This document shows, one piece after another, positions 1-64,000 of a DNA stretch of 64,000 bases. Position numbers and translations under genes: made by a program. The DNA is from Bacteroidales bacterium (GTDB taxonomy: Bacteria; Bacteroidota; Bacteroidia; Bacteroidales; Muribaculaceae): contig SUXG01000008.1 in NCBI GenBank assembly GCA_015061085.1, forward strand, positions 1 through 64,000, given 5' to 3'. Positions within the stretch are counted from its first letter, which is position 1. Each line of letters opens with the position of its first letter. The notes beneath the pieces were generated by a model. It was not told the DNA's origin. It saw nothing but the letters and a program-made list of their open reading frames with translations, and searched no databases.

Positions 1-48
1 GAATTCGTTGAAATTCAGAGGTTTTCATCTTTTTGCTGTGATTCTTCG

Positions 49-121
49 TGGTGCCACCAGGAATCGAACCGGGGACACAAGGATTTTCAGTCCTTTGCTC
101 TACCAACTGAGCTATGGCACC
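49..121 (-). tRNA. tRNA-Phe (GAA)
   Basis: The minus strand folds as a full cloverleaf of 73 nt. The acceptor stem GGTGCCA pairs with TGGCACC, and the T-arm reads GGTTCGATTCC. The anticodon loop CTGAAAA gives anticodon GAA, which reads Phe codons. No CCA end is encoded. It lies 28 nt downstream of tRNA-Lys on the same strand and probably shares its transcript. Confidence 0.96.
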
Positions 122-149
122 ATCGTATCAAAACGATTTGTCTTGTCTG

Positions 150-222
150 TGATCCGCCTGGGGCTCGAACCCAGGACCCCAACATTAAAAGTGTTGTGCT
201 CTACCTGCTGAGCTAGCGAATC
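150..222 (-). tRNA. tRNA-Lys (TTT)
   Basis: A 73-nt cloverleaf on the minus strand. The acceptor stem GATTCGC pairs with GCGGATC (one G-T pair), the T-arm is GGGTTCGAGCCC, and the anticodon loop CTTTTAA gives TTT for Lys. CCA is not encoded. It is the first gene of a Lys-Phe tRNA pair with a consensus promoter about 70 nt upstream. Confidence 0.96.
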
Positions 223-291
223 AACATTTTTAGCACTCGGACAAGCGTAATTTTTTAGTGTTTTACTACGTTGTTTTCCCGAAATGCGATG

Positions 292-323
292 CAAAGTTAC
301 TGCCTTTTTTTGAATTGACCAAA
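292..323 (-). promoter_or_regulatory. Promoter of the tRNA-Lys/tRNA-Phe unit
   Basis: On the minus strand TTTG (323-320) is followed after 20 nt by TAACTTTG (299-292). This is the Bacteroidetes -33/-7 consensus TTTG-N19/20-TAnnTTTG. It points toward tRNA-Lys. Inferred from sequence only. Confidence 0.75.
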
Positions 324-640
324 TTTTTTTAGTATTATTTTTGTGTATTTTTTGTATGTGGTTGATATACAATGGTTTGAGAAATATTTTTTTGAGACTT
401 TTTGTTGACGATGTGTTTTGTCGTGATTGTTTTGTTGTGTTTCGGATTAAAGAAGCAGGGAGATAAGTTGATTAAAGTTTAAACTTAGTGGATATTAGAG
501 TGTCTGATTTTAAAATATTTTGTAATTTTGTAATCGTGTTTGTGTTTTTAATTTGAAGCAGACATTGATGAGAGAATAAATGATCCTTAGCAAAATGTTT
601 AGTTTTAATTTAAAGGAGTAATCTAAAAATAAGAAATAAT
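324..640. other. AT-rich intergenic region
   Basis: This spacer between the tRNA promoter and the first DUF1573 gene is AT-rich and T-rich. I see no convincing ORF, hairpin or exact promoter match for the downstream gene. The 86-codon minus-strand ORF starting here runs back through both tRNAs and is not credible. Confidence 0.6.
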
Positions 641-1042
641 ATGGCGAGAAAATTAATAGTTGGCATAATGGCATTGATGGTGTTTGCTATGCCGATGTTG
701 CTTGACGCTAAGAGTAAAGGCGTTGCAAAGATAGAGTTTAATGAATATTCGCATGATTTTGGTATCGTGAAGGAGAAGAATGGCATGGTAAGTCATGAAT
801 TTGAGTTTACAAATGTCGGCGATGGAAATTTGGTAATCATTGAGGCTACGGCAACATGTGGCTGTACGCGACCTGAATATCCTCAACATCCGATTGCTCC
901 GGGCAAGAAGGGCAAGATAAAGGTGACGTATAATCCTATAGGACGTCAAGGAGCAATTGATCGTGTGGTTACAGTTAAGACTAATGGTAGCCCAAAGAAA
1001 GTGAGATTGAAGTTGAAGGGTAATGTCGTTCCTGGTAAATAA
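641..1042 (+). CDS. DUF1573 domain secreted protein, 133 aa
   Basis: A small exported protein. Residues 1-23 form a Sec signal peptide (MARKLIVGIMALMVFAMPML). The remainder is one DUF1573 (ASPM-SPD-2-Hydin-like Ig) domain with the typical start HDFGIVKE, the TCGCT motif near residue 72 and the NPIGRQG turn. Such domains are beta-sandwiches common in Bacteroidetes periplasmic proteins, and no enzymatic activity is known. Its TAA stop overlaps the ATG of the next gene (TAATG), which also encodes DUF1573 domains, so the two are probably translationally coupled and may act together in the envelope. The exact function is unknown. Confidence 0.85.
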   Translation: MARKLIVGIMALMVFAMPMLLDAKSKGVAKIEFNEYSHDFGIVKEKNGMVSHEFEFTNVGDGNLVIIEATATCGCTRPEYPQHPIAPGKKGKIKVTYNPIGRQGAIDRVVTVKTNGSPKKVRLKLKGNVVPGK

Positions 1043-2139
1043 TGAGGAGAGTCATTATGGGCAGATATTCATTTGTAGCATTATTGCTTTTTTGCGTAGC
1101 GTTTTCCGGTTATTCTCGTGAGGGTATAGAGTGGCTTTCGACAAGTTATGACTTTGGGACATTTAAGGAGGCAGAAGGCCCGCAAACGGGTTGCGTTCGT
1201 ATGGTAAATCATGGTCCGGATGAGACTGTTATAAATAGAGTGAAGAGTACATGTGGATGTACTGTTGCAGAATATACTGATGGAATTATTGCTGTGGGAG
1301 ATACAGCAGAAGTGCGATTTACGTATGATCCTGCGGGTCGCCCGGGTCGTTTCAGTAAGAGTATAAAGGTTTATACGGGTATCGAAAACACTGTTACGAC
1401 GATTGGTCTTAGGGGTATGGTTATAGGTAAACCGGAGTCGTTGAACAGTCAATATCCGATAGTTTCGGGCAATTTGCGTCTATCGGTAGCGTCGTTGATA
1501 TTGGGTGATGTCATAAAGGGAATATCGCGTCATGAGTTTATCCACGCCTATAATCAGGGCGATAAGCCGATAATTTTGTCGTGGGAGAATGTGCCACATT
1601 GTCTGTCGATAGGAGTTTCATCAACGATAGTTGAGCCGGGTGATTTAGCGACGATAAGCATTTACTATAATTCGCGTGACGATGATAATTACGGGTTGAA
1701 TATTCATTGCTTTGAGATACTTTCGGATGATGGCGAGTCGGTGAACAGACAGAAGGTGGATATTTCTGTCAATGTGAAGGCTGACACATCAAAATTGACT
1801 GCTGAGCAGTTGAAGTCAGCACCAAGAATATCGATTGACGAAAAGGTGATAGAATTAGGTAAAATATCGAGCGATAAGAAGGTAAAAGGCAAATTTTATA
1901 TTAGCAACGAGGGTGTTAACGTGTTGAACCTCAATCGTATTTATTCGTTTAATAAGGCGTTTGGCGTAAAGCGTATGCCAAAGAAATTGAAAGCAGGCAA
2001 GAGTGAAGCCGTAGAGTTTGAACTTGATGTTGCCAAGCTTTCCGATGGAGCCTTTAACGTAAAGGTTGAGGTTGTGAGTGACGATCCGTTGCGTCCGACC
2101 GAAACGGTCAGAATCGTCGGAGAAAAGATAAGTAAATAA
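1042..2139 (+). CDS. DUF1573 domain secreted protein, 365 aa
   Basis: An exported protein with a signal peptide (residues ~6-25, YSFVALLLFCVAFSG). An N-terminal DUF1573 domain (about 30-115) carries YDFGTFKE and STCGCTVAEY. A second, more diverged Ig-like domain lies at about 260-360 (IELGKISSDKKVKGKFYISN). It follows the 133-aa DUF1573 gene with a 1-nt overlap. An internal Met at 1057 is an alternative start that would give a more compact signal peptide. The middle (about 120-250) has no recognisable motif. Probably an envelope structural or scaffolding protein. The family assignment is firm, the role unknown. Confidence 0.85.
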   Translation: MRRVIMGRYSFVALLLFCVAFSGYSREGIEWLSTSYDFGTFKEAEGPQTGCVRMVNHGPDETVINRVKSTCGCTVAEYTDGIIAVGDTAEVRFTYDPAGRPGRFSKSIKVYTGIENTVTTIGLRGMVIGKPESLNSQYPIVSGNLRLSVASLILGDVIKGISRHEFIHAYNQGDKPIILSWENVPHCLSIGVSSTIVEPGDLATISIYYNSRDDDNYGLNIHCFEILSDDGESVNRQKVDISVNVKADTSKLTAEQLKSAPRISIDEKVIELGKISSDKKVKGKFYISNEGVNVLNLNRIYSFNKAFGVKRMPKKLKAGKSEAVEFELDVAKLSDGAFNVKVEVVSDDPLRPTETVRIVGEKISK

Positions 2140-2169
2140 TTGAAAAATAAATATAAGAAATAGGTCATA

Positions 2170-3264
2170 ATGGAACATCCGGAAAATGATTGTAAATATA
2201 AGGGGCTGCAAGTCAATAGTGGAGTGAATTCGGCGCCAACTATTAATCCGTATCGTAGGGCACGCGCACGCGTGCAATTGAGTGTAAACGATTATGTAGA
2301 AGGCATACTCAAGGGCAATGTAAGTGTATTGGGTCAGGCAGTCACTTTGATAGAAAGTACAGCAGAGGCGCATCAGGCTATAGCACAAGAGGTTATCGAG
2401 AAGTGTCTGCCGTATTCGGGTAAGTCGCGACGTATTGGTATTACCGGAGTTCCGGGTGCCGGCAAGAGTACGTCGATTGATTCTTTCGGACTTCATGTGT
2501 TGCGTCAGGGAGGAAAGTTGGCTGTACTGGCTATCGACCCGAGCAGTGAGCGCACGAAGGGTTCGATACTTGGCGACAAGACGCGCATGGAGAAACTTTC
2601 GCAAGAACAAGATGCATTTATTCGTCCTTCGCCGTCGGCAGGTTCGTTGGGTGGCGTGGCGCGTAAGACACGCGAGACGATTGTGCTTTGTGAGGCTGCA
2701 GGCTATGACAATATTTTTGTGGAGACAGTCGGAGTCGGACAGAGTGAAACGGCAGTTCATTCCATGGTCGATTTCTTTTTGCTAATACAGCTTGCAGGCA
2801 CCGGCGATGAACTTCAAGGTATTAAGCGTGGCATTATGGAGATGGCAGACGGTATTGCTATCAATAAGGCAGACGGTGACAATATCGACAGGGCAAATTT
2901 GGCGGCAGCTCAATTCCGCAATGCCTTGCATCTGTTCCCACCGACGCCAAGTAAGTGGGTGCCGGAGGTTCATTGTTATAGCGGATATTATGAGCTTGGC
3001 ATCGATGAGCTTTGGGGCATGATTGATCGATATTTTGAGTATGTTCAAAAGACAGGCTATTTCGAGCATAAACGCAATGAGCAAGCTAAGTATTGGATGA
3101 TAGAGACTATCGATGAGCAGTTACGCAGTAATTTTTATCACACTCCTGAGGTTGCGGCGTTGTTGGAGCAAAAGGAGATGCGTGTGCTTAATAATGAGCA
3201 GTCGTCGTTTACTGCAGCCAAGGATATTTTGGATTTCTATTTCAGTCGTTTGAAGCAACAGTAG
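2170..3264 (+). CDS. meaB: Methylmalonyl-CoA mutase-associated GTPase MeaB
   Basis: A G3E-family GTPase that protects and reactivates adenosylcobalamin-dependent methylmalonyl-CoA mutase by gating cofactor loading and release. The Walker A/P-loop GVPGAGKST is at about residues 93-101. Downstream are the typical IDPSSERTKGSILGDKTRM and RPSPSAGSLGGVARKTRE segments, ETVGVGQSE, and the NKADGDN base-recognition motif. At 364 aa it is full length for the ArgK/MeaB family. The mutase genes are not in this window. The gene starts 30 nt after the DUF1573 pair and ends at a terminator. It links the strain's metabolism to the B12 uptake locus at 51.8-58.7 kb. Confidence 0.95.
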   Translation: MEHPENDCKYKGLQVNSGVNSAPTINPYRRARARVQLSVNDYVEGILKGNVSVLGQAVTLIESTAEAHQAIAQEVIEKCLPYSGKSRRIGITGVPGAGKSTSIDSFGLHVLRQGGKLAVLAIDPSSERTKGSILGDKTRMEKLSQEQDAFIRPSPSAGSLGGVARKTRETIVLCEAAGYDNIFVETVGVGQSETAVHSMVDFFLLIQLAGTGDELQGIKRGIMEMADGIAINKADGDNIDRANLAAAQFRNALHLFPPTPSKWVPEVHCYSGYYELGIDELWGMIDRYFEYVQKTGYFEHKRNEQAKYWMIETIDEQLRSNFYHTPEVAALLEQKEMRVLNNEQSSFTAAKDILDFYFSRLKQQ

Positions 3265-3290
3265 TGGCTATCAGCCTCGGTATGATATAT

Positions 3291-3322
3291 AGGGCTCGGC
3301 ATGATGATGTCGGGCTCTTTTG
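3291..3322 (+). terminator. Terminator after meaB
   Basis: AGGGCTCGGCAT (3291-3302) pairs with ATGTCGGGCTCT (3307-3318), 12 bp including G-T wobbles, with a GATG loop, followed by TTTTG. Confidence 0.75.
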
Positions 3323-3456
3323 TTAAGGCGAGGGGAGTTGGCTTTCGTTTTTCGTCTTAGTGATGATAGTAATTATAGATATAATAGATACAATAGAAAT
3401 AATAGATATTTTAATTGGGGTTAGGGATGGTGAGCGAATAATATGTGAAGAGGGTG

Positions 3457-3487
3457 TTTGGCTTTGTGAGATTTTTTTGTAATTTTG
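3457..3487 (+). promoter_or_regulatory. Promoter of prfB
   Basis: TTTG (3457-3460), 19 nt spacer, TAATTTTG (3480-3487) fits the Bacteroidetes consensus. It lies 38 nt before the prfB start codon. Confidence 0.7.
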
Positions 3488-3525
3488 CAGAATAGAATAT
3501 TAACCCAACGTTTTAGTGATAAAAT

Positions 3526-4642
3526 ATGATTACACAAGAACAATTAAAAGAGACTTTTGAACGCAAGCTCGCGTTGAGGAGGTATCTTTGACATCGACAG
3601 TAAGAAAATAGAAGTAGAAGAAGAGGAGTTGCGCACTCATGTGCCTGATTTTTGGGATGACCAAAAGGCAGCAGAAGCACAAATGCGCAAGATCAAAGAG
3701 TTGAAGTTTTGGATTGAGAATTACGAGGCTCTCGAAAAGCAAGTCGATGAGCTTCAGTTGGCTTTTGATTTTGTGAAAGATGAGCTTGTCACAGAAGAAG
3801 AGGTCGATGCTCAATATGCTTCGGTGATGGAGGCAATAGAGAATCTGGAGCTACGCAATATGCTTCGTCGCGAGGAGGATAAACTCGGCGTTGTGCTTAA
3901 AATCAATTCAGGTGCCGGTGGTACAGAGAGTCAGGACTGGGCATCAATGTTGATGCGATTGTATCTTCGTTGGGCTGAAAAGCATGGCTACAAAACATCT
4001 ATCGCTCAACTGCTTGAGGGTGATGATGCGGGTATTAAGTCAACGACTATCAACATTGAAGGCGACTATGTCTATGGTTATTTGAAGAGCGAAAACGGAG
4101 TGCATCGTTTGGTACGTGTCAGTCCATACAATGCTCAAGGCAAGCGTATGACATCGTTTGCGTCGGTCTTCGTTACGCCATTGGTTGACGATACGATTGA
4201 AATCCATGTTGCGCCGGCATGTGTGTCGTGGGATACGTTCCGAAGTGGAGGCGCCGGTGGTCAGAATGTCAACAAGGTGGAGTCGGGAGTTCGTCTTCGC
4301 TATCAATATAAGGATCCATATACCGGCGAGGAGGAAGAAATCCTAATCGAAAACACAGAGACTCGTGACCAGCCGAAGAATAAGGAAAATGCAATGCGCC
4401 AATTGAAGTCAATCCTTTATGAAAAGGAACTTCAACATCGTATGCAAGAGCAGGCAAAAATCGAAGCCGGCAAGAAGAAAATCGAGTGGGGTAGTCAGAT
4501 ACGCAGTTATGTCTTTGACGACCGTCGCGTGAAGGACCACCGTACAAATTATCAGACATCTGACGTCAATGGCGTGATGGATGGTGATATCGATGACTTC
4601 ATCAAGGCTTATCTTATGGAGTTTGCGGCAACACTTGATTGA
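3526..4642 (+). CDS. prfB: Peptide chain release factor 2, programmed +1 frameshift
   Basis: RF2 recognises UGA and UAA stop codons in the ribosomal A site and triggers peptide release. Translation starts at ATG 3526 (MITQEQLKETFERKLALRRY) and meets an in-frame TGA at 3589-3591. A +1 shift at CTT-TGA-C then continues as LDIDSKKIEVEEEELRTHV, giving 371 aa, the normal RF2 length. The catalytic GGQ lies in GGAGGQNVNKVESG at about residue 245. The stop-recognition tripeptide reads SPY (VRVSPYNAQGK) where E. coli RF2 has SPF. The downstream open frame alone begins only at 3629 and would lack the coiled-coil N-terminus, so the frameshifted product is the real one. Flanked by its own promoter and terminator. 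Confidence 0.95.
3577..3592 (+). promoter_or_regulatory. RF2 programmed frameshift signal
   Basis: AGGAGG (3577-3582), then TAT, then CTTTGAC (3586-3592). The Shine-Dalgarno-like element three bases before the slippery CTT and the TGA-C context are the canonical RF2 autoregulatory frameshift site. Low RF2 lets the ribosome stall at UGA and slip +1. The strong SD-like element is notable in a genome whose genes rarely show one. Confidence 0.95.
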
Positions 4643-4663
4643 TGCCGATAGAATATTATTAAG

Positions 4664-4703
4664 GACTGAGGTAAGACGTTGTGCTTGTCTCAGTCTTTTT
4701 TTT
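4664..4703 (+). terminator. Terminator after prfB
   Basis: GACTGAGGTAAG (4664-4675) pairs with CTTGTCTCAGTC (4684-4695) apart from a two-base internal mismatch, followed by a run of eight T. Confidence 0.88.
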
Positions 4704-4769
4704 GTTTTACTGTTTATGACGTAGAGCGTTAGCCCGGATTGTGTCTGACGGGTTAAAATGGCGAAGGAG

Positions 4770-4801
4770 TTTGGGCGTTTTCATAAAATCTATTACTTTT
4801 G
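4770..4801 (+). promoter_or_regulatory. Promoter of the Pmp3-like/FKBP genes
   Basis: TTTG (4770-4773), 20 nt spacer, TACTTTTG (4794-4801). Transcription would start near 4808. This leaves almost no leader for an ATG at 4817 and favours the ATG at 4841 for the next gene. Confidence 0.7.
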
Positions 4802-4840
4802 TAGGGTAAAACGAAAATGAAAATAAAAAACAATTCAGAT

Positions 4841-4999
4841 ATGTCATTATTTAGAGTGCTATTATCAATAATTTTCCCTCCTTTGGCAGTATTAGACAAA
4901 GGTTGTGGCTCGGTAGTAATTGTTGCGATATTGACAGCTATCGGATGGGTGCCGGGAGTTATCGCAGCGTTGGTAATTTTAAATCGTACAAAAGCCTGA
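4841..4999 (+). CDS. Pmp3/YqaE-family small membrane protein, 52 aa
   Basis: A tiny hydrophobic protein of the Pmp3/YqaE (UPF0057) family, proteolipid-like peptides linked to membrane potential or stress in other organisms. Visible are the family start MSLFRVLLSIIFPPLAVLDKG and two membrane segments (about residues 4-19 and 22-47) with GWVPGVIAALVIL. An in-frame ATG at 4817 would add MKIKNNSD. I prefer 4841 because the family starts there and the predicted transcription start is near 4808. It lies 7 nt before the FKBP gene, probably in one operon. Function here is inferred from the family. Confidence 0.8.
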   Translation: MSLFRVLLSIIFPPLAVLDKGCGSVVIVAILTAIGWVPGVIAALVILNRTKA

Positions 5000-5006
5000 T
5001 AAAATC

Positions 5007-5396
5007 ATGGAACGAAAGAGACCTACAGAATCGGAATATTTCGCGACGTTGTCGGCAGAGATGGGTATTGTTGACCTTGGAGGTGGCGTTATGGGGCGTC
5101 AGTTGAAGAGTGGTAAAGGTGCTACACCACGCCTCAGTAGCGTTGTGATGGTCTATTACAAGGGAATGTTGACCAATGGTAAAGTTTTTGACGACAATAC
5201 TCGTCAGTCATATCCTGATGCAATGCGACTCAAAGATCTTATCGTCGGCTGGCATATCGCATTGCAAAAAATGAAGGTTGGCGACAAGTGGATTATCTAC
5301 ATTCCGTCAAAGTTCGGCTACGGTAGTCGTGCCATGAAAGGAATACCAAAAAACTCTACTCTTATCTTCGAAATAGAACTTTGTGGCATCGCCTAA
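5007..5396 (+). CDS. FKBP-type peptidyl-prolyl cis-trans isomerase
   Basis: A 129-aa protein with a single FKBP domain in residues ~25-128 (VMVYYKGMLTNGKVFDD, LIVGWHIALQKMKVGDKWIIYIP, FGYGSRAMKGIPKNSTLIFEIEL). It catalyses cis-trans isomerisation of Xaa-Pro bonds. It has no signal peptide and no lipobox, unlike many Bacteroidetes FKBP lipoproteins, so it is probably cytoplasmic. It follows the Pmp3-like gene by 7 nt and precedes the M1 peptidase by 36 nt. Confidence 0.92.
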   Translation: MERKRPTESEYFATLSAEMGIVDLGGGVMGRQLKSGKGATPRLSSVVMVYYKGMLTNGKVFDDNTRQSYPDAMRLKDLIVGWHIALQKMKVGDKWIIYIPSKFGYGSRAMKGIPKNSTLIFEIELCGIA

Positions 5397-5432
5397 TCAC
5401 CACAGATATAGATATTTACAAACCCAATATAG

Positions 5433-7928
5433 ATGATGAAGAAACTATGTTATATGTTAGCGGTGGCGTTAGCTATCGTTCTTTGTGTCGGTTGCGATAC
5501 AGAGCGAGGACATCTTTATGACGAGGGGGTGTCGAAGGAGTTGGCGCAGAAGCGTAAGGCTAGCATCAAAGGATTGGTTTATGACTTACATTTCGCCATT
5601 CCCGATTCACTCGGTCAGTCGGTAAATGGACGGGTTGCTATTTCCTTTGCATTAGACGAAGCAGATGAGGTAGTCGTCGATTTTCGTCAGCCGGCAGAGA
5701 AGATACATTCTGTCGAGGTCAATGGTCGGTCGGTGGAGTATTTCGCTGTGAATGAACACATAATTGTAGGCAGTCAATGGACTGTTACCGGACAAAACAC
5801 TATAGTGATAGATTTTGAGGCAGGCGATCAGTCGCTTAATCGCAATGAGGAGTTTATGTACACGCTTCTTGTTCCCGACCGTGCCCGTACGTTGTTCCCA
5901 TGTTTTGATCAGCCTAATCTGAAGGCTGAATATCGTTTGAGCCTTGAATTGCCGGTAGAGTGGGAGGCTGTCGCTAACTCGCCATTGTCGGACGAGAGCA
6001 TCGAAGGAAATCGCAAGTTTGTGAAGTTCAGCCCAACAGAACCATTGAGTACTTATCTCTTCTCATTTGTCGTTGGCAAGTTTGAGAAGGCAGTCTATGA
6101 AGATGAAAAGCGAAAGATGGTAGCTTATCATCGCGAGACTGACGCAAATCGATTGTCGCAATTAGATGAGATATTTCGTCAGGTTGTCGTGTCGTTAGAA
6201 TGGCTTGAGGAATATACAGGAATTGCATATCCTTTTGCCAAGTATGATTTTGTTATATTGCCCGGTTTTCAATACGGAGGTATGGAGCATACGGGAGCGA
6301 CACTCTACAATGATACTCGAATGTTTTTGAGTGAAAATCCTACCGAGGACGAAAAGTTGCAGCGTATTCAATTGATAGCACATGAGACTGCTCACATGTG
6401 GTTTGGCGATTATGTGACTATGGATTGGTTTGATGATGTATGGACAAAAGAAGTCTTTGCCAACTATTTTGCATCTCGCATCACAGAGCCCCTTTATCCG
6501 GATATTAATCATCGTCTGAGTTGGCTTAAAATGACGGCAGCTCCTTCGCTTAATGAAGACAGAACTATCGGGACGACATCAATCAAGCAGCAACTTGATA
6601 ACCTTCAAGATGCAGGATTGGTTTATGGCAACATCATCTATTGCAAGTCTCCTATCGTTCTTGAAAAGATTATTGAGATAATGGGTGAGTCGGCATTTCA
6701 AGAGGGCGTAAGAGAGTATCTTTCTACATACGCTTATGGTAATGCTACTTGGGATGACCTTATCGCGATATTAGACAAGCGAACTGATTACGACCTTAAG
6801 AATTTCAGTCGTGTGTGGGTCAACGAGAAGGGCATGCCAAATGTGGACTGCATGATAAAGGATGAAAAGCTTATAGTCAGTCAGAAGGATCCATACAATC
6901 GCGGACTTAATTGGCCTCAAAAATTCAACGTCATTGCAGTGACAGATGAAATGAAAGAGATAGAAATCGAAATAGATGCCGATAATGTCAGCATACCATT
7001 GAGGGGAGAAGTAAAGGCGTTGCTTCCAAATAGCGATGGCAGAGGTTATGGTTGCTTCTTGATTGATGAAAAGTCGCGCCGTTGGCTCAGAGAGAATTGG
7101 AACAGCCTCAGTGATGTGAGCCGTCTTTCGTTATTGATGTCGCTAAATGAAAATTATTGGAAATCAATGATTTGTGACGAGGAGTGGTTGGATTTTCTGA
7201 TTGATGCACTGAGCCATGAGAGTGATGCCTTGATAGCTTCGTCGATATGCAGTTACTTATCGGAACCGATGCATTGTATTGCTAATGAAAGTGTGGAATG
7301 TAGATTATTTGACATGGCGCAAACTCATGTCATAACTTCTTGTCGACTATCGTTGATGCGTTTGCTTGTTGCAAATTTTAAGTCGCAATCATTGTATCAG
7401 AAATTTTATGATTTGTGGCAAGAACAGAGCAATCCGTTGCTGTCGGAGACAGACTATATGTCGTTGGCATGTGAATTGTCTATACGAAAGGCAGACCTTG
7501 CCGAGCAGATAATATCGACACAACGTAATAGAATCAGTAACCCTGACCGATTGCGACAATTTGATTTCTTGTCTATGGCAGTCAATCCTGATAAACAAAA
7601 ACGCGATGAGTTTTTTAAGTCTCTTTTGGAGCCGGAAAATCGTAGCGTTGAGCCATGGGCGGCGAATGCATTATCTTATCTTAATCATCCGGTGTATCAG
7701 CCTTTGTCGCTGAGTTATATCCGACCGGGTCTTGATGAATTGCTCGAAGTACAACGTACCGGCGACATATTTTTTCCTCGCAATTGGGTCGGAGCATTGT
7801 TAGGCAATTATCGTAGCGAAGACTCTCGTTTAGTGGTGGAGAAATTCTTTGAAGAAAATCCGGACTACAAGCCTTTGCTGAAAAATAAGATTTTGCAAGC
7901 GACGTCACCGATGTATCGTAAGCAATAG
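5433..7928 (+). CDS. M1-family zinc aminopeptidase lipoprotein
   Basis: An 831-aa peptidase that removes N-terminal residues from peptides, predicted to be anchored in the envelope by a lipobox (LCVGC, residues ~17-21). The N-terminal beta domain is followed by the catalytic domain. It carries the exopeptidase motif as GGMEHTGA (about 283-290, His instead of the usual Asn of GAMEN) and the zinc site HETAH (from His317), with Glu after exactly 18 residues (WTKEVFANYF). The C-terminal helical half is diverged. Met at 5433 and 5436 are both possible starts. It ends just before a symmetric hairpin shared with the convergent glutaminase gene. Probably used for peptide nutrition. Confidence 0.92.
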   Translation: MMKKLCYMLAVALAIVLCVGCDTERGHLYDEGVSKELAQKRKASIKGLVYDLHFAIPDSLGQSVNGRVAISFALDEADEVVVDFRQPAEKIHSVEVNGRSVEYFAVNEHIIVGSQWTVTGQNTIVIDFEAGDQSLNRNEEFMYTLLVPDRARTLFPCFDQPNLKAEYRLSLELPVEWEAVANSPLSDESIEGNRKFVKFSPTEPLSTYLFSFVVGKFEKAVYEDEKRKMVAYHRETDANRLSQLDEIFRQVVVSLEWLEEYTGIAYPFAKYDFVILPGFQYGGMEHTGATLYNDTRMFLSENPTEDEKLQRIQLIAHETAHMWFGDYVTMDWFDDVWTKEVFANYFASRITEPLYPDINHRLSWLKMTAAPSLNEDRTIGTTSIKQQLDNLQDAGLVYGNIIYCKSPIVLEKIIEIMGESAFQEGVREYLSTYAYGNATWDDLIAILDKRTDYDLKNFSRVWVNEKGMPNVDCMIKDEKLIVSQKDPYNRGLNWPQKFNVIAVTDEMKEIEIEIDADNVSIPLRGEVKALLPNSDGRGYGCFLIDEKSRRWLRENWNSLSDVSRLSLLMSLNENYWKSMICDEEWLDFLIDALSHESDALIASSICSYLSEPMHCIANESVECRLFDMAQTHVITSCRLSLMRLLVANFKSQSLYQKFYDLWQEQSNPLLSETDYMSLACELSIRKADLAEQIISTQRNRISNPDRLRQFDFLSMAVNPDKQKRDEFFKSLLEPENRSVEPWAANALSYLNHPVYQPLSLSYIRPGLDELLEVQRTGDIFFPRNWVGALLGNYRSEDSRLVVEKFFEENPDYKPLLKNKILQATSPMYRKQ

Positions 7929-7942
7929 TGGTGGATAAGAAT

Positions 7943-7975
7943 GTTGGTATAGAGGTCGATGACATCTATACCAAC
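7943..7975. terminator. Hairpin between convergent genes
   Basis: GTTGGTATAGA (7943-7953) pairs perfectly with TCTATACCAAC (7965-7975) around an 11-nt loop. There is no clear T-run on either side, so termination is inferred from its position between the convergent M1 peptidase and glsA genes. Confidence 0.55.
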
Positions 7976-8046
7976 TAAATGGAATTTATAGAAGTTCTCT
8001 AAATAATTTTGAGGAAAGATACAGAGTAGAGAGTGCGTTTCTATGG

Positions 8047-8961
8047 TTAGAAGATAGACTCTTTGGTTTCAGTGGTGAAAAGTTCAAGAGCTTTAATACC
8101 CATCACAGAGTTGCCTTTAGAGTTTAGGCGCGGACTCCATACAGCCACAGAGTAGAGCATAGGATAAATAGCGACAATACCACCTCCGACACCACTTTTG
8201 CCGGGCAGTCCGACAAGATAGGCAAATTCGCCGGCTTCGTCGTAGAAACCGCAAGTCTGCATGATGGCATTCATACGTTTTACTTGTGAAGTTGTCAGTG
8301 TTATGCCAGCATAGTCGAATGGACGACTATGATTAGCAAAAGCGAGGAATGCTTTGGATAGCTCGTCGCAACTCATTTCGACTGAGCACATTAGGAAATA
8401 GAAATGGAGGACAGTCTCGATGTCGTTTTCTATAGTGCCGTGATATTTCAGTAGGTTGGCAATAGCTGCATTTAGATAGCCGGTCTCGCGTTCTGAAATG
8501 GCAGTTTTCTCGTTGTAGGTGATGGTGTCATTGTCGGCCAAAGCGCGAACAAAATTCAGAAATTCTGTCTTTGGGTCTTTGAGGTGTGAAACAAGAATGT
8601 CAGCCATCACGATAGCGCCGGCGTTGATGAAAGGGTTGCGAGGTATGCCCTTTTCGATTTCGAGTTGTATCAGCGAATTGAACGCCGTGCCAGACGGTTC
8701 TTTGCCTATCTTTTTCCAAAGGCTGTCGCCCTTTATGGAGAGACACATAGCCAAAGCAAACACTTTGGAGATACTTTGTATTGAAAATCGTGTGTCGGCT
8801 TGCTTGAAAGAATATGTTTCGCCCGAAACGGTGTTGATGCACATTCCGAATTGGTCAGGGTTGACCTTAGCTAATTCCGGGATGTAGTCGGCTTGCTTTC
8901 CTTCTTTTGCGTAAGGGAGAATTTCGTTGTATATGTTTTCGAGAATTTTCTGGTAGTTCAT
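8047..8961 (-). CDS. glsA: Glutaminase A
   Basis: Serine-dependent beta-lactamase-fold glutaminase that hydrolyses L-glutamine to glutamate and ammonia in the cytoplasm. At 304 aa it is full length. Visible are the catalytic SxxK (FSIQSISKVFALA, Ser and Lys), NPFINAGAIV with the substrate Asn, ETGYLNAA, YAGITLTTSQVKRMN, and the C-terminal LPGKSGVGGGI. It is followed downstream in another transcription unit by the M1 peptidase. Upstream on the same strand, 24 nt away, is a GYF_2/CD225 membrane protein, so the two may be co-transcribed. Confidence 0.96.
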   Translation of the reverse strand: MNYQKILENIYNEILPYAKEGKQADYIPELAKVNPDQFGMCINTVSGETYSFKQADTRFSIQSISKVFALAMCLSIKGDSLWKKIGKEPSGTAFNSLIQLEIEKGIPRNPFINAGAIVMADILVSHLKDPKTEFLNFVRALADNDTITYNEKTAISERETGYLNAAIANLLKYHGTIENDIETVLHFYFLMCSVEMSCDELSKAFLAFANHSRPFDYAGITLTTSQVKRMNAIMQTCGFYDEAGEFAYLVGLPGKSGVGGGIVAIYPMLYSVAVWSPRLNSKGNSVMGIKALELFTTETKESIF

Positions 8962-8985
8962 AAAATTGATAATAATAGTAGGGTA

Positions 8986-9519
8986 TTATAAGAAACGTAT
9001 TAGGAGCGCAAAAAGTATAAGTCCGATGCAAATAGAGAAACCTGTCATCATTTTTGCCTTTCGAGCAACCTCGTGGCTTTCAACTACTTTGCCCTCTTTC
9101 CATAGACGATCGGCACGGTGGCTCATGATGATGGCTACAATACCTGTCGGGAAGAAGAAAAATATAGTCGCAATGATAGCAAGTGACATCCATGTCTTGG
9201 GTGGTTGCGTAGTGTCTTCATTGTCGTTGAGGGGAGACACATCCGTATCGGCAGGAATAAAGGAGCGGAAACGCAGTGGGATATTCTCGTTGACCGCAGG
9301 AGCTGAGTCAGACACAGTTATAGGTGTCGGAGTCGGGTGGCAGATGTCGTAGATATGATTGCGATAAAATCGGCAGATGTCGGCTACTTCTCGCGCCTGT
9401 TGCCAGTCAGTCATGCCTTTGCACCATACGTAGGTTGATGGACGCACACCGACAGCCGGCATCTCTTGTGGGAGAAATGGTCCGCATTGTTTATCGTCTA
9501 TTATAGCGAAATATTTCAT
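8986..9519 (-). CDS. GYF_2 plus CD225-like membrane protein, 177 aa
   Basis: N-terminal GYF_2 (DUF4339) domain, residues ~2-50 (FAIIDDKQCGPFLPQEM, VWCKGMTDWQQA). A polar linker follows. Then comes a two-pass CD225/dispanin-like module (from about 107): a first membrane helix SLAIIATIFFFFPTGIVAIIM, the conserved amphipathic stretch HRADRLWKEGKVVESHEVARKAK, and a second helix. GYF domains bind Pro-rich or short peptide ligands. The bacterial architecture is widespread in Bacteroidetes but has no assigned function. It is one of three such genes between 8.9 and 12.7 kb, and the murein-recycling genes lie between them. Confidence 0.82.
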   Translation of the reverse strand: MKYFAIIDDKQCGPFLPQEMPAVGVRPSTYVWCKGMTDWQQAREVADICRFYRNHIYDICHPTPTPITVSDSAPAVNENIPLRFRSFIPADTDVSPLNDNEDTTQPPKTWMSLAIIATIFFFFPTGIVAIIMSHRADRLWKEGKVVESHEVARKAKMMTGFSICIGLILFALLIRFL

Positions 9520-9556
9520 TGTTATCGTTCGTTGCTGTGGATAATATTGATGAGGT

Positions 9557-10693
9557 TTATAATGGTGTTACGCCGATACCTGCTGAGTCGGGCAGAGTGA
9601 CTTTCCCTTCGACTATTTTCAACCCAACAAAGCAGTCGTTGGAGATAAGCAGATTGCCATCAAGGTCTGCCCAATCGACAAGAGGGGATAGTTGAGCGGC
9701 GGCAGTGACAGCACATGAAGTCTCTGTCATACAGCCAATCATCACTTTCATGTCGAGTGCTCTTGCGAGAGTAATCATCTTGTAGGCTTCGTGCATACCG
9801 GTGCTTTTCATCAACTTGATGTTGATGCCGTCGTAAACACCTTTGAAGCGTGTGATGTCGGGGAGACGTTGGAATGCTTCGTCGGCGATGATTGGTAGAG
9901 GAGAACGCTCTCGAAGCCATGCTGTCTCGTCAATCATCTCTTTTGGCATCGGTTGCTCCACAAAGAGACAACCACGCTCCTTGAGCCAATGTATCATTTC
10001 GAGTGCATGCTCTTTGGAGTTCCATCCTTGATTGACATCGACGCAAATCGGACGGTCGGTCATCGAACGAATGGTCTCAATCGTGGCGCGATCGTTGTCG
10101 AGACCCATTTTGACTTTAAGCACTTTGTAGGGATAGGCTTCCTCCACCTTCTGACGTACCACCTCTTCGGTGTCAATACCTATGGTGAACGATGTCAAAG
10201 GGGTGTGGTCAGGGTTAAGTCCCCAGATTTTATACCATGGTTGACCCATGATTTTGCCGAGAAGGTCGTGGAGAGCAATGTCGATAGATGCTTTTGCTGC
10301 ACGGTTGTCCTTGTCAATGGAGTCGATATATGCGAGAATATCTTCCAAACGAAATGGGTCGGAAAATTGACCGAGATCTACTTTTGACAAGAAACGACAC
10401 ACGCTGTCGATGCTTTCTCCCAAATAAGGAGGCATAGATGCTTCTCCATAGCCTGTAAATCCTTCGTAGTCGATGCGTACAAGCACATCGGGGGTTGTCG
10501 TTCTACTTGATTTGGCGAGGTTGAACGCATGGCGCAACTTTAGCTCGTATGGCGTGAATGACAATCGTATTTTGCCGGATGATGGTTGCGATAGCCATTT
10601 CCCAGTCAGACGTTCTGCAGAAGATAGCGAAAGAGGAGACGAGAGTGCTAATGCTCCAAATCCTATGGCTGTGATGAATTGTCGGCGTTTCAT
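9557..10693 (-). CDS. Dipeptide epimerase (L-Ala-D/L-Glu epimerase type)
   Basis: Enolase-superfamily enzyme expected to epimerise L-Ala-D-Glu from peptidoglycan to L-Ala-L-Glu, as YkfB/YcjG do. The start at 10693 (MKRRQFITAIGFGALALSS) gives a twin-Arg-like or Sec signal and lies 19 nt after the preceding stop. An earlier in-frame ATG at 10771 would overlap the upstream gene heavily. Visible are the catalytic KxK (VLKVKMGLD), metal ligands in CVDVNQGW, FVEQPMP and IIADEAF, and the second base Lys in NIKLMKSTG. The export-like N-terminus is unusual for a recycling enzyme, but the adjacent NlpC/P60 peptidase is also exported, which suggests periplasmic processing. Substrate is inferred from context. 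Confidence 0.88.
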   Translation of the reverse strand: MKRRQFITAIGFGALALSSPLSLSSAERLTGKWLSQPSSGKIRLSFTPYELKLRHAFNLAKSSRTTTPDVLVRIDYEGFTGYGEASMPPYLGESIDSVCRFLSKVDLGQFSDPFRLEDILAYIDSIDKDNRAAKASIDIALHDLLGKIMGQPWYKIWGLNPDHTPLTSFTIGIDTEEVVRQKVEEAYPYKVLKVKMGLDNDRATIETIRSMTDRPICVDVNQGWNSKEHALEMIHWLKERGCLFVEQPMPKEMIDETAWLRERSPLPIIADEAFQRLPDITRFKGVYDGINIKLMKSTGMHEAYKMITLARALDMKVMIGCMTETSCAVTAAAQLSPLVDWADLDGNLLISNDCFVGLKIVEGKVTLPDSAGIGVTPL

Positions 10694-10712
10694 GTCGTGC
10701 TTGCAGATAGTG

Positions 10713-11696
10713 TTAGTGTGCAAGATTGTACCATGGGTGGTCGTAAATAGACCAAATGCCATCTGTGCCAATCATGCCATCAATTCGTTTGATTTTCAGG
10801 AGATTGTATTTGAGATAGTCCTTATCGTCGGGATTGAGGCTATTGATTTTGACCTGTCCGGAGCTGTGGATAAATCGACCGTCGCCGATGTAGATGCCGA
10901 CATGGTTGACCTTGCCGGTAGAAGTGCCGAAGAATAGCAAGTCGCCTTTCTTAGCCTCTTTGATAGAAGATACGGTTTTGCCGGTCAACGCTTGTTGAGA
11001 AGCATCACGACGAAGGATGATGCCACATGACAGATAGCAGACTTTGACAAGTCCTGAACAGTCGTTCATGCGAGGAGAAGTGCCACCCCAAAGATAGACG
11101 CGTCCCATAAGAGCCATAGCTGTGTCAATAATCTTGTCGGCGTCAAACTGTCGGTCGGTAAGCGCCGGAGCATCAAGACGAGAGAAACCGGAGAGTACGT
11201 TGAGATTATTGTCAACATAGACAACGCCTTTTCTTAGGTCAGGCGTCCAAATATCGAGGTAGGTGTCGCTATTATTGTCGTATATCACCCCGTCGTTATT
11301 AGTCGGATTCTGTATCTGAAGCACGTTGCCAAGCAGAAGGTCGCTGACCACGTTACCTTCTTTGTCGAGTAGGGCAGTCTCGGTGTCGGTTACCATCACC
11401 TTGTGAGATTTGCGCCATTGGTCATACTTTTGTTGTGACATGGTCTCAATTGTGTTGGCAGGAACGTAGCCGATGTATTCATCAGGAAGTTCTACCTTCC
11501 ACCATGAGCCGTCTTTTTGCAAAAGTTTCATAGGAGTACCCATGCCGGCTTGTGTGCACATTTCTGATGCGTGACGTGGCTCGGTTCGCAAAGATGTCAC
11601 TGCAGTCTTGACGACAGCCCATTCTTGAGCACTGATAGCAACGCATAGTGTCAAAAAAACTAATGAGAATATGTGTCGTAGAGAAGATCGTTTCAT
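10713..11696 (-). CDS. NlpC/P60 peptidase with SH3 domains (YkfC-like)
   Basis: A 327-aa secreted cysteine peptidase. A signal peptide (MKRSSLRHIFSLVFLTLCVA) is followed by bacterial SH3-like domains (about 25-170) and a C-terminal NlpC/P60 domain. Catalytic residues are Cys in MNDCSGLVK, His in VNHVGIYIGDG and the third polar His in RFIHSSG. The architecture matches gamma-D-glutamyl-L-diamino-acid endopeptidases that cut free murein peptides and release L-Ala-D-Glu. The next gene encodes the dipeptide epimerase that would use this product, the same pairing as ykfC-ykfB of Bacillus subtilis. Confidence 0.9.
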   Translation of the reverse strand: MKRSSLRHIFSLVFLTLCVAISAQEWAVVKTAVTSLRTEPRHASEMCTQAGMGTPMKLLQKDGSWWKVELPDEYIGYVPANTIETMSQQKYDQWRKSHKVMVTDTETALLDKEGNVVSDLLLGNVLQIQNPTNNDGVIYDNNSDTYLDIWTPDLRKGVVYVDNNLNVLSGFSRLDAPALTDRQFDADKIIDTAMALMGRVYLWGGTSPRMNDCSGLVKVCYLSCGIILRRDASQQALTGKTVSSIKEAKKGDLLFFGTSTGKVNHVGIYIGDGRFIHSSGQVKINSLNPDDKDYLKYNLLKIKRIDGMIGTDGIWSIYDHPWYNLAH

Positions 11697-11710
11697 GATG
11701 TAGGCTGATG

Positions 11711-11974
11711 TTATATAAGTGTGTATAAAATGAATGAAATGATGCCTAAAGCGCTTATAGCCAGCGAAAGGAGAGTCATTTTCTTTGCTGAATAATTTTT
11801 TGTTTCGGCGTCGATTATATTCCCGGATTTGTAGGCATTGTTAGCTTCACGACTGAATATAAAGCCCACAACTCCGAATACACTGCCAATCATGAATGTG
11901 AATGCTGCGCCCAGCAGAGCACCAGCAATTGCCCATGGCATCCAATTGGTCGGTTTGTTATTTCCTGACATCAT
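11711..11974 (-). CDS. CD225/dispanin-like small membrane protein, 87 aa
   Basis: Two membrane helices (about residues 13-37 and 65-87) separated by the amphipathic segment SREANNAYKSGNIIDAETKNYSAKK, the CD225-like signature also present in the neighbours. It lacks the N-terminal GYF_2 domain found in the other two copies. The start ATG overlaps the stop of the upstream gene by one base (TAATG); a second Met lies directly after the first. It may form hetero-oligomers with the GYF-bearing paralogues. Function unknown. Confidence 0.78.
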   Translation of the reverse strand: MMSGNNKPTNWMPWAIAGALLGAAFTFMIGSVFGVVGFIFSREANNAYKSGNIIDAETKNYSAKKMTLLSLAISALGIISFILYTLI

Positions 11975-12669
11975 TATAACGATAACATAAAATAAATAAA
12001 ACTACCAATGATATCGAGCGCTGTAGCCGCAAAGGCAATAATTGTCATGGTACGAGCCGTTGAGTTTTCTTTTTCAGCCATTTCAATACGACCTTCTCGA
12101 TAAAGATTGTTGGCATCGTTGGCTTTTACGATTGCTATTATGCCGAAAATGCAACCAATGCAAGAGCATAGAAATCCTAATACAGTGCTTGTAATAGCCC
12201 ACGGCATCCAATTGGTGTGAATAGGTGTGTATTGCTGATTGTTGTAAACATTTTGTCCCGGCGCATATTGGGGCGTTTGAGTATTTGCAAAAGGAGGCGG
12301 AGCCTGAGGACTGAATAGCTTTTGAAGTTCCGGTATTTGTCCTGCCGGAGTCCAATTATTCATTCCGTTTTTCCAAACATGTGTGTCAGCTTGCAATCCT
12401 TTATTCAATAGTTCATTAATTGAAAATGGTCCTGCCTGCTGATTGTTGACAATCATAAAATAATAGTCGTCTTCGGCTTTTTGAGGAGAGTTAAGATTAT
12501 CAATAAAAATTTTGAGTTCAGCTATTTCAGATGCTTTAACCCATGATGGCAAACCTTCTGTCCATACGTCGGAATTGTAGTTGAGCCCGTATTTCACGAG
12601 TTCTTCTTTATTCATAGGACCCTGCTGGGTATTATTGTAAATTATGTAATATAGCATATAATTGTTCAT
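11974..12669 (-). CDS. Tandem GYF_2 plus CD225-like membrane protein, 231 aa
   Basis: Two GYF_2 domains in tandem: residues ~5-55 (YYIIYNNTQQGPMNKEELVKYG, VWTEGLPSWVKASE) and ~67-118 (YYFMIVNNQQAGPFSINELL, VWKNGMNNWTPAGQ). A Pro/Gln/Asn-rich linker (APPPFANTQTPQYAPGQNVY) follows, then a two-helix CD225-like module with KANDANNLYREGRIEMAEKENSTAR. The Pro-rich linker resembles a potential ligand for the GYF domains themselves. First gene of the minus-strand run 12669-9557, with a consensus promoter just upstream. ATG at 12657 is an alternative start. Confidence 0.82.
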   Translation of the reverse strand: MNNYMLYYIIYNNTQQGPMNKEELVKYGLNYNSDVWTEGLPSWVKASEIAELKIFIDNLNSPQKAEDDYYFMIVNNQQAGPFSINELLNKGLQADTHVWKNGMNNWTPAGQIPELQKLFSPQAPPPFANTQTPQYAPGQNVYNNQQYTPIHTNWMPWAITSTVLGFLCSCIGCIFGIIAIVKANDANNLYREGRIEMAEKENSTARTMTIIAFAATALDIIGSFIYFMLSL

Positions 12670-12685
12670 TGTAATTAAGATGCTA

Positions 12686-12716
12686 CAAATTTACATTTAA
12701 TTTTTCGATTTCACAA
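12686..12716 (-). promoter_or_regulatory. Promoter of the GYF_2/murein-recycling run
   Basis: On the minus strand TTG (12716-12714), 20 nt, TAAATTTG (12693-12686), located 16 nt before the GYF_2 gene start. Confidence 0.68.
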
Positions 12717-12724
12717 TAGCAATG

Positions 12725-13771
12725 TTAGTACATCGGATTGAATGGTTTGCTTTTGACTAATTTAGAAGTAACATCACCGACGTATTTGCTGCTTTTTGAA
12801 GTGTCGAGTTTTAAAACCGGAGCGCCTTCTTTGATGTTGCAGCGATTAAGGTCGATGTAGAACATGCCGGAGTTTGTTACGATGTCGAAATAGTATCGTT
12901 TGTCTCGAGTGTTGGCAAGTGAACGCCATTGGGTGGATGATACATTAGGCTCGGTCTCAATGTTGTAAAGGTATGGCACAGAGACATTCATAACTATTGA
13001 GCGTGCGATTGAAGCCGCTGTGTCGGCGTCAGCTGTTTTGCGAACGTGGCGTGTGAAAAAGTCGGCTCTGACATATCGATCGGGACTTTTAACTGTGCCT
13101 GGCAACATGTTTGTTCCGCCGATGTTGTGCCAATAGTTAAGGATTGCTTGCATCTTAGGGAATGCCGGGTCGTTGGTAAGTGCCTGCAAGTCAGTGCCTT
13201 CGTAGATATTGACATTGCCGTTGTCAAACTCCAAGATAGCACTCTTTCCTGATGCGTCTGTAATACCCCAATGCAGCGCAGAGACGGTACCACCGTCGAA
13301 CGTTGCGCCGGAGATATTGAAATTGTGCTGTTTTAAGACGCTGACAACTTCGTCGGTGGTAGCGTTCATATCGAGCAACCAAGCGACAAACACAGCCAAC
13401 GACATCGGAGGCCGATTTTCGGTGTCAGTGTTGGAATAGACTGTCCCTTTGCAGAATAGACCATTAATGACAAGGCCCATTTCATTCATGCCCTCAGTAA
13501 TGCCACCATCGTAGCTGACAGCATAGACAGCTCCATAGCGTGAACGCCACTTGACTGAGTTCTCTTGTCGGTTGCCTTGCTTCTCCATGCCACGAGGATA
13601 GACATAGATGTTTGTCGGGATCGGTGTTTTCCAATCGAGCGAACGCCCGACGACAATCAAAGAGTTATTCCCTTCGTAAACAATTCGAGAACAGGCATTT
13701 GCATCGTTGTTGTATAAAAATAAAGCAAAGAAAGATAAGATTGCCGTAGCGATCAGACGATGTGTTTTCAT
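12725..13771 (-). CDS. Choloylglycine hydrolase-family Ntn amidase
   Basis: Linear amide C-N hydrolase family (bile salt hydrolase/penicillin V acylase). The chosen start at 13771 gives a signal peptide (MKTHRLIATAILSFFALFLY) ending at ANA, with the N-terminal nucleophile Cys27 directly after it (ANACSRIVYEG). The later VVGRSLDWKTP segment supplies the conserved Arg and Asp. An upstream ATG at 13807 would only lengthen the leader. The product is about 348 aa, usual for the family, and probably periplasmic. Bile salt or N-acyl amino acid hydrolysis is possible. The sequence alone does not decide the substrate. Confidence 0.9.
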   Translation of the reverse strand: MKTHRLIATAILSFFALFLYNNDANACSRIVYEGNNSLIVVGRSLDWKTPIPTNIYVYPRGMEKQGNRQENSVKWRSRYGAVYAVSYDGGITEGMNEMGLVINGLFCKGTVYSNTDTENRPPMSLAVFVAWLLDMNATTDEVVSVLKQHNFNISGATFDGGTVSALHWGITDASGKSAILEFDNGNVNIYEGTDLQALTNDPAFPKMQAILNYWHNIGGTNMLPGTVKSPDRYVRADFFTRHVRKTADADTAASIARSIVMNVSVPYLYNIETEPNVSSTQWRSLANTRDKRYYFDIVTNSGMFYIDLNRCNIKEGAPVLKLDTSKSSKYVGDVTSKLVKSKPFNPMY

Positions 13772-13822
13772 AGTATTGATAATTTTTTGTTTGCAGTTAA
13801 AACACAAATCGTAGGATAGATG

Positions 13823-13854
13823 TTTGGCAAAGATTTAAGAAATGACTAAATTTG
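13823..13854 (+). promoter_or_regulatory. Promoter of the DUF4406-like/cutC operon
   Basis: TTTG (13823-13826), 20 nt, TAAATTTG (13847-13854), 16 nt before the start codon at 13871. Confidence 0.72.
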
Positions 13855-13870
13855 TAAAAAAATAGAAGAA

Positions 13871-14185
13871 ATGGTAGGCAAATATAAAGTGATTACATTG
13901 TGTGGCAGCACGCGATTTAAGGATGAATTTATCGCAGTTCAGAAAAAGTTGTCATTGGAAGGCAATATTGTTGTGTCGGTAGGATTATTTGGACATAGTG
14001 GCGATGAGGAGGTGTCGCGTCCCGGTGTCAAAGAGATGCTCGATGATATGCACCTTCGCAAAATCGACATGGCAGACGAAGTATTTGTAATAAACGTAGG
14101 TGGTTATATTGGCAATAGCACACGACGTGAAATTGAGTATGCCGTTTCGCAAGGAAAGAAAGTAAATTATCTTGAAAATAAATGA
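13871..14185 (+). CDS. DUF4406/nucleoside deoxyribosyltransferase-like protein
   Basis: A 104-aa Rossmann-like protein with VITLCGSTRFKDEF at the N-terminus, the core DMHLRKIDMADEVFVINVGGYIGNSTRREIEYA, and a terminal strand GKKVNYLE. This pattern matches the DUF4406/nucleoside 2-deoxyribosyltransferase-like superfamily, which binds nucleotides or nucleosides. Catalytic Glu candidates are present in the REIEYA helix. Substrate unknown. It is the first gene of a two-gene unit with cutC. Confidence 0.75.
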   Translation: MVGKYKVITLCGSTRFKDEFIAVQKKLSLEGNIVVSVGLFGHSGDEEVSRPGVKEMLDDMHLRKIDMADEVFVINVGGYIGNSTRREIEYAVSQGKKVNYLENK

Positions 14186-14198
14186 GAAGATATCTGTT

Positions 14199-14945
14199 AT
14201 GGGTAAGAGAATAGAAATATGTGCAAATTCGGCTCAGAGTGCGTTGTTGGCGCAAAAAGGCGGTGCTTACAGAGTGGAACTGTGTGCCGGAATTCCGGAA
14301 GGAGGCACAACACCTTCAGCCGGTGAAATCTGTGTTGCGAGAGCCTTGCTTAAGGAAACACGACTGAATGTCATTATACGTCCGCGAGGTGGAGATTTCC
14401 TTTATTCGGAGTTGGAGCAAGAAATAATGTTGCGTGACATAGAGTTGTGTCGTAGCGTTGGAGTTGATGGTGTAGTAATCGGTTGTCTTACAGCAGACGG
14501 AGATGTTGATATTCCGGCAATGAATCGTTTGATGGAAGCAGCAGAAGGTTTGGATGTGACATTCCATAGAGCGTTCGACATGTGTCGCGATCCACAAAAA
14601 GCGTTGGAAGATATTATATCGTTGGGTTGTAATCGTATTTTGACTTCAGGCCAGGCTTCTACAGCAGAGCAAGGCATCGACATGATAGCCGAACTTGTGA
14701 AGCAAGCCGATGGTCGCATTATCATTATGCCGGGTTGCGGTGTGCGTCCCAATAATATACGAAAGATAGCTGATGCCACCGGGGCGACAGAGTTTCATTC
14801 GTCGGCTCGTTCATCGATTGAAAGTGGTATGGTCTATAGAAATCCGGCAGTGTCAATGGGAGGCACAGTGGTGGTCGATGAGTATCGCCAAGATGTCACA
14901 AATCCTCACATCGTTCTCGATTTACGTGAAGCTCTTGAAGCTTAA
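14199..14945 (+). CDS. cutC: CutC-family protein
   Basis: TIM-barrel CutC protein, historically tied to copper homeostasis in E. coli, although the direct copper role is debated. Start at 14199 (MGKRIEICANSAQSALLAQ) aligns with the family N-terminus. An in-frame ATG at 14172 would overlap the preceding gene by 14 bases. Conserved segments are RVELCAGIPEGGTTPS, IRPRGGDFLYSE, GVVIGCLTADGDVD, TFHRAFDMCRDP, RILTSGQ and EFHSSAR. About 248 aa, full length, cytoplasmic. Ends at a strong hairpin. Confidence 0.92.
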   Translation: MGKRIEICANSAQSALLAQKGGAYRVELCAGIPEGGTTPSAGEICVARALLKETRLNVIIRPRGGDFLYSELEQEIMLRDIELCRSVGVDGVVIGCLTADGDVDIPAMNRLMEAAEGLDVTFHRAFDMCRDPQKALEDIISLGCNRILTSGQASTAEQGIDMIAELVKQADGRIIIMPGCGVRPNNIRKIADATGATEFHSSARSSIESGMVYRNPAVSMGGTVVVDEYRQDVTNPHIVLDLREALEA

Positions 14946-14987
14946 CAATTTGTGTATTATTAGATTTGTTATTCTAAATACTAATGT

Positions 14988-15022
14988 TTAGGGAGTTTGC
15001 TTAAATTGTGCAAACTCCCTAA
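14988..15022 (+). terminator. Terminator after cutC
   Basis: TTAGGGAGTTTGC (14988-15000) pairs perfectly with GCAAACTCCCTAA (15010-15022), 13 bp, then TTTTG. It lies between convergent genes and could serve both. Confidence 0.85.
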
Positions 15023-15048
15023 TTTTGTAATAATGTGATAATGTGTAT

Positions 15049-15606
15049 TTAGTTGAGGTTTATTCGCTCGAATTTGTAGCCGAGTCTGTGTAGTTCTATA
15101 GCTGCACCGATTCGGTATAACACTTTGCAAGCTCGAGCGAATGTGTGGAAAGCCATTGGAGATTGTGGCTCGATTGCGCTACGTCTGATTTGCGAGAGTG
15201 CAACCTCTGCACATTGGCGAATCACGTCTTCGATTTTGGTTGCTTCTTTGCTCTGGAGATTGAGCCCGAGAATATTTTCTAAAATATTTTCGTCCATATC
15301 GTCGAATTTGCGAGGACCGTAAAATTCTGAATATGGCATTTTTGCAAACTTTTCCCAATCTGCATCCCAACCGTATGCTATTGCCATGCCCAAATATGCA
15401 GCCCAAGCAAGCGAAACCGTCGGATAGGCAGCAATTTCTTTGACTGCATCGACCATATATTCGGGAGCAATCTCATGCCAGCGTTGATTGATGTCATCGC
15501 TCGATAGTAGAGTGCCACACAGCATTCCGTTGGATGATGCGACTTTTATCAAATCTTCTTGAAGAGTCGTTTCAAAACTGTTTAGAAAATTATAGTCTGT
15601 TTCCAT
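15049..15606 (-). CDS. Conserved hypothetical protein, about 185 aa
   Basis: I do not recognise a domain. The start at 15606 (METDYNFLNSFETTL) is preferred over the ATG at 15645. The protein is helical, soluble and without signal peptide, with aromatic-rich stretches such as SLAWAAYLGMAIAYGWDADWEKF and FHTFARACKVLYRIGAAIELHRLGY split across the middle and C-terminus. A -7-like TAACTTTG (15650-15643, minus) lies upstream. It is a monocistronic gene convergent with cutC. Confidence 0.7.
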   Translation of the reverse strand: METDYNFLNSFETTLQEDLIKVASSNGMLCGTLLSSDDINQRWHEIAPEYMVDAVKEIAAYPTVSLAWAAYLGMAIAYGWDADWEKFAKMPYSEFYGPRKFDDMDENILENILGLNLQSKEATKIEDVIRQCAEVALSQIRRSAIEPQSPMAFHTFARACKVLYRIGAAIELHRLGYKFERINLN

Positions 15607-15767
15607 TGTGTTAGTTTTTTGTCGTGAGTGTGAAAACGTTGGCAAAGTTAATAAGATTTTTTCATACTATTGATGTCCGATGGCGTTGTCTATATGTTTT
15701 TCTGTGGATACATCATGTATAGTATTATTTCTGGGTGGTCATGATGGATGAAGATGTGAGATTTGGA

Positions 15768-15804
15768 GAAAAAAAAAGAGTTCAGCGTGGAGGCTGAACT
15801 CTTT
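15768..15804 (-). terminator. Terminator of the protease/transglutaminase operon
   Basis: On the minus strand AAAGAGTTCAGC (15804-15793) pairs with GCTGAACTCTTT (15786-15775), 12 bp, followed by a T-run (A-run 15769-15774 on the plus strand). Confidence 0.88.
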
Positions 15805-15823
15805 GCGTATAGTGTGTGGAAGG

Positions 15824-18478
15824 TTAGAGCTTGTGGATTGTTTTTAGCATTTGCTCACCCAGACCGATGGTGTAGCCTTGTGAGATGAAGAGAACACGAT
15901 TGAATGTGTCGGCGATGATGAACATCGGCAGAGTCTTGTTGGTCAACTTCATTTCTTTGACGATTTGGTCTTGGATTGAAGAGTCGATGTCGATGCCGAA
16001 TGTGATATTTGATGGTAAGCCCGGAAATTCTTCAGGACGGAATTGCTTGTAGTCGTCCATGCTTGGGAAGAGGAGGATCATCTGGCGTCCCCATTGCTCG
16101 AAGTCTTTAGCGAGGGTAGCAATGTCGCGAAGAGCATGGTTGGTCGGTTCTTGACCGACACCGAGCACTGCCACTACGAAATAGCCACGACCTGTGGTAG
16201 AAAGCACTGATTTAGCAGCACTGTCGTCGATAGGCTTATAGAGCGATTCGGAGTTGAAGCTGCCGATCACTTGCACATCGTCAAGGCTTTGACGCATCAC
16301 CATCTCTGTCTTTGTGGTCTGACCGTCAGCTACGGCAAATGCTTCAAGGTGAGCAAGTACGCCACCATTGGCAAGGCGTGTTCCTGTCACCATGAGATAG
16401 TCGCCACAGTCGAGGTCGGCTCCATCTTTAAGGAGATTAGCCCATGTTGTGCCTTCACGTACGCCGTCACCTTCGTTGTAGTTGAGGGTGTAGAGGGTGC
16501 CGCGGTCGGTGAGCTTGGCGATAGAGAAATGGTTGTAGTATTTAGGATTGTCGAGCATTTTTGTAGGGTTATATGATGCTTGGAGGATACCTTGCTTCGC
16601 TACGATCTGTTCAGATGTTTCAAAGTCGATATCGACCAAGTTGCCGTCGTTGAGAATTTGCACCTTGCCTGTCACGTCGTCGATACGAGCCGGGATGTCG
16701 AGGCTGCGAGCCATAGCGACGAAAAAGATGTTGCGGCTATGAGGGTCAGCTACGCGAGCTTTCCATACACCGATAGGGCTGATAGGAGCACCTCCACGGT
16801 TGCACTCTTTGTCAATGCGAATGCTGTCGGCTACCCACTTAGCGAGGTCGGCAGGAGACTGACGGAAGCGTTGAGCATCGGCTTGAGAGATAGCGGCCTT
16901 GAAGAAGCTGCGATATGGAGTGATCATCTCGTTGCTTACGCGAGGGTTGGAGATCATCGCATGATTTTCGGCAGCGTTCCAGTCAGGAGTGTTTGTGATG
17001 TGGTCGATAAGGGCTTCTTGAGGTATGTCGCGAAGGTCTTTATCGACTACGAGAGAGAGAATCCATGCTGCCTGCTCTTTGTAGTCAGCAAGTGCAGAAG
17101 TGATAATGTCATGGTTGCCACGTGATTTAACGAGCATTTCAGCGATTGCTTCCACCGATGCATTCTTCACAGGGTGAGCTTTAGCCCATTCGAGAGCTGT
17201 CTGCTCGTTGAAGAATGTAGCGACATAGGCATTGCGTATAGAGTCCTCGTAGACCATGCGACGAGAGTTTTCAGCGCGTTGCTCTTCAGTGACTTCCGGG
17301 AGATTGGCACCTTCGACAGGAGGGATAATGTCGATGTCAACAGAGTAGGCGTCGCCGGCTTTCTTGTCTAATGCGAGAGTAATCTGCTCATCTTTGCCGA
17401 ATGAGAGTTTGCCGAAGTTGTAGCGACCATCTTTTGAAGCCCACACGACAACGTCGCCTTTACCGGCAGTGAGAGATGCTTTGCCTTCTTTGTTGGTCTT
17501 TTTAGTGGCGATAGAGTATAGTTCGGCATAGTTGTAGAGCTTAAATTCGACTGTTGCATCTTCGACAGGGTTACCTTCGCTGTCAGTGACAATTACTTCG
17601 GCAGTAGTGCTTGGTGCATAATTGTCGATGATATTGATTTCGGTGTAGCCTGCGTTTTGACTCATGATTTCTTCCGGACCGTCGTATTTGCCGAATGCTT
17701 TCGTGTGCATGAGCATAGCGCGAGATGCCGGAGCGTTAAACCATCCAAGGTCGAGCACCGGTTCAGGCTCGCACGCACCGAAGAAGCGCCATTCTCCATC
17801 TACCCATGCTTCTACCCAAGCGTGGTTGCTATCGGTGTGAGCCCAGCGAGGAGTATATACCTGACGGGCAGGGATGCCGACTGCACGTAGGGCAGAAACG
17901 GTGAACGTAGATTCTTCACCACAGCGACCGTAGGCAGTCTTGATGCTTGCCAATGGCGAGCTTGTGCGACCGTCAGATGGCTGATAGACCACTTTCTCAT
18001 GACACCAATGGTTGACTTCAAGCACGGCATCATGCATTGAGAGACCCTTCACGCGATCCTTGAGTTCTGCATAAAAGACAGTGCGGCAAGTGTCGAGATT
18101 CTCGTTGTTGACACGCAAAGGAAGCACGAAGTGGATAAACTCGCGTTCAGGCACTACCTTGCCCCATGGCATCTCTTCTTTAGCCTTGAGAGTGCAATCG
18201 ACCATTTTGAGGAAATAGTCGCCACTTTGGTTGGCTATGTCGCAAAGAGGCATGTACGCATAGAGAAACATCATAGCCTCACGTTGGGGTATCGACATCT
18301 GAGTAGTGTCGAAAATCGCAAATAGTTCGTTACACGACAAAGATTGGCGGCGTTGCTCAAAGTCTTGAGTAATCGTCTCACGTTTCTTGTCGTCGTTGAT
18401 AAGGTGATTGCTTGTGCACGAAGTCAAGCCAATCACCACTGTCATCAGAATTAATAGATAAGATTTTAACTTTTTCAT
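15824..18478 (-). CDS. Transglutaminase-like domain lipoprotein, 884 aa
   Basis: Envelope lipoprotein with lipobox at residues ~17-21 (GLTSC). A transglutaminase-like core lies around residues 180-245: catalytic Cys in YGRCGEESTF, His in NHAWVEAW, and the third position in the GACEPEPVLDLGWF region, where an acidic residue completes the triad. Next comes an Ig-like domain (about 290-370, EVIVTDSEGNPVEDATVEF). A second region around 540-640 resembles a further transglutaminase-like fold without the full triad, and the C-terminus resembles a thioredoxin-like fold (ATLAKDFEQWGRQMILLFPS). Such proteins may be proteases or crosslinkers. It lies 15 nt downstream of the C10 protease, same operon. 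Confidence 0.82.
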   Translation of the reverse strand: MKKLKSYLLILMTVVIGLTSCTSNHLINDDKKRETITQDFEQRRQSLSCNELFAIFDTTQMSIPQREAMMFLYAYMPLCDIANQSGDYFLKMVDCTLKAKEEMPWGKVVPEREFIHFVLPLRVNNENLDTCRTVFYAELKDRVKGLSMHDAVLEVNHWCHEKVVYQPSDGRTSSPLASIKTAYGRCGEESTFTVSALRAVGIPARQVYTPRWAHTDSNHAWVEAWVDGEWRFFGACEPEPVLDLGWFNAPASRAMLMHTKAFGKYDGPEEIMSQNAGYTEINIIDNYAPSTTAEVIVTDSEGNPVEDATVEFKLYNYAELYSIATKKTNKEGKASLTAGKGDVVVWASKDGRYNFGKLSFGKDEQITLALDKKAGDAYSVDIDIIPPVEGANLPEVTEEQRAENSRRMVYEDSIRNAYVATFFNEQTALEWAKAHPVKNASVEAIAEMLVKSRGNHDIITSALADYKEQAAWILSLVVDKDLRDIPQEALIDHITNTPDWNAAENHAMISNPRVSNEMITPYRSFFKAAISQADAQRFRQSPADLAKWVADSIRIDKECNRGGAPISPIGVWKARVADPHSRNIFFVAMARSLDIPARIDDVTGKVQILNDGNLVDIDFETSEQIVAKQGILQASYNPTKMLDNPKYYNHFSIAKLTDRGTLYTLNYNEGDGVREGTTWANLLKDGADLDCGDYLMVTGTRLANGGVLAHLEAFAVADGQTTKTEMVMRQSLDDVQVIGSFNSESLYKPIDDSAAKSVLSTTGRGYFVVAVLGVGQEPTNHALRDIATLAKDFEQWGRQMILLFPSMDDYKQFRPEEFPGLPSNITFGIDIDSSIQDQIVKEMKLTNKTLPMFIIADTFNRVLFISQGYTIGLGEQMLKTIHKL

Positions 18479-18493
18479 TATTATAGAGTTTTT

Positions 18494-21301
18494 TTATTTG
18501 ACCATAATTTTCTTAGCCTTGCCATTGCTCATCTTGACGATGTTGATGCCTGGTTGTAAGTCCTTTAGTTGGGTGCCTTGAAGGTCGTAGATTGCTATGA
18601 TAGTAAGGTTGGATTCGTCTATCATCGTTTGGCCGATTGACGCATAGTCCAGGGTTAATTTGCAGACTGTTCGACGACCGGCGAGGTCGGCCAATGGTGT
18701 CGTTGGGTTATTCCAATCAGGATCATACCATATTTCAGGCATAGTCGATGTCAGATAGACATCATAGTCGCCATCGGCTTCAAAAGTGACGTAGATAGGC
18801 ACTGACTTAGTATCACCTGCCACGATAGTAGTGAGTTCGCTCTTCCCTTCAGCGCATTTGCCACTTTCGATGTCCATAAACAAAGCGTTGATTATGCCTG
18901 CGAATTCTACATCGTTGTTGTTGGAGATTTCAATCATAAAAGTTTGAGGTTCGCCGAGAGTAAGGGAATAGTCGTTCTTAAGCACTTGTGATTCGGCTGT
19001 CAGTGGGACGTAATTGCCTGTCTGGTGGGTAAATGTGTGTCTTTCAGGTTTTAGATTTGGTCGTAGTAATGAACGTTCGCCACAATCAGTAACATAGCGA
19101 TATGTGAAGTCGTATGTGCCACAGAGAGGGTAGAAATTGTTTGTCAGAGGAATATTGCTTTGGGTAACTCCGCTATTTGCCTTTACCTCTACATCAGGTA
19201 TTGAAGCTATAAGAATTTCTTCGCCACCCTCAGCAGGAGTTGCGTAGATGTTGATTCTGACAATGCCTCCGACAAGGTTGGCACTGTAGATGTGGTTGGT
19301 CGTAAACCACGCTTGGCTGCTCTGTCCTATACCACGATAGTCATCAAATACAATGAGTTTATCAAGACCATAGTTGTAGTCAAGTACAGGGTATGACGGT
19401 TTTTCTTCGATATCAATATAGAAATCATCTGTGGTGTATGATAAATCAGTATTTTCAATTACAAATTTGTAGCGTCCAGGGACCATTGTGAAGCCATTCT
19501 CTTTGGTGGGTCGCACCTTATAGATGACGTCTTGTTCTACACATGGCATGGTCGTAGCATGATTAAAACTTTGATCAATCTTATAGAGTTCGCCGGATTT
19601 GCAGTTTTCAAAGTAAAATCCCCCTTGAAAGAGTCCGTAGGAGTCAAATGGGGTGGTGTCGAAGAGGGTAAAACCGAGATAGAAATACGTACTCGCAAAT
19701 GCATCACTTGCAGCATAGACGTTGCGTACTTCTATCTTACAATCATCAATGTTCCATGTGTTGATGAATTCGTATTGACCATCAGTCACTTTGATTTTTG
19801 GTTGGAATGCTTCAGGGATTAAACACAAGGACGTTTTATCGTCGTCGCCTCGTTTTGATGCAATATTAATGAGGTAAGTGCCATCTGCGAGTTTATTATT
19901 TTCAATCATTGAAATGATTTCAGTTTTGGTAATACCATAGTCATCGTAGCTTGAAAAAACGTAGTTATTGGGGTAAGCAAGTTCGGAATAATCTCCTTCT
20001 GCTAAAATATTGTCATTCTTATCTGTAAGAACGAAAGCAAAGTAAGTGTCGTATTTCTTGAAGTAATCATTGTCGCGGAAATTGGTAGTAATACACTGAA
20101 AGGATAGTCGGCTATTGGCGCTAGCATTATTAGCGCATCCACCCACAGCCAATCTCGGAGCATACGGTTCATCAGAGGCTGTGCGTGGAGAGATGTTTGC
20201 TATCATTTGCTGGCCTTCACCATAGTGCTGCTCATCGTCAATACGGAGATAAGTAAGGTCGAAATAGCCGTCAGAATCGTCTCCCCAACCCCAATTGATG
20301 TGATACATCCCTTCGCTATCGACACCATCAACTACGAACGAATGCGAGGTGCTCCCGCTTCCGGCATAGATGACCGGTTGATTGTTGAGTAAGTTTTCGT
20401 TGATGATATCAATCCACAACTGAGTTGGGACATATTTGCGAAGCATTATGTCGCAATTGTAGTTGAAATAACGTTGAAGAGCTTCAAACGGAAGAGGTGC
20501 TTTTGTAGAGAAATTGCTCACGCTGAAGTCAAACATGCTACTGAATCCGTATTCGGCTTTGCTTGCGACACCTGCCTCGTAGCACAATCTTGCCACTGCA
20601 TTTGCTTGAGCATCGCTATATTCGCCTTCTGTGTATGTCGGCAACATGTTTTCCCAATCGTATCCGCCTTTAGAGAAATCGACTGTTATTTCGGTCTTGG
20701 TTGGGTCATTGACATATTCCACTATCTCCGGAGCTATGTTGTCAGATTTGAAGTGGTAGAGTACTTGCGACAGAGCGATTGCAGTGCAACCTGCCACAGT
20801 GCGATGATCATCATACGTCGGACAAAAATTGTTGTATGGTGCATGTTGATGCCATTTAGTTTTGAGTAACGGCTCAACGGGCTGGGTTGTCACCTGTCGA
20901 GGAGTACCGGCCGGAGCACAAGCCAATGCTTCGGTGTAGTCGGTAAGCCACTCTCGCATTGCTTCAGGCATATTGTTGTTGTCGAACTTACTGTTGTCGC
21001 TATAGCCAATGATTCTTACATCGTCTTTGGTCACTGCCATTAGGACAAAGCACGACTGATTATTATCGCTTACTGCATTATAGGCGTAAACAGACGCTGA
21101 TAACGTAGGTACAAAACCTGCCGATTTTTCTTTGCAAATGTCGTTGTTGACTGCGACAATTTCGCCACGAATAGTACTGAGATTCAATTTTTCACTCAAA
21201 AAACTCTCTGCAAGAGATAGTATTTTGGTGCTTGATGCGTTAGCCGTGCTTGAAAATAATGAAATAAGCATCAATACAATGCAATATGATAATTTCTTCA
21301 T
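18494..21301 (-). CDS. C10-family (streptopain-like) cysteine protease, 935 aa
   Basis: Secreted papain-fold protease related to SpeB and interpain. It has a signal peptide (residues 1-22), an inhibitor-like propeptide (about 25-130) and a catalytic domain with nucleophile Cys172 in HRTVAGCTAIALSQ and His320 in GSTSHSFVVDGVD, followed by YHINWGWGDDSDGYF. The long remainder (about 370-900) appears to be beta-sandwich repeats. The C-terminus IYDLQGTQLKDLQPGINIVK resembles the sorting tails used by the type IX secretion system. First gene of a two-gene operon with a transglutaminase-like lipoprotein. Likely exported to the surface to degrade proteins. Host targets cannot be read from sequence. 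Confidence 0.9.
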   Translation of the reverse strand: MKKLSYCIVLMLISLFSSTANASSTKILSLAESFLSEKLNLSTIRGEIVAVNNDICKEKSAGFVPTLSASVYAYNAVSDNNQSCFVLMAVTKDDVRIIGYSDNSKFDNNNMPEAMREWLTDYTEALACAPAGTPRQVTTQPVEPLLKTKWHQHAPYNNFCPTYDDHRTVAGCTAIALSQVLYHFKSDNIAPEIVEYVNDPTKTEITVDFSKGGYDWENMLPTYTEGEYSDAQANAVARLCYEAGVASKAEYGFSSMFDFSVSNFSTKAPLPFEALQRYFNYNCDIMLRKYVPTQLWIDIINENLLNNQPVIYAGSGSTSHSFVVDGVDSEGMYHINWGWGDDSDGYFDLTYLRIDDEQHYGEGQQMIANISPRTASDEPYAPRLAVGGCANNASANSRLSFQCITTNFRDNDYFKKYDTYFAFVLTDKNDNILAEGDYSELAYPNNYVFSSYDDYGITKTEIISMIENNKLADGTYLINIASKRGDDDKTSLCLIPEAFQPKIKVTDGQYEFINTWNIDDCKIEVRNVYAASDAFASTYFYLGFTLFDTTPFDSYGLFQGGFYFENCKSGELYKIDQSFNHATTMPCVEQDVIYKVRPTKENGFTMVPGRYKFVIENTDLSYTTDDFYIDIEEKPSYPVLDYNYGLDKLIVFDDYRGIGQSSQAWFTTNHIYSANLVGGIVRINIYATPAEGGEEILIASIPDVEVKANSGVTQSNIPLTNNFYPLCGTYDFTYRYVTDCGERSLLRPNLKPERHTFTHQTGNYVPLTAESQVLKNDYSLTLGEPQTFMIEISNNNDVEFAGIINALFMDIESGKCAEGKSELTTIVAGDTKSVPIYVTFEADGDYDVYLTSTMPEIWYDPDWNNPTTPLADLAGRRTVCKLTLDYASIGQTMIDESNLTIIAIYDLQGTQLKDLQPGINIVKMSNGKAKKIMVK

Positions 21302-21354
21302 AGATTATGTGTTTTTTAGTTTTCTTATAGCGTATATCATTAGTGAAAGATTAG

Positions 21355-21386
21355 CAAATTTAACTCTTTTTTATTTTGTACGCAAA
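21355..21386 (-). promoter_or_regulatory. Promoter of the C10 protease operon
   Basis: Minus strand TTTG (21386-21383), 20 nt, TAAATTTG (21362-21355), leaving a leader of about 50 nt. Confidence 0.72.
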
Positions 21387-21526
21387 TGAAAGTGTTTTAT
21401 ATGATGTTTTTTTGAAAAAAAGAGGGGAGTGTGATTAAATCATGCGAATAGATTGTGCTTGATTCAAAGTTTTGTCTTAATTTTGCATTTTATTGCTGAG
21501 TAAAAAGCTTGGCATTGTATGGAATT

Positions 21527-22489
21527 ATGTGGAAATTCACACCGATACTTAAGCATACACTATGGGGTGGCAGCAAGATTGCGAAGCTCAAGGGAATGGT
21601 TGGCAAGGGTGAGTCAATCGGCGAAAGCTGGGAGATTTCATCGTTGGCAGGTAGTGTGTCGGTTGTGGCCGACGGCGTAGATGCCGGGTTGTCGATATTG
21701 CAGCTGATAGTTCGCGACAAGGAGCGTCTGCTCGGTCGTCGCAACTATGAGCGACATGGAGATGAATTTCCGTTGCTTGTGAAATTTATCGATGCAGAGA
21801 AGGACCTGTCGATACAGGTACACCCTGACGATGCAATGGCGTCAATGCATGGTCATCGTGGCAAGACGGAGATGTGGTATGTTGTGGATGCTGTAGAGGG
21901 TACGCGTATCTGCAATGGTTTTCGTAACAGAATTGATAAGTCGGACTATTCGCAGATGGTGGCTTCCGGTCGCATCATGGATTCGCTCAACTATATCGAT
22001 ATAGCGAAGGACGATGTCTATTATATTCCAGCCGGTCGCATACACGCTATTGGTGCCGGAGCATTCTTAGTCGAGGTTCAGCAAGCATCTGATGTGACTT
22101 ATCGTGTCTATGACTACATGCGTCGTGACGCAGATGGCAGATTGCGTGAATTGCACGTAGATTTGGCAAGCGAGGCACTCGATTTTGAAGATGTCGGCGG
22201 AGGTGCAATTGCTTATGAAAAGAGTGATGACTCTGCAATGACTCTGATGCAGACAGATTATTTCACTACTCAGCTCTATCGACTCCGTGAGGAATATGTG
22301 CGTGACCTTCGTGACTTGGACTCATTTGTGGTGATAACCCTCACAGAGGGCGAGTGCCGAATAATAGAGGGAGAGGAGAGTAGAGTGGTCGCAGCCGGCG
22401 ATACGATATTGATTGCTGCTCAGGCACAATCCTATACCATTATCCCCAATGGCAGTGTCGCTTTCGTTGAAGCCTTCATTGAGGCGTAA
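21527..22489 (+). CDS. manA: Mannose-6-phosphate isomerase, class I
   Basis: Zinc cupin enzyme interconverting mannose-6-phosphate and fructose-6-phosphate. The ATG at 21527 (MWKFTPILKHTLWGGSKIAK) fits the family start; the in-frame TTG at 21509 is less likely. Zinc-binding and active-site segments are LSIQVHPDD, EMWYVVDA, YYIPAGRIHAIGAGAFLVEVQQASD and RVYDY. About 320 aa, full length for the short Bacteroidetes form. A -7-like TAATTTTG at 21478-21485 lies upstream, but no -33 element sits at the right distance. Confidence 0.93.
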   Translation: MWKFTPILKHTLWGGSKIAKLKGMVGKGESIGESWEISSLAGSVSVVADGVDAGLSILQLIVRDKERLLGRRNYERHGDEFPLLVKFIDAEKDLSIQVHPDDAMASMHGHRGKTEMWYVVDAVEGTRICNGFRNRIDKSDYSQMVASGRIMDSLNYIDIAKDDVYYIPAGRIHAIGAGAFLVEVQQASDVTYRVYDYMRRDADGRLRELHVDLASEALDFEDVGGGAIAYEKSDDSAMTLMQTDYFTTQLYRLREEYVRDLRDLDSFVVITLTEGECRIIEGEESRVVAAGDTILIAAQAQSYTIIPNGSVAFVEAFIEA

Positions 22490-22544
22490 CCCCTCCTTAA
22501 ATCTTCGGTAATTCGATCGTATAAGGTGGCTAATAGATGGTTGC

Positions 22545-23660
22545 CTATATTCGCTTTTTGTAGGTGACGGCTGCGAGAATATTGAAGACAATTGCAAAGA
22601 CACCCAAAGCCGAGTATGCCATCCATAGTTCGCTGATAGATGTGCCCTTGAGATAGACTGAACGTAAAATTTCAACAAAATAACGAGGTGGCAATATCAG
22701 AGTGAAGCGTTGAGCCCAAACAGGCATCGAATCTATAGGTGTCAGAAGTCCGCTCATCAGCATGAATATCATGATGAAGAAAAACATTACGAACATCGTC
22801 TGTTGCATCGTGTCTGAAAAATTGGCTATCGTGAGACTAAAACCTGAAATGGTCAATATGAAGAAAATAGCGCCGAGATATATCGCTCCTACTGAGCCGA
22901 CAGGCGTCAGACCATAGACAAAGCGTGCGACCAGCATGGCAATGGTCAGGACAAAGAGACCGATAATCCAATAGGGGACAAGTTTTGAAAGTATGAATGT
23001 GAAACGAGAGACGGGAGTCACGTTTATCTGCTCAATCGAGCCGCTTTCTTTTTCTCCGACAATGCTTAGGGCCGGAAGGAAACCACAGATGAGAATGAAG
23101 AGTATAATCATCAGCGCCGGAATCATATAGTGACGATAATTGAGCGTTGAATTATAGCGATTTTCAATAGTGACTAATTCCGAAAATCCGGCGGGGCTTT
23201 GCTCGTTGTTCAACTCTTTGAGAGATAGGGCGATGGTCTGTGCGACATATTGCATGCCCAAGCCTCCTTTTGTAGCATTTACGGCATTTGCCGAGATGCT
23301 GATACGCTCAGCAGAGTTGGTGCTCATATTACGTTCGAAATCAGAGGGTATTTGCACGATTACATCTACCTCTCCTTGCTCCAAATCTTTCATGGCCAGA
23401 GGGTATTCAGACGTTGTCTGTCGAAGTGACAGACGCTCCGATGCCTCGATGTGCCATGCTATGCGACGTGATGTCGTCGAGCAGTCAAGATCGACAATAG
23501 CGACATTGACATTCCTGACATCCATAGTCATGATAAGTGGCATCAACAGCATTACCAAAATCGGGAACGCTATGATGAGTCGTGGCAGAAACGAATTGCG
23601 ACGAATCTGCAGAAATTCTTTCTGAAGCAGTACTATAAACGTGTGCATAGGGCTATTCAA
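22545..23660 (-). CDS. ABC-2 type permease (YbhR-like), second copy
   Basis: A 371-aa ABC-2 membrane subunit. It has one N-terminal helix (residues ~27-47), a large extracytoplasmic domain (about 48-180) and five C-terminal helices with the family motifs GEKESGSIEQINVTPVSRF and MLMSGLLTPIDSMPVWAQR. It pairs with the adjacent permease to form the channel of an exporter of the YbhGFSR type. Last gene of the seven-gene TetR-controlled operon. Its start overlaps the upstream permease stop by 8 bases. Confidence 0.9.
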   Translation of the reverse strand: MNSPMHTFIVLLQKEFLQIRRNSFLPRLIIAFPILVMLLMPLIMTMDVRNVNVAIVDLDCSTTSRRIAWHIEASERLSLRQTTSEYPLAMKDLEQGEVDVIVQIPSDFERNMSTNSAERISISANAVNATKGGLGMQYVAQTIALSLKELNNEQSPAGFSELVTIENRYNSTLNYRHYMIPALMIILFILICGFLPALSIVGEKESGSIEQINVTPVSRFTFILSKLVPYWIIGLFVLTIAMLVARFVYGLTPVGSVGAIYLGAIFFILTISGFSLTIANFSDTMQQTMFVMFFFIMIFMLMSGLLTPIDSMPVWAQRFTLILPPRYFVEILRSVYLKGTSISELWMAYSALGVFAIVFNILAAVTYKKRI

Positions 23661-24747
23661 GTTTGTCGTTAAACTTTTTGAGTGATACTCCGAGTATGGT
23701 GACAGTCATGCCGAGAAGAATGACACAATTTTCCCATACAGCAGAGAGTGGAAGACCTTGAATCATCATTTTGCGAACTGCATCGATGTACCATCGCGCA
23801 GGAACGATGTTGGATACAACCTTAAAGAATGTAGGAAGATTTTCTATCGGGAAGAGCATGCCTGATAGCATCAAAATCGGCATCATCATCACCATGGCTG
23901 AAATGAGCAGTGCTGCGACTTGTGTTCGGGCTATCGTCGATACCAACAATCCGAGTGAAAGCGATAATGCAAGGTAGAGCAATGATAGCGAGAAGATGCC
24001 CCACACGCCGCCCGTCATAGGTACATCAAGTAGATATCGGGCTAAAAGCAGTATCAATATCAGTACGATGCATGATATCGCAAAGTAGGGTATCATTTTG
24101 GCAAAGATTATTTTTGCGGGACGCACCGGGGAGACCAGTAGCACCTCCATCGTGCCGACCTCTTTCTCGCGAACGATTGACACAGATGTCATCATCGCAC
24201 ACACGAGTATGAATATCAGTCCCATAATCCCGGGAACAAAGTTGTAGGCCGACTTCATCTGCGGATTGAATAGCATTCTTGTCTCAAACATTGCTTGAGG
24301 GGCGTCAGAGCCGAGGAGAATGTTTTGAATGTAGGCAGAAGCTGTGCTTGCGGTATTGACATTGGAAGTGTCAAGAATTAGTTGGATTATGGGCTTGGTT
24401 TCATAGCCTTGCTTTGCTAATAGTGCGCGTCTGTCGTAGTCAGTGGCGAAAACGATGACTGCATTGACTTTGCCCGACCGAAGGTAGTAGTCGATTTCAT
24501 CAGGGGAGATGTAGCTCTTAAAAGAGAAGTAGTCATTGTTGTCAAGTCGTTGCACAGCGTCGTTGACTCCATCGGTGCGTTCGGGAGCGACAATGGCGAT
24601 GTTTATGTTGTTGACTTCGGTGGAAATCGCAAAGCCAAACAGGACCATAAGCACGACAGGGATGAGCATGACAATCAGCATTGTCCGTTTATCTCTCAAG
24701 ATATGAGTTGATTCTTTCTTAATCAGTGAGCCGAAATTCTGTTTCAT
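23653..24747 (-). CDS. ABC-2 type permease (YbhS-like), first copy
   Basis: About 364 aa. Start at 24747 (MKQNFGSLIKKESTHILRD) is preferred: it follows the ATPase stop by 4 bases and has a GAGGAGA stretch upstream. The ATG at 24816 would overlap the ATPase gene. Same topology as its partner, with REKEVGTMEVLLVSPVRP and MLSGMLFPIENLPTFFK. Heterodimeric permease of a drug or lipophilic-compound exporter. Confidence 0.9.
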   Translation of the reverse strand: MKQNFGSLIKKESTHILRDKRTMLIVMLIPVVLMVLFGFAISTEVNNINIAIVAPERTDGVNDAVQRLDNNDYFSFKSYISPDEIDYYLRSGKVNAVIVFATDYDRRALLAKQGYETKPIIQLILDTSNVNTASTASAYIQNILLGSDAPQAMFETRMLFNPQMKSAYNFVPGIMGLIFILVCAMMTSVSIVREKEVGTMEVLLVSPVRPAKIIFAKMIPYFAISCIVLILILLLARYLLDVPMTGGVWGIFSLSLLYLALSLSLGLLVSTIARTQVAALLISAMVMMMPILMLSGMLFPIENLPTFFKVVSNIVPARWYIDAVRKMMIQGLPLSAVWENCVILLGMTVTILGVSLKKFNDKLE

Positions 24748-24751
24748 ATCG

Positions 24752-25492
24752 TTATTCTCCTCTTTGTGCGCCACGAGCCAATGTGTGGAAAACCTCATCC
24801 ATTGATTTAGCGGCAAATTGTTGTTTTAGACGAGTAGGAGTGTCGAGTGCGGCAATCTTGCCATCGACCATGATTGAGACTCGAGAGCAATATTCTGCTT
24901 CGTCCATGTAGTGGGTGGTGACAAATATAGTGGTGCCATCAGCTGCAGCTTCATAGATTAGTTCCCAGAATTGGCGTCGTGTAATGGGATCTACGCCACC
25001 GGTTGGCTCGTCTAAGAACACTATTTCGGGACGATGGATTGTGGCCACAGCAAACGATAGTTTTTGCTTCCAACCCAATGGTAAGGATCCGACCAATGTG
25101 TTGCGTTCGGATAGGAAGTTGAGACGAGAAAGCAGTTGGGTGGAGCGTTCGTCGGTCTCTTGTTTTGATAGTCCGTAGATGCTTGCGTATAGGCGAATGT
25201 TTTCTTGGATAGTCAAGTCGTTGTATAGCGAAAAACGCTGACTCATATAGCCGATTTTGCGTTTGATACGTTCTCCGTCTTTACGCACATCAAGGCCTGC
25301 AATTGTGCCGGTTCCGGAAGTAGGATAACTCAGTCCGCAGAGCATACGCATGGCTGTGGTCTTCCCTGCACCATTGGCTCCGAGAAAACCAAATATCTCA
25401 CCTTTGCTAACGTCAAAGGAGATGCTATCTACGGCGGTAAAGTCGCCGAAGCGTTTGGTCAGGTTTCGGACAGAAATTACGAGATTGCTCAT
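24752..25492 (-). CDS. ABC transporter ATP-binding protein (second half of YbhF type)
   Basis: A 246-aa ATPase with Walker A GANGAGKTTAMRML (about residues 38-46), Q-loop YMSQRFSLY, Walker B IVFLDEPTGGVDP and switch His in VTTHYMDEA. The signature loop reads LPLGWKQKLSFA instead of LSGGQ, which I recall as typical of the second nucleotide-binding domain of YbhF-like exporters. Here the two halves of YbhF are separate genes. Start overlaps the previous ATPase stop (ATGA). Confidence 0.92.
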   Translation of the reverse strand: MSNLVISVRNLTKRFGDFTAVDSISFDVSKGEIFGFLGANGAGKTTAMRMLCGLSYPTSGTGTIAGLDVRKDGERIKRKIGYMSQRFSLYNDLTIQENIRLYASIYGLSKQETDERSTQLLSRLNFLSERNTLVGSLPLGWKQKLSFAVATIHRPEIVFLDEPTGGVDPITRRQFWELIYEAAADGTTIFVTTHYMDEAEYCSRVSIMVDGKIAALDTPTRLKQQFAAKSMDEVFHTLARGAQRGE

Positions 25493-26394
25493 TGTTTCAT
25501 TAGTTTTATAAACACGTCTTCAATAGACGGCTCTAGGGTGGAAATTCCCAATCCTTCAATGTCGGAGAGTTGAGATGTGAATATAGAGGGATTAAAATTG
25601 TTGTTTGCTATAAGGTGGTGGTATTCGCCAAATGGGTAGCATGCCGCAACACCCTCGATGGAACGTGCGCGTTGAAGAAGACTGAACATGTCTTTGGCAC
25701 GAATGCCGAAAAGCTTATCGTTGAAGTTGTGCACGAAGTTTTGTGGAGTGTTGACACCTAAGATGCGTCCTTCGTTGCAAAGGGCTATGCAGTCGCATCG
25801 TGACGCTTCATCCATGTAGGGCGTTGAGACAAGTATGGTTATTCCTTGCGTTTTGAGTTGGTCGAGCATATCCCAGAATTCTCTGCGTGAGACGGCATCA
25901 ACGCCTGTGGTAGGCTCGTCAAGGAAGAGTACTTTGGGACGATGAATAAGTGCACATGAGAGGGCGAGTTTTTGTTTCATACCTCCGGAAAGTTTGCCGG
26001 CTCGTCGCTTACGGAATGGCTCAATCTGTCGGTAGATAGGAGCAATTAGATCGTAAGAGTCTTCGACAGATGTTCCAAACAATGCTGCAAAAAACTCAAG
26101 GTTTTCTTCCACCGTAAGGTCGGGGTAAAGTGAGAAGCGTCCAGGCATGTATCCAACTGCGGAGCGTATGTTGAGATAGTCTTTGACGATGTCGTGTCCA
26201 TCGACTGTCGCGTTGCCTTCATCGGGTGTCAACAGCGTTGTGAGCAGTCTGAACAGAGTCGTCTTGCCTGCTCCATCGGGCCCGATAAGACCGAATAGTT
26301 CTCCTCGCTCGACATTGAACGATACATTGTCAAGAGCCTTTGTCTTGCCGTAGCTTTTGGATAGGTTGTGAATCTCAATTATGCTCATAATCAT
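25489..26394 (-). CDS. ABC transporter ATP-binding protein (first half of YbhF type)
   Basis: About 301 aa. Walker A GPDGAGKTTLFRLL, canonical signature KLSGGMKQKLALSCAL, Walker B VLFLDEPTTGVDA, and a C-terminal extension of about 80 aa. Start 26394 forms an ATGA overlap with the HlyD-like gene; 26388 is also possible. The extended reading frame back to 26532 lies inside hlyD and is rejected. The switch region reads VSTPYMDEA, with Pro where the partner ATPase has the switch His, so this site may hydrolyse ATP poorly. Confidence 0.92.
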   Translation of the reverse strand: MIMSIIEIHNLSKSYGKTKALDNVSFNVERGELFGLIGPDGAGKTTLFRLLTTLLTPDEGNATVDGHDIVKDYLNIRSAVGYMPGRFSLYPDLTVEENLEFFAALFGTSVEDSYDLIAPIYRQIEPFRKRRAGKLSGGMKQKLALSCALIHRPKVLFLDEPTTGVDAVSRREFWDMLDQLKTQGITILVSTPYMDEASRCDCIALCNEGRILGVNTPQNFVHNFNDKLFGIRAKDMFSLLQRARSIEGVAACYPFGEYHHLIANNNFNPSIFTSQLSDIEGLGISTLEPSIEDVFIKLMKQ

Positions 26395-27275
26395 AGTGTT
26401 ACTTCGCCATGAAGACCAATCTTTAGTCGGCCGTCGTTTTTGACTGCGATTTTGACTGCATAGACGAGATTGGCACGAGAGTCTTTGGTCTGAATAGTCT
26501 TGGGGGTAAATTCGCTTTCCGAAGAAATCCATGTGATGCGGCCTTTGTAGTCGTGGCGCTCGTCTCCACCGAAATCAGCGACCACAGTGACTTCGTCGCC
26601 TAATTTCAGGTTGGCAAGTTGAGTAGATGTGAAGTAAGCACGCAGATAGATGTTGTCGAGATCGGCAATCTTCACTAAAGGTTTGCCTACCGACGAGAGT
26701 TCTCCTACTTCGGCGTATTTCACCAACACGGAGCCTTTGACAGGAGATGTTACTTTGCATTTCGTGATGAGGTCGCTAAGAGCATCAATTTGTGCATCTA
26801 AAGCGATAGAGTTGTTGGAGATAGAAGTGGTGTTTTTGTTAAGGGTGGAAAGAGTGGCTTCCAATTGGCTCTCAAGGATTTTGATTTGTGCATCGATGTC
26901 GTCGTATTGTTTTTGGGTGGCGGCACCATCTTTGAGTAGATTTTCAATGCGGTTGAGTTCCTTTCTCTGTGTTGAGATTTGATTGTGGAGTGAGGATGCT
27001 TGCTTGTTGATGTCGGGGCGTGAGTCGAGTAAAGCAGCTTGTTGAGCCATCAATTGCTTACGTTGCAAATGAAGCTGAGTGCTGTCAATAGTGCATATTG
27101 CAGTGCCGACGTCGATGTGCTCACCTTCGTCAATGTCGAAGTTGAGTATCTTGCCGTTTGCTTCGGAAGAAATCACTATCTCTGTGGCTTCAAATGTGCC
27201 TTGAGCATCAAACTCTGACTGCTTGCTGCATGATGCGACGAGCAAAATTGCGGTGATATATACTATTTTTCTCAT
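26391..27275 (-). CDS. HlyD-family membrane fusion lipoprotein (YbhG-like)
   Basis: Periplasmic adaptor of 294 aa. It carries a lipobox (LLVASC, Cys ~16), a lipoyl/barrel-sandwich hybrid domain split by a long coiled-coil hairpin (residues ~70-150, QLMAQQAALLD to LEATLSTLNK), the returning lipoyl half KVTSPVKGSVLVKYAEVGE, and a beta-barrel domain (VVADFGGDERHDYKGRITWI). It connects the ABC permeases with the TolC-like outer-membrane channel. Four bases separate it from the tolC-like gene. Confidence 0.92.
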   Translation of the reverse strand: MRKIVYITAILLVASCSKQSEFDAQGTFEATEIVISSEANGKILNFDIDEGEHIDVGTAICTIDSTQLHLQRKQLMAQQAALLDSRPDINKQASSLHNQISTQRKELNRIENLLKDGAATQKQYDDIDAQIKILESQLEATLSTLNKNTTSISNNSIALDAQIDALSDLITKCKVTSPVKGSVLVKYAEVGELSSVGKPLVKIADLDNIYLRAYFTSTQLANLKLGDEVTVVADFGGDERHDYKGRITWISSESEFTPKTIQTKDSRANLVYAVKIAVKNDGRLKIGLHGEVTL

Positions 27276-27278
27276 TGG

Positions 27279-28556
27279 TTATTGATTTAAAATGTTTTTT
27301 AATCTGTAAGTAGCTTGTAGAAGTTCTATTTCGTGCGAACTTTTGTTGAGTTTGGCGATTGTCTCGTCGGAAATTTTTTTCAAGAGTTCAGTTGTGTCTA
27401 TTACGCCATTGGTCAATTGTGATTCAGCAGCAATCCTGACTCGTTGGCGTAGTTCGACTATTCGGTCGTCATCGTCGATGACTTTGCGTAGTCGGGCGAT
27501 TTCGCTATCCTCGTGAGAAGTCTGCAAGTTGCTATCGAATAGGAAGACATCGCGTTGGATATCGATTTGCTGCTGCTTGATGTCTAGTTTTTTGAGGTCA
27601 TTGTTTTTGGTATAAAACGCACCGATGTTCCACGACATTTTCACACCAATCATGCCGTCAAGTCTCCATTCCGGCGACATCATGCTTTTGAACATGTCCA
27701 GTCCCGGATAGCCATAGAATCCTTGAGCGAATGCCGAGAATCGGGGCATGACCGAGGTGTTTATCATATTCCGTTGTGCGTCTAATTTGCGTTTCTGAGC
27801 ATCAAACAATGTCAGTTCGGGGCGGGCTGAGACACGACAGGTCGGCTCATTCATGTCAGGTCGTTCGAGTTTGTCATGAGTGAGATTCTTGCCTATAAAT
27901 ATCTCGAGCATCTGTCGATAGTTTGCGCGTGAAGCTTCGACTTGCTGCAGGGACTGTCGTGCAGTAAGCAATTCTGCTTCTATGATATCGATGTCCGACT
28001 GTTGAGCAGTGCCGTTGTCGAAGCAGGTTTGTACTCGTTTAAGGTTGCTTTCCAATACTTCTATAAGAGTGATCGTCTGTGAAACCTTTTCATCGAGGAG
28101 TAGAATGCCGAAATATAGGTCATCGACTCTCGATTGTAGTTGGTAGAGCGACACATCTGTGCGACTGCGTTGCTCTGAGGCTTCTGCTTGAGCGAGACTC
28201 TTGTCTGCTCTTGATTGTCCACCGTCCCATATGTTTTGCGTGATGTCGATACTCACTTTGTATTGGTCTTTGTGTATTCCGTCCATTTCGATACCATTAG
28301 CACTAATGAATGCTCTAAATGCATTGGGATAGGTAGGAGTGGCAGACTGGTAGGAGGCTTGTGCTGATAGCTTGATTTGCGGAATCCATGCTCGTGCGGC
28401 ATTCGAAAGATTGTATTGCTCCGTGGCATTGATAAGGTCGTATTGTCTGATTTCGGGATAGTGTTCCCTTGCCAATTGACGACATTCGTCCAATGTTTGG
28501 GCGTAGGTCGCACATATCGAGATGATGGCGATAAATGTTAGGATGAATCTTTTCAT
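27279..28556 (-). CDS. TolC-family outer-membrane efflux protein
   Basis: A 425-aa outer-membrane channel subunit. It has a signal peptide (MKRFILTFIAIISICATYAQ) followed by two OEP repeats rich in long helices (residues ~40-210 and ~245-425), with the typical VSIDITQNIWDGGQSRADKSLA strand. It gives the TetR-controlled ABC exporter a path across the outer membrane. The ATG overlaps the tetR stop (ATGA). Confidence 0.92.
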   Translation of the reverse strand: MKRFILTFIAIISICATYAQTLDECRQLAREHYPEIRQYDLINATEQYNLSNAARAWIPQIKLSAQASYQSATPTYPNAFRAFISANGIEMDGIHKDQYKVSIDITQNIWDGGQSRADKSLAQAEASEQRSRTDVSLYQLQSRVDDLYFGILLLDEKVSQTITLIEVLESNLKRVQTCFDNGTAQQSDIDIIEAELLTARQSLQQVEASRANYRQMLEIFIGKNLTHDKLERPDMNEPTCRVSARPELTLFDAQKRKLDAQRNMINTSVMPRFSAFAQGFYGYPGLDMFKSMMSPEWRLDGMIGVKMSWNIGAFYTKNNDLKKLDIKQQQIDIQRDVFLFDSNLQTSHEDSEIARLRKVIDDDDRIVELRQRVRIAAESQLTNGVIDTTELLKKISDETIAKLNKSSHEIELLQATYRLKNILNQ

Positions 28557-29173
28557 ATTCTTAACCTCTTTAATATGGTTTCTACATTTTCTGCTTTGCG
28601 TTCGTTTAAGAACTTCTGTCGGTCGGTCATAAGGTCGCCCATTAATGGCTCCATAAATGGATAGGCGATGAATGTGAAAATATTGAGCGACATAATGCTG
28701 ATGAAAAGCATTTTTACATCTATATATATAATATCACCCTGTTTGGCTGCTTGATCGATGTCTTTTTGTAGGTTTTGATAGACATTGCCGACTGTCTCAC
28801 CGATGCGCTTTTGGACTAATTCGTAGCGTTCGGGGTGGGATATTACCTCGTTGATTACAAATCTCGGAAGGTTGGGGTTTTGTGCCACATAATCGAAGTG
28901 AGCTTCGATTCCACCTTTGATGCGTTCAAGTAGTGGTAGCGACGAGTCTTGTATGATGGTAAACATCAAGTGGGATATCGTGGAGAACTTATCGTCAACG
29001 ATGCGTTGGAATAGGGATTCTTTGGTGCGGAAATAGTAATGCAGCATAGCGTGAGTCACACCGGCAGCTTTGGCTATCGTCGTGGTTCTTGCACCGTCGT
29101 ATCCTTTTGTCAAAAATTCTTGTTCGGCTGCTACAAGAATTTTTTGCTCGTTTGAGAGGTTGGTTGTATCCAT
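28553..29173 (-). CDS. TetR/AcrR-family repressor (CecR-like position)
   Basis: 206 aa. N-terminal helix-turn-helix domain (residues ~8-55: ILVAAEQEFLTKGYDGART, VTHAMLHYYFRTKESLF) and a C-terminal ligand domain. First gene of a seven-gene efflux operon, as CecR controls ybhGFSR in E. coli. A perfect palindrome 22 bases upstream of the start is a candidate autoregulatory operator. The inducer is unknown. Confidence 0.92.
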   Translation of the reverse strand: MDTTNLSNEQKILVAAEQEFLTKGYDGARTTTIAKAAGVTHAMLHYYFRTKESLFQRIVDDKFSTISHLMFTIIQDSSLPLLERIKGGIEAHFDYVAQNPNLPRFVINEVISHPERYELVQKRIGETVGNVYQNLQKDIDQAAKQGDIIYIDVKMLFISIMSLNIFTFIAYPFMEPLMGDLMTDRQKFLNERKAENVETILKRLRI

Positions 29174-29181
29174 AAATTATA

Positions 29182-29210
29182 TTAACAAATATGTTTAACA
29201 ATATTGTTAA
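29182..29210. promoter_or_regulatory. Candidate TetR operator
   Basis: TTAACAATATTGTTAA (29195-29210) is a perfect 16-bp palindrome. Overlapping it is a near-palindrome TTAACAAATATGTTTAA (29182-29198) built from the same half-sites. Two overlapping sites directly upstream of a tetR start are typical of repressor dimers that bind cooperatively. Confidence 0.75.
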
Positions 29211-29530
29211 TGCAAAATTAGGGAGAAAATTTTTGTGGCGCAAGTTTTTGTGTCAATTTTTTTCGGTCTTTTCCTGTGAATTTTTTAGTCGCGAGCGTGA
29301 AAATTGTGTGAACGAGAGGTCTGAATTTGGTCGAATTTGATTGAAGACGACCTTGGCTGACTTCGAAAAATCGCATTGAGGTGAAGAAAAATTGATGGTG
29401 AAGAAAAATTTTTTGAGGAAGATTTTGGTCCGAAATTGCCCGATTTAGTCTAAAATAGGTCTAAAAATAGTGTTTTTTTGAGGGTGAAAATCAAAAAATG
29501 AAGTTTTTGAGGAAAAAAGTTGCAAAATAT
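29211..29530. other. Intergenic region with a 14-bp direct repeat
   Basis: A spacer between the tetR operator and the SRP RNA promoter. It contains GGTGAAGAAAAATT twice (29380-29393 and 29397-29410). I see no ORF, riboswitch or terminator. Confidence 0.5.
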
Positions 29531-29561
29531 TTTGTCAGTTTGGAAAATAGTCGTACCTTTG
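29531..29561 (+). promoter_or_regulatory. Promoter of SRP RNA/tRNA-Thr
   Basis: TTTG (29531-29534), 19 nt, TACCTTTG (29554-29561): an exact consensus match placing the start of transcription at about the first base of the SRP RNA. Confidence 0.85.
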
Positions 29562-29566
29562 CACCC

Positions 29567-29662
29567 GGGTAAGTCCTATACGACCAGCTCCTTGCGAATC
29601 CCCCCAGGACTTGACCGTAGCAAGGGTAGTAGGTCGAGCGGTGCGATGTAGATTGCTTGCCC
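29567..29662 (+). ncRNA. ffs: Bacterial small SRP RNA (4.5S)
   Basis: A 96-nt RNA gene. The ends pair (GGGTAAG with CTTGCCC, one G-U). The symmetric-loop elements bound by Ffh are visible as CCCAGG on the 5' side and TAGCAAGGG on the 3' side. The closing part GGTGCGATGTAGATTGC resembles the conserved 3' arm of ffs. It scaffolds Ffh and FtsY for co-translational membrane targeting. The apical loop reads AC-TTGACC-GT, not the textbook GGAA tetraloop. It ends 4 nt before tRNA-Thr and shares its promoter. Confidence 0.85.
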
Positions 29663-29666
29663 GTAT

Positions 29667-29740
29667 GCCTCTTTAGCTCAGTTGGCCAGAGCACGTGATT
29701 TGTAATCTCGGGGTCGTTGGTTCGAATCCGACAAGAGGCT
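29667..29740 (+). tRNA. tRNA-Thr (TGT)
   Basis: A 74-nt cloverleaf. Acceptor GCCTCTT pairs with AAGAGGC, D-arm AGCTCAGTTGGCCAGAGC, anticodon loop TTTGTAA (TGT, Thr), T-arm GTTGGTTCGAATCCGAC. No CCA encoded. The RNase P cut at its 5' end would also generate the 3' end region of the SRP RNA. Confidence 0.96.
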
Positions 29741-29794
29741 CAAAATAATCATCGGTTCAACCGAAAAAGAAATGTTTTCATAATTTTGTTTTGG

Positions 29795-29829
29795 TGGCAT
29801 GTCTAGCGATAGAGATGCCATTTTTTTTA
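29795..29829 (+). terminator. Terminator after tRNA-Thr
   Basis: TGGCATGTCT (29795-29804) pairs with AGAGATGCCA (29811-29820) with one mismatch, then eight T. A possible -7 box TAATTTTG (29781-29788) lies just before it. If used, that promoter would make the hairpin a leader attenuator for the next gene. Confidence 0.75.
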
Positions 29830-29848
29830 TAAACTAAAAATCATAGTT

Positions 29849-30178
29849 ATGTATATATTCAATACAACGTTTGTCTGCGATGACTCAAGAATGGAGGAAT
29901 TTTTGATGTGGATTAATGCTGAATTTATCTCTAAATTAGTTGCTTCCGGCATAGCTAACGAACCTCAATTGGCTCATGTAGTGCCGGTAAAAGACTCGGA
30001 TGATGATGAAGCAGCAAGTTTTTCATTGCAAGTGAAAATTGATAATGTGGATTTGCTTGAGAAGTGGATGAGAGAGGAATTTTATCCATCAATTGCGATT
30101 TTGTCTAAACGATTTGGAGATAAGGTGCTCTATTTTCCCACAATACTTGAAGTTCTTCCTATAAATAGTTTCAATTAA
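29849..30178 (+). CDS. DUF4286 family protein, 109 aa
   Basis: Small soluble protein with the DUF4286 pattern: [12 protein letters not shown] at the start, [17 protein letters not shown] in the middle and [21 protein letters not shown] at the end, a probable ferredoxin-like dimeric barrel. Immediately precedes ruvC with a 2-base gap, an arrangement I recall as common in Bacteroidetes. Function unknown. Confidence 0.85.
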
Positions 30179-30180
30179 TT

Positions 30181-30750
30181 ATGTATCAAGATTACGACCG
30201 CATAATTATGGGCATTGACCCCGGCACGAATGTGATGGGTTATGGAGTTTTAGGTATCAAAGGTAAAAAGCCTGTTATGATAGTCATGGGAGTTATTAAG
30301 CTCGGCAAGATTGAAGGACACTATTTGCGTTTGCGTCGTATCTATGAGCGTGTCAGTGGTCTTGTCGCTGAATACCTTCCTGACGAAATGGCTCTCGAAG
30401 CGCCATTTTTTGGAAAGAACGTTCAGTCGATGCTTAAACTTGGTCGTGCACAAGGAGTCGCAATGGCTGCAGCATTGTCAAGGGATGTCCCTATAGCAGA
30501 ATATGCTCCACTATCGATTAAGCAAGCAATTACCGGAAATGGTGGGGCAAGTAAGGAGCAAGTGGCGAATATGTTGAAGCGTCTCCTTGATATTCCGGAA
30601 GAAAAAATGCCGGCGTTGCTTGATGCAACAGATGCTCTTGCGGTAGCTTTGACGCACTTTTATGAAACAGGCAAGCCGAAATTGCCGAAAGGTCCAAAAT
30701 CTTGGGAGCAATTTATCGCACAAAATCCTGATAAAATAGTAAAGCGATGA
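30181..30750 (+). CDS. ruvC: Holliday junction endodeoxyribonuclease RuvC
   Basis: Resolves Holliday junctions after RuvAB branch migration. 189 aa, full length. Acidic catalytic residues are in [13 protein letters not shown] (Asp), [10 protein letters not shown] (Glu) and [14 protein letters not shown] (Asp pair), with the helix [19 protein letters not shown] between. Forms an operon with the DUF4286 gene and a membrane protein whose ATG overlaps its stop. Confidence 0.96.
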
Positions 30751-32288
30751 AAAAAATCTTTTCGATAGAAAAATTATTTGGTATAACAATCATCTTCATA
30801 GGATTATGCTATTTGTTATATCAATTTTGCTTCATGTCGCTTGGCGACGATTTAACGTTCATACGTCGTTATGTCGAATTGGAAGAGGAGAGGGGTATGT
30901 TGGCATATCCGACATTTTTCTATCGTCATTGGTTGTGGAGCAATGCGAGATTTGCGGATAAGATAAATCCATTGTTTTTTGTCATTTTGCCAAAATGGGT
31001 GATGTATGTTGCTAATTCGGTGATGTTGGTGTCATTATTTTGGTTGACGGCAAAACTGAGTCGTTTGAAATCAGATAATGTTTTTTCTAATATGGCTCTA
31101 CTTACATTAATGGTGTTCACACTGCCGTGGTGGGACTCATTGATGCTTAATGTATGCTGGTTGAATTATGTGTGGTCGGCAACATTGGGACTCTGTGTGA
31201 TATATCTGTTTGGAAAAAACGGAAAATCGACGGAAACAAATCGTTGGTTGTTGATGTTGATGTCGCTCTTTTCAATGTTTGCTATTGGGATGCACGAAGC
31301 TTCCGGTATGCCGATTTTTGCCGGGATGATAACATATACCATGTTGTATGGATGGAAAAATCTGACAATCAAGCAGAAGGTGGTATTGATGTCGGTTGCT
31401 ATCGGTGCAATATATGTGGCATCTTCTCCGGCATCGTGGAATAGAGCATCAGCAGTAGCAGAAATGTCAAACAAGCGAGGAGGAATTGAGATATTGCTGA
31501 CATCGAATTTTTATCTGTTGGTGTTGAGTGCTATCGTTATTGCGATGAGCTTTAGAAAACGAGGAAGGCAAATTCTTTTCGAATTGATACATTCGGAGTG
31601 GGTGATATTTATAGTTGCAGCTATAGTCTCAACCGGGTTAAGTGTGATGTCGGGCATTATCGGACGAACAGGATTTTTCTCTCAAATTTATTCGTTGATA
31701 GCAATATTTTATTGTGTTGCAAGGTGTAAATGTGACACTGCTAAGGTCATGAAATATCTTGGGTCAATAATATTGGCTGCGATAATAGTAGTGCATTACA
31801 CATTCGTAGTCTATTATCAGAAAATTGCCGGAGATGAACTCAATGCGATGCTTGAGCAATATAATAATTCTGAAGATGGCTTGGTTTATATGGATTATCT
31901 GCGAGAACAACAGATTCCATTTTGGCTATTAAATAAAGTCAAAGGTGTTCCTGATGTAGATGATGTGTGGATTTTGCATACAATATCATTATATTATTCC
32001 GATTTGAAAAAGCCATTGATAATTCTTCCTGAGCAACTGAAATCAATGGACACAAGTGAAATCGATGGACTGCAAAAACTTGGATTAGACTATGTTTCTT
32101 CGGAGAAGCCGAATACAACGGACTTTATGACATACGAAGGAATTTCGTTGCAACATTTTTATGGAGAAATAAAAGGCTCGGTTATAAATTATGATAATGG
32201 TGGCACGGAATATATTGTTACACCATTTGTAAAGGATAACAAATTATTGTATCTGATTTCAGAAAGATACATTGATTGGGGCGATTGA
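30747..32288 (+). CDS. Polytopic membrane protein, DUF6056-like
   Basis: 513 aa with about ten membrane helices from residue 10 to ~355, followed by a soluble C-terminal domain of ~150 aa. The GDDLTF motif near residue 32, [13 protein letters not shown] and the HEASGMPIF loop resemble DUF6056 proteins, a GT-C-like glycosyltransferase or polymerase-type family. The acidic GDD at the first extracytoplasmic loop would suit such a role. Overlaps the ruvC stop by ATGA, although there is no obvious functional link. Family assignment moderate, activity inferred. Confidence 0.7.
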
Positions 32289-32311
32289 TTTCTGATAACT
32301 GTAAGTATATT

Positions 32312-32347
32312 AAAAAAGAGTCCGACCAATTTATTAGACGGACTCTT
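32312..32347 (-). terminator. Bidirectional terminator
   Basis: AAGAGTCCG (32316-32324) pairs with CGGACTCTT (32339-32347). On the minus strand a six-T run follows (A 32312-32317). It serves the minus-strand cysteine desulfidase-like gene and probably also the convergent membrane protein gene. Confidence 0.82.
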
Positions 32348-32386
32348 GCAAAATAAATATTTTAATCAGAAATATTTCTGAGCGTA

Positions 32387-33670
32387 TTATTTTGATGTCA
32401 TGATTTTTAGCACAAGTTTATCAGTCTCAGTCATTGCATCACGACCGATAGATGTGAGGTTTTGGATTGATTGGTCAACATCGTCAGCGATGATACCTTC
32501 AGCTGATGTCACGCACTTGTTGTTCATAGCCAACATAGCCGAGAGCATAGCGGTAGAAACACCACTTGACACCTTCATTGCGCAAGATGGTTTAGCACCG
32601 TCGCAGAGCATACCTGTGAGGTTTGCCACCATGTTCTTAATTGCTGCACACACTTCGTTGTAGCCACCACCCATGAGATAGACAAGCGCACTTGAAGCAC
32701 CTGTCGAAGCTACTACGCAACCACACAAAGCCGAGAGACGACCGAGGCTTTGCTTAATGTAGATACTTGTGAGGTGAGAAAGAGTGAGGGCACGGATTGT
32801 CTGCTCTTCAGTTGCGTTGATGTCTTCAGCATAGCTTACTACCGGCATTGTCGCAGTGATGCCTTGGTTGCCTGAACCGGAGTTAGACATTACAGGAATC
32901 ATAGCGCCTGCCATACGAGCATCGCAAGCAGCTGATGTGTAGGCGATCATGTGGCTCATAGGGTTGTCGCCGATAAGTCTCTTGCCGTTGTTACGGATAG
33001 TGCTACCGAGAGAGTGACCATAGTTGCCGTCAAATGCTTGAAGAGCAGCAGCCTTGTTGAGGCGTTTTGCTTCGAGAATGAATTCGATTTCTTCAAGAGG
33101 TGACTCCATGGCAAACTCCCATACAGTAGCGAGATTGAGACGGATGTCATTGTCGGTATCGACAGCAGCATCTTCACCAATTTCTTTTGAGAGCAACACT
33201 TCGTCGTTCTTGGAGAGGTGAACGAAATTGGTGTGAGCTACAGAGATGACAGCTTTAGCCGACTCGATACCATTGATTGCTGTAACTTCGATATGAAGTT
33301 TTGAAGGAGCATTTTCGTTAAGCGAAATTTTGATAGCGCCACTGTCAATGTATTTTTTACCTTCTTCGACAGCTTCAGGGCAAACGTCTTTTAGCACCTC
33401 GAGTTGATACTCCGACTTACCGATTGTAGCACCCAAAGCGATAGCGATAGGAAGACCGATCATGCCTGTGCCCGGGATACCCACACCCATCGCATTTTTG
33501 AGTACGTTGCTACTGAGAGCTACATCAATCTGCTGAGGCAATGTGCCGAGCAATTCAGTGGCTTTTGCCACACACAACGCTACTGCTACAGGCTCTGTAC
33601 AGCCGATTGCAGGAACAACTTCTCTTTTGATTAATGAGATGATTTCTTCTCGTTGATTTTTTTGAATCAT
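32387..33670 (-). CDS. L-cysteine desulfidase-like protein (UPF0597, YhaM/CyuA type)
   Basis: 427 aa. An iron-sulfur enzyme family related to the alpha subunit of L-serine dehydratase; E. coli YhaM/CyuA degrades L-cysteine to pyruvate, ammonia and sulfide. Visible are the N-terminal VVPAIGCTEPVAVALCVA, GIPGTGMIGLPIA, the SGSGNQGITATMPVV core and the Cys-bearing NLTGMLCDGAKPSCAMKV near the C-terminus, which probably holds the cluster. Third gene after tdk and a homocysteine methyltransferase gene (12-base gap). Confidence 0.9.
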   Translation of the reverse strand: MIQKNQREEIISLIKREVVPAIGCTEPVAVALCVAKATELLGTLPQQIDVALSSNVLKNAMGVGIPGTGMIGLPIAIALGATIGKSEYQLEVLKDVCPEAVEEGKKYIDSGAIKISLNENAPSKLHIEVTAINGIESAKAVISVAHTNFVHLSKNDEVLLSKEIGEDAAVDTDNDIRLNLATVWEFAMESPLEEIEFILEAKRLNKAAALQAFDGNYGHSLGSTIRNNGKRLIGDNPMSHMIAYTSAACDARMAGAMIPVMSNSGSGNQGITATMPVVSYAEDINATEEQTIRALTLSHLTSIYIKQSLGRLSALCGCVVASTGASSALVYLMGGGYNEVCAAIKNMVANLTGMLCDGAKPSCAMKVSSGVSTAMLSAMLAMNNKCVTSAEGIIADDVDQSIQNLTSIGRDAMTETDKLVLKIMTSK

Positions 33671-33682
33671 GTTATATAGATT

Positions 33683-34588
33683 TTAATTGTATTTTCGCGA
33701 AGTATGAGTTTTTGCTATTTCACTTATTAAATGAATGTATTCGGGAGTAGTGCCACAACACCCTCCGACGATATTTACCATGCCTTTTACTATCAATTGT
33801 TTGATAGCCTCTGCTGTTTTATCTGCAGATTCAGGATAGACTCCATTTTTGTCAGGCACTCCGGAATTAGGTGCTACCATGATAGCTCGAGGAAGTTCGG
33901 TAAACGTGTTGACTATTTCTTGCAAATGCTCTGAGCCGTTAATGCAGTTCAGACCGAAAGCGTCGATAGGGTATTTGGTCGCAATATCCTTTATTTCAGA
34001 CGCGCTTTGATTCATAGCTGAAGTTCTGTCTTTTGTGACATGAAACGAAAGTATTACCCCAATTTTTTTATCAAGTTTTTGTGTTATGTCAAATACTGCA
34101 TCCATGGCACATTCTGCATTACGAGTGTCATAAAATGTTTCAAACAGAAGCAGGTCTGCACCGGCATCGCATAAAGCCTTAATTTGTCTGCGATAAGATT
34201 GTGACAGCCGTTCTTTGGCTTGCTCGGAAGAATCGCGTGTCAACGATAAAATCGATGGGCCGATGCTTCCTGCAATTAGAATATCGTTTTTTGATGATGC
34301 TTCGATAGCTTTGCGTGCTATCTCGACCGATTTCTGATTAAGTTCAATGACTATGTCTTCTCGTTCGATTTGTCGCAATGAAATTTCATTTGCGCTGAAT
34401 GTATTTGTGCTGATAATATCTGCTCCGGCTTTTATGTATTCGGTGTGGACATCGTAAAGCAAAGAAGGCCTGTCAAGTGTTAATAGCTCAGGAAATGTTT
34501 TGATTTCATCCGTAGGCTCAGCGATAGATTTAAGCATAGTTGAGCCTAATCCACCATCAAGAATCCTTATTTTGCTATTGAAGTCCAT
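33683..34588 (-). CDS. Homocysteine S-methyltransferase family protein
   Basis: 301-aa single-domain TIM-barrel enzyme that would transfer a methyl group to homocysteine to form methionine. Start ILDGGLGSTMLKS, GADIISTNTF, FETFYDTRNAECAMDAV, and zinc ligands: Cys in FGLNCINGSEH and the Cys pair in VGGCCGTTPEYI. There is no cobalamin or folate domain, so an S-methylmethionine-type donor is more likely than the full MetH reaction. Shares TAATG with the tdk stop. Confidence 0.9.
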   Translation of the reverse strand: MDFNSKIRILDGGLGSTMLKSIAEPTDEIKTFPELLTLDRPSLLYDVHTEYIKAGADIISTNTFSANEISLRQIEREDIVIELNQKSVEIARKAIEASSKNDILIAGSIGPSILSLTRDSSEQAKERLSQSYRRQIKALCDAGADLLLFETFYDTRNAECAMDAVFDITQKLDKKIGVILSFHVTKDRTSAMNQSASEIKDIATKYPIDAFGLNCINGSEHLQEIVNTFTELPRAIMVAPNSGVPDKNGVYPESADKTAEAIKQLIVKGMVNIVGGCCGTTPEYIHLISEIAKTHTSRKYN

Positions 34589-35220
34589 TACAAATCGTTT
34601 TCGAAAGGAAGTGTGTTTCGATGAGAATGTTCAATACGTTTGTTTCTCCAACACTTGCGACAGACTGCTATATATCTGTCATTACCTCCGATTTCTACCT
34701 GTTCGCCCACTGTAATAATATCACCATTGGAGTCAATACGTGCATTAACTATCGTTTTACGACCACATGAGCATGTCGATTTTATTTCATCGATGGTATC
34801 TGCTATTTCAAAAAGACGTCGCGAGCCTTCAAACATCTTTGTTTGGAAGTCGGTGCGAAGTCCGTAGCAGACAATGTTACAACCGAAATCGTCAACGATT
34901 TGACTGAGTTGATCGACTTGATTTGTTTGAAGAAATTGCGCTTCATCGATAAGTAACCATTCAGGTAGATCACCTGTTTGTTCAAACATGGTGTTAATCA
35001 TTTGATATAGGTCTGTGTCGGCATAAATCCATTGACATTCGCGTTCGATGCCTATGCGTGAGCGTATAACATTCTTCTTGTCGCGAGTGTCTATTACAGG
35101 TTTTAGACACATGTATGCCATGCCTCGCTCCTCAAAATTATATGCTGTGGTCAGCAGCAAAGCTGTTTTTGCTGATCCCATAGTGCCATATCTGAAGTAT
35201 AATTTTCCTCGTCGATTCAT
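34588..35220 (-). CDS. tdk: Thymidine kinase (type II)
   Basis: Phosphorylates thymidine to dTMP in salvage. 210 aa. The P-loop reads GTMGSAKT (about residues 12-19), with Ala where GKT/GKS-type loops have Gly. LIDEAQFL supplies the catalytic base and Walker B region. Zinc-binding Cys are in STCSCGRKT and CRKCW, and the lasso loop is present. First gene of a three-gene minus-strand operon behind a consensus promoter. Confidence 0.93.
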   Translation of the reverse strand: MNRRGKLYFRYGTMGSAKTALLLTTAYNFEERGMAYMCLKPVIDTRDKKNVIRSRIGIERECQWIYADTDLYQMINTMFEQTGDLPEWLLIDEAQFLQTNQVDQLSQIVDDFGCNIVCYGLRTDFQTKMFEGSRRLFEIADTIDEIKSTCSCGRKTIVNARIDSNGDIITVGEQVEIGGNDRYIAVCRKCWRNKRIEHSHRNTLPFENDL

Positions 35221-35242
35221 CTCTATATTATGATTTTTGCTA

Positions 35243-35272
35243 CAAAGTTACAATAAATTGTAATATGCACAA
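35243..35272 (-). promoter_or_regulatory. Promoter of the tdk operon
   Basis: Minus strand TTG (35272-35270), 19 nt, TAACTTTG (35250-35243), 22 bases before the tdk start. Confidence 0.72.
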
Positions 35273-35298
35273 TTATATTTTTCTAATGAATTTCTAAC

Positions 35299-36468
35299 TT
35301 ATTCGAATTTGTCGCCGGGTGAAGAATCGTCGTCAAAACTGTTATGGTCTGATTCTTTATAGGAAACAGCTTTATTCTTTGCCTCAGAACGTTGAACAAC
35401 GTATTTGTCGTAATAGGAAAGAATAAGTGTAGTCAATGGCAAAGCGATAATCATGCCCATCAGTCCCAAAAGACTACCCCAAATGGATAGCGAAAGCAGG
35501 ATTATTGCCGGGTTTAGTCCCATCGCTTTACCCATTACTTTGGGTGTCAAAAGCAAGTCCTGAATAATTTGAACAATTAAATATACTGCCATTGATTGCC
35601 AAAATACTATCCAAAAATCACCTCCCGTATCTGCTGAATAAACCAAGCATAAAATGGCAGTAATCGGAAATGAGATTGTTTGCAAATATGGAACCATGTT
35701 GAGTATACCGATAAACAATCCCAAAACGACAGCCATCGGCAAACCGATTATTAAAAATCCGATTGAAAACATTATACCAACCGATAAAGCTATCAGAGAT
35801 TGACCTCGGAAATATCGATTCATTGCATTTTTAACATCATCAATGACTCTGAATGCTTTGCGCCTGTGGCGTGTCGGTACTAATTGATGGAACATCTGAT
35901 TGAGGTTGTCGTAATCAATCATTATGAAAATGACATACAGAATGACAATTGCCCAACTGATCATACCGACAATGATGCTGAGACTCGAATTAAGAAATGA
36001 CCATGATGAAGAAAGTGCATTGCGAGCAATGTTAAGCCATTCTTCTTTGGTAAGAAGCCTTGAAATGTAATTCCAATCGATATTGTCACGAATAAATTGG
36101 ATTACATTGTCAGATAGGAACGGAATGCTCTGATCGATATCGGCATACTTTTTCAGCATATTAGCCATTTGCGCAACCTCATCAACGACGTATGGAATAA
36201 ACAGCCATCCGAAAACGATTATGCCGGTTATCACTTCAACGAGTGTTAGGATGATAGGGATATACCTGCTTTTGGTTTTGAAAAGGCGCATGTGCCAACG
36301 TACTATCGGCTCAAGCATGTATGCAATCAGACATGCCACAAAAAACGGTAGAAGCACTCCCTTCAGTAAATTGAGCATGAAGAGAATTGCTCCGATGATT
36401 ACTACAGTAAATAAAATTCGGACAACTCGGTCGAATGTGTACGGTTGACGAGTGATATTGTTGCTCAT
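35299..36468 (-). CDS. AI-2E family transporter
   Basis: About 389 aa, start at 36468 (MSNNITRQPYTFDRVVRILF). The longer frame back to 36561 crosses the predicted promoter. Seven to eight membrane helices with the family hallmarks FFVACLIAYMLEPIV near the start, DVKNAMNRYFRGQSL in the middle and LPMAVVLGLFIGILNMVPYLQ plus NPAIILLSLSIWG later, then an acidic Ser-rich tail. Family members export AI-2-like molecules or act as Na+/H+ antiporters; the role here is open. Confidence 0.9.
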   Translation of the reverse strand: MSNNITRQPYTFDRVVRILFTVVIIGAILFMLNLLKGVLLPFFVACLIAYMLEPIVRWHMRLFKTKSRYIPIILTLVEVITGIIVFGWLFIPYVVDEVAQMANMLKKYADIDQSIPFLSDNVIQFIRDNIDWNYISRLLTKEEWLNIARNALSSSWSFLNSSLSIIVGMISWAIVILYVIFIMIDYDNLNQMFHQLVPTRHRRKAFRVIDDVKNAMNRYFRGQSLIALSVGIMFSIGFLIIGLPMAVVLGLFIGILNMVPYLQTISFPITAILCLVYSADTGGDFWIVFWQSMAVYLIVQIIQDLLLTPKVMGKAMGLNPAIILLSLSIWGSLLGLMGMIIALPLTTLILSYYDKYVVQRSEAKNKAVSYKESDHNSFDDDSSPGDKFE

Positions 36469-36496
36469 AAATAATAAGATGTGTATTAAATACGTT

Positions 36497-36528
36497 TCAA
36501 ATATACAGACAATTATTGAAGTGAACAA
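36497..36528 (-). promoter_or_regulatory. Promoter of the AI-2E transporter gene
   Basis: Minus strand TTTG (36528-36525), 20 nt, TATATTTG (36504-36497). Confidence 0.72.
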
Positions 36529-36543
36529 ACAAATGAGATTTTT

Positions 36544-36575
36544 TTTGATTATATCGGGCATTTAAATTAATTTTG
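36544..36575 (+). promoter_or_regulatory. Promoter of the dacB operon
   Basis: TTTG (36544-36547), 20 nt, TAATTTTG (36568-36575). Divergent from the AI-2E promoter, leaving an 80-nt leader before dacB. Confidence 0.72.
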
Positions 36576-36662
36576 TGATTTGAAAAGCCTTGTTTTTTAA
36601 TTTCAGTATATTAAACTGCCCCGATATAGTGGCATGTTGAAAAATAGAAGATAAATCAATTT

Positions 36663-37874
36663 ATGAAGAAAATAGTTGCATTGATGTCGTTGCTGATTGT
36701 CGCTTTGTTTGGGTATGCCGGCAGAGGAATAGGAGAGTTAGTAGCGACTGAGCATATTGATTCGGCTTCTGTCGCTGTAATGATAGTTGATCTGCAAAAT
36801 GATTCTGTCTTGGAAAGTTTCAATGCGACAAAATCAATGATTCCGGCTTCTGTGATGAAGGCTGTGACGATAGGCTCGTTGATAGGTTCGACAGGGATAG
36901 ATTATCGTTATTCTACACGTGTCTATATGAGTGGGGATGTCGCAGAGGGTGTTTTAAACGGAAACTTGCTAATAGTCGGAGGAGGAGATCCTTCTCTAAA
37001 TGCGCAATCAGGGCCTCAGAGTGGAGATATAGTTGAGGAATGTGTAAATGCTCTGAAAAAAGAGGGTGTCAATCAAATAAAGGGTGATATTAAGGTAAAT
37101 CAATCTATATTCCCTGCTCCTTCTGTGCATCCGACATGGGCAAAAGAAGACTTGAAATATGGCTATGGAGCCGGGTGCTTTGGTATTAATTTTGAGAACA
37201 ATAGTTATACTAAAGGTTCACAAAGTTATTCGATGGCAAATCCTGCTGCGACAATGATTCGACGCATTAAAGAATCATGTGCCAATGCCGGGATAGTTAT
37301 AGATGGAATGATATTAGACGGCGCCAATTCAAGGAAACTTATTGTCGATCATCGTTCAGCGACAATCGATGAGATAATGCGCCATTGCATGCGAGTGAGC
37401 GACAATCTATATGCGGAAAGCATGCTTCGAACATTGGCTATGGTCGAAGGACAGTCGGCGACGACAATTAATGGAGTGGAATTGGAAAATAAATTATGGC
37501 GTGGTAAGAATTTGAATTTCAATGGTGTGAATATAGTTGACGGTTCCGGCCTGTCAAGATCAAATAGGATGACAGCGACGTTTTTGACCGATGTCTTGAA
37601 AGAAATGAGTAGAAATGTCGATTATGTGTCATTCTTTCCACTTGCCGGTCAGGAAGGAACTTTGAAGTCGTTTTTGAAAGATACGGAATTAGATAGCTAT
37701 ATAGCCCTTAAAACCGGTAGTATGCGTGGAATACAGTGCTATGCAGGATACAAATTAGATGATGATTATGCACCTACTCATGTGGTGGTTATAATGATAA
37801 ACAATTTTAAGTGTTCGCGCTCAGTCGTCAGAGAATTGTGCGAAAAAATGCTTTTAAAAACTTTTATACAATAG
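36663..37874 (+). CDS. dacB: D-alanyl-D-alanine carboxypeptidase/endopeptidase (PBP4 type)
   Basis: Penicillin-binding protein that trims or opens peptidoglycan crosslinks in the periplasm. 403 aa with a signal peptide (residues 1-19). The three serine-peptidase motifs are present: SVMK (Ser63-Lys66), SDN (246-248) and KTG (from Lys350). The insert between motifs 1 and 2 (about 75-235) fits class C PBPs. First gene of a compact six-gene operon (gaps 4-16 bases) ending at 42.7 kb. Confidence 0.93.
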   Translation: MKKIVALMSLLIVALFGYAGRGIGELVATEHIDSASVAVMIVDLQNDSVLESFNATKSMIPASVMKAVTIGSLIGSTGIDYRYSTRVYMSGDVAEGVLNGNLLIVGGGDPSLNAQSGPQSGDIVEECVNALKKEGVNQIKGDIKVNQSIFPAPSVHPTWAKEDLKYGYGAGCFGINFENNSYTKGSQSYSMANPAATMIRRIKESCANAGIVIDGMILDGANSRKLIVDHRSATIDEIMRHCMRVSDNLYAESMLRTLAMVEGQSATTINGVELENKLWRGKNLNFNGVNIVDGSGLSRSNRMTATFLTDVLKEMSRNVDYVSFFPLAGQEGTLKSFLKDTELDSYIALKTGSMRGIQCYAGYKLDDDYAPTHVVVIMINNFKCSRSVVRELCEKMLLKTFIQ

Positions 37875-37881
37875 ATACATT

Positions 37882-38727
37882 ATGGAAAGAGACGATTTGA
37901 AAATTATACTCAATATTCTCTATGAAATGGAGGGCCTTGTAGATATGGCAATACGTCGCGAAGATGAGACTCCGGCAGGTGTTATCTGCTTGATTAAAGA
38001 GAAGTCTGAAATACTGCATAAATTCACTTCGGCATGGAATGTCGAAAATGATATTGAGGTAAATATAAATGAAGATTATTCGATAGATGAGGAATGTGAA
38101 TTGGAGGCAAATGATAATCCGGAATTGCAATTAGGCGACCGGAATGTAGGACTGAATAATCAAGAGCCGGATGAAGATATAGAGGTGGAATTTGTCTATG
38201 ATGAGTCGGAAGATGATTTTGTGGATAATTCTGAAGATAATAGTGAAAAAGAAACAGTCATAGATGAAGAACCACAGGCAGAACAAGAAGCGGCAAATAT
38301 CGTAGAGGAAGTCGTTGAAAGCAGTCTGTTTGATGCATCTGCATTTTCTGATGAAGATAGCGCAGAAGATGAACTCAACAACGATGTTGATTATGATAAC
38401 GAACAACAAGATGAAATAGATGACGAATCAGAAGGACTTGATGAAGACGAATCCGTTGAGGAAGAAGAGGTGTTTGTCGGGTCAAAAATAGTTAATGTCA
38501 ATCGTCAGGACATCCGAAAAATGTTTACAATCAACGATCGTTATCGTTTCCGTAGAGAATTGTTCTGCAACAACGAAGTTGATTTTGTTGACAACCTAAA
38601 TCTCGTTCAAGCGATGAGTTGCTATGAGGACGTAGAAGATTATTTTTATAATGATCTTCAGTGGGATTCTGAAAATGAGGATGTCGTAGAGTTTATGAGC
38701 ATAATATTCAAATATTTTAATTCATAG
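37882..38727 (+). CDS. Highly acidic hypothetical protein, 281 aa
   Basis: I recognise no catalytic domain. Residues 1-50 are helical (ERDDLKIILNILYEMEGLVD). Residues ~55-205 are dominated by Asp and Glu with few hydrophobics, probably disordered. Residues ~210-281 form a compact-looking conserved end (DIRKMFTINDRYRFRRELF, VQAMSCYEDVEDYFYNDLQW). No signal peptide, so cytoplasmic. It sits 7 bases after dacB and 5 bases before rsmI. Could be a nucleic-acid mimic, chaperone-like or scaffold protein, but this is speculation. Confidence 0.8.
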   Translation: MERDDLKIILNILYEMEGLVDMAIRREDETPAGVICLIKEKSEILHKFTSAWNVENDIEVNINEDYSIDEECELEANDNPELQLGDRNVGLNNQEPDEDIEVEFVYDESEDDFVDNSEDNSEKETVIDEEPQAEQEAANIVEEVVESSLFDASAFSDEDSAEDELNNDVDYDNEQQDEIDDESEGLDEDESVEEEEVFVGSKIVNVNRQDIRKMFTINDRYRFRRELFCNNEVDFVDNLNLVQAMSCYEDVEDYFYNDLQWDSENEDVVEFMSIIFKYFNS

Positions 38728-38732
38728 TTTCG

Positions 38733-39434
38733 ATGAGTGGTAAGCTTTATATTGTGCCGACGCCGGTTGGTAACTTGGAGGATATGACAATGCGCGCAAT
38801 AAGAATACTTAAGGAAGTGGATTATATCCTTGCCGAAGATACTCGTACAAGTGGAGTGCTGCTAAAGCATTTCGAAATTTCCACTCCTATGCAGAGTCAC
38901 CACAAATTCAATGAGCATGAAAGCGTCGAAAAGGTAGCAGATCGCATCGAAGCGGGTCAGACATTTGCATTAATTTCTGATGCAGGGACTCCCGGCATCT
39001 CAGATCCCGGATTCTTGTTGTCTCGCGAATGTCGCAGACGTGGCATAGTGGTAGAGTGTCTCCCCGGAGCAACGGCTTTTGTGCCGGCATTATTGGATTC
39101 CGGACTGCCGTGTGATAGGTTTGTGTTCGAAGGATTTTTACCACCGAAAAAAGGACGAGCAACACGTTTGGAAGAGCTCTCTCAAGATGCTCGGACAATT
39201 GTTGTCTATGAGTCGCCAAAGCGTCTTGAACGAACATTGCGACAGCTTGCCGAAACAATGGGATCGGACCGACCGGCTTCTGTCAGCAGAGAGATTTCTA
39301 AAATGCATGAGACAACACACCGAGCTACATTGGGCGAATTAGCTCAATACTTTGCTGCGAACCAAGCTAAAGGAGAGATTGTTATTGTTGTTGAAGGATA
39401 TACAACAAAGAAATTAAAAAAAACTGAAAATTAA
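38733..39434 (+). CDS. rsmI: 16S rRNA (cytidine(1402)-2'-O)-methyltransferase
   Basis: SAM-dependent tetrapyrrole-methylase-fold enzyme that 2'-O-methylates C1402 in the ribosomal decoding centre. 233 aa. Conserved VPTPVGNLEDMTMRAIRIL, ILAEDTRTS, LISDAGTPGISDPG, PGATAFVPAL, FEGFLPPKKG and YESPKRLERTL. It lacks the C-terminal extension of some homologues, and the tail KKLKKTEN is short. Confidence 0.95.
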   Translation: MSGKLYIVPTPVGNLEDMTMRAIRILKEVDYILAEDTRTSGVLLKHFEISTPMQSHHKFNEHESVEKVADRIEAGQTFALISDAGTPGISDPGFLLSRECRRRGIVVECLPGATAFVPALLDSGLPCDRFVFEGFLPPKKGRATRLEELSQDARTIVVYESPKRLERTLRQLAETMGSDRPASVSREISKMHETTHRATLGELAQYFAANQAKGEIVIVVEGYTTKKLKKTEN

Positions 39435-39450
39435 CCAAAATATATAAGTC

Positions 39451-40317
39451 ATGAGAAAAATCATTTTAATGTTAGGTGTCGGCACTTTGTTGCTCGGTGC
39501 TTGTTCAAAACCGACAGAAAATGTCGATGCAGATTCGTTGAGAATTGCTAATCTTTCAGACGAATTACAAAAAGCGACAGACTATAAAGACTCTTTGCTT
39601 TTATTGATGGATGACATCTATCAGGGAATGGACCAAATTAATCAACAAGAAGGATTGTTGAATAATCTTGGCGCTACCGGTGATAATGTCAATCGTCGCG
39701 AAGAAATACGTCAAAACCTTGAAGTTATTCGCGAAAAATTACGTGCAAATCGCGAACTTTTGGCTCAAATGGAGAAAAAACTTGCTGCATCAAACGATAA
39801 AAATGGAGTCTTGGCAAAAACTATTGAAAATCTTAAAACTCAAATTTCTTCACAAGAAACTCATATCGCTCAATTAAATACAGAGTTGGAATCTGCAAGA
39901 ACTAAAATTGCGCAACTTAATGAGCAAGTAGAAGAAACTAAGGAGCAAATGGAAGCAGAAGTGGCTGAAAAAGAAAAAGCTCAGCAAGAAGTCGTTTCTA
40001 CAACTAATCAACTTAATAGAATCTATTATGCGATAGGTACTAATAAGGAACTTAAAAACAAGGGATTGATTTCAAAGAAATTCTTAGGAAAAACAAAAGT
40101 GCTTGAAGGTGAATTTGATAAAGAATATTTTACAGTCGGCGACAAGAGAAATCTTATGAATATCCCATGTGGAGATAAGAGCGTTAAGATTTGGACAAAT
40201 CATCCTGATGGCTCGTATGAAATTATTGAAAATGCGGATAAAACAAAGACAATAAGGATATTGGATGCCGATAAGTTTTGGAGCGTGTCAAATCATTTAA
40301 TTGTACAAGTTGGCTAA
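39451..40317 (+). CDS. Coiled-coil lipoprotein, 288 aa
   Basis: Lipoprotein signal with lipobox LLLGAC (Cys ~18). Residues ~25-185 form a long predicted coiled coil (DELQKATDYKDSLLLLMDD to KEKAQQEVVSTTNQLNRI), and residues ~190-288 a small globular domain (GLISKKFLGKTKVLEG, NHPDGSYEII). Similar proteins occur across Bacteroidales without a known function. The coiled coil suggests spanning or bridging in the periplasm. Same operon as dacB, so perhaps tied to cell-wall physiology. Confidence 0.82.
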   Translation: MRKIILMLGVGTLLLGACSKPTENVDADSLRIANLSDELQKATDYKDSLLLLMDDIYQGMDQINQQEGLLNNLGATGDNVNRREEIRQNLEVIREKLRANRELLAQMEKKLAASNDKNGVLAKTIENLKTQISSQETHIAQLNTELESARTKIAQLNEQVEETKEQMEAEVAEKEKAQQEVVSTTNQLNRIYYAIGTNKELKNKGLISKKFLGKTKVLEGEFDKEYFTVGDKRNLMNIPCGDKSVKIWTNHPDGSYEIIENADKTKTIRILDADKFWSVSNHLIVQVG

Positions 40318-40321
40318 ATAA

Positions 40322-42193
40322 ATGAAAATATATATTGTAGTGATACTCCTTGCTTTTGCCAATCTTATGGCATCGGCAAGGATTGTCGTAGATAAAATCG
40401 ACCCTCCTCATTGGTGGGTGGGAATGAATGACAGTTCGTTGCAGCTGCAAATCTATGGTAAAGATATTAAGAGTGCCGATGTCGTTGTAGATGTGGATGG
40501 TGTAAAAATTGATAGTGTTGCACGACTTGATGGCAGTGATGATTATCTGTTTTTGTATCTCAATATTGCCGACGATGTAAAGCCGGGAGATATTCCTGTG
40601 GTGTTTAAGAAAGACAAAAAACAATTAAAGATAAACTACAATCTTCGTTCACGTGCTGCAGAGCTCAAAGGAGCACAAGGATTTTCTGCGGCAGATGTGA
40701 TGTATATGATAATGCCTGATAGATTTGCTGACGCCAATCCGCAGAATAATAAGGTTGACTCGATGAAATTTCCGGTTGGAGCAAACAGACAAAATCTCAA
40801 TGTGCGTCATGGTGGCGATATTGAGGGCATAATGAATCATATAGACTATATCGACTCGTTAGGAGTTACCGTTGTGTGGGTAAATCCTGTTTTGGAGAAT
40901 GATATGCCGGGCGGTAGTTATCATGGGTATGCCACGACAGATTATTATAAAGTAGATCCTCGCTTGGGCACAAATGAAGATTATGCGGCTATGATCGATG
41001 CGCTTCATCGACGTGGTATCAAGACTGTGATGGATATGATTTTTAACCATTGTGGTAGTGAGCATGTGTGGTTCAAAAATCGTCCGTCGAGCGATTGGTT
41101 TAATTTCCCCGATGGATATGTGCAGACAAACTATCGACTCTCGACTGTGACTGACCCATATGCTTCAGATTATGACAAACGATTGACAGTCGATGGATGG
41201 TTTGTGGAAGAAATGCCTGATTTGAACCAGAATAATCCACATCTGATGAAATATTTGATACAGAACTCTATTTGGTGGATTGAAGAAGTTGGTATTGATG
41301 GAATACGTATGGATACATATCCGTATGCTGACGCAAACCAAATGGGTAGATGGATAAAATCAGTCAAAGCAGAATACCCTGATTTTAATATCGTTGGTGA
41401 ATGTTGGTTTGCAGAGCCTGCCGGAGAAGCTTATTGGCAAGCGATGTCAAAACTTTCAATTAATGGTGAGAATACACATTTGCCGGCGATTATGGACTTT
41501 CCGTTGATGGTAAAATCGCGTGATATGGCTCCTTATAAAGAGCAGACTGATCCATGGAACGGATTGAATAAAATCTACGATCATCTTGCATTGGATTATA
41601 TTTATCCTGATCCATTGCAGTTATTACGTTTCCTTGATAATCATGACACAGAGCGCTTCATCCTTGAAGAACCTGAGACATTGGCACAATGGAAGCAAGC
41701 GATTGCCCTGATTCTGACAGTGCCGGGAATCCCTCAGATTTATTATGGTACAGAATTGTTGATGTCGGGCGACCGTCGTCCCGGTGATGGCAATGTGCGT
41801 CGTGATATGCCGGGTGGTTTCCCTGGTGATACGCTCAACGCATTCACTCGACATGGTCGCACCGATAAGCAGAACGAGGCATTCGACTTTATGAGCAAAA
41901 TTCTTCATTGGAGAAAGAACAGCAAGGCTATAGCTGAAGGTAAAATGTTGCATTTTATGCCGACAAACGGGCTGTACTTATATCGTAGAATGACAGGTGA
42001 TGACCAAGTTATTGTCGTGTTGAATGGTATCGATAAGGAAAACGAGGTCGATATGTCAAGGTATAAAGAAATCGTCACACCGGGCGAAAAGTTTGTCGAT
42101 GTTTTGACCGGAGAGACTATAGAGCTTATTTCAACAGATACAAACATACGACGTTTCTCTCCACGTCAAATAATGATTTTGCAAAAGCTATGA
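40322..42193 (+). CDS. GH13 alpha-amylase-family enzyme (SusA/neopullulanase-like)
   Basis: 623 aa, signal peptide (residues 1-19), then a cyclomaltodextrinase-type N-terminal beta domain (about 20-115, IDPPHWWVGMNDSSLQLQI), a GH13 TIM barrel, and a C-terminal beta domain (from ~545). Catalytic residues are nucleophile Asp331 in GIRMDTYPYAD, acid/base Glu360 in VGECWF and Asp442 in LDNHDTERF. Predicted to hydrolyse maltooligosaccharides or pullulan in the periplasm, like SusA. It is not in a classical sus operon: the SusC/SusD pair starts 2.5 kb away behind another gene. Confidence 0.93.
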   Translation: MKIYIVVILLAFANLMASARIVVDKIDPPHWWVGMNDSSLQLQIYGKDIKSADVVVDVDGVKIDSVARLDGSDDYLFLYLNIADDVKPGDIPVVFKKDKKQLKINYNLRSRAAELKGAQGFSAADVMYMIMPDRFADANPQNNKVDSMKFPVGANRQNLNVRHGGDIEGIMNHIDYIDSLGVTVVWVNPVLENDMPGGSYHGYATTDYYKVDPRLGTNEDYAAMIDALHRRGIKTVMDMIFNHCGSEHVWFKNRPSSDWFNFPDGYVQTNYRLSTVTDPYASDYDKRLTVDGWFVEEMPDLNQNNPHLMKYLIQNSIWWIEEVGIDGIRMDTYPYADANQMGRWIKSVKAEYPDFNIVGECWFAEPAGEAYWQAMSKLSINGENTHLPAIMDFPLMVKSRDMAPYKEQTDPWNGLNKIYDHLALDYIYPDPLQLLRFLDNHDTERFILEEPETLAQWKQAIALILTVPGIPQIYYGTELLMSGDRRPGDGNVRRDMPGGFPGDTLNAFTRHGRTDKQNEAFDFMSKILHWRKNSKAIAEGKMLHFMPTNGLYLYRRMTGDDQVIVVLNGIDKENEVDMSRYKEIVTPGEKFVDVLTGETIELISTDTNIRRFSPRQIMILQKL

Positions 42194-42708
42194 AAAAGCA
42201 TGTAATTATTTATATGATATTGCCGTTTGCGGTAGGATTATTCTCTTGCAAACCGACGGTAGATAACTACAAGGAGGCATACAATCTTGCGCTCCAAAAG
42301 GATCAAGGCGATATAGATGATGAAATCTATCAGAAGATGAAGGATGAGGATGCCCCCAAAAAAACTATTGTGGGATCAGATACTATCCGTACGAAAATAG
42401 AACCATTGTCGCGCCTCAATATTGACGGCAGTCGTACACCACCATCTAATAAATTTAACGTGGTGGTAGGTATATATAAAATTAGTATTAATGCCAATGC
42501 CCACGTTGACCAACTTGTCAGCCAAGGCTATGAATCGTTTTTGCTAAAGAATACAGACTCGCAGTTCTATGTTGTGGCAGGATCATTCGATGAGATTGAG
42601 TTGGCGGCGAAATTTGTTAAAGCCTTTGAGAAAAAGCATAAGGGACAATATGTCGGAGTCGATGAGCCGGTCGTCGTAACTCCCTCTCACCTCATGAAGC
42701 GTTTTTGA
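42190..42708 (+). CDS. SPOR-domain lipoprotein, 172 aa
   Basis: Lipobox VGLFSC (Cys ~20), a polar linker, and a C-terminal SPOR-like domain (residues ~90-165: FNVVVGIYKISINANAHVDQ, FYVVAGSFDEIELAAKFVKA) that binds denuded septal peptidoglycan. Start overlaps the GH13 stop by 4 bases. Last gene of the dacB operon. A cell-wall role agrees with dacB at the operon's other end. Confidence 0.85.
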   Translation: MKKHVIIYMILPFAVGLFSCKPTVDNYKEAYNLALQKDQGDIDDEIYQKMKDEDAPKKTIVGSDTIRTKIEPLSRLNIDGSRTPPSNKFNVVVGIYKISINANAHVDQLVSQGYESFLLKNTDSQFYVVAGSFDEIELAAKFVKAFEKKHKGQYVGVDEPVVVTPSHLMKRF

Positions 42709-42731
42709 TACCTACAGTTGCTATATAAAGG

Positions 42732-42770
42732 AAGCTACACCTGCGAATGATGCAAGTGTAGCTTTCTTTT
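42732..42770 (+). terminator. Terminator of the dacB operon
   Basis: AAGCTACAC (42732-42740) pairs with GTGTAGCTT (42756-42764), followed by TCTTTT. Confidence 0.78.
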
Positions 42771-42816
42771 ATAGAGTGCGGCAGACTATAGTGGCGTTTG
42801 TCGCTTTGAACGTCGA

Positions 42817-43956
42817 TTAGTAGTTGCTGCCGTAGAAGACAGTGGTGAAATATCCGGCGTGACCATCGTCGGAACGTCCGTAGCCAAACTCCAATGTCAC
42901 ATAACCGGTCTGATTACCACCCCACCAAGTGTAGCTGGTGATGCCGTTGTAGGAATTGTTGCTGACCGGTGAGCCGTAAAGCGAACAGAGTTGATTGTAA
43001 ACGCTGTTGAATCTTGACCTGCTTGATGAACTGCTCCAGTATTGAAGGCATGCGCTACTGAAAAGTCCGTCGTTGTAGTATAGCTGAACATCGTCCCATG
43101 TGTAGCCAAACTGAGGTACGCTGTTCATGTAGATAGCGTTGTTTGCATATCCCAATACATTGTAACCCATTTGTACAAGAGAGTTGATACTATAGTCGAT
43201 GAACATACCGAATGGTACGCCAAACAACATATCAATTACAGGCACTCCGGGGTGGCAGTGTATTGTCACCGGTGGCGGAGGAGGCAATGGGCGTGACCAG
43301 TGATAGTGGTAGTTGTGAGGAGGGGGTCCCCAATGGCCGCCACCCGGACGTGGTGGGTGATAGTCATGATGCTTATAGTCATGGTGTGGATGATGACCCG
43401 GAGGAGGTGCACTATGTCCGTGGTGACTTGGGTGTCCGTGGTTAGGATCGTGGCCATGTCCGCCCGGTTTGTGTCCCGGGTCATGGTGTGGCTTGTGGTC
43501 ATGTCCGCCCGGATTCTTGCCATTATCAGTATGTTTGTGCTTATCATTACCCGGCTTCGGAGCCTTATTGTCTCTGTTTGAAGAGTTCGTGCGATTTTGG
43601 CTCTGAGGTTTACTATTGCCCTTGTTGTTGCGATTATCTACTTTCTTATCATTGTTGTTGCGATTATTGCTCTTCGGATGAGTCGTTTCTTTATGTGTGA
43701 TAGATTTTGATGTGCTACTACCGGGGCGATTAGATGAGCCGACAGCCGACTTTTCTCTTTTTGTGTTCGCTTTCATGCCTTGTGTTGTCTTAGTATTGGC
43801 TTTTTTCCGGACATTGTTGGTTGGCGAACGATGCGATGTAGTCTTCTCTGTGCGGTGATTACCGCTGTTATTGCGATGTTGAGCTGCTGCATTGTTAATG
43901 CATAGTAGCGATATCGACAATAGAGCTGTTCCAAAAATTAATCTGATTGGTTTCAT
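42817..43956 (-). CDS. Histidine-rich secreted protein, 379 aa
   Basis: Signal peptide (residues 1-25, ending NAAAQ). Then an Asn/Lys/Arg-rich disordered segment (~26-135), and a His/Gly/Pro-rich segment (~136-240) with about 27 His in roughly 100 residues (GGHGHDPNHGHPSHHGH). Last comes a compact C-terminal domain (~240-379) with Tyr/Ser-rich strands (YNGITSYTWWGGNQTGYVTL). The His tract could bind zinc, nickel, copper or heme at the cell surface; this is inference. No metal transporter or regulator lies next to it. Monocistronic, with no exact promoter match found upstream. Confidence 0.8.
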   Translation of the reverse strand: MKPIRLIFGTALLSISLLCINNAAAQHRNNSGNHRTEKTTSHRSPTNNVRKKANTKTTQGMKANTKREKSAVGSSNRPGSSTSKSITHKETTHPKSNNRNNNDKKVDNRNNKGNSKPQSQNRTNSSNRDNKAPKPGNDKHKHTDNGKNPGGHDHKPHHDPGHKPGGHGHDPNHGHPSHHGHSAPPPGHHPHHDYKHHDYHPPRPGGGHWGPPPHNYHYHWSRPLPPPPPVTIHCHPGVPVIDMLFGVPFGMFIDYSINSLVQMGYNVLGYANNAIYMNSVPQFGYTWDDVQLYYNDGLFSSACLQYWSSSSSRSRFNSVYNQLCSLYGSPVSNNSYNGITSYTWWGGNQTGYVTLEFGYGRSDDGHAGYFTTVFYGSNY

Positions 43957-44150
43957 TGTTAGTAAATTTTGAGTGTTTACATTATTGACAAGTTTTTTTT
44001 GTAAGGTTTAATTGTTGGATGTAAAAAAAGGTCAATTTTTCTGAAATGTTAAATTCTATATTTTTTTAACTTAAAATATGATAGTTTGGATTTCGGTGTA
44101 AAATTTTTCAGGCAGATTAATTGTGTGGATTTATTAATTAATTAAATATG

Positions 44151-44182
44151 TTTGGTTAAGGGTTTTGACAATTGTATATTTG
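44151..44182 (+). promoter_or_regulatory. Distal promoter upstream of susC
   Basis: TTTG (44151-44154), 20 nt, TATATTTG (44175-44182). Confidence 0.55.
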
Positions 44183-44334
44183 ATTTGGGTGGATTTAATG
44201 TATTGTGCTTGATTTAAGTAAAAAAAAGAAGATTTTATAGCAATTTGTCTGCTTGAGGTTTTTTGGGGGATATAGAGCCTGTTGTAGAACTTAATACAAA
44301 ATAAAACATAAAATGTTAAAATGATTGAGGAATG

Positions 44335-44365
44335 TTGTTCGCTACAATTAAAAATATTAAATTTG
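44335..44365 (+). promoter_or_regulatory. Proximal promoter upstream of susC
   Basis: TTG (44335-44337), 20 nt, TAAATTTG (44358-44365). A weaker third candidate is TGCCTTTG at 44585-44592. Confidence 0.6.
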
Positions 44366-44531
44366 TGTAAATTTATCATTGAGTATAATGCTTTAACGAT
44401 AAATTCTTTATCATAGGATAATAATGTAACTCTTTGATGTTCAATTTCTTTATTTGGAGAGATTGGTTAAGCCAATGAGTTATTGTCTTGTGGTGAAAAA
44501 TTTAAAGTAAATAAATAAGAAGTTAAACGAA

Positions 44532-44657
44532 ATGGAAAGCCCTTTGGTGCAAAATGGCGGTGGTTGCAATGTCGGCAGGCGTTGTGCCTTTGTGTCGTTT
44601 GACGGAAAAGAGTTTGACAGTGAAAGTAATTCAATTTATAAATTTAAATCTAATTAA
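44532..44657 (+). CDS. Possible 41-aa leader ORF before susC
   Basis: ATG at 44532 opens a 42-codon frame (begins MESPLVQNGGGCNVGRRC, ends YKFKSN) whose TAA lies 7 bases before the susC ATG. An A-rich stretch AAATAAGAAGTTAAACGAA precedes it. Position and tight spacing suggest a translated leader peptide or coupling with susC, but an ORF of this size can arise by chance and the protein matches no family I know. Confidence 0.35.
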   Translation: MESPLVQNGGGCNVGRRCAFVSFDGKEFDSESNSIYKFKSN

Positions 44658-44664
44658 TTAAAGT

Positions 44665-47600
44665 ATGAGAAAACTGTTTTTAATCTTGATGGCAGTAGTC
44701 GCTTGTGCATGGAGTGCAATGGCACAAAATCGCACAATAAGCGGTATTGTTATCGACGCGGCTAACAATGAGCCTCTCATCGGTGCGACAGTCATGCCTA
44801 ATGGCGGCGGACAAGGCACTGCGACCGACATTGACGGTAATTTTACATTAAGCGTTCCTGCTAATGTTAAGACAGCTACTGTATCTTATGTTGGTTACAA
44901 GTCACAAACTGTAGATTTGAAAGATGGCATGACAGTGCATTTGGCATCTGAATCAACTACTCTTGATGACGTTGTGGTTGTGGCATACGGTACAGCGACA
45001 AAAGAATCTCTTACAGGTTCTGTTGCTGTAGTAGGTGCTAAAGAAATCGAAGACCGTCCTGTGACATCAGCGACAGCAGCTCTCGAAGGTAACGCTCCTG
45101 GTGTGCAAGTTAACTCAACAGTAGGTCAGCCGGGTACAGACCCTTCAATTCGTATTCGTGGTTTTAACTCAATCAATGGTTCTATGGCGCCAATTTATGT
45201 AGTAGATGGTGTGCCTTATTCAGGATCAATTGCTGATATTAACCCTGCAGATATCGAATCAATGTCTGTATTGAAAGATGCTGCTTCTGCTGCTCTTTAT
45301 GGTGCGAAAGGTGCTAATGGTGTAATCCTTATCACAACAAAACGTGCGAAAAAGGTAGGTAAAGTAGATGTAACACTTACAGTTCGTGAAGGTATCTACA
45401 ATCGTGGTGTGCCTGAATATGATAAACTTGCAGCAAATCAATGGATGGAAACAATGTTCCAAGGTGCTGTAAATGGTAACGTTACTTTGGGTACATATCC
45501 TACATATCAAGAGAACTTTGACTATGTACGTCGTAACTTTATCAATGGTTATGCACGTAATAATATTTATGGTGTGGCAGAAGATCAATTGTTTGATGCT
45601 AATGGTAAATTGACTGTTGCTAATCCTCTTCCTGGTTATACTGACCTTGATTGGTGGGATGCTGTTTCTCGTAATGGTTTCCGTCAAGAATATAACGTGA
45701 ATGCGGCAGCTGCTTCTGAAAAATATAATTTGTTTGCTTCTGTTGGTTATCTTAAAGAACAAGGTTACCTTCTTAAGACAGACTTCGAACGTTTCAGCGG
45801 TCGTGTAAATGCAAACTTCAATCCAACATCTTACTTTAAGTTTGGTATTAATTTGAGTGCTTCATCTCAAGATTCTGAAACAGGTCAGTTTTCAGATACC
45901 GGTCTTGCAATTAACCCATTCTTGACAATGTTCCAAGCTCCTATTTATCCATACTATGCACACAATGAAGATGGTTCTATCCAATACGTAGATGGTGAGC
46001 CAGTATGGAATACAAAAGCTTCTTACTTGTCAAATCGTAACGTTGCATACGAACTTCGTAAGAACTTCTCAAGCTACAAGAACAACGTTATCGACGCAAG
46101 TATATATGGTACTGCTATTATTCCTTATGGTTTTGAACTTACAGTTCGTGGTAATATGAACCGTACAAAGACAGACTACACTGACTATTCTAATAAAGAA
46201 GTTGGTGATGCTGCTCCTTATGGTTCTATTTCTAAAGAATTTGACAATATCCAATACCATACATTCATGCAGACTCTTACATGGAGTCACTATTATGGTG
46301 CTAATAACGAACATTTTGTAGATGTATTGCTTAACCACGAAAACTACCAATATTCAGTGGATTATTCATATATCGTAAATCAAAATGAAGATATTCCTGG
46401 ACGTTATGGCCTTTCTAACTTTGCTCAAAACATGGCTACTCAAGGTGGTCTTTCAGGCGAAGAAAGAACAGAATCTTATCTTGGTCGTGTACGTTACAAC
46501 TATAATGAAAAATATTATGGTGAAGCTTCTTTCCGTCGTGATGGTTCTTCTCGTTTCCACCCGGATTATCGTTGGGGTAACTTCTGGTCAGTTGGTGGTA
46601 GCTGGGTAATTTCTAAAGAAAGATTTATGCAAAACCTTGACTGGATTAATTACTTGAAACTTCGTGCTGCATACGGTACAGTAGGTAATAATGCTGCTGC
46701 CGGCGCATATTCTTATTGGTCACTATATGGCGTACAAACATATTCTGAAACAAACTACTATTATCGTGCACAATTAGCTGCTGAAGACTTGCAATGGGAA
46801 TCAACAAATACATTCGACGTTGCATTAGAAGGTACATTGTTTAACAACAGATTGAATTTCAGTGTTGGCTATTTCGATAAACGTAATGCTGACCTTATTT
46901 TTGCTGTTACAATTCCTAAGTCTGCAGGTTCTACTATTTGGTCTGGTGCAAACCAATCAATTTCTAAGAATATCGGTACGATGTCTAACCGTGGTTGGGA
47001 AATTTCTTTCAATGGAACAATCATGAGAAATAAAGATATCAATTGGACTGCTAATATTGATGCTACATTCTTGAAGAATAAGATTGTATCGCTTCCTGAA
47101 GGAAAAGATATTAATGCATTCCCATACTGCTATTCAGAAGGTAGATCAGTTTATGAATTCTATACTTATGAGTGGGCTGGTGTAGATCAACTTACAGGTC
47201 AATCACTTTATTTGATGAATCCGGATCACAAAGACTATCAAACTGTAAATGCTGAAGGTGAAACAGTATTTAACGAGGATCTTTGGAATCAAACTGTTGC
47301 AGATGCTGAAAAAGATGGTAAGTATGTTTATTATAATGGTAAACATTATACAACAGATACATCATTCGCAACTCGTGAATGGCAAGGTTCTGCACTTCCA
47401 ACAGTATATGGTTCATTCGGAACAAACTTCTCTTGGAAAGGCTTAGGTATCGGCGTTCTCTTTACTTATAGCCTTGGTGGTCAAACAATGGATGGTAATT
47501 ACGCATCTTTGATGTCAGCAGGTGGTGCAACATCAGCTCTTCATGTTGACGCATTGAACTCATGGGTTGCTGCTCCGGAAGGTATGACTGCTGATAGTCC

Positions 47601-47916
47601 AAATCGTATCGATCCAAATGGAATTCCACAAATGAACTTCCAAAATAGTATGTACAACAATGCAAGTAGTACATCACGTTGGTTGGTTGATTCTTCATGG
47701 TTGGTATTTAAGAATCTCTTGGTTTCTTATGATCTTCCACAAAAATGGGTACAACCACTTCAACTTCAAAACATAAATATTGCGTTTAGTGCTGATAACT
47801 TGTTTACAGTTTCTGCTCGTAAGGGTATGAACCCATCAAGCAGCTTCTCAGGAGGACAAAGCGCATCATTCGTTACACCACGTGTGTTCTCATTCCAATT
47901 AACAGCTAAATTCTAA
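44665..47916 (+). CDS. SusC/RagA-family TonB-dependent outer-membrane transporter
   Basis: 1083 aa. Signal peptide (residues 1-20), carboxypeptidase-regulatory-like domain (~22-100, ISGIVIDAANNEPLIGATV), TonB box region (LDDVVVVAYGT), plug domain (~110-230, with IRIRGFNSINGSMAPIYVVDGVPY and LKDAASAALYGAKGANGVILITT) and a 22-strand-type barrel ending VTPRVFSFQLTAKF. It imports a glycan or peptide bound by the SusD partner. There is no N-terminal STN domain and no ECF sigma or SusR-type regulator beside it. Codon use is strongly skewed (CGT, GGT, CTT, CAA), as in very highly expressed genes. Confidence 0.95.
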   Translation: MRKLFLILMAVVACAWSAMAQNRTISGIVIDAANNEPLIGATVMPNGGGQGTATDIDGNFTLSVPANVKTATVSYVGYKSQTVDLKDGMTVHLASESTTLDDVVVVAYGTATKESLTGSVAVVGAKEIEDRPVTSATAALEGNAPGVQVNSTVGQPGTDPSIRIRGFNSINGSMAPIYVVDGVPYSGSIADINPADIESMSVLKDAASAALYGAKGANGVILITTKRAKKVGKVDVTLTVREGIYNRGVPEYDKLAANQWMETMFQGAVNGNVTLGTYPTYQENFDYVRRNFINGYARNNIYGVAEDQLFDANGKLTVANPLPGYTDLDWWDAVSRNGFRQEYNVNAAAASEKYNLFASVGYLKEQGYLLKTDFERFSGRVNANFNPTSYFKFGINLSASSQDSETGQFSDTGLAINPFLTMFQAPIYPYYAHNEDGSIQYVDGEPVWNTKASYLSNRNVAYELRKNFSSYKNNVIDASIYGTAIIPYGFELTVRGNMNRTKTDYTDYSNKEVGDAAPYGSISKEFDNIQYHTFMQTLTWSHYYGANNEHFVDVLLNHENYQYSVDYSYIVNQNEDIPGRYGLSNFAQNMATQGGLSGEERTESYLGRVRYNYNEKYYGEASFRRDGSSRFHPDYRWGNFWSVGGSWVISKERFMQNLDWINYLKLRAAYGTVGNNAAAGAYSYWSLYGVQTYSETNYYYRAQLAAEDLQWESTNTFDVALEGTLFNNRLNFSVGYFDKRNADLIFAVTIPKSAGSTIWSGANQSISKNIGTMSNRGWEISFNGTIMRNKDINWTANIDATFLKNKIVSLPEGKDINAFPYCYSEGRSVYEFYTYEWAGVDQLTGQSLYLMNPDHKDYQTVNAEGETVFNEDLWNQTVADAEKDGKYVYYNGKHYTTDTSFATREWQGSALPTVYGSFGTNFSWKGLGIGVLFTYSLGGQTMDGNYASLMSAGGATSALHVDALNSWVAAPEGMTADSPNRIDPNGIPQMNFQNSMYNNASSTSRWLVDSSWLVFKNLLVSYDLPQKWVQPLQLQNINIAFSADNLFTVSARKGMNPSSSFSGGQSASFVTPRVFSFQLTAKF

Positions 47917-47947
47917 GAATTAATTGCAAAAATAGAAGAATATTAAT

Positions 47948-49612
47948 ATGAAAAAGAATATTTTAATTAAGGGTTTAATGGGGGTTGTCTTAGCAGGATC
48001 TATGGTATCTTGTTCTGAAGACTACCTTAATACAGAACCTCAAATGGCCGTTTCAGCAGCTGATGTGTATGCAACAGTGGATGCTGCTCGTAAGGGTATG
48101 ATTGGTGTCTGCCGTGGTATGTACAACCAATGGCAAAGCATGGACCAAGGATTTAATGGTGAAGCATTTATCTCTAATTTCTATGGAGAAACTGCCGGTC
48201 AGGACTTTTATGAATATTATTGGAGTTATATTGGTTGGAATGATCAAATGACTCTTGATTTTGCACAAGTGTCAGATTATAAGATGTGTAACTATGCATG
48301 GGCTTATGCTTACACTCTTATCGGTCAGGCAAATGATGTTCTTGGTGGTATCGATACAGCAGAAGGTGATGCTCAGGAGCGTAATTTTGTCAAAGCACAG
48401 TTGTTGACACTTCGCGCTCATGCATATTGGCGTTTGTTGCAAGTTTATGCTCCACGTTGGATTGATTCAAATGAAGGTAATACAGAATGTATCGTTATGC
48501 GTCTTGAACCAACTACAGGAGATGCTCCATTGGTTACAATGAAAGCTGTGTTGGACCAAATGTATGCTGATTTGAATTTGGCAATCGAATTGTTTGAAAA
48601 TTCCGGTTCTGTTAAGCGTTCATTTGGTTGGGAACCTGATTTGTCAGTATGTTATGGTACTTATGCACGTTTGGCGCTTTTGAAGGATGACTGGGAAACA
48701 GCTCAAGAAATGGCTAATAAGGCACGTGCTAACTATCCAATTATGACAGCTGATGAATATCAAGCCGGTTTCAATATGCCAAATAACGAATGGATGTGGT
48801 ATTCATCAGGTGATTTAGCTGATGAAATCTATTATTGGGCTCATGGTGTAACATACGCATGTAATGGTTATTACGCATGTAATAATCCTATTGGTGCCGG
48901 TGCTATCAATATTGATACTTACCGTCAAATTCCTGAAGGTGATATTCGTCGTAATCTATATTTGACAGAGGATAAGGTATCAAGTTTTGGCGCAGATAAA
49001 TGGTATGACCCTGAATTGATATCTGAAGTATCAATTTCTCCAAAAGATGATAAGGTTAATACGCGTAATTTAAGAAGTATCAGAAACTGGGCAGCAACAC
49101 TTCCACAGGTTGCTGAACATGGATTTAGTATGCCATACACAGCTGCAGATGCTGCTGAATCTAATGGTACAATTTGGCAACTTGGTGCACAATTTAAGTA
49201 TTGGTGTCTTGATACACGTGGTCGTGGCTATGTATCATTCATGCGTGGTGCTGAAATGCTTCTAACAGAAGCGGAAGCTGCTTATCATAATGGTGATGAA
49301 GGTACAGCAAAACGTCTCCTTGAAGAACTTAATGCACAGCGTAATGAAAATTACACATGTACAGTAGCAGGCCAAGCACTTCTTGATGAAATTCGTTTCT
49401 ATCGTCGTATTGAACTACTTGGTGAAGGTTTCAACTGGTATGACTTCAAGCGTTGGAATTTGCCAGTCGTGCGTCGTGCATGGGTAGCTAATGACCCAAC
49501 TTCTGGTAACTATCCTATTGTAGATGCTAAGGTTGTTCCTGTTGATGCTGCTAAGGGTTGGAGATATGCAATTCCAAAATCTGAAACAGACTATAATAAT
49601 GCAATTAAATAA
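47948..49612 (+). CDS. SusD/RagB-family surface lipoprotein
   Basis: 554 aa. Lipobox VSC (Cys ~22) followed by SEDYLN, the acidic pattern that sends lipoproteins to the surface. Helical TPR-like SusD fold with ARKGMIGVCRGMYN, KAQLLTLRAHAYWRLLQVYAP, and the C-terminal AEMLLTEAEAAYHNGD, LNAQRNE, FYRRIELLGEGFNWYDFKRW motifs. Lid for the SusC channel 31 bases upstream. Shares its biased codon use, and a strong terminator follows. Confidence 0.95.
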   Translation: MKKNILIKGLMGVVLAGSMVSCSEDYLNTEPQMAVSAADVYATVDAARKGMIGVCRGMYNQWQSMDQGFNGEAFISNFYGETAGQDFYEYYWSYIGWNDQMTLDFAQVSDYKMCNYAWAYAYTLIGQANDVLGGIDTAEGDAQERNFVKAQLLTLRAHAYWRLLQVYAPRWIDSNEGNTECIVMRLEPTTGDAPLVTMKAVLDQMYADLNLAIELFENSGSVKRSFGWEPDLSVCYGTYARLALLKDDWETAQEMANKARANYPIMTADEYQAGFNMPNNEWMWYSSGDLADEIYYWAHGVTYACNGYYACNNPIGAGAINIDTYRQIPEGDIRRNLYLTEDKVSSFGADKWYDPELISEVSISPKDDKVNTRNLRSIRNWAATLPQVAEHGFSMPYTAADAAESNGTIWQLGAQFKYWCLDTRGRGYVSFMRGAEMLLTEAEAAYHNGDEGTAKRLLEELNAQRNENYTCTVAGQALLDEIRFYRRIELLGEGFNWYDFKRWNLPVVRRAWVANDPTSGNYPIVDAKVVPVDAAKGWRYAIPKSETDYNNAIK

Positions 49613-49631
49613 TATATTGCAATAATTGTAA

Positions 49632-49669
49632 AGGGCTACTTTCTTTGTTTGGAAGTAGCCCTATTTTTT
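49632..49669 (+). terminator. Terminator after susD
   Basis: AGGGCTACTT (49632-49641) pairs perfectly with AAGTAGCCCT (49653-49662), then ATTTTTT. Confidence 0.9.
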
Positions 49670-49720
49670 ATATACAAATTTCATAAAAAACTATAAAACT
49701 TTTTTTTTTTTAGTTCAAAG

Positions 49721-49752
49721 TTTGCAAAATCCAAAATTAATTATCAAATTTG
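49721..49752 (+). promoter_or_regulatory. Promoter of the secreted protein gene after susD
   Basis: TTTG (49721-49724), 20 nt, CAAATTTG (49745-49752), one mismatch from TAnnTTTG. Leader of about 135 nt. Confidence 0.55.
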
Positions 49753-49896
49753 CAGTCAAATATGTAGTAAGGAGTATGTAATTTCTTGTTGCTATATTTT
49801 AACGACGAGTGGCTAATATGATAATTGCCAAAATTGTTATGAATTTATAAAGTTTAATGACGAACATTTTATTAACAATAATTTAATTATTTTATT

Positions 49897-51471
49897 ATGA
49901 AGAAAATTTATCTATTAATGTCAGCAGTTTTGGTTGCATTATCTTCATTTGCAGCTCCAAAAGTGCTTAATCAATCTGAACCACTTCAGCTTAATGAAAA
50001 TGCTAAGTTTGAAATGCTTCAGGTTAAGTATGAAAATGAAAAAGCTATCAGAAGCGGTAAGGTTGAACCAATGCGTACATGGCAAGATAATAATGGTACA
50101 GTTTGGAATGCTTACATGCTTAATAATGGTGGTCTTTGGTCAATGGTAGGTGATGGAACTCTTACAGCAGAAGATTTTCCAGGATATTGGGTGACACTTA
50201 ACGTTTACAACGAAGATCAAAGTTTCTATTATACACTTGACTTAGCTTATCCTTCTTGCCTTGGTTGGTTCTATGATTCTTCTTCAGAATCTTATGATAA
50301 GGATGAATGTGCTTCTGTTGTAGGTGCTGAAAATATTAATAATCCATCTCCATTGGAATGGTATGATAACCAATCAGTATTTACAATGATTGATGAAGGT
50401 TATGTAAGTACATTTGGTATTTTACATCCTGGAACAGTAGATACAACATGTACATACAATGGAACTGAGGGTTATGCATTTGATGATAATACAACACTTT
50501 ACTTTGCTAACTATGATAGTGAACTCAGCTATTTGGAATTTGGTTTGAATGGTTCAGTGTCATTGAATCAAACAAGAAGCGTAAAAATGGACTATGCCGG
50601 TGATATTACAATCTTAGGTTTGGTGGCACGTAACAATACATTTAATGTAGGTGAAGTTCACGTATTTGATTGTGGTGATATCGACTATGACAATGAAGAT
50701 TGGGGTATGGTATATCTTGAAGAATTCGAACCTGTTCGTCGTTATTGGGTGGCATTCTCTTCTACAGACTTTGCATACTATAATCCTGAAACAGGTGGTG
50801 CATTCAATGATGTTTATACAAGCACTCAGCTTCCAAATAGCCCGGGTGCTTATACATCATCTGAAACAGCAACTTTCCGTACATTCTATGGTGCATTCTT
50901 TGCTCCGGAAGGAAGTGAAAAACCATACGGAAATTGGGCACTTTCTAACGACTGGATTGTAGAAAATGGTGATGTTATGACTACTCCTGAAGCATATGAA
51001 CTTATCCAAGGTGCTTACAACCTTGATATCAGTAACCAAGATGGTACTCACTATGTAGAAGGTAATTTCTATCGCAATCCACAAGTGGGTATGGCTGAAT
51101 ATGTAATTGGTGATGTTAATGAAGGTATGCGTTTTGTATGGGTTGATAGATTCGGCGATTTCTGGGATCTTTCTTATAAAGGAGAAATCTTCTTCCACAA
51201 TGACCCAACAGACTACCTTAAATTTGAAATGATACCATCAGTAGGTACAGAAGCTCTTTACGAAGGTAGAATTGATAGCCCGGTTTCTATTGAAAAGATT
51301 ACAATGCCTGAAACAGAAAAGATCAACGTTAAGGTTGTTGGTAACTCAATCGTTGCTCCGGAAGGTGCTGAAATCTATAATCTCAATGGTGTTCGCGTAA
51401 ACGCTAATGACCTCGAAAACGGTCTTTACATCGTTAAGGTTGGTAAGAACGCTGTAAAAGTTGTTCTCTAA
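49897..51471 (+). CDS. Secreted protein with type IX-like C-terminal tail, 524 aa
   Basis: Signal peptide (MKKIYLLMSAVLVALSSFA), then ~420 residues of beta-rich, aromatic-rich sequence with no domain I recognise (WQDNNGTVWNAYMLNNGGLW, YVEGNFYRNPQVGMAEYVIG). The C-terminal ~75 residues end in EIYNLNGVRVNANDLENGLY, a sorting-tail-like module. Transcribed separately from susCD but with the same extreme codon bias, so probably a highly abundant surface or secreted protein. It could be an accessory glycan-binding protein like SusE/F, but it has no lipobox, and function is unproven. Confidence 0.8.
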   Translation: MKKIYLLMSAVLVALSSFAAPKVLNQSEPLQLNENAKFEMLQVKYENEKAIRSGKVEPMRTWQDNNGTVWNAYMLNNGGLWSMVGDGTLTAEDFPGYWVTLNVYNEDQSFYYTLDLAYPSCLGWFYDSSSESYDKDECASVVGAENINNPSPLEWYDNQSVFTMIDEGYVSTFGILHPGTVDTTCTYNGTEGYAFDDNTTLYFANYDSELSYLEFGLNGSVSLNQTRSVKMDYAGDITILGLVARNNTFNVGEVHVFDCGDIDYDNEDWGMVYLEEFEPVRRYWVAFSSTDFAYYNPETGGAFNDVYTSTQLPNSPGAYTSSETATFRTFYGAFFAPEGSEKPYGNWALSNDWIVENGDVMTTPEAYELIQGAYNLDISNQDGTHYVEGNFYRNPQVGMAEYVIGDVNEGMRFVWVDRFGDFWDLSYKGEIFFHNDPTDYLKFEMIPSVGTEALYEGRIDSPVSIEKITMPETEKINVKVVGNSIVAPEGAEIYNLNGVRVNANDLENGLYIVKVGKNAVKVVL

Positions 51472-51501
51472 TCAGAAATAATCACACACGATTATATCGG
51501 A

Positions 51502-51530
51502 AAGGTGTCCCATTCGGGGCACCTTTTTTT
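51502..51530 (+). terminator. Terminator before the B12 region
   Basis: AAGGTGTCCC (51502-51511) pairs with GGGGCACCTT (51516-51525) with one G-T pair, followed by a T-run to 51530. Confidence 0.9.
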
Positions 51531-51556
51531 GATTCCCATTAGGATGTCAAAGACAA

Positions 51557-51745
51557 AAAAGGCTAAAAGGACGAAAGGGGCTAAAAGGCTCAAAAGCCCA
51601 AAATGCCTAAAAGGGCTAAAAGGGAGACAAGGCAAGGATGAATGTTTAATGGTTAAAATGGTGCTCCTTAAACTCCCTATTCTCCTTAAATTCTCTAAGC
51701 GCTCTACTTTCCCTAAACTCTCAACCCTTGCTACTATAAAGCACT
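51557..51745. repeat. Purine-rich then pyrimidine-rich degenerate repeats
   Basis: 51557-51624 is purine-rich and repeats GGCTAAAAGG-like units (51561, 51578, 51605, 51614). 51664-51728 is pyrimidine-rich with CTCCTTAAA/CCCTAAACTC-like units. The two halves are loosely complementary and lie between a terminator and the riboswitch promoter. Not coding: the 93-codon ORF across it is low-complexity Lys-rich. Confidence 0.6.
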
Positions 51746-51760
51746 TTTTTATGCTAATTG

Positions 51761-51791
51761 TTTGGAGAATGAAAAAAAATGTCTAACTTTG
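51761..51791 (+). promoter_or_regulatory. Promoter of the first cobalamin riboswitch
   Basis: TTTG (51761-51764), 19 nt, TAACTTTG (51784-51791). Transcription would begin at about 51798, exactly where the riboswitch P1 stem starts. Confidence 0.8.
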
Positions 51792-51797
51792 CAACGC

Positions 51798-51943
51798 AAT
51801 CGGTATCAAGGGAATCAGGTGAGAATCCTGAACAGAGCCGCTGCTGTAAGCCCACAAGAGGCTGAATGATTTCACTGTCACAACTCCTACGACGGGAAGG
51901 AACATTCGCTTAAAGCCGGGATAAGTCAGAAAACCTGCCGATT
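51798..51943 (+). promoter_or_regulatory. Cobalamin riboswitch 1 (btuB leader)
   Basis: P1 pairs AATCGG (51798-51803) with CCGATT (51938-51943). Conserved elements in order: GGGAATCAGGTGAGAATCC, the B12 box-associated AGAGCCGCTGCTGTAAG, GGGAAGGAA, and AAGCCGGGATAAGTCAG with AAACCTGCC. Binding of a cobamide should repress the downstream B12 uptake operon. Confidence 0.93.
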
Positions 51944-51950
51944 ACACATA

Positions 51951-51986
51951 TTTTGTTGAAGCTTTCGAGCATTAGAGCTAACAAAA
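51951..51986 (+). promoter_or_regulatory. Hairpin covering the btuB start region
   Basis: TTTTGTT (51951-51957) pairs with AACAAAA (51980-51986) and AGCT (51960-51963) with AGCT (51976-51979), ending 4 bases before the ATG. There is no T-run, so the riboswitch probably blocks translation initiation. Confidence 0.65.
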
Positions 51987-51990
51987 ACAG

Positions 51991-54054
51991 ATGACAGACA
52001 TTCTAAAGACTAAAGCATTGCTGCTATTGGCAATTGCTATCCCTTTCCTATCGTGGGGAGCGACTGTCGAAATGATTGCGCCGGACACGATGATGGTTGA
52101 CCTTGATGAATTTGAGGTCGTCGGTGTTCAACGTCCATACGCGGAGGTGATTCCATCGCAAAGACTATCGGGCGATCAACTTGAGTCGCTCAATTCGCAT
52201 AGTGTCGCTGACGCTGTGCGCTACTTCTCAGGGGTACAAATCAAGGACTATGGTGGTGTCGGCGGCGTGAAAACTGTCGATATTCGCAGCATGGGCACCA
52301 ACCACATGGGCGTCTTCTACGATGGTATTCAGCTCGGCAATGCTCAGAATGGTCAGATCGACCTCGGCAAATTTTCGCTCGATAACATAGAGGAAATCTC
52401 GATGTACAATGGTCAGAAGAGTGAAATCTTCCAGTCAGCCAAGGACTTCGGCTCTGCCGGTACGATCTATCTTCGCACACGCTATCCACGTTTCCCATCG
52501 GGCAAACGCTACAACCTCAACCTCACATTCCGTACCGGCTCGTTCGGTCTGCTCAATCCGTCGGTGCGTCTGGAGTATCGACTCAGTGAGCGTGTCAGCG
52601 CGTCGGTCAATGCCGAATATACAAATGCCCATGGACGCTACAAATTTCGCTATCGCAAGGTGTTCTCCGACGGCACTTTGGCATGGGACACCACAGCAGT
52701 GCGTCAGAATGGCGACATCGAGGCACTCCGACTTGAAGCCGGCGTCTTTGGCTATGTCAATGACGGTAAGTGGAATGTGAAGGCCTATTACTATGACTCC
52801 GAGAAGGGTATTCCGGGCGCAATAGTCAATAATGTGTGGAAGAATTCGCAGCGCCAGTGGGATAGAAACTTCTTTGCGCAAGGCAGCTATCAACAGCGAC
52901 TCTCGGAGCGTTACGAACTAATGGTCAACGCCAAGTATGCACGCGACTATATGCGTTATCTCAACCCGGACACGACGCTGATGTATCTTGATAATCAGTT
53001 TTGGCAAGATGAGCTGTATATCTCGACAGCGAATAAATACACAATCTTACGCGACTGGGACGTCAACCTCTCTGTCGATTATCAGTGGAACACGCTCGAC
53101 GCTACGCTGACCAACTTCGCTTGCCCGACGCGTCACTCCTTGCTTGCCGCTCTTGCGACAGCTTATCGCTGGCAGCGACTCAAGGCTCAGGCAAGTATCC
53201 TCGGCAAATTTGTATTCGATCACTCCAAGATAATCAGTGGTAGCGACTATCTCGGCCACCGCACCAACAAGTTCTCAAAGTTCACACCGGCTGTCTTCGT
53301 CTCCTATCAGCCGATAGAGAACAGGGACTTCAATCTGCGTGCGTTCTATAAGCGCATCTTCCGAATGCCGACATTCAATGACCTCTATTACACAGACATC
53401 GGCAATGCCGACCTGAAGCCGGAGTATGCAACGCAATACAACGTAGGGCTTCAGCACCGTTGGAATTTCGATCGCACAATCTTCAAGAGTTTCAACGTGA
53501 CAGCCGATGCTTACTACAACGAAGTGACCGATAAGATTATCGCTGTGCCAAAGGGTACGGGCCAATATCGCTGGATGATGATGAACATCGGCGAGGTGCA
53601 TATCACGGGCGTCGATGTGACGGCTCAGCTCTCAATGCTCCTGCCTTACGACATTGCCATTAACGGTCAACTCAACTACACCTATCAGACGGCGCAAGAC
53701 TACTCCGATCCGACGGATTGTCTTGATGAGGCCGGCACTTATAAGGGTCAGATTGCCTACATACCATGGCATAGCGGCTCGACTATACTCAACGCTGCAT
53801 GGCGAGGCATCGGTCTGAACTACAGCTTCATCTATGTCGGCGAGCGTTATCACAACTCGTCGAACATTCCTGCCAATTACGAGCAACCGTGGTACACCCA
53901 TGACCTTTCGGCTTCCTATGCTTTCAAGGTGGGCAAAGTGGGGCTTAAGGCCACGCTTGAGGTCAATAATCTGCTCAATCAGCAATACGAAGTGATAATG
54001 AACTACCCGATGCCGGGTCGTAACTATAAACTAATTCTAAAGGTTGATATATGA
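51991..54054 (+). CDS. btuB: BtuB-like TonB-dependent cobalamin receptor
   Basis: 687 aa. Signal peptide (residues ~8-24), plug domain (~45-150: QRLSGDQLESLNSHSVADAV, GVKTVDIRSMGTNHMGVFYD) and a 22-strand-type barrel ending MNYPMPGRNYKLILKVDI. It lacks the carboxypeptidase-like domain of SusC proteins. The cobalamin riboswitch directly upstream identifies the substrate class. Imports cobamides handed over by surface lipoproteins. The stop overlaps the BtuG-like gene (ATGA). Appears more GC-rich than the susCD genes to its left. Confidence 0.92.
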   Translation: MTDILKTKALLLLAIAIPFLSWGATVEMIAPDTMMVDLDEFEVVGVQRPYAEVIPSQRLSGDQLESLNSHSVADAVRYFSGVQIKDYGGVGGVKTVDIRSMGTNHMGVFYDGIQLGNAQNGQIDLGKFSLDNIEEISMYNGQKSEIFQSAKDFGSAGTIYLRTRYPRFPSGKRYNLNLTFRTGSFGLLNPSVRLEYRLSERVSASVNAEYTNAHGRYKFRYRKVFSDGTLAWDTTAVRQNGDIEALRLEAGVFGYVNDGKWNVKAYYYDSEKGIPGAIVNNVWKNSQRQWDRNFFAQGSYQQRLSERYELMVNAKYARDYMRYLNPDTTLMYLDNQFWQDELYISTANKYTILRDWDVNLSVDYQWNTLDATLTNFACPTRHSLLAALATAYRWQRLKAQASILGKFVFDHSKIISGSDYLGHRTNKFSKFTPAVFVSYQPIENRDFNLRAFYKRIFRMPTFNDLYYTDIGNADLKPEYATQYNVGLQHRWNFDRTIFKSFNVTADAYYNEVTDKIIAVPKGTGQYRWMMMNIGEVHITGVDVTAQLSMLLPYDIAINGQLNYTYQTAQDYSDPTDCLDEAGTYKGQIAYIPWHSGSTILNAAWRGIGLNYSFIYVGERYHNSSNIPANYEQPWYTHDLSASYAFKVGKVGLKATLEVNNLLNQQYEVIMNYPMPGRNYKLILKVDI

Positions 54055-55205
54055 TGAAATCGACTATCAAATACGCGCTGATGCTCATCGCTGCTGTCGC
54101 ACTCCTCGGCTCATGTCGTGGTGAAGATGTGATTTTTATCCCTGAGGAGGTTGAAGTCAGCACGCCTGAGTACACAGCAATCAAAGGTTTCTACCTGCTC
54201 AATGAGGGCAATATGGGTAGCAATAAGGCGACACTCGACTACTATGACTATGTCTCAGGTGTATATACTCGCAATATCTATGGCAATGCCAATCCCTCGG
54301 TGCCTAAAGAGATGGGCGACGTGGGCAATGACTTGAAGATATATGGCTCGAAGCTTTATGCAGTCATCAACTGCTCCAACAAGATAGAGGTGATGGATGT
54401 CGCTACGACAAAGCGTATCGGTCAGATAGACATCCCCAACTGTCGTTACATTCGCTTCCATGAAGGTTATGCCTATGTCACATCCTATGCCGGCCCGGTG
54501 GAGATACGCCCCGACTACACGCAGAAGGGATTTGTGGCTAAGATAGACACTGCCACACTGCAGGAGGTCGATCGCTGCATTGTCGGTTTTCAACCCGATG
54601 AGCTGGAAATTGTCGATGGCAAGATATATGTAGCCAACTCGGGCGGATATATGGTGCCACGCTACGAAAATACGATGTCGGTTATCGATATTGCGACATT
54701 TGCAGAGATAGAGCGGGTCACTATCGACATTAATCTTCATCGCTTGCGTTGTGACCGACATGGACAACTCTGGGTGTCGTCGCGTGGTGACTACTACGAT
54801 GAAAACTCGAAGCTGTATTGCTACGACACTCGCAAGAAGCGCATCACTGCCAAGCTCGATGTGCCGGTGTCGAATATGTGTCTTGACGGCGACTCACTCT
54901 ATGTCGTCAGCGCACAGTGGAGCTATGTGACAATGAGCAATGAGATAACCAATTGTATAATAGACATCAACAGTCGCGAGGTGGTCTGCGACAATTTCAT
55001 CAAGGACGGCACCGATGCCGAAATCCGTATTCCTTACGGCGTGATGATCAATCCGATCACCAAAGACATCTATGTGACAGACGCCAAAAACTATGTCAAT
55101 CCCGGGTATCTGCATTGTTACGGTGGTGACGGAATACGCAAATGGAGCGTTCGCACAGGCGACATACCGGCACACTTCGTCTTTGTCGGTGATGAGAAAC
55201 AATAA
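54051..55205 (+). CDS. BtuG-like beta-propeller surface lipoprotein
   Basis: 384 aa. Lipobox LLGSC (Cys ~22) followed by RGED, a surface-export-like acidic pattern. Then a YncE/DUF5074-type beta-propeller of about seven blades (KGFYLLNEGNMGSNKATLDYY, GNDLKIYGSKLYAVINCSNKIEVMD, VGFQPDELEIVDGKIYVANSGG, PYGVMINPITKDIYVTDAKNY). BtuG proteins of Bacteroides have this fold, bind cobalamin with very high affinity and form a lid on BtuB. Operon position after btuB under a cobalamin riboswitch supports the same role. Confidence 0.88.
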   Translation: MMKSTIKYALMLIAAVALLGSCRGEDVIFIPEEVEVSTPEYTAIKGFYLLNEGNMGSNKATLDYYDYVSGVYTRNIYGNANPSVPKEMGDVGNDLKIYGSKLYAVINCSNKIEVMDVATTKRIGQIDIPNCRYIRFHEGYAYVTSYAGPVEIRPDYTQKGFVAKIDTATLQEVDRCIVGFQPDELEIVDGKIYVANSGGYMVPRYENTMSVIDIATFAEIERVTIDINLHRLRCDRHGQLWVSSRGDYYDENSKLYCYDTRKKRITAKLDVPVSNMCLDGDSLYVVSAQWSYVTMSNEITNCIIDINSREVVCDNFIKDGTDAEIRIPYGVMINPITKDIYVTDAKNYVNPGYLHCYGGDGIRKWSVRTGDIPAHFVFVGDEKQ

Positions 55206-55224
55206 ATTTTAACTCTTATTATAT

Positions 55225-56376
55225 ATGAAAAGAATTTTTACACTATTTCTTGCAGGCGTTTCTCTCTGTGCTACGGCTCAGAATTCGCCTTATATCAGCA
55301 AGGTCTATGACTTTTTGCCTGCACCGGGACAGTTTGTCAACGAATTGCCGGAGTATATGGACGGCGATAGCCATGAGGCAATACTCGCTAAGGTTGAGGA
55401 GCAAATCTGTGGCGATAAGAATCCCGGCATGATCAGTCTTGGCGCATTCGGTGGCTATGTGGTGTTTGGCTTCGACCACCCGGTAGCAAACGTAGAGGGT
55501 GCTTACGACTTCAAGATATATGCCAACGCATTCATGGCGGCCGGAAGTTCTGCAGGCGGTAGTTGCGAGCCGGGTATCGTGATGGTCTCTGTCGATGCCA
55601 ATGGCAACGGCTTGGCTGATGACGAGTGGTACGAACTCGCCGGTAGCGACTATGGCAAGGAAACGACTATCAAGAACTATAGTATCACTTATTATAAACC
55701 TGATGCCGACAAGACTCCGACGGCTGATGGAATGATAACCGATACGACCTACATCCGTTGGACATCTTCGGAGGGCGAAGAGGGCTATGTGATGAAAAAC
55801 AGTTTTCATAACCAATCGTATTGGCCAGAATGGTATGAGGGCGAGACAATGGAGTTCATCGGCACAAAATTGACTGATAACGCATTTGATCAAAGTGGCA
55901 ACGGTTCTTACTATGTGCTTACGCGTTTGGATTGGGGCTATGCCGATAATTTAGCCAATGACATCGACGAGGGCTTCAAAATCGATTGGGCTGTCGATGC
56001 GCAAGGCAATTCTAAACACCTGACTCACATTGACTTTGTGAAGGTATATACGGCTGTCAATCAGTATTGTGGTTGGATAGGAGAGACTTCGACTGAAATT
56101 TGCGGTGCTGAGGACCTTCACCCAGATGCAGAGGTGGTCGGTGTCGATGCCGTTGATGCCGACGATGATGTATTGACGCTTATGGCATCAAATGCTTACG
56201 GCGTTGCCTTACGAAATGGTGGAGAAGCTATGGAAGCTCAGATTTATTCGGTCGGTGGTGGCATAGTGAAGCAGACAGTGCTTGCTTCGGGCGATAACCT
56301 CATCGATGTCGCATCGCTTCCGAAGGGTGTCTATATCATCAGAGCCGGTCGCAAAGCGATTAAGTTTGCGAAATAA
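55225..56376 (+). CDS. Secreted cell-surface protein of the B12 operon, 383 aa
   Basis: Third gene of the btuB operon, 19 bases after btuG. Signal peptide (MKRIFTLFLAGVSLCATA). The body carries a conserved acidic, Gly-rich core (FDHPVANVEGAYDFKIYANAF, GIVMVSVDANGNGLADDEWYELAGSDY). DANGNGLADDEW looks like a Ca2+-binding loop. The C-terminus ends as a type IX-like sorting tail (SLPKGVYIIRAGRKAIKFAK). Homologues are frequent next to Bacteroidetes btuB genes, as I recall, but no biochemical role is established to my knowledge. Possibly a cobamide-binding or carrier protein. Confidence 0.8.
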   Translation: MKRIFTLFLAGVSLCATAQNSPYISKVYDFLPAPGQFVNELPEYMDGDSHEAILAKVEEQICGDKNPGMISLGAFGGYVVFGFDHPVANVEGAYDFKIYANAFMAAGSSAGGSCEPGIVMVSVDANGNGLADDEWYELAGSDYGKETTIKNYSITYYKPDADKTPTADGMITDTTYIRWTSSEGEEGYVMKNSFHNQSYWPEWYEGETMEFIGTKLTDNAFDQSGNGSYYVLTRLDWGYADNLANDIDEGFKIDWAVDAQGNSKHLTHIDFVKVYTAVNQYCGWIGETSTEICGAEDLHPDAEVVGVDAVDADDDVLTLMASNAYGVALRNGGEAMEAQIYSVGGGIVKQTVLASGDNLIDVASLPKGVYIIRAGRKAIKFAK

Positions 56377-56450
56377 GCAGTCATCTGCATAGACAGACTG
56401 CGCGGTCGGCACAAGAGAGTGTCAATCGATAAAAACTACATATTGGGATA

Positions 56451-56636
56451 GCAGAAGGCTCGGCTTAACGTCGATTAAAAGGGAACGGGGTGAGAACCCC
56501 CGGCAGACCCGCTGCTGTAATTTCCGTGCCCATCAGGGCGATGCTTGATAAATGTCACTGAATCAATAGATTTCGGGAAGGCATCAAGCGTTATCTCTAC
56601 TCAAGAGATGGAATAAGCCAGAAGACCTGCCTTTGC
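56451..56636 (+). promoter_or_regulatory. Cobalamin riboswitch 2
   Basis: P1 pairs GCAGAAGGC (56451-56459) with GCCTTTGC (56629-56636) with one bulge. Core elements: GGGAACGGGGTGAGAACCCC, ACCCGCTGCTGTAATTTCC, TTTCGGGAAGGC, and AATAAGCCAGAAGACCTGCC. A variable arm makes it about 40 nt longer than riboswitch 1. No consensus promoter is obvious, so transcription may also come from the btuB operon. Confidence 0.93.
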
Positions 56637-56684
56637 TTGCCTTAAGGATATGCTTACGAGGACTTGAGCATTTGGCAATTTTTT
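56637..56684 (+). terminator. Terminator-like hairpin after riboswitch 2
   Basis: TTGCC (56637-56641) with GGCAA (56674-56678) and, inside, ATGCT (56650-56654) with AGCAT (56667-56671), followed by six T. It directly abuts the riboswitch P1 and could be the transcriptional expression platform. Confidence 0.65.
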
Positions 56685-56725
56685 AGGTGACGATGAGGCC
56701 ATCGGTGCATCCTGTCGATGACTAT

Positions 56726-56789
56726 AGTGTAGTCGTTTGACTGAGGGAGTATAGAACGCACAGTCGGCAGTGTAGTCGGCGACTACACT
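56726..56789 (+). promoter_or_regulatory. Alternative-pairing leader element
   Basis: AGTGTAGTCG occurs twice (56726-56735 and 56769-56778), and one complement CGACTACACT follows (56780-56789). The complement can pair with either copy, and the two foldings exclude each other: a long-range 10-bp stem, or a tight hairpin with a 3-nt loop (56769-56777 with 56781-56789). It lies between the riboswitch and the gene it controls. Confidence 0.5.
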
Positions 56790-56872
56790 CGCATCGCAGA
56801 GTCAACTTTTTCAAATTCTTGTAGGCAAGTGATTGATAATCATTTTGTTAACCATTTAATAAATTACAAGAA

Positions 56873-58699
56873 ATGAAAAAGTTTTTTTATTGTGCGCTTT
56901 TAGCGCTTGCGACAGTCTTCACAGGCTGTTATGATGACGATGACTTGTGGAATAGAATCGATGATCTCACAGGTCGAGTGGAAACAATCGAAGAGATCCT
57001 CCAAGGTCTCAATACGGAGATTACCGACATCAAGACCGTGGTTTCGGCACTCAACAAGGGTGCGGTGATTACTGCAGTCGAAGAAACTCCACAAGGTTAT
57101 CGCTTGACATTCAGTGATGGCAAGGTGATAGAACTTCACCATGGCGTCAATGGCATCGACGGCGAGAATGCCCCGGTGATCGGTGTAAAGGAAGATGTCG
57201 ATGGTATCTACTACTGGATAATCACAGTCAATGGTGTGACCGAATGGCTTCTTGACAGCAACGGCAATAAACTTCGTGTTACCGGCAAAGATGGTGAGAA
57301 AGGCGATAAGGGCGACAAGGGTGATCAAGGCGAAACCGGTCCAATGGGTCCTACAGGTCCTGCCGGCCAAGACGGTGAAAAAGGCGATAAGGGCGATAAG
57401 GGTGACAAGGGTGATCAAGGCGAAACCGGTCCAATGGGTCCTACAGGTCCTGCCGGTCAAGATGGTCAAGACGGTGTCACTCCTGTGATCGGCGTAGATG
57501 CTGAAGGCTATTGGACAATCGACACAGGCAACGGTCCTGAACGCATCGTCGATGCTAACGGTCACTATGTCAGAGCGATAGGTATCAGCGGTGACTCTTT
57601 CTTTACAAATGTAGTTGTCGGCGAAGACGAGGTGATCTTCTATCTCGCGAGTGGCGAAACATTCTCAGTCTATCGCGTTGACAATTTCGGTATCATGATT
57701 GACACAACCGATGTGGAAGTGGCTCAAGGCACAACCAAAGAATTTGCAATGACTTTGACAAAGGTCAGCACTGTCTTTGTGGCATCAGTGACAGAGGATT
57801 GGGACGCACTTGTCAAGGGTGATGTGCTTTATGTCACTGCTCCAAGCGAAATTAATGACGAAAATATCGTGGGTGAAATCAATATCATTGCAGCCAACAA
57901 GCGTGGCGATTGTCGTGCGTTCACTCTTGAGTGCGTAGCAGTGTCACCAATGAGAATCCTTACATTCGAAGATGCCGATGCACGCTTCACTCCTTACTCG
58001 CTTGACTATGCCGGCGTTACAATAAGTAAATGGAGCGATCTTATTGATAGCGAGCAGTATAATGGTCCGTTGACCTACGACTTTAGTGGCGGGACATACT
58101 ATTGGTATGATGAAGGCAACACCGAATTGTTCCACTCGTTTGTGACTCCGTATTGGGGTGGTGGTCATGCCATATCAAACTATGTTATAGAAAATTATGA
58201 AACACTCCCAGATGGTCACAATGGATGGTATGAATTGCAGTTCAGCAACCCGATAGGTGGTCACAACGGTTCAAGCAATTTCGCCGTACATAATGGCTAC
58301 AAAGATTTCTTCAATTCAGGAATATATGATGCTCAACTTCAAGGATTTGAATTTGCAGACGGCGTGGCTCGCGTCGTTGACCACATGTATGTGACCAACA
58401 TCAATTATGTGCTTAACTCTTTGACATACGGCGACGGATTTAATACGCCTGCAACCGAATCTACCTATCTGAAGGTGATTGCTTACGGCTTTAATGGCGA
58501 AGAATCTACAGGACAGGCTGAGATTTATCTCTGCAAAGATGGTCAGTTGATTACTACTTGGGAGAAATTCGACCTTTCTTCGTTGGGTAAGGTGACCAAG
58601 GTAGTCTTCAACTTTGAAGCGAGTGAAGACCAAAGTGGCAGCTATGGTCTTAACTGCCCTGCTTATTTCGCTTACGACGATGTCGCTGTCGTGATGTAG
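56873..58699 (+). CDS. Collagen-like surface lipoprotein under B12 control, 608 aa
   Basis: Lipobox TGC (Cys19) followed by YDDDD, a strong surface-export signal. Residues ~25-62 form a coiled coil ([19 protein letters not shown]), then a DUF4988-like domain to ~137. Residues ~138-201 are Gly-X-Y repeats ([20 protein letters not shown] twice). A second DUF4988-like unit ([15 protein letters not shown]) and an Ig-like domain (~260-355) follow. The C-terminal ~240 residues ([15 protein letters not shown] to [10 protein letters not shown]) resemble DUF4465 lectin-like beta-sandwiches. The coiled coil plus collagen triple helix suggest a trimeric stalk presenting three C-terminal domains. Cobamide binding is suggested by the riboswitch only. 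Confidence 0.85.
57288..57475 (+). repeat. 90-bp repeat encoding the collagen-like segment
   Basis: Two near-identical copies with a 90-base period (for example GTGATCAAGGCGAAACCGGT at 57321 and 57411). They encode about 21 uninterrupted Gly-X-Y triplets rich in GDK, GPM and GPT. The near-identity at DNA level implies recent duplication and possible length variation. Confidence 0.9.
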
Positions 58700-58813
58700 G
58701 AAATACGGATACTTCAATAGTTTTTCTTTGTATGGTATAGATTTGTTTACTAACCTTTTATTTTAGTTTATGCGAATATGAAACAGACACAGAATTAGAA
58801 ACGTTCAAAAGTG

Positions 58814-58851
58814 AATATTGTCCGGCAAGCGATTGTCGGGCAATATTTTTT
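58814..58851 (+). terminator. Terminator after the collagen-like gene
   Basis: AATATTGTCCGGCAA (58814-58828) pairs with TTGTCGGGCAATATT (58833-58847) with two G-T pairs, then a T-run. Confidence 0.9.
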
Positions 58852-58939
58852 ATAGTAAAACCTTTTTAATCGTGGCATTTGTTGTAATAAAATAGTACTT
58901 GATATATGAATAGTGAAATAAATTAACTATATTTGCACT

Positions 58940-59674
58940 ATGGAAGCAATCGACGTGTTATTTGCAGACTTCTTAAATGCCATTAATGCCGCAGAAGTCA
59001 ACTTGGAAAATTCGATATTCAAGTTGATACTAAGCATGATATTAGGTATCGCTGTCGGCATGGAACGTAAACGTAAGGGGCAGGTTGCAGGCGTTCGTAC
59101 GTTTGCACTGATCTCTATGGGCGCATGTATGGCAATGTTGCTTTCTATTTATGTTCCTCAGGAATACTTGGGATTGAAGAATGGCGACCCTGGACGTATT
59201 GCAGCACAAGTGGTGACAGGAGTCGGCTTTCTGGGTGGTGGAGCAATGATTCATATGCGTGGGTCGGTAAGAGGACTTACGACAGCAGCCGGAATATGGA
59301 TGGTGGCGACGATTGGTATGTCGGTAGGGGTAGGAATGTATCTTGTCGCTATTGTAGGTACGTTGCTTATCCTTGTGACGCTTGTCAGTCTTGAAGTGTG
59401 GGAACATCGACGTCGCATCGGGCAAGAGACAAAAGTGATAAGCGTGAAAATTAACAAAGTTGGTGTTGATGTTGATGAATACAAAAGAGTGTTGACTGCA
59501 AATGAAGTGCATATCTCAACATTTTATATGCAAAGCAATTATGATGAGAATGTCACAGAATTTAATTTTGTGGTGATGTATCGAAAAGATGTCAATTTGC
59601 AAACTCTCTTTGAAAAGTTGCGTAGTGTAGCTCCAACAAAATCAATAAGATTAGCAAGTCAGGTCGATATTTAA
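58940..59674 (+). CDS. MgtC/SapB family membrane protein
   Basis: 244 aa. Four to five membrane helices in the N-terminal ~150 residues with family motifs ILGIAVGMERKRKGQVAGVRTFALISMG and GFLGGGAMIHMRGSVRGLTTAAGIW, and a C-terminal ACT-like cytoplasmic domain (~170-244). Family members modulate Mg2+ limitation responses, K+ or proton fluxes. A -7-like TATATTTG lies at 58928-58935, almost touching the ATG, so the transcript could be nearly leaderless; the -33 element is not at a standard distance. Followed 5 bases later by a KefB-type antiporter. Confidence 0.9.
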   Translation: MEAIDVLFADFLNAINAAEVNLENSIFKLILSMILGIAVGMERKRKGQVAGVRTFALISMGACMAMLLSIYVPQEYLGLKNGDPGRIAAQVVTGVGFLGGGAMIHMRGSVRGLTTAAGIWMVATIGMSVGVGMYLVAIVGTLLILVTLVSLEVWEHRRRIGQETKVISVKINKVGVDVDEYKRVLTANEVHISTFYMQSNYDENVTEFNFVVMYRKDVNLQTLFEKLRSVAPTKSIRLASQVDI

Positions 59675-59679
59675 AGAAA

Positions 59680-62034
59680 ATGGTAGATAAAAACAATATA
59701 TTAAAGGGCGCAGTATTGACATTGCCGACAATAGCCGGCTTTGAGATGTATGCACAAGAAACAGTTGCGACTGAAACAGCGACAACACAAGTAGTGTTAG
59801 AAAAAGAAGAAACACAGGCGTCAGGACATACAGAAGGCTTGATTGCTGATTTGGCGTTGATTCTGCTTTTAGGCGCTGTGGTGACAATTTTGTTCAAGAA
59901 ATTGAAACAACCGGTTGTGCTCGGTTATATTCTTGCCGGTTTTTTGGCAAGTCCTAAGTTTGAATATCTGCCTTCAATCTCTACACCTGAAAATATCGAC
60001 TTTTGGGCAGAACTTGGCATCGTAGTGCTGATGTTCACTCTTGGGTTGGAATTTAGTTTTAAGAAATTATTAAACTCCGGAACATCGGCAATAATGACAG
60101 CGCTGATAATCATTACGGGGATGACGTTTGCAGGTTTTGGAGTAGGACATTTGTTGGGATTGGATAGCATAAACTCCATATTTTTGGGTGGTATGCTATC
60201 GATGTCTTCGACAACAATTATTCTAAAGGCATTTACGGATTTAGGATTGAAACAAAAGAAATTTGCTTCTTTAGTGCTTGCTGTGCTCATTATTGAGGAC
60301 CTTTTTGCTGTCTTAATGCTTGTGCTTCTTTCGTCGCTTGCAATGGGAAATGTCGAAGGCAGTGAGTTGCTATATTCTGTTGCAAAACTGATGTTCTTCC
60401 TTATTATATGGTTTGTCGTAGGGGTATATATCCTTCCGACATTCTTCGATCGTACAAAATGGGCACTGAATAACGAAACGTTATTAGTAGTCAGCATGGG
60501 ATTGTGTTTTGGTATGGCATTTTTCTCGGTGTTCTGTGGTTTTTCTCTCGAACTCGGGGCGTTTGTTACCGGATCTATCCTCGCCGGCACAATGATAGCT
60601 GAACGCATAGAAAAAGTTGTTCAGCCGGTCAAGGACTTGTTTGGTGCAGTATTCTTTATTTCTGTCGGAATGATGGTTGATCCTAACATCATTGTAGAGT
60701 ATTGGGGACAGATTCTATTGCTGGCAGTAGTCGTAATAGTAGGCATGATAACATTTGGAACGATAGGTATGTTGGTGACAGGTCAGACTCTTCGTGTGGC
60801 AATGGAAAGTGGTTTCTCGTTGACGCAAATAGGGGAGTTCTCGTTTATCATAGCATCGTTGGGTATGAGTCTCGGTGTGCTCGATCCGACTATTTATCCG
60901 ATTATTGTGGCAGTGTCGGTCATAACAATATTTACAACTCCGTATTTTATAAAACTTGCTGATCCTGCCTATCGCTTTGTTGAGAAACGTCTTCCAAAGG
61001 GTCTTAACTTTTTGTTGGAAAGATATTCGACACAAGAGGTCGATACAAGCGAAGCTCGTCAATTATGGAAGGCAGTTTTGGGACGCTACACATGGCGAAT
61101 ATTGCTGTACTCGGTATTGTTGATTGCTGAGATTGCAATATCGCGTTTGTGGCTATATCCGTTATTGGAGGGAATGTTTGAAAATTGGGGCCATTTTATC
61201 GCAACGGTAGTGACATTGTTGGCTATGGCTCCTTTTATTGGTGCACTATCATTCAGCTCGGTTAAGCCTGATGAAAGAATGAAACTTCATTCGTCGGCAA
61301 GTTTTGCTGAAGTACCGTTAGTTGTGCTTAAAGTTGTCAGATACCTCATCGCATTGTTCTTTATCGTCTATTTTGTGTCGCTTGCCTATACTATGACGAC
61401 AGCGTGGTTGGTTGGCGTAGGATGCTTCCTACTATTGATCATAATCGTATCGAAAAGCATAAAGGGACGCTATAAGACGATGGAGAAAAAATTTATCGAC
61501 AATCTCAATATCCGAGAAAACACTCGCTCAGGTAAAAACAATAATCTTGTTGATGACTTGCACTTAGCGTATATTGAAATGGGATTGAATTGTCCGTTTG
61601 TGGGCGATAAAATTGTAGATACCGGTCTTCGCCGAGATTATGGTGTCAGCATTTCAAGTATTCATAGAGGCTTTACGCTAATAGCACTTCCAAATAAGGA
61701 TGTAAGAATTTTTCCTGGTGATGTAATAGGTGTAATAGGCACGGACGAGCAGATAAAAAAACTCAATGATGATATCGAATCCTACGAAAAAGCGGCTGAA
61801 GAACTTCCTGTCTATAACACAAAAGTCGAGTTGTGTAATATTCGATTGACTGCAGAATCGTCAATCATAGGTAAAAAACTTGTCGATGCAAGAATTAGAC
61901 AAGACTATTACTCAATGGTGGTCAAAATTCAGCGTGGAGATGAAATGCTTCAGCCGACGCCTGATATTGTCTTCCGGCAGGATGATATTTTGTGGATTGT
62001 CGGCGATCCCGGTAATATAGAAAAATTGAAATAA
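59680..62034 (+). CDS. CPA2 cation:proton antiporter with TrkA-C domains (KefB-like)
   Basis: 784 aa. An N-terminal extension of ~50 residues (AQETVATETATTQ) looks partly exported. The Na+/H+-exchanger domain of ~12-13 helices (about 55-430) includes LGYILAGFLASP, MFTLGLEFSFKKL and VLIIEDLFAVLML. A second membrane block is at ~455-590, and two TrkA-C domains (~620-700 and ~705-784, ELCNIRLTAESSIIGKKLV) probably sense a ligand. No TrkA-N NAD domain is seen. Moves K+ or Na+ against H+. Co-transcribed with the MgtC-like gene. Confidence 0.9.
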   Translation: MVDKNNILKGAVLTLPTIAGFEMYAQETVATETATTQVVLEKEETQASGHTEGLIADLALILLLGAVVTILFKKLKQPVVLGYILAGFLASPKFEYLPSISTPENIDFWAELGIVVLMFTLGLEFSFKKLLNSGTSAIMTALIIITGMTFAGFGVGHLLGLDSINSIFLGGMLSMSSTTIILKAFTDLGLKQKKFASLVLAVLIIEDLFAVLMLVLLSSLAMGNVEGSELLYSVAKLMFFLIIWFVVGVYILPTFFDRTKWALNNETLLVVSMGLCFGMAFFSVFCGFSLELGAFVTGSILAGTMIAERIEKVVQPVKDLFGAVFFISVGMMVDPNIIVEYWGQILLLAVVVIVGMITFGTIGMLVTGQTLRVAMESGFSLTQIGEFSFIIASLGMSLGVLDPTIYPIIVAVSVITIFTTPYFIKLADPAYRFVEKRLPKGLNFLLERYSTQEVDTSEARQLWKAVLGRYTWRILLYSVLLIAEIAISRLWLYPLLEGMFENWGHFIATVVTLLAMAPFIGALSFSSVKPDERMKLHSSASFAEVPLVVLKVVRYLIALFFIVYFVSLAYTMTTAWLVGVGCFLLLIIIVSKSIKGRYKTMEKKFIDNLNIRENTRSGKNNNLVDDLHLAYIEMGLNCPFVGDKIVDTGLRRDYGVSISSIHRGFTLIALPNKDVRIFPGDVIGVIGTDEQIKKLNDDIESYEKAAEELPVYNTKVELCNIRLTAESSIIGKKLVDARIRQDYYSMVVKIQRGDEMLQPTPDIVFRQDDILWIVGDPGNIEKLK

Positions 62035-62052
62035 ATAGAATATTAAAAAATT

Positions 62053-63576
62053 ATGTTAGAAAAAATCATTATTCTGGATTTCGGCTCTCAGTACACTCAA
62101 CTGATAGCACGTCGTATTCGTGAAATGAATACGTATTGCGAAATCTATCCTTACAACAAATTTCCGCACAATGATGAGGGCATCATCGGCGTAATCTTGT
62201 CGGGTAGTCCTTACTCTGTGAATGACCCACAAGCATTGCAGATTGATTTGACTGATATTCGTGGTAAATATCCGTTGTTAGGCGTATGCTATGGTGCACA
62301 ATATTTGGCACATATCAATGGCGGTCGTGTGGCGTCATCGAATACTCGTGAGTATGGTAAGGCTCAGCTCGTTTGGCATGATGAAGCAGATGCTTTGATG
62401 CAAGGCGTGCGCAAAGATTCTATCGTGTGGATGAGTCATGGCGACTCTATCGTGGAAACACCTTCTTGCTTCAAAAATGTAGGCTCGACTGCCGACGTTA
62501 AGAATGCAGCTTATCGTATTGAGGGCGAACAGACTTGGGGCGTACAGTTCCACCCTGAAGTCGTCCACAGTGAAGATGGCGCTCAATTGTTGAAAAACTT
62601 TGTCGTCGGAGTTTGTGGTAGTAAACAAAGTTGGACTCCGGCATCTTATATTGATACTACTGTCGCTGCTCTTCGCCAACAACTTGGCGATGATAAGGTG
62701 GTGCTTGCACTTTCTGGCGGTGTTGACTCTACTGTCGCTGCTGTACTCTTGAATAAGGCTATCGGTAGCAACCTCACTTGTATCTTCGTTGACAATGGCC
62801 TCTTGCGCTACAAGGAGTTTGAAACAGTGCTTGCCAACTATGGAAACATGGGCCTCAACGTAATCGGTGTTGACGCAAAAGAACACTTCTATCGTGAACT
62901 CGCAGGCGTTACCGACCCTGAAAAGAAACGTAAAATCATCGGTAAGGGTTTCATCGATATCTTCGACCAAGAAGCTCAGAAGCTCAAAGATGTGAAGTGG
63001 CTTGCTCAAGGCACAATCTATCCTGACGTGATTGAGTCGCTTTCTATCACAGGTATGGTCATCAAGAGCCACCACAACGTGGGCGGTCTTCCTGAAAAGA
63101 TGAACCTCAAGCTTGTCGAACCACTTCGCCTCCTTTTCAAAGATGAAGTGCGTCGCGTCGGTCGTGAACTTGGTATTTCTCAGTCGCTCATCGGTCGCCA
63201 TCCATTCCCGGGTCCGGGTTTGGCAGTGCGTATCCTCGGCGATATCACTGAAGAGAAAGTACGTATCCTCCAAGAAGCTGACCACTACTTTATTCAAGGT
63301 CTTATCGACAACGACCTCTACGACAAAGTATGGCAAGCAGGTGCGATCCTTACGCCAATTCGTAGCGTAGGCGTAATGGGTGACGAACGTACATACGAAA
63401 GTGTGGTTGCTCTTCGTGCTGTAAATTCTATCGACGGTATGACTGCGACCTATAGTCACCTCCCTCACGAATTCCTAGCTAAGGTGAGCAATGAGATTAT
63501 CAACAAAGTGCGTGGCGTCAATCGCGTAGTTTACGACATATCTTCAAAGCCACCGGCAACAATCGAATGGGAATAA
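62053..63576 (+). CDS. guaA: GMP synthase (glutamine-hydrolysing)
   Basis: Converts XMP, glutamine and ATP to GMP. 507 aa. Class I glutamine amidotransferase domain (residues ~5-190) with Cys in [12 protein letters not shown] (about 79) and the His-Glu pair in [14 protein letters not shown] pyrophosphatase domain with P-loop [10 protein letters not shown] (about 221-230). C-terminal dimerisation domain ending KPPATIEWE, the family terminus. 18 bases after the antiporter. Codon use is moderately biased, consistent with high expression. Confidence 0.97.
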
Positions 63577-63602
63577 TTTTTGCCTTAGTAGGCAAAAATT
63601 AT
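63573..63602 (+). terminator. Hairpin at the guaA stop codon
   Basis: ATAATTTTTGCC (63573-63584) pairs perfectly with GGCAAAAATTAT (63591-63602). The left arm contains the guaA stop codon. The right arm is also the start of the downstream repeat, so termination is plausible but not certain. Confidence 0.55.
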
Positions 63603-63826
63603 CGGCAAGGCGAGTAGCAAAATGTCGCACGAAGCGTGGTGAAATTCACGCCGTGTGGATTGCGAACAACGAGCCTTGTCAATAATACCGGCAAGCAAAA
63701 ATTATCGGCAAGGCGAGTAGCAAAATGTCGCACGAAGCGTGGATGAAATTCACGCCGTGCGGATTGCGAACAACGAGCCTTGTCAATAATACCTCGGGAG
63801 GCAAAAAATATTAACAAGGCGAGTTG
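63592..63826. repeat. Tandem ~103-bp intergenic repeat
   Basis: Copy 1 (63592-63694) and copy 2 (63695-63800) are nearly identical. A third copy breaks off after about 26 bases (63801-63826). Each unit is internally symmetrical: GGCAAGGCGAG near its start and GAGCCTTGTC near its end are inverted, with GTGAAATTCAC-type palindromes in the centre. Non-coding. The 72-codon minus-strand ORF across it is an artefact of the repeat. Confidence 0.85.
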
Positions 63827-63922
63827 CTTCGAGGATAGGGCGGTTGCCTTTGGTTGGAATATAGATTATGGTTTTGTCGTTGAGGTTGGACTGAGTCAAT
63901 TGGTCAAAATAGTTGGTGAAAT

Positions 63923-64000
63923 ATAGTGTAATATTACTGTCCGATAAAATAAAAAGTCTAATAGGGCTTGAAAGTTTTATCGGACAGTAATAATAGTGTA
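63923..64000. mobile_element. MITE-like 61-bp inverted-repeat element
   Basis: TATTACTGTCCGATAAAA (63932-63949) and TTTTATCGGACAGTAATA (63975-63992) are perfect 18-bp inverted repeats around a 25-bp centre. ATAGTGTA occurs directly outside on both sides (63923-63930 and 63993-64000), like a target-site duplication. The right flank reaches the window end. No transposase is present, so it could be a miniature element or the edge of a larger one. Confidence 0.55.

Follow-up and report, generated by a model that had tools for sequence, protein, structure and literature searches.

The window, by which we mean the whole stretch of 64,000 nucleotides that was analysed, carries cobalamin riboswitches and candidate uptake genes in the order riboswitch 1 - btuB - btuG - 55225 - riboswitch 2 - stalk gene (Table 1). 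The BtuB-like receptor scored 99.4 bits against TIGR01779, under the cut-off of 599.7 for that model. The last gene encodes a stalked DUF4465 lipoprotein, referred to below as the window protein. It stands directly next to riboswitch 2, with 225 nt between the end of the aptamer and the ATG. The leader in this interval is a candidate expression platform: the region 56640-56875 folds at -68 kcal/mol (z -2.93), and 0 of 200 shuffles equalled it. A simple pattern scan found no terminator on the + strand of the leader, so a switching element within it is presumptive. Excerpts of PMC8941943 and PMC12751083 describe how the riboswitches of loci of this kind relieve repression when B12 runs short.

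Table 1. Features of the stalk gene and its surroundings, in positions of the window.
Feature	Position	Strand	Remarks
Cobalamin riboswitch 1, 5' of btuB	51784..51956	+	RF00174, 77.2 bits
BtuB-like TonB-dependent receptor	51991..54054	+	PF00593 and PF07715
DUF5074 beta-propeller lipoprotein, BtuG-like	54051..55205	+	PF16819, 58.5 bits
Secreted protein that travels with uptake genes	55225..56376	+	tblastn match in 64/80 loci (best 80 of 266)
Cobalamin riboswitch aptamer 2	56438..56648	+	RF00174, 91.1 bits vs cut-off 31.5
Leader, aptamer 2 to ATG; candidate expression platform, strong stems	56649..56872	+	
Stalked DUF4465 lipoprotein (window protein), 608 aa	56873..58699	+	Open frame
Lipoprotein signal peptide to Cys19, then Y-D-D-D-D	56873..56929	+	C-x-(D/E)2 type export signal
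DUF4988, first part	56945..57298	+	PF16378 positions 1-111
Coiled coil, residues 29-60; trimer motif RVETIE at residues 35-40	56957..57052	+	
Collagen-like tract, 22 unbroken Gly-X-Y triplets, residues 138-203	57284..57481	+	Inserted between the two DUF4988 parts
Tandem DNA repeat beneath the Gly-X-Y tract, 90 bp, 1.8 copies, 96% matches	57302..57466	+	
DUF4988, second part	57461..57664	+	PF16378 positions 106-180
DUF4988-to-head region, no Pfam match	57665..57952	+	Alignments
Head, residues 361-608	57953..58696	+	Kinship changes at about residue 360
DUF4465 profile match, residues 427-604	58151..58684	+	PF14717, 126.5 bits vs cut-off 25
Tyr512, equivalent of BtuJ1 Tyr146 (DE loop)	58406..58408	+	Alignments
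N594-C-P-A-Y598, HI-loop motif, B12-binding in BtuJ1	58652..58666	+	Alignments
Terminator-like hairpin 3' of the stalk gene, 16 pairs then T-rich	58813..58848	+	Pattern match only

The preliminary description had proposed a surface-targeted lipoprotein with a coiled coil and a stalk of about 21 Gly-X-Y triplets. The targeting signal (Cys19, then YDDDD) is seen in the translation, and its acidic +3/+4 residues agree with the C-S-(D/E)2-type export signal given in the excerpted text of PMC6222051. A pattern similar to this combination of lipobox Cys and acidic export signal is found in 58 of the 68 long and short relatives described below (best 80 of 266). The coiled coil is real by its heptad pattern, all ten a/d positions of residues 29-60 being I, L or V, and it includes an R-hxxhE trimer motif as defined in PMC3653964 (in excerpt). 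The collagen-like tract is also present, with 22 triplets instead of about 21. It scores 35.4 bits against Pfam Collagen PF01391 (cut-off 27.2) and interrupts a DUF4988 match of 161.2 bits (cut-off 30). The X position of its triplets is Pro or acidic in 17 of 22, Lys occupies Y in 7, and a KGD/KGE junction follows seven of the 22 triplets; such junctions are of the stabilising type in collagen-like triple helices. A chance origin of Gly-X-Y was rejected, since runs in the C-terminal 250 aa of the 68 relatives (best 80 of 266) did not exceed 4 triplets. The region between DUF4988 and the head (57665..57952) is probably an Ig-like spacer. The stem profile also hit fibritin (E 0.008-0.009), but these were weak, generic coiled-coil matches and were not counted as evidence.

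The head belongs by profile to DUF4465, which is the BtuJ family (PF14717, IPR027828; excerpts of PMC12751083 and PMC13398666), and B12 binding has been published for eight divergent DUF4465 members (PMC13398666, excerpt). In BtuJ1, B12 is hydrogen-bonded by Tyr146, Asn241, Thr242 and Tyr245 (PMC12751083, excerpt). Besides Tyr512, the window protein retains Asn241 and Tyr245 as N594 and Y598, while Thr242 is replaced by Cys595. All 49 rows (the window protein and the 48 long forms of the best 80 of 266) have Y512, P596 and Y598 without exception. A profile of 38 heads (A2) matched six distinct DUF4465 chain sequences in the PDB at E 0.01, with a best E of 5e-24. No BtuH or other-family chain was among these matches, although the BtuH2 entry may be absent from the searched set. 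Membership of the head in BtuH was rejected because the profile matches DUF4465 chains alone. The first interpretation had combined a cobalamin riboswitch directly before the gene, a surface-lipoprotein signal, a collagen-like stalk and a DUF4465-like C-terminus with a BtuH-type head; all but the last hold, and the head is BtuJ-type DUF4465. The profile match places the head in a family of which other members are measured B12 binders.

Relatives were collected in two surveys. Among 397 same-family genomes searched, 138 match residues 230-608 at E 1e-10; 17 near full-length fusions were taken, window included, and G161 and G090 (shorter) and G077 (split) were left out. The second survey, of named genomes, confirmed 266 relatives. 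We retained the best 80, ranked by similarity to the window protein: 48 long forms (530 aa or more), 20 short forms (370-529) and 12 shorter or truncated ones. The 17 set and the 80 set are not independent because the surveys overlap (for example, G287 is L133, and other genomes are shared). At G077:C14:229582-231145 (L077), stem and head matches lie in two frames of 406 and 184 aa, and the fusion looks split. The locus L195 (JAMPHR010000004.1), recorded as Paenibacillus sp., groups with Bacteroidota heads and stems, and the name is probably wrong.

DUF4988 and DUF4465 match all 49 long rows (window and 48 of the best 80 of 266), whereas Pfam Collagen matches 8 of the 49. Within the first 300 aa of the 48 long forms (best 80 of 266), a run of at least 6 triplets occurs in 30 and of at least 4 in 35, with fewer in 13. 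Runs of 4 triplets or more, with lengths of 5 to 26, occur in eight of the 17 same-family fusions; the other nine have none. The 20 short forms (best 80 of 266) match DUF4988 in 18 cases, Collagen in 16 and DUF4465 in 20, and 18 of them contain 6-20 triplets. Two short forms, L160 and L187, have other stems; in L187:5251-6774 the DUF4465 head sits on an N-terminus without any Pfam match, which may be fimbrillin-like. Among relatives, the tract thus varies in length at one position, from no triplets up to 26, and a 95%-identical protein has 19 triplets against the 22 of the window protein. Since 13 of the 48 long forms (best 80 of 266) lack a run of at least 4 triplets, the collagen is dispensable, and we rejected the idea that it is the conserved core. 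The constant part of the stem is the coiled coil.

The R-hxxhE motif is found in register in all 17 same-family fusions and in all 48 long forms (best 80 of 266), against a rate of 0.0096 per segment in shuffled segments; as the proteins are related, these occurrences are not independent events. In the 48 long forms (best 80 of 266), I, L, M, V or F fills 90% of 480 a/d cells compared with 8% of 1,104 others. Arg35 and Glu40 do not vary across the 49 rows (window and 48 of the best 80 of 266), in which mean column identity is 45%. By contrast, the motif occurs in only 1 of the 20 short forms (best 80 of 266), which counts against a trimeric stem. For the window protein itself, the motif supports a predicted trimerisation domain.

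Cobalamin control accompanies the fusion. RF00174 lies upstream of 17 of 17 fusions, window included: in 14 it immediately precedes the gene (gap 139-235 nt), and in 3 a single frame intervenes. Of the 80 loci (best 80 of 266), 75 have a B12-box pattern in the 4,500 nt before the gene, 58 of them within 350 nt, and the five loci without it offer just 150-937 nt of upstream DNA. On the opposite strand and in the 4.5 kb downstream of the 80 loci (best 80 of 266), the pattern matched once, in L140, where Rfam identifies a second true riboswitch. Rfam also confirmed RF00174 in 11 of 11 loci picked from the best 80 of 266. At 12 DUF4988 control loci outside the fusion set, which have no head match, no riboswitch was found in the 612-1,443 nt upstream; five of the control frames run off the locus. 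Beside one control gene, a FopS-family sRNA is present at L069:2843-2911 (RF04319, 75.8 bits).

The gene neighbourhood is also shared. When the window proteins were searched by tblastn against the 80 loci (best 80 of 266), homologues of the 55225 gene were found in 64, of btuG in 57 and of btuB in 55, and the order stalk gene - 55225 homologue - btuG - btuB in 47. The 55225-56376 protein is a promising candidate for an additional uptake component. The order seen in the window (btuB - btuG - 55225 - riboswitch - stalk gene) recurs in 1 of the 80 loci (best 80 of 266), L133. In the window, the stalk gene has its own riboswitch and stands outside a btuB operon of the usual order, a point that we list against our best reading.

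DUF4465 also occurs in other settings. At least 48 matches fall in open frames of 1,990-2,346 aa, including L094:2069-8278 (G122:C20). In one such giant that was scanned, CUB, BNR_assoc_N and beta-helix matches were found, with DUF4465 near the C-terminus. A cobalamin riboswitch lies upstream of 14 of 14 further giant genes and also at L094. A second DUF4465 lipoprotein, of 265 aa and without a stalk, is encoded in L131 (G000:C46, match G000:C46:15194-15742), and the 18 kb surrounding this gene gave no riboswitch.

The two halves of the window protein differ in their nearest relatives. The head is 67-80% identical to Bacteroidaceae and Alistipes heads (among them L134, L136, L139, L155 and L172) and 41-45% identical to those of L145, L148 and L169. 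The stem shows 34-35% identity to L134, L136 and L139, and 46-50% to L145, L148 and L169. In 30-residue blocks, the identity switches between residues 331-360 and 361-390, which is the stem/head joint. Head and stem trees of 31 shared rows, with Gly-X-Y runs removed from the stems, place the window protein in different groups. With the head data, a constraint that grouped the stem partners was 70.2 log units worse (p-AU 1.7e-5); with the stem data, a constraint that grouped the head partners was 115.1 log units worse (p-AU 5.1e-5). These p-values are conditional, as we defined the groups once identities and trees were known. An assembly artefact was rejected, since the protein recurs, at 94-95% identity, in another record, L133 (JAFYNZ010000037.1). 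By these comparisons the window protein is a chimera whose stem and head have different nearest relatives, with the switch at residue ~360. Such an exchange, at a single joint, points to trading of vitamin-binding heads like cassettes.

Each half has known counterparts. With BtuJ1/BtuJ2 and other DUF4465 lipoproteins, the window protein shares the head, the ligand tyrosines, the lipoprotein signal, the cobalamin riboswitch and the uptake-locus setting; it differs in the coiled coil, DUF4988 and Gly-X-Y stem before the head and in the HI-loop Thr to Cys change. The DUF4988 module recurs in the GH98 entries 9h6f/9h6g/9h6h (stem profile E 2.7e-18), whose chains have another head and no Gly-X-Y insert at that place; no paper on these entries was found. 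The same module forms the N-terminus of BT3328-type hyaluronate lyase: the BT_3328 model matches residues 1-140 of the window protein. Membership in that family was rejected, as NF058554 gave 106.6 bits against a cut-off of 1100 and matched the N-terminal part only. Since DUF4988 stems elsewhere carry leucine-rich-repeat, CotH-kinase and GH98 heads, the stem is a general display module; unlike the stalk gene, DUF4988 genes with other heads had no riboswitch at 12 loci (612-1,443 nt upstream). Scl1/Scl2 and Lcl resemble the window protein in an unbroken Gly-X-Y tract rich in KGD/KGE and in surface display, which is predicted for the window protein, but the latter has a lipid anchor, a putative vitamin-binding head and riboswitch control, and NCBIfam Scl-type models match it weakly, far under the cut-offs of those families. 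BtuH2 (BT1956) is likewise a surface B12-binding lipoprotein from a riboswitch locus with its head on an extended PKD/Ig-like stem, but its head is of a different family. In the open-licence literature, the word collagen was not found in the full texts searched on BtuJ/DUF4465-type systems, no paper with both 'collagen' and 'DUF4465' was found, and wider searches gave nothing relevant.

The head is thus ordinary and the stem general, and their combination is unusual and consistent. What is special is that a general stem is paired with a B12 head under a B12 riboswitch, together with a variable collagen insert. The in-register motif, the riboswitch linkage, the conserved gene order, the variation in tract length and the chimera are new.

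We consider it probable, judging from sequence, that the window protein is a B12-repressed, probably trimeric stalk of variable length that presents BtuJ-type heads for uptake through BtuBG. Under cobamide shortage, the riboswitch would permit expression of the stalk gene, and the lipoprotein would be exported to the cell surface. Three chains may join through a parallel coiled coil beside the lipid anchor, continued by a collagen-like triple helix. From the general rise per residue of such helices, 22 triplets would span about 19 nm. Three BtuJ-type DUF4465 heads at the end of the stalk could then capture cobamide and hand it to BtuG/BtuB. A more elaborate form of this model, to which we give slightly better than even chances, is a modular, trimeric, three-headed 'fishing rod', in which the coiled coil would nucleate a repeat-expanding collagen helix and the head would be a cassette swapped between lineages at a constant joint, with a single riboswitch controlling the whole.

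It is also possible, if less likely, that the protein acts mainly as a vesicle-borne trap like BtuJ1/BtuJ2, in which outer-membrane vesicles return the cobamide and the stalk sets the distance of the head. Excerpts of PMC12751083 report that cobamide uptake mediated by BEV needs BtuJ1 and BtuJ2 in B. thetaiotaomicron, and excerpts of PMC6222051 that lipoproteins with the export signal are enriched in vesicles. This possibility is, however, compatible with our main reading, not opposed to it.

We regard as doubtful that the Gly-X-Y tract is a slippage-prone, unstructured spacer. The protein would then be monomeric, or oligomeric through its coiled coil, its head would bind B12 as an ordinary BtuJ does, and a triple helix would be irrelevant. 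The tract's range from none to 26 triplets at one place, its change from 22 to 19 triplets in a 95%-identical protein, its position on the 90-bp DNA repeat and the tract-free homologues that retain riboswitch and head would all fit such a spacer. However, noise would break the phase of the tract, whereas its 22 triplets are unbroken and its X (Pro or acidic, 17/22) and Y (Lys, 7) positions are biased; moreover, the invariant parallel-trimer motif in the coiled coil beneath would be the right nucleus for a triple helix. An adhesin-type display stem whose head has drifted to another ligand (glycan or host protein) is very improbable: DUF4988 stems do bear CotH-kinase and leucine-rich-repeat heads and a GH98 enzyme of known structure, and collagen-like surface proteins of other bacteria are adhesins with NCBIfam Scl models that match here weakly, but all 17 fusion genes have the riboswitch, none was found at 12 other DUF4988 genes (612-1,443 nt upstream), btuG and btuB adjoin, and the ligand tyrosines are invariant in 49 of 49 rows (window and 48 of the best 80 of 266).

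Competition for B12 shapes gut Bacteroidota. The stalk reading bears on how surface lipoproteins pass the polysaccharide and deliver the vitamin to BtuBG. No other nutrient scavenger on a collagen stalk was found in the open-licence literature, and the 'fishing rod', if true, would be the first collagen-stalk nutrient scavenger known to us. A B12-inducible collagen-like trimer could also find practical application as a display scaffold. With head and riboswitch in common but stems that are long or short and with or without collagen, the family provides a natural experiment on reach and multivalency.
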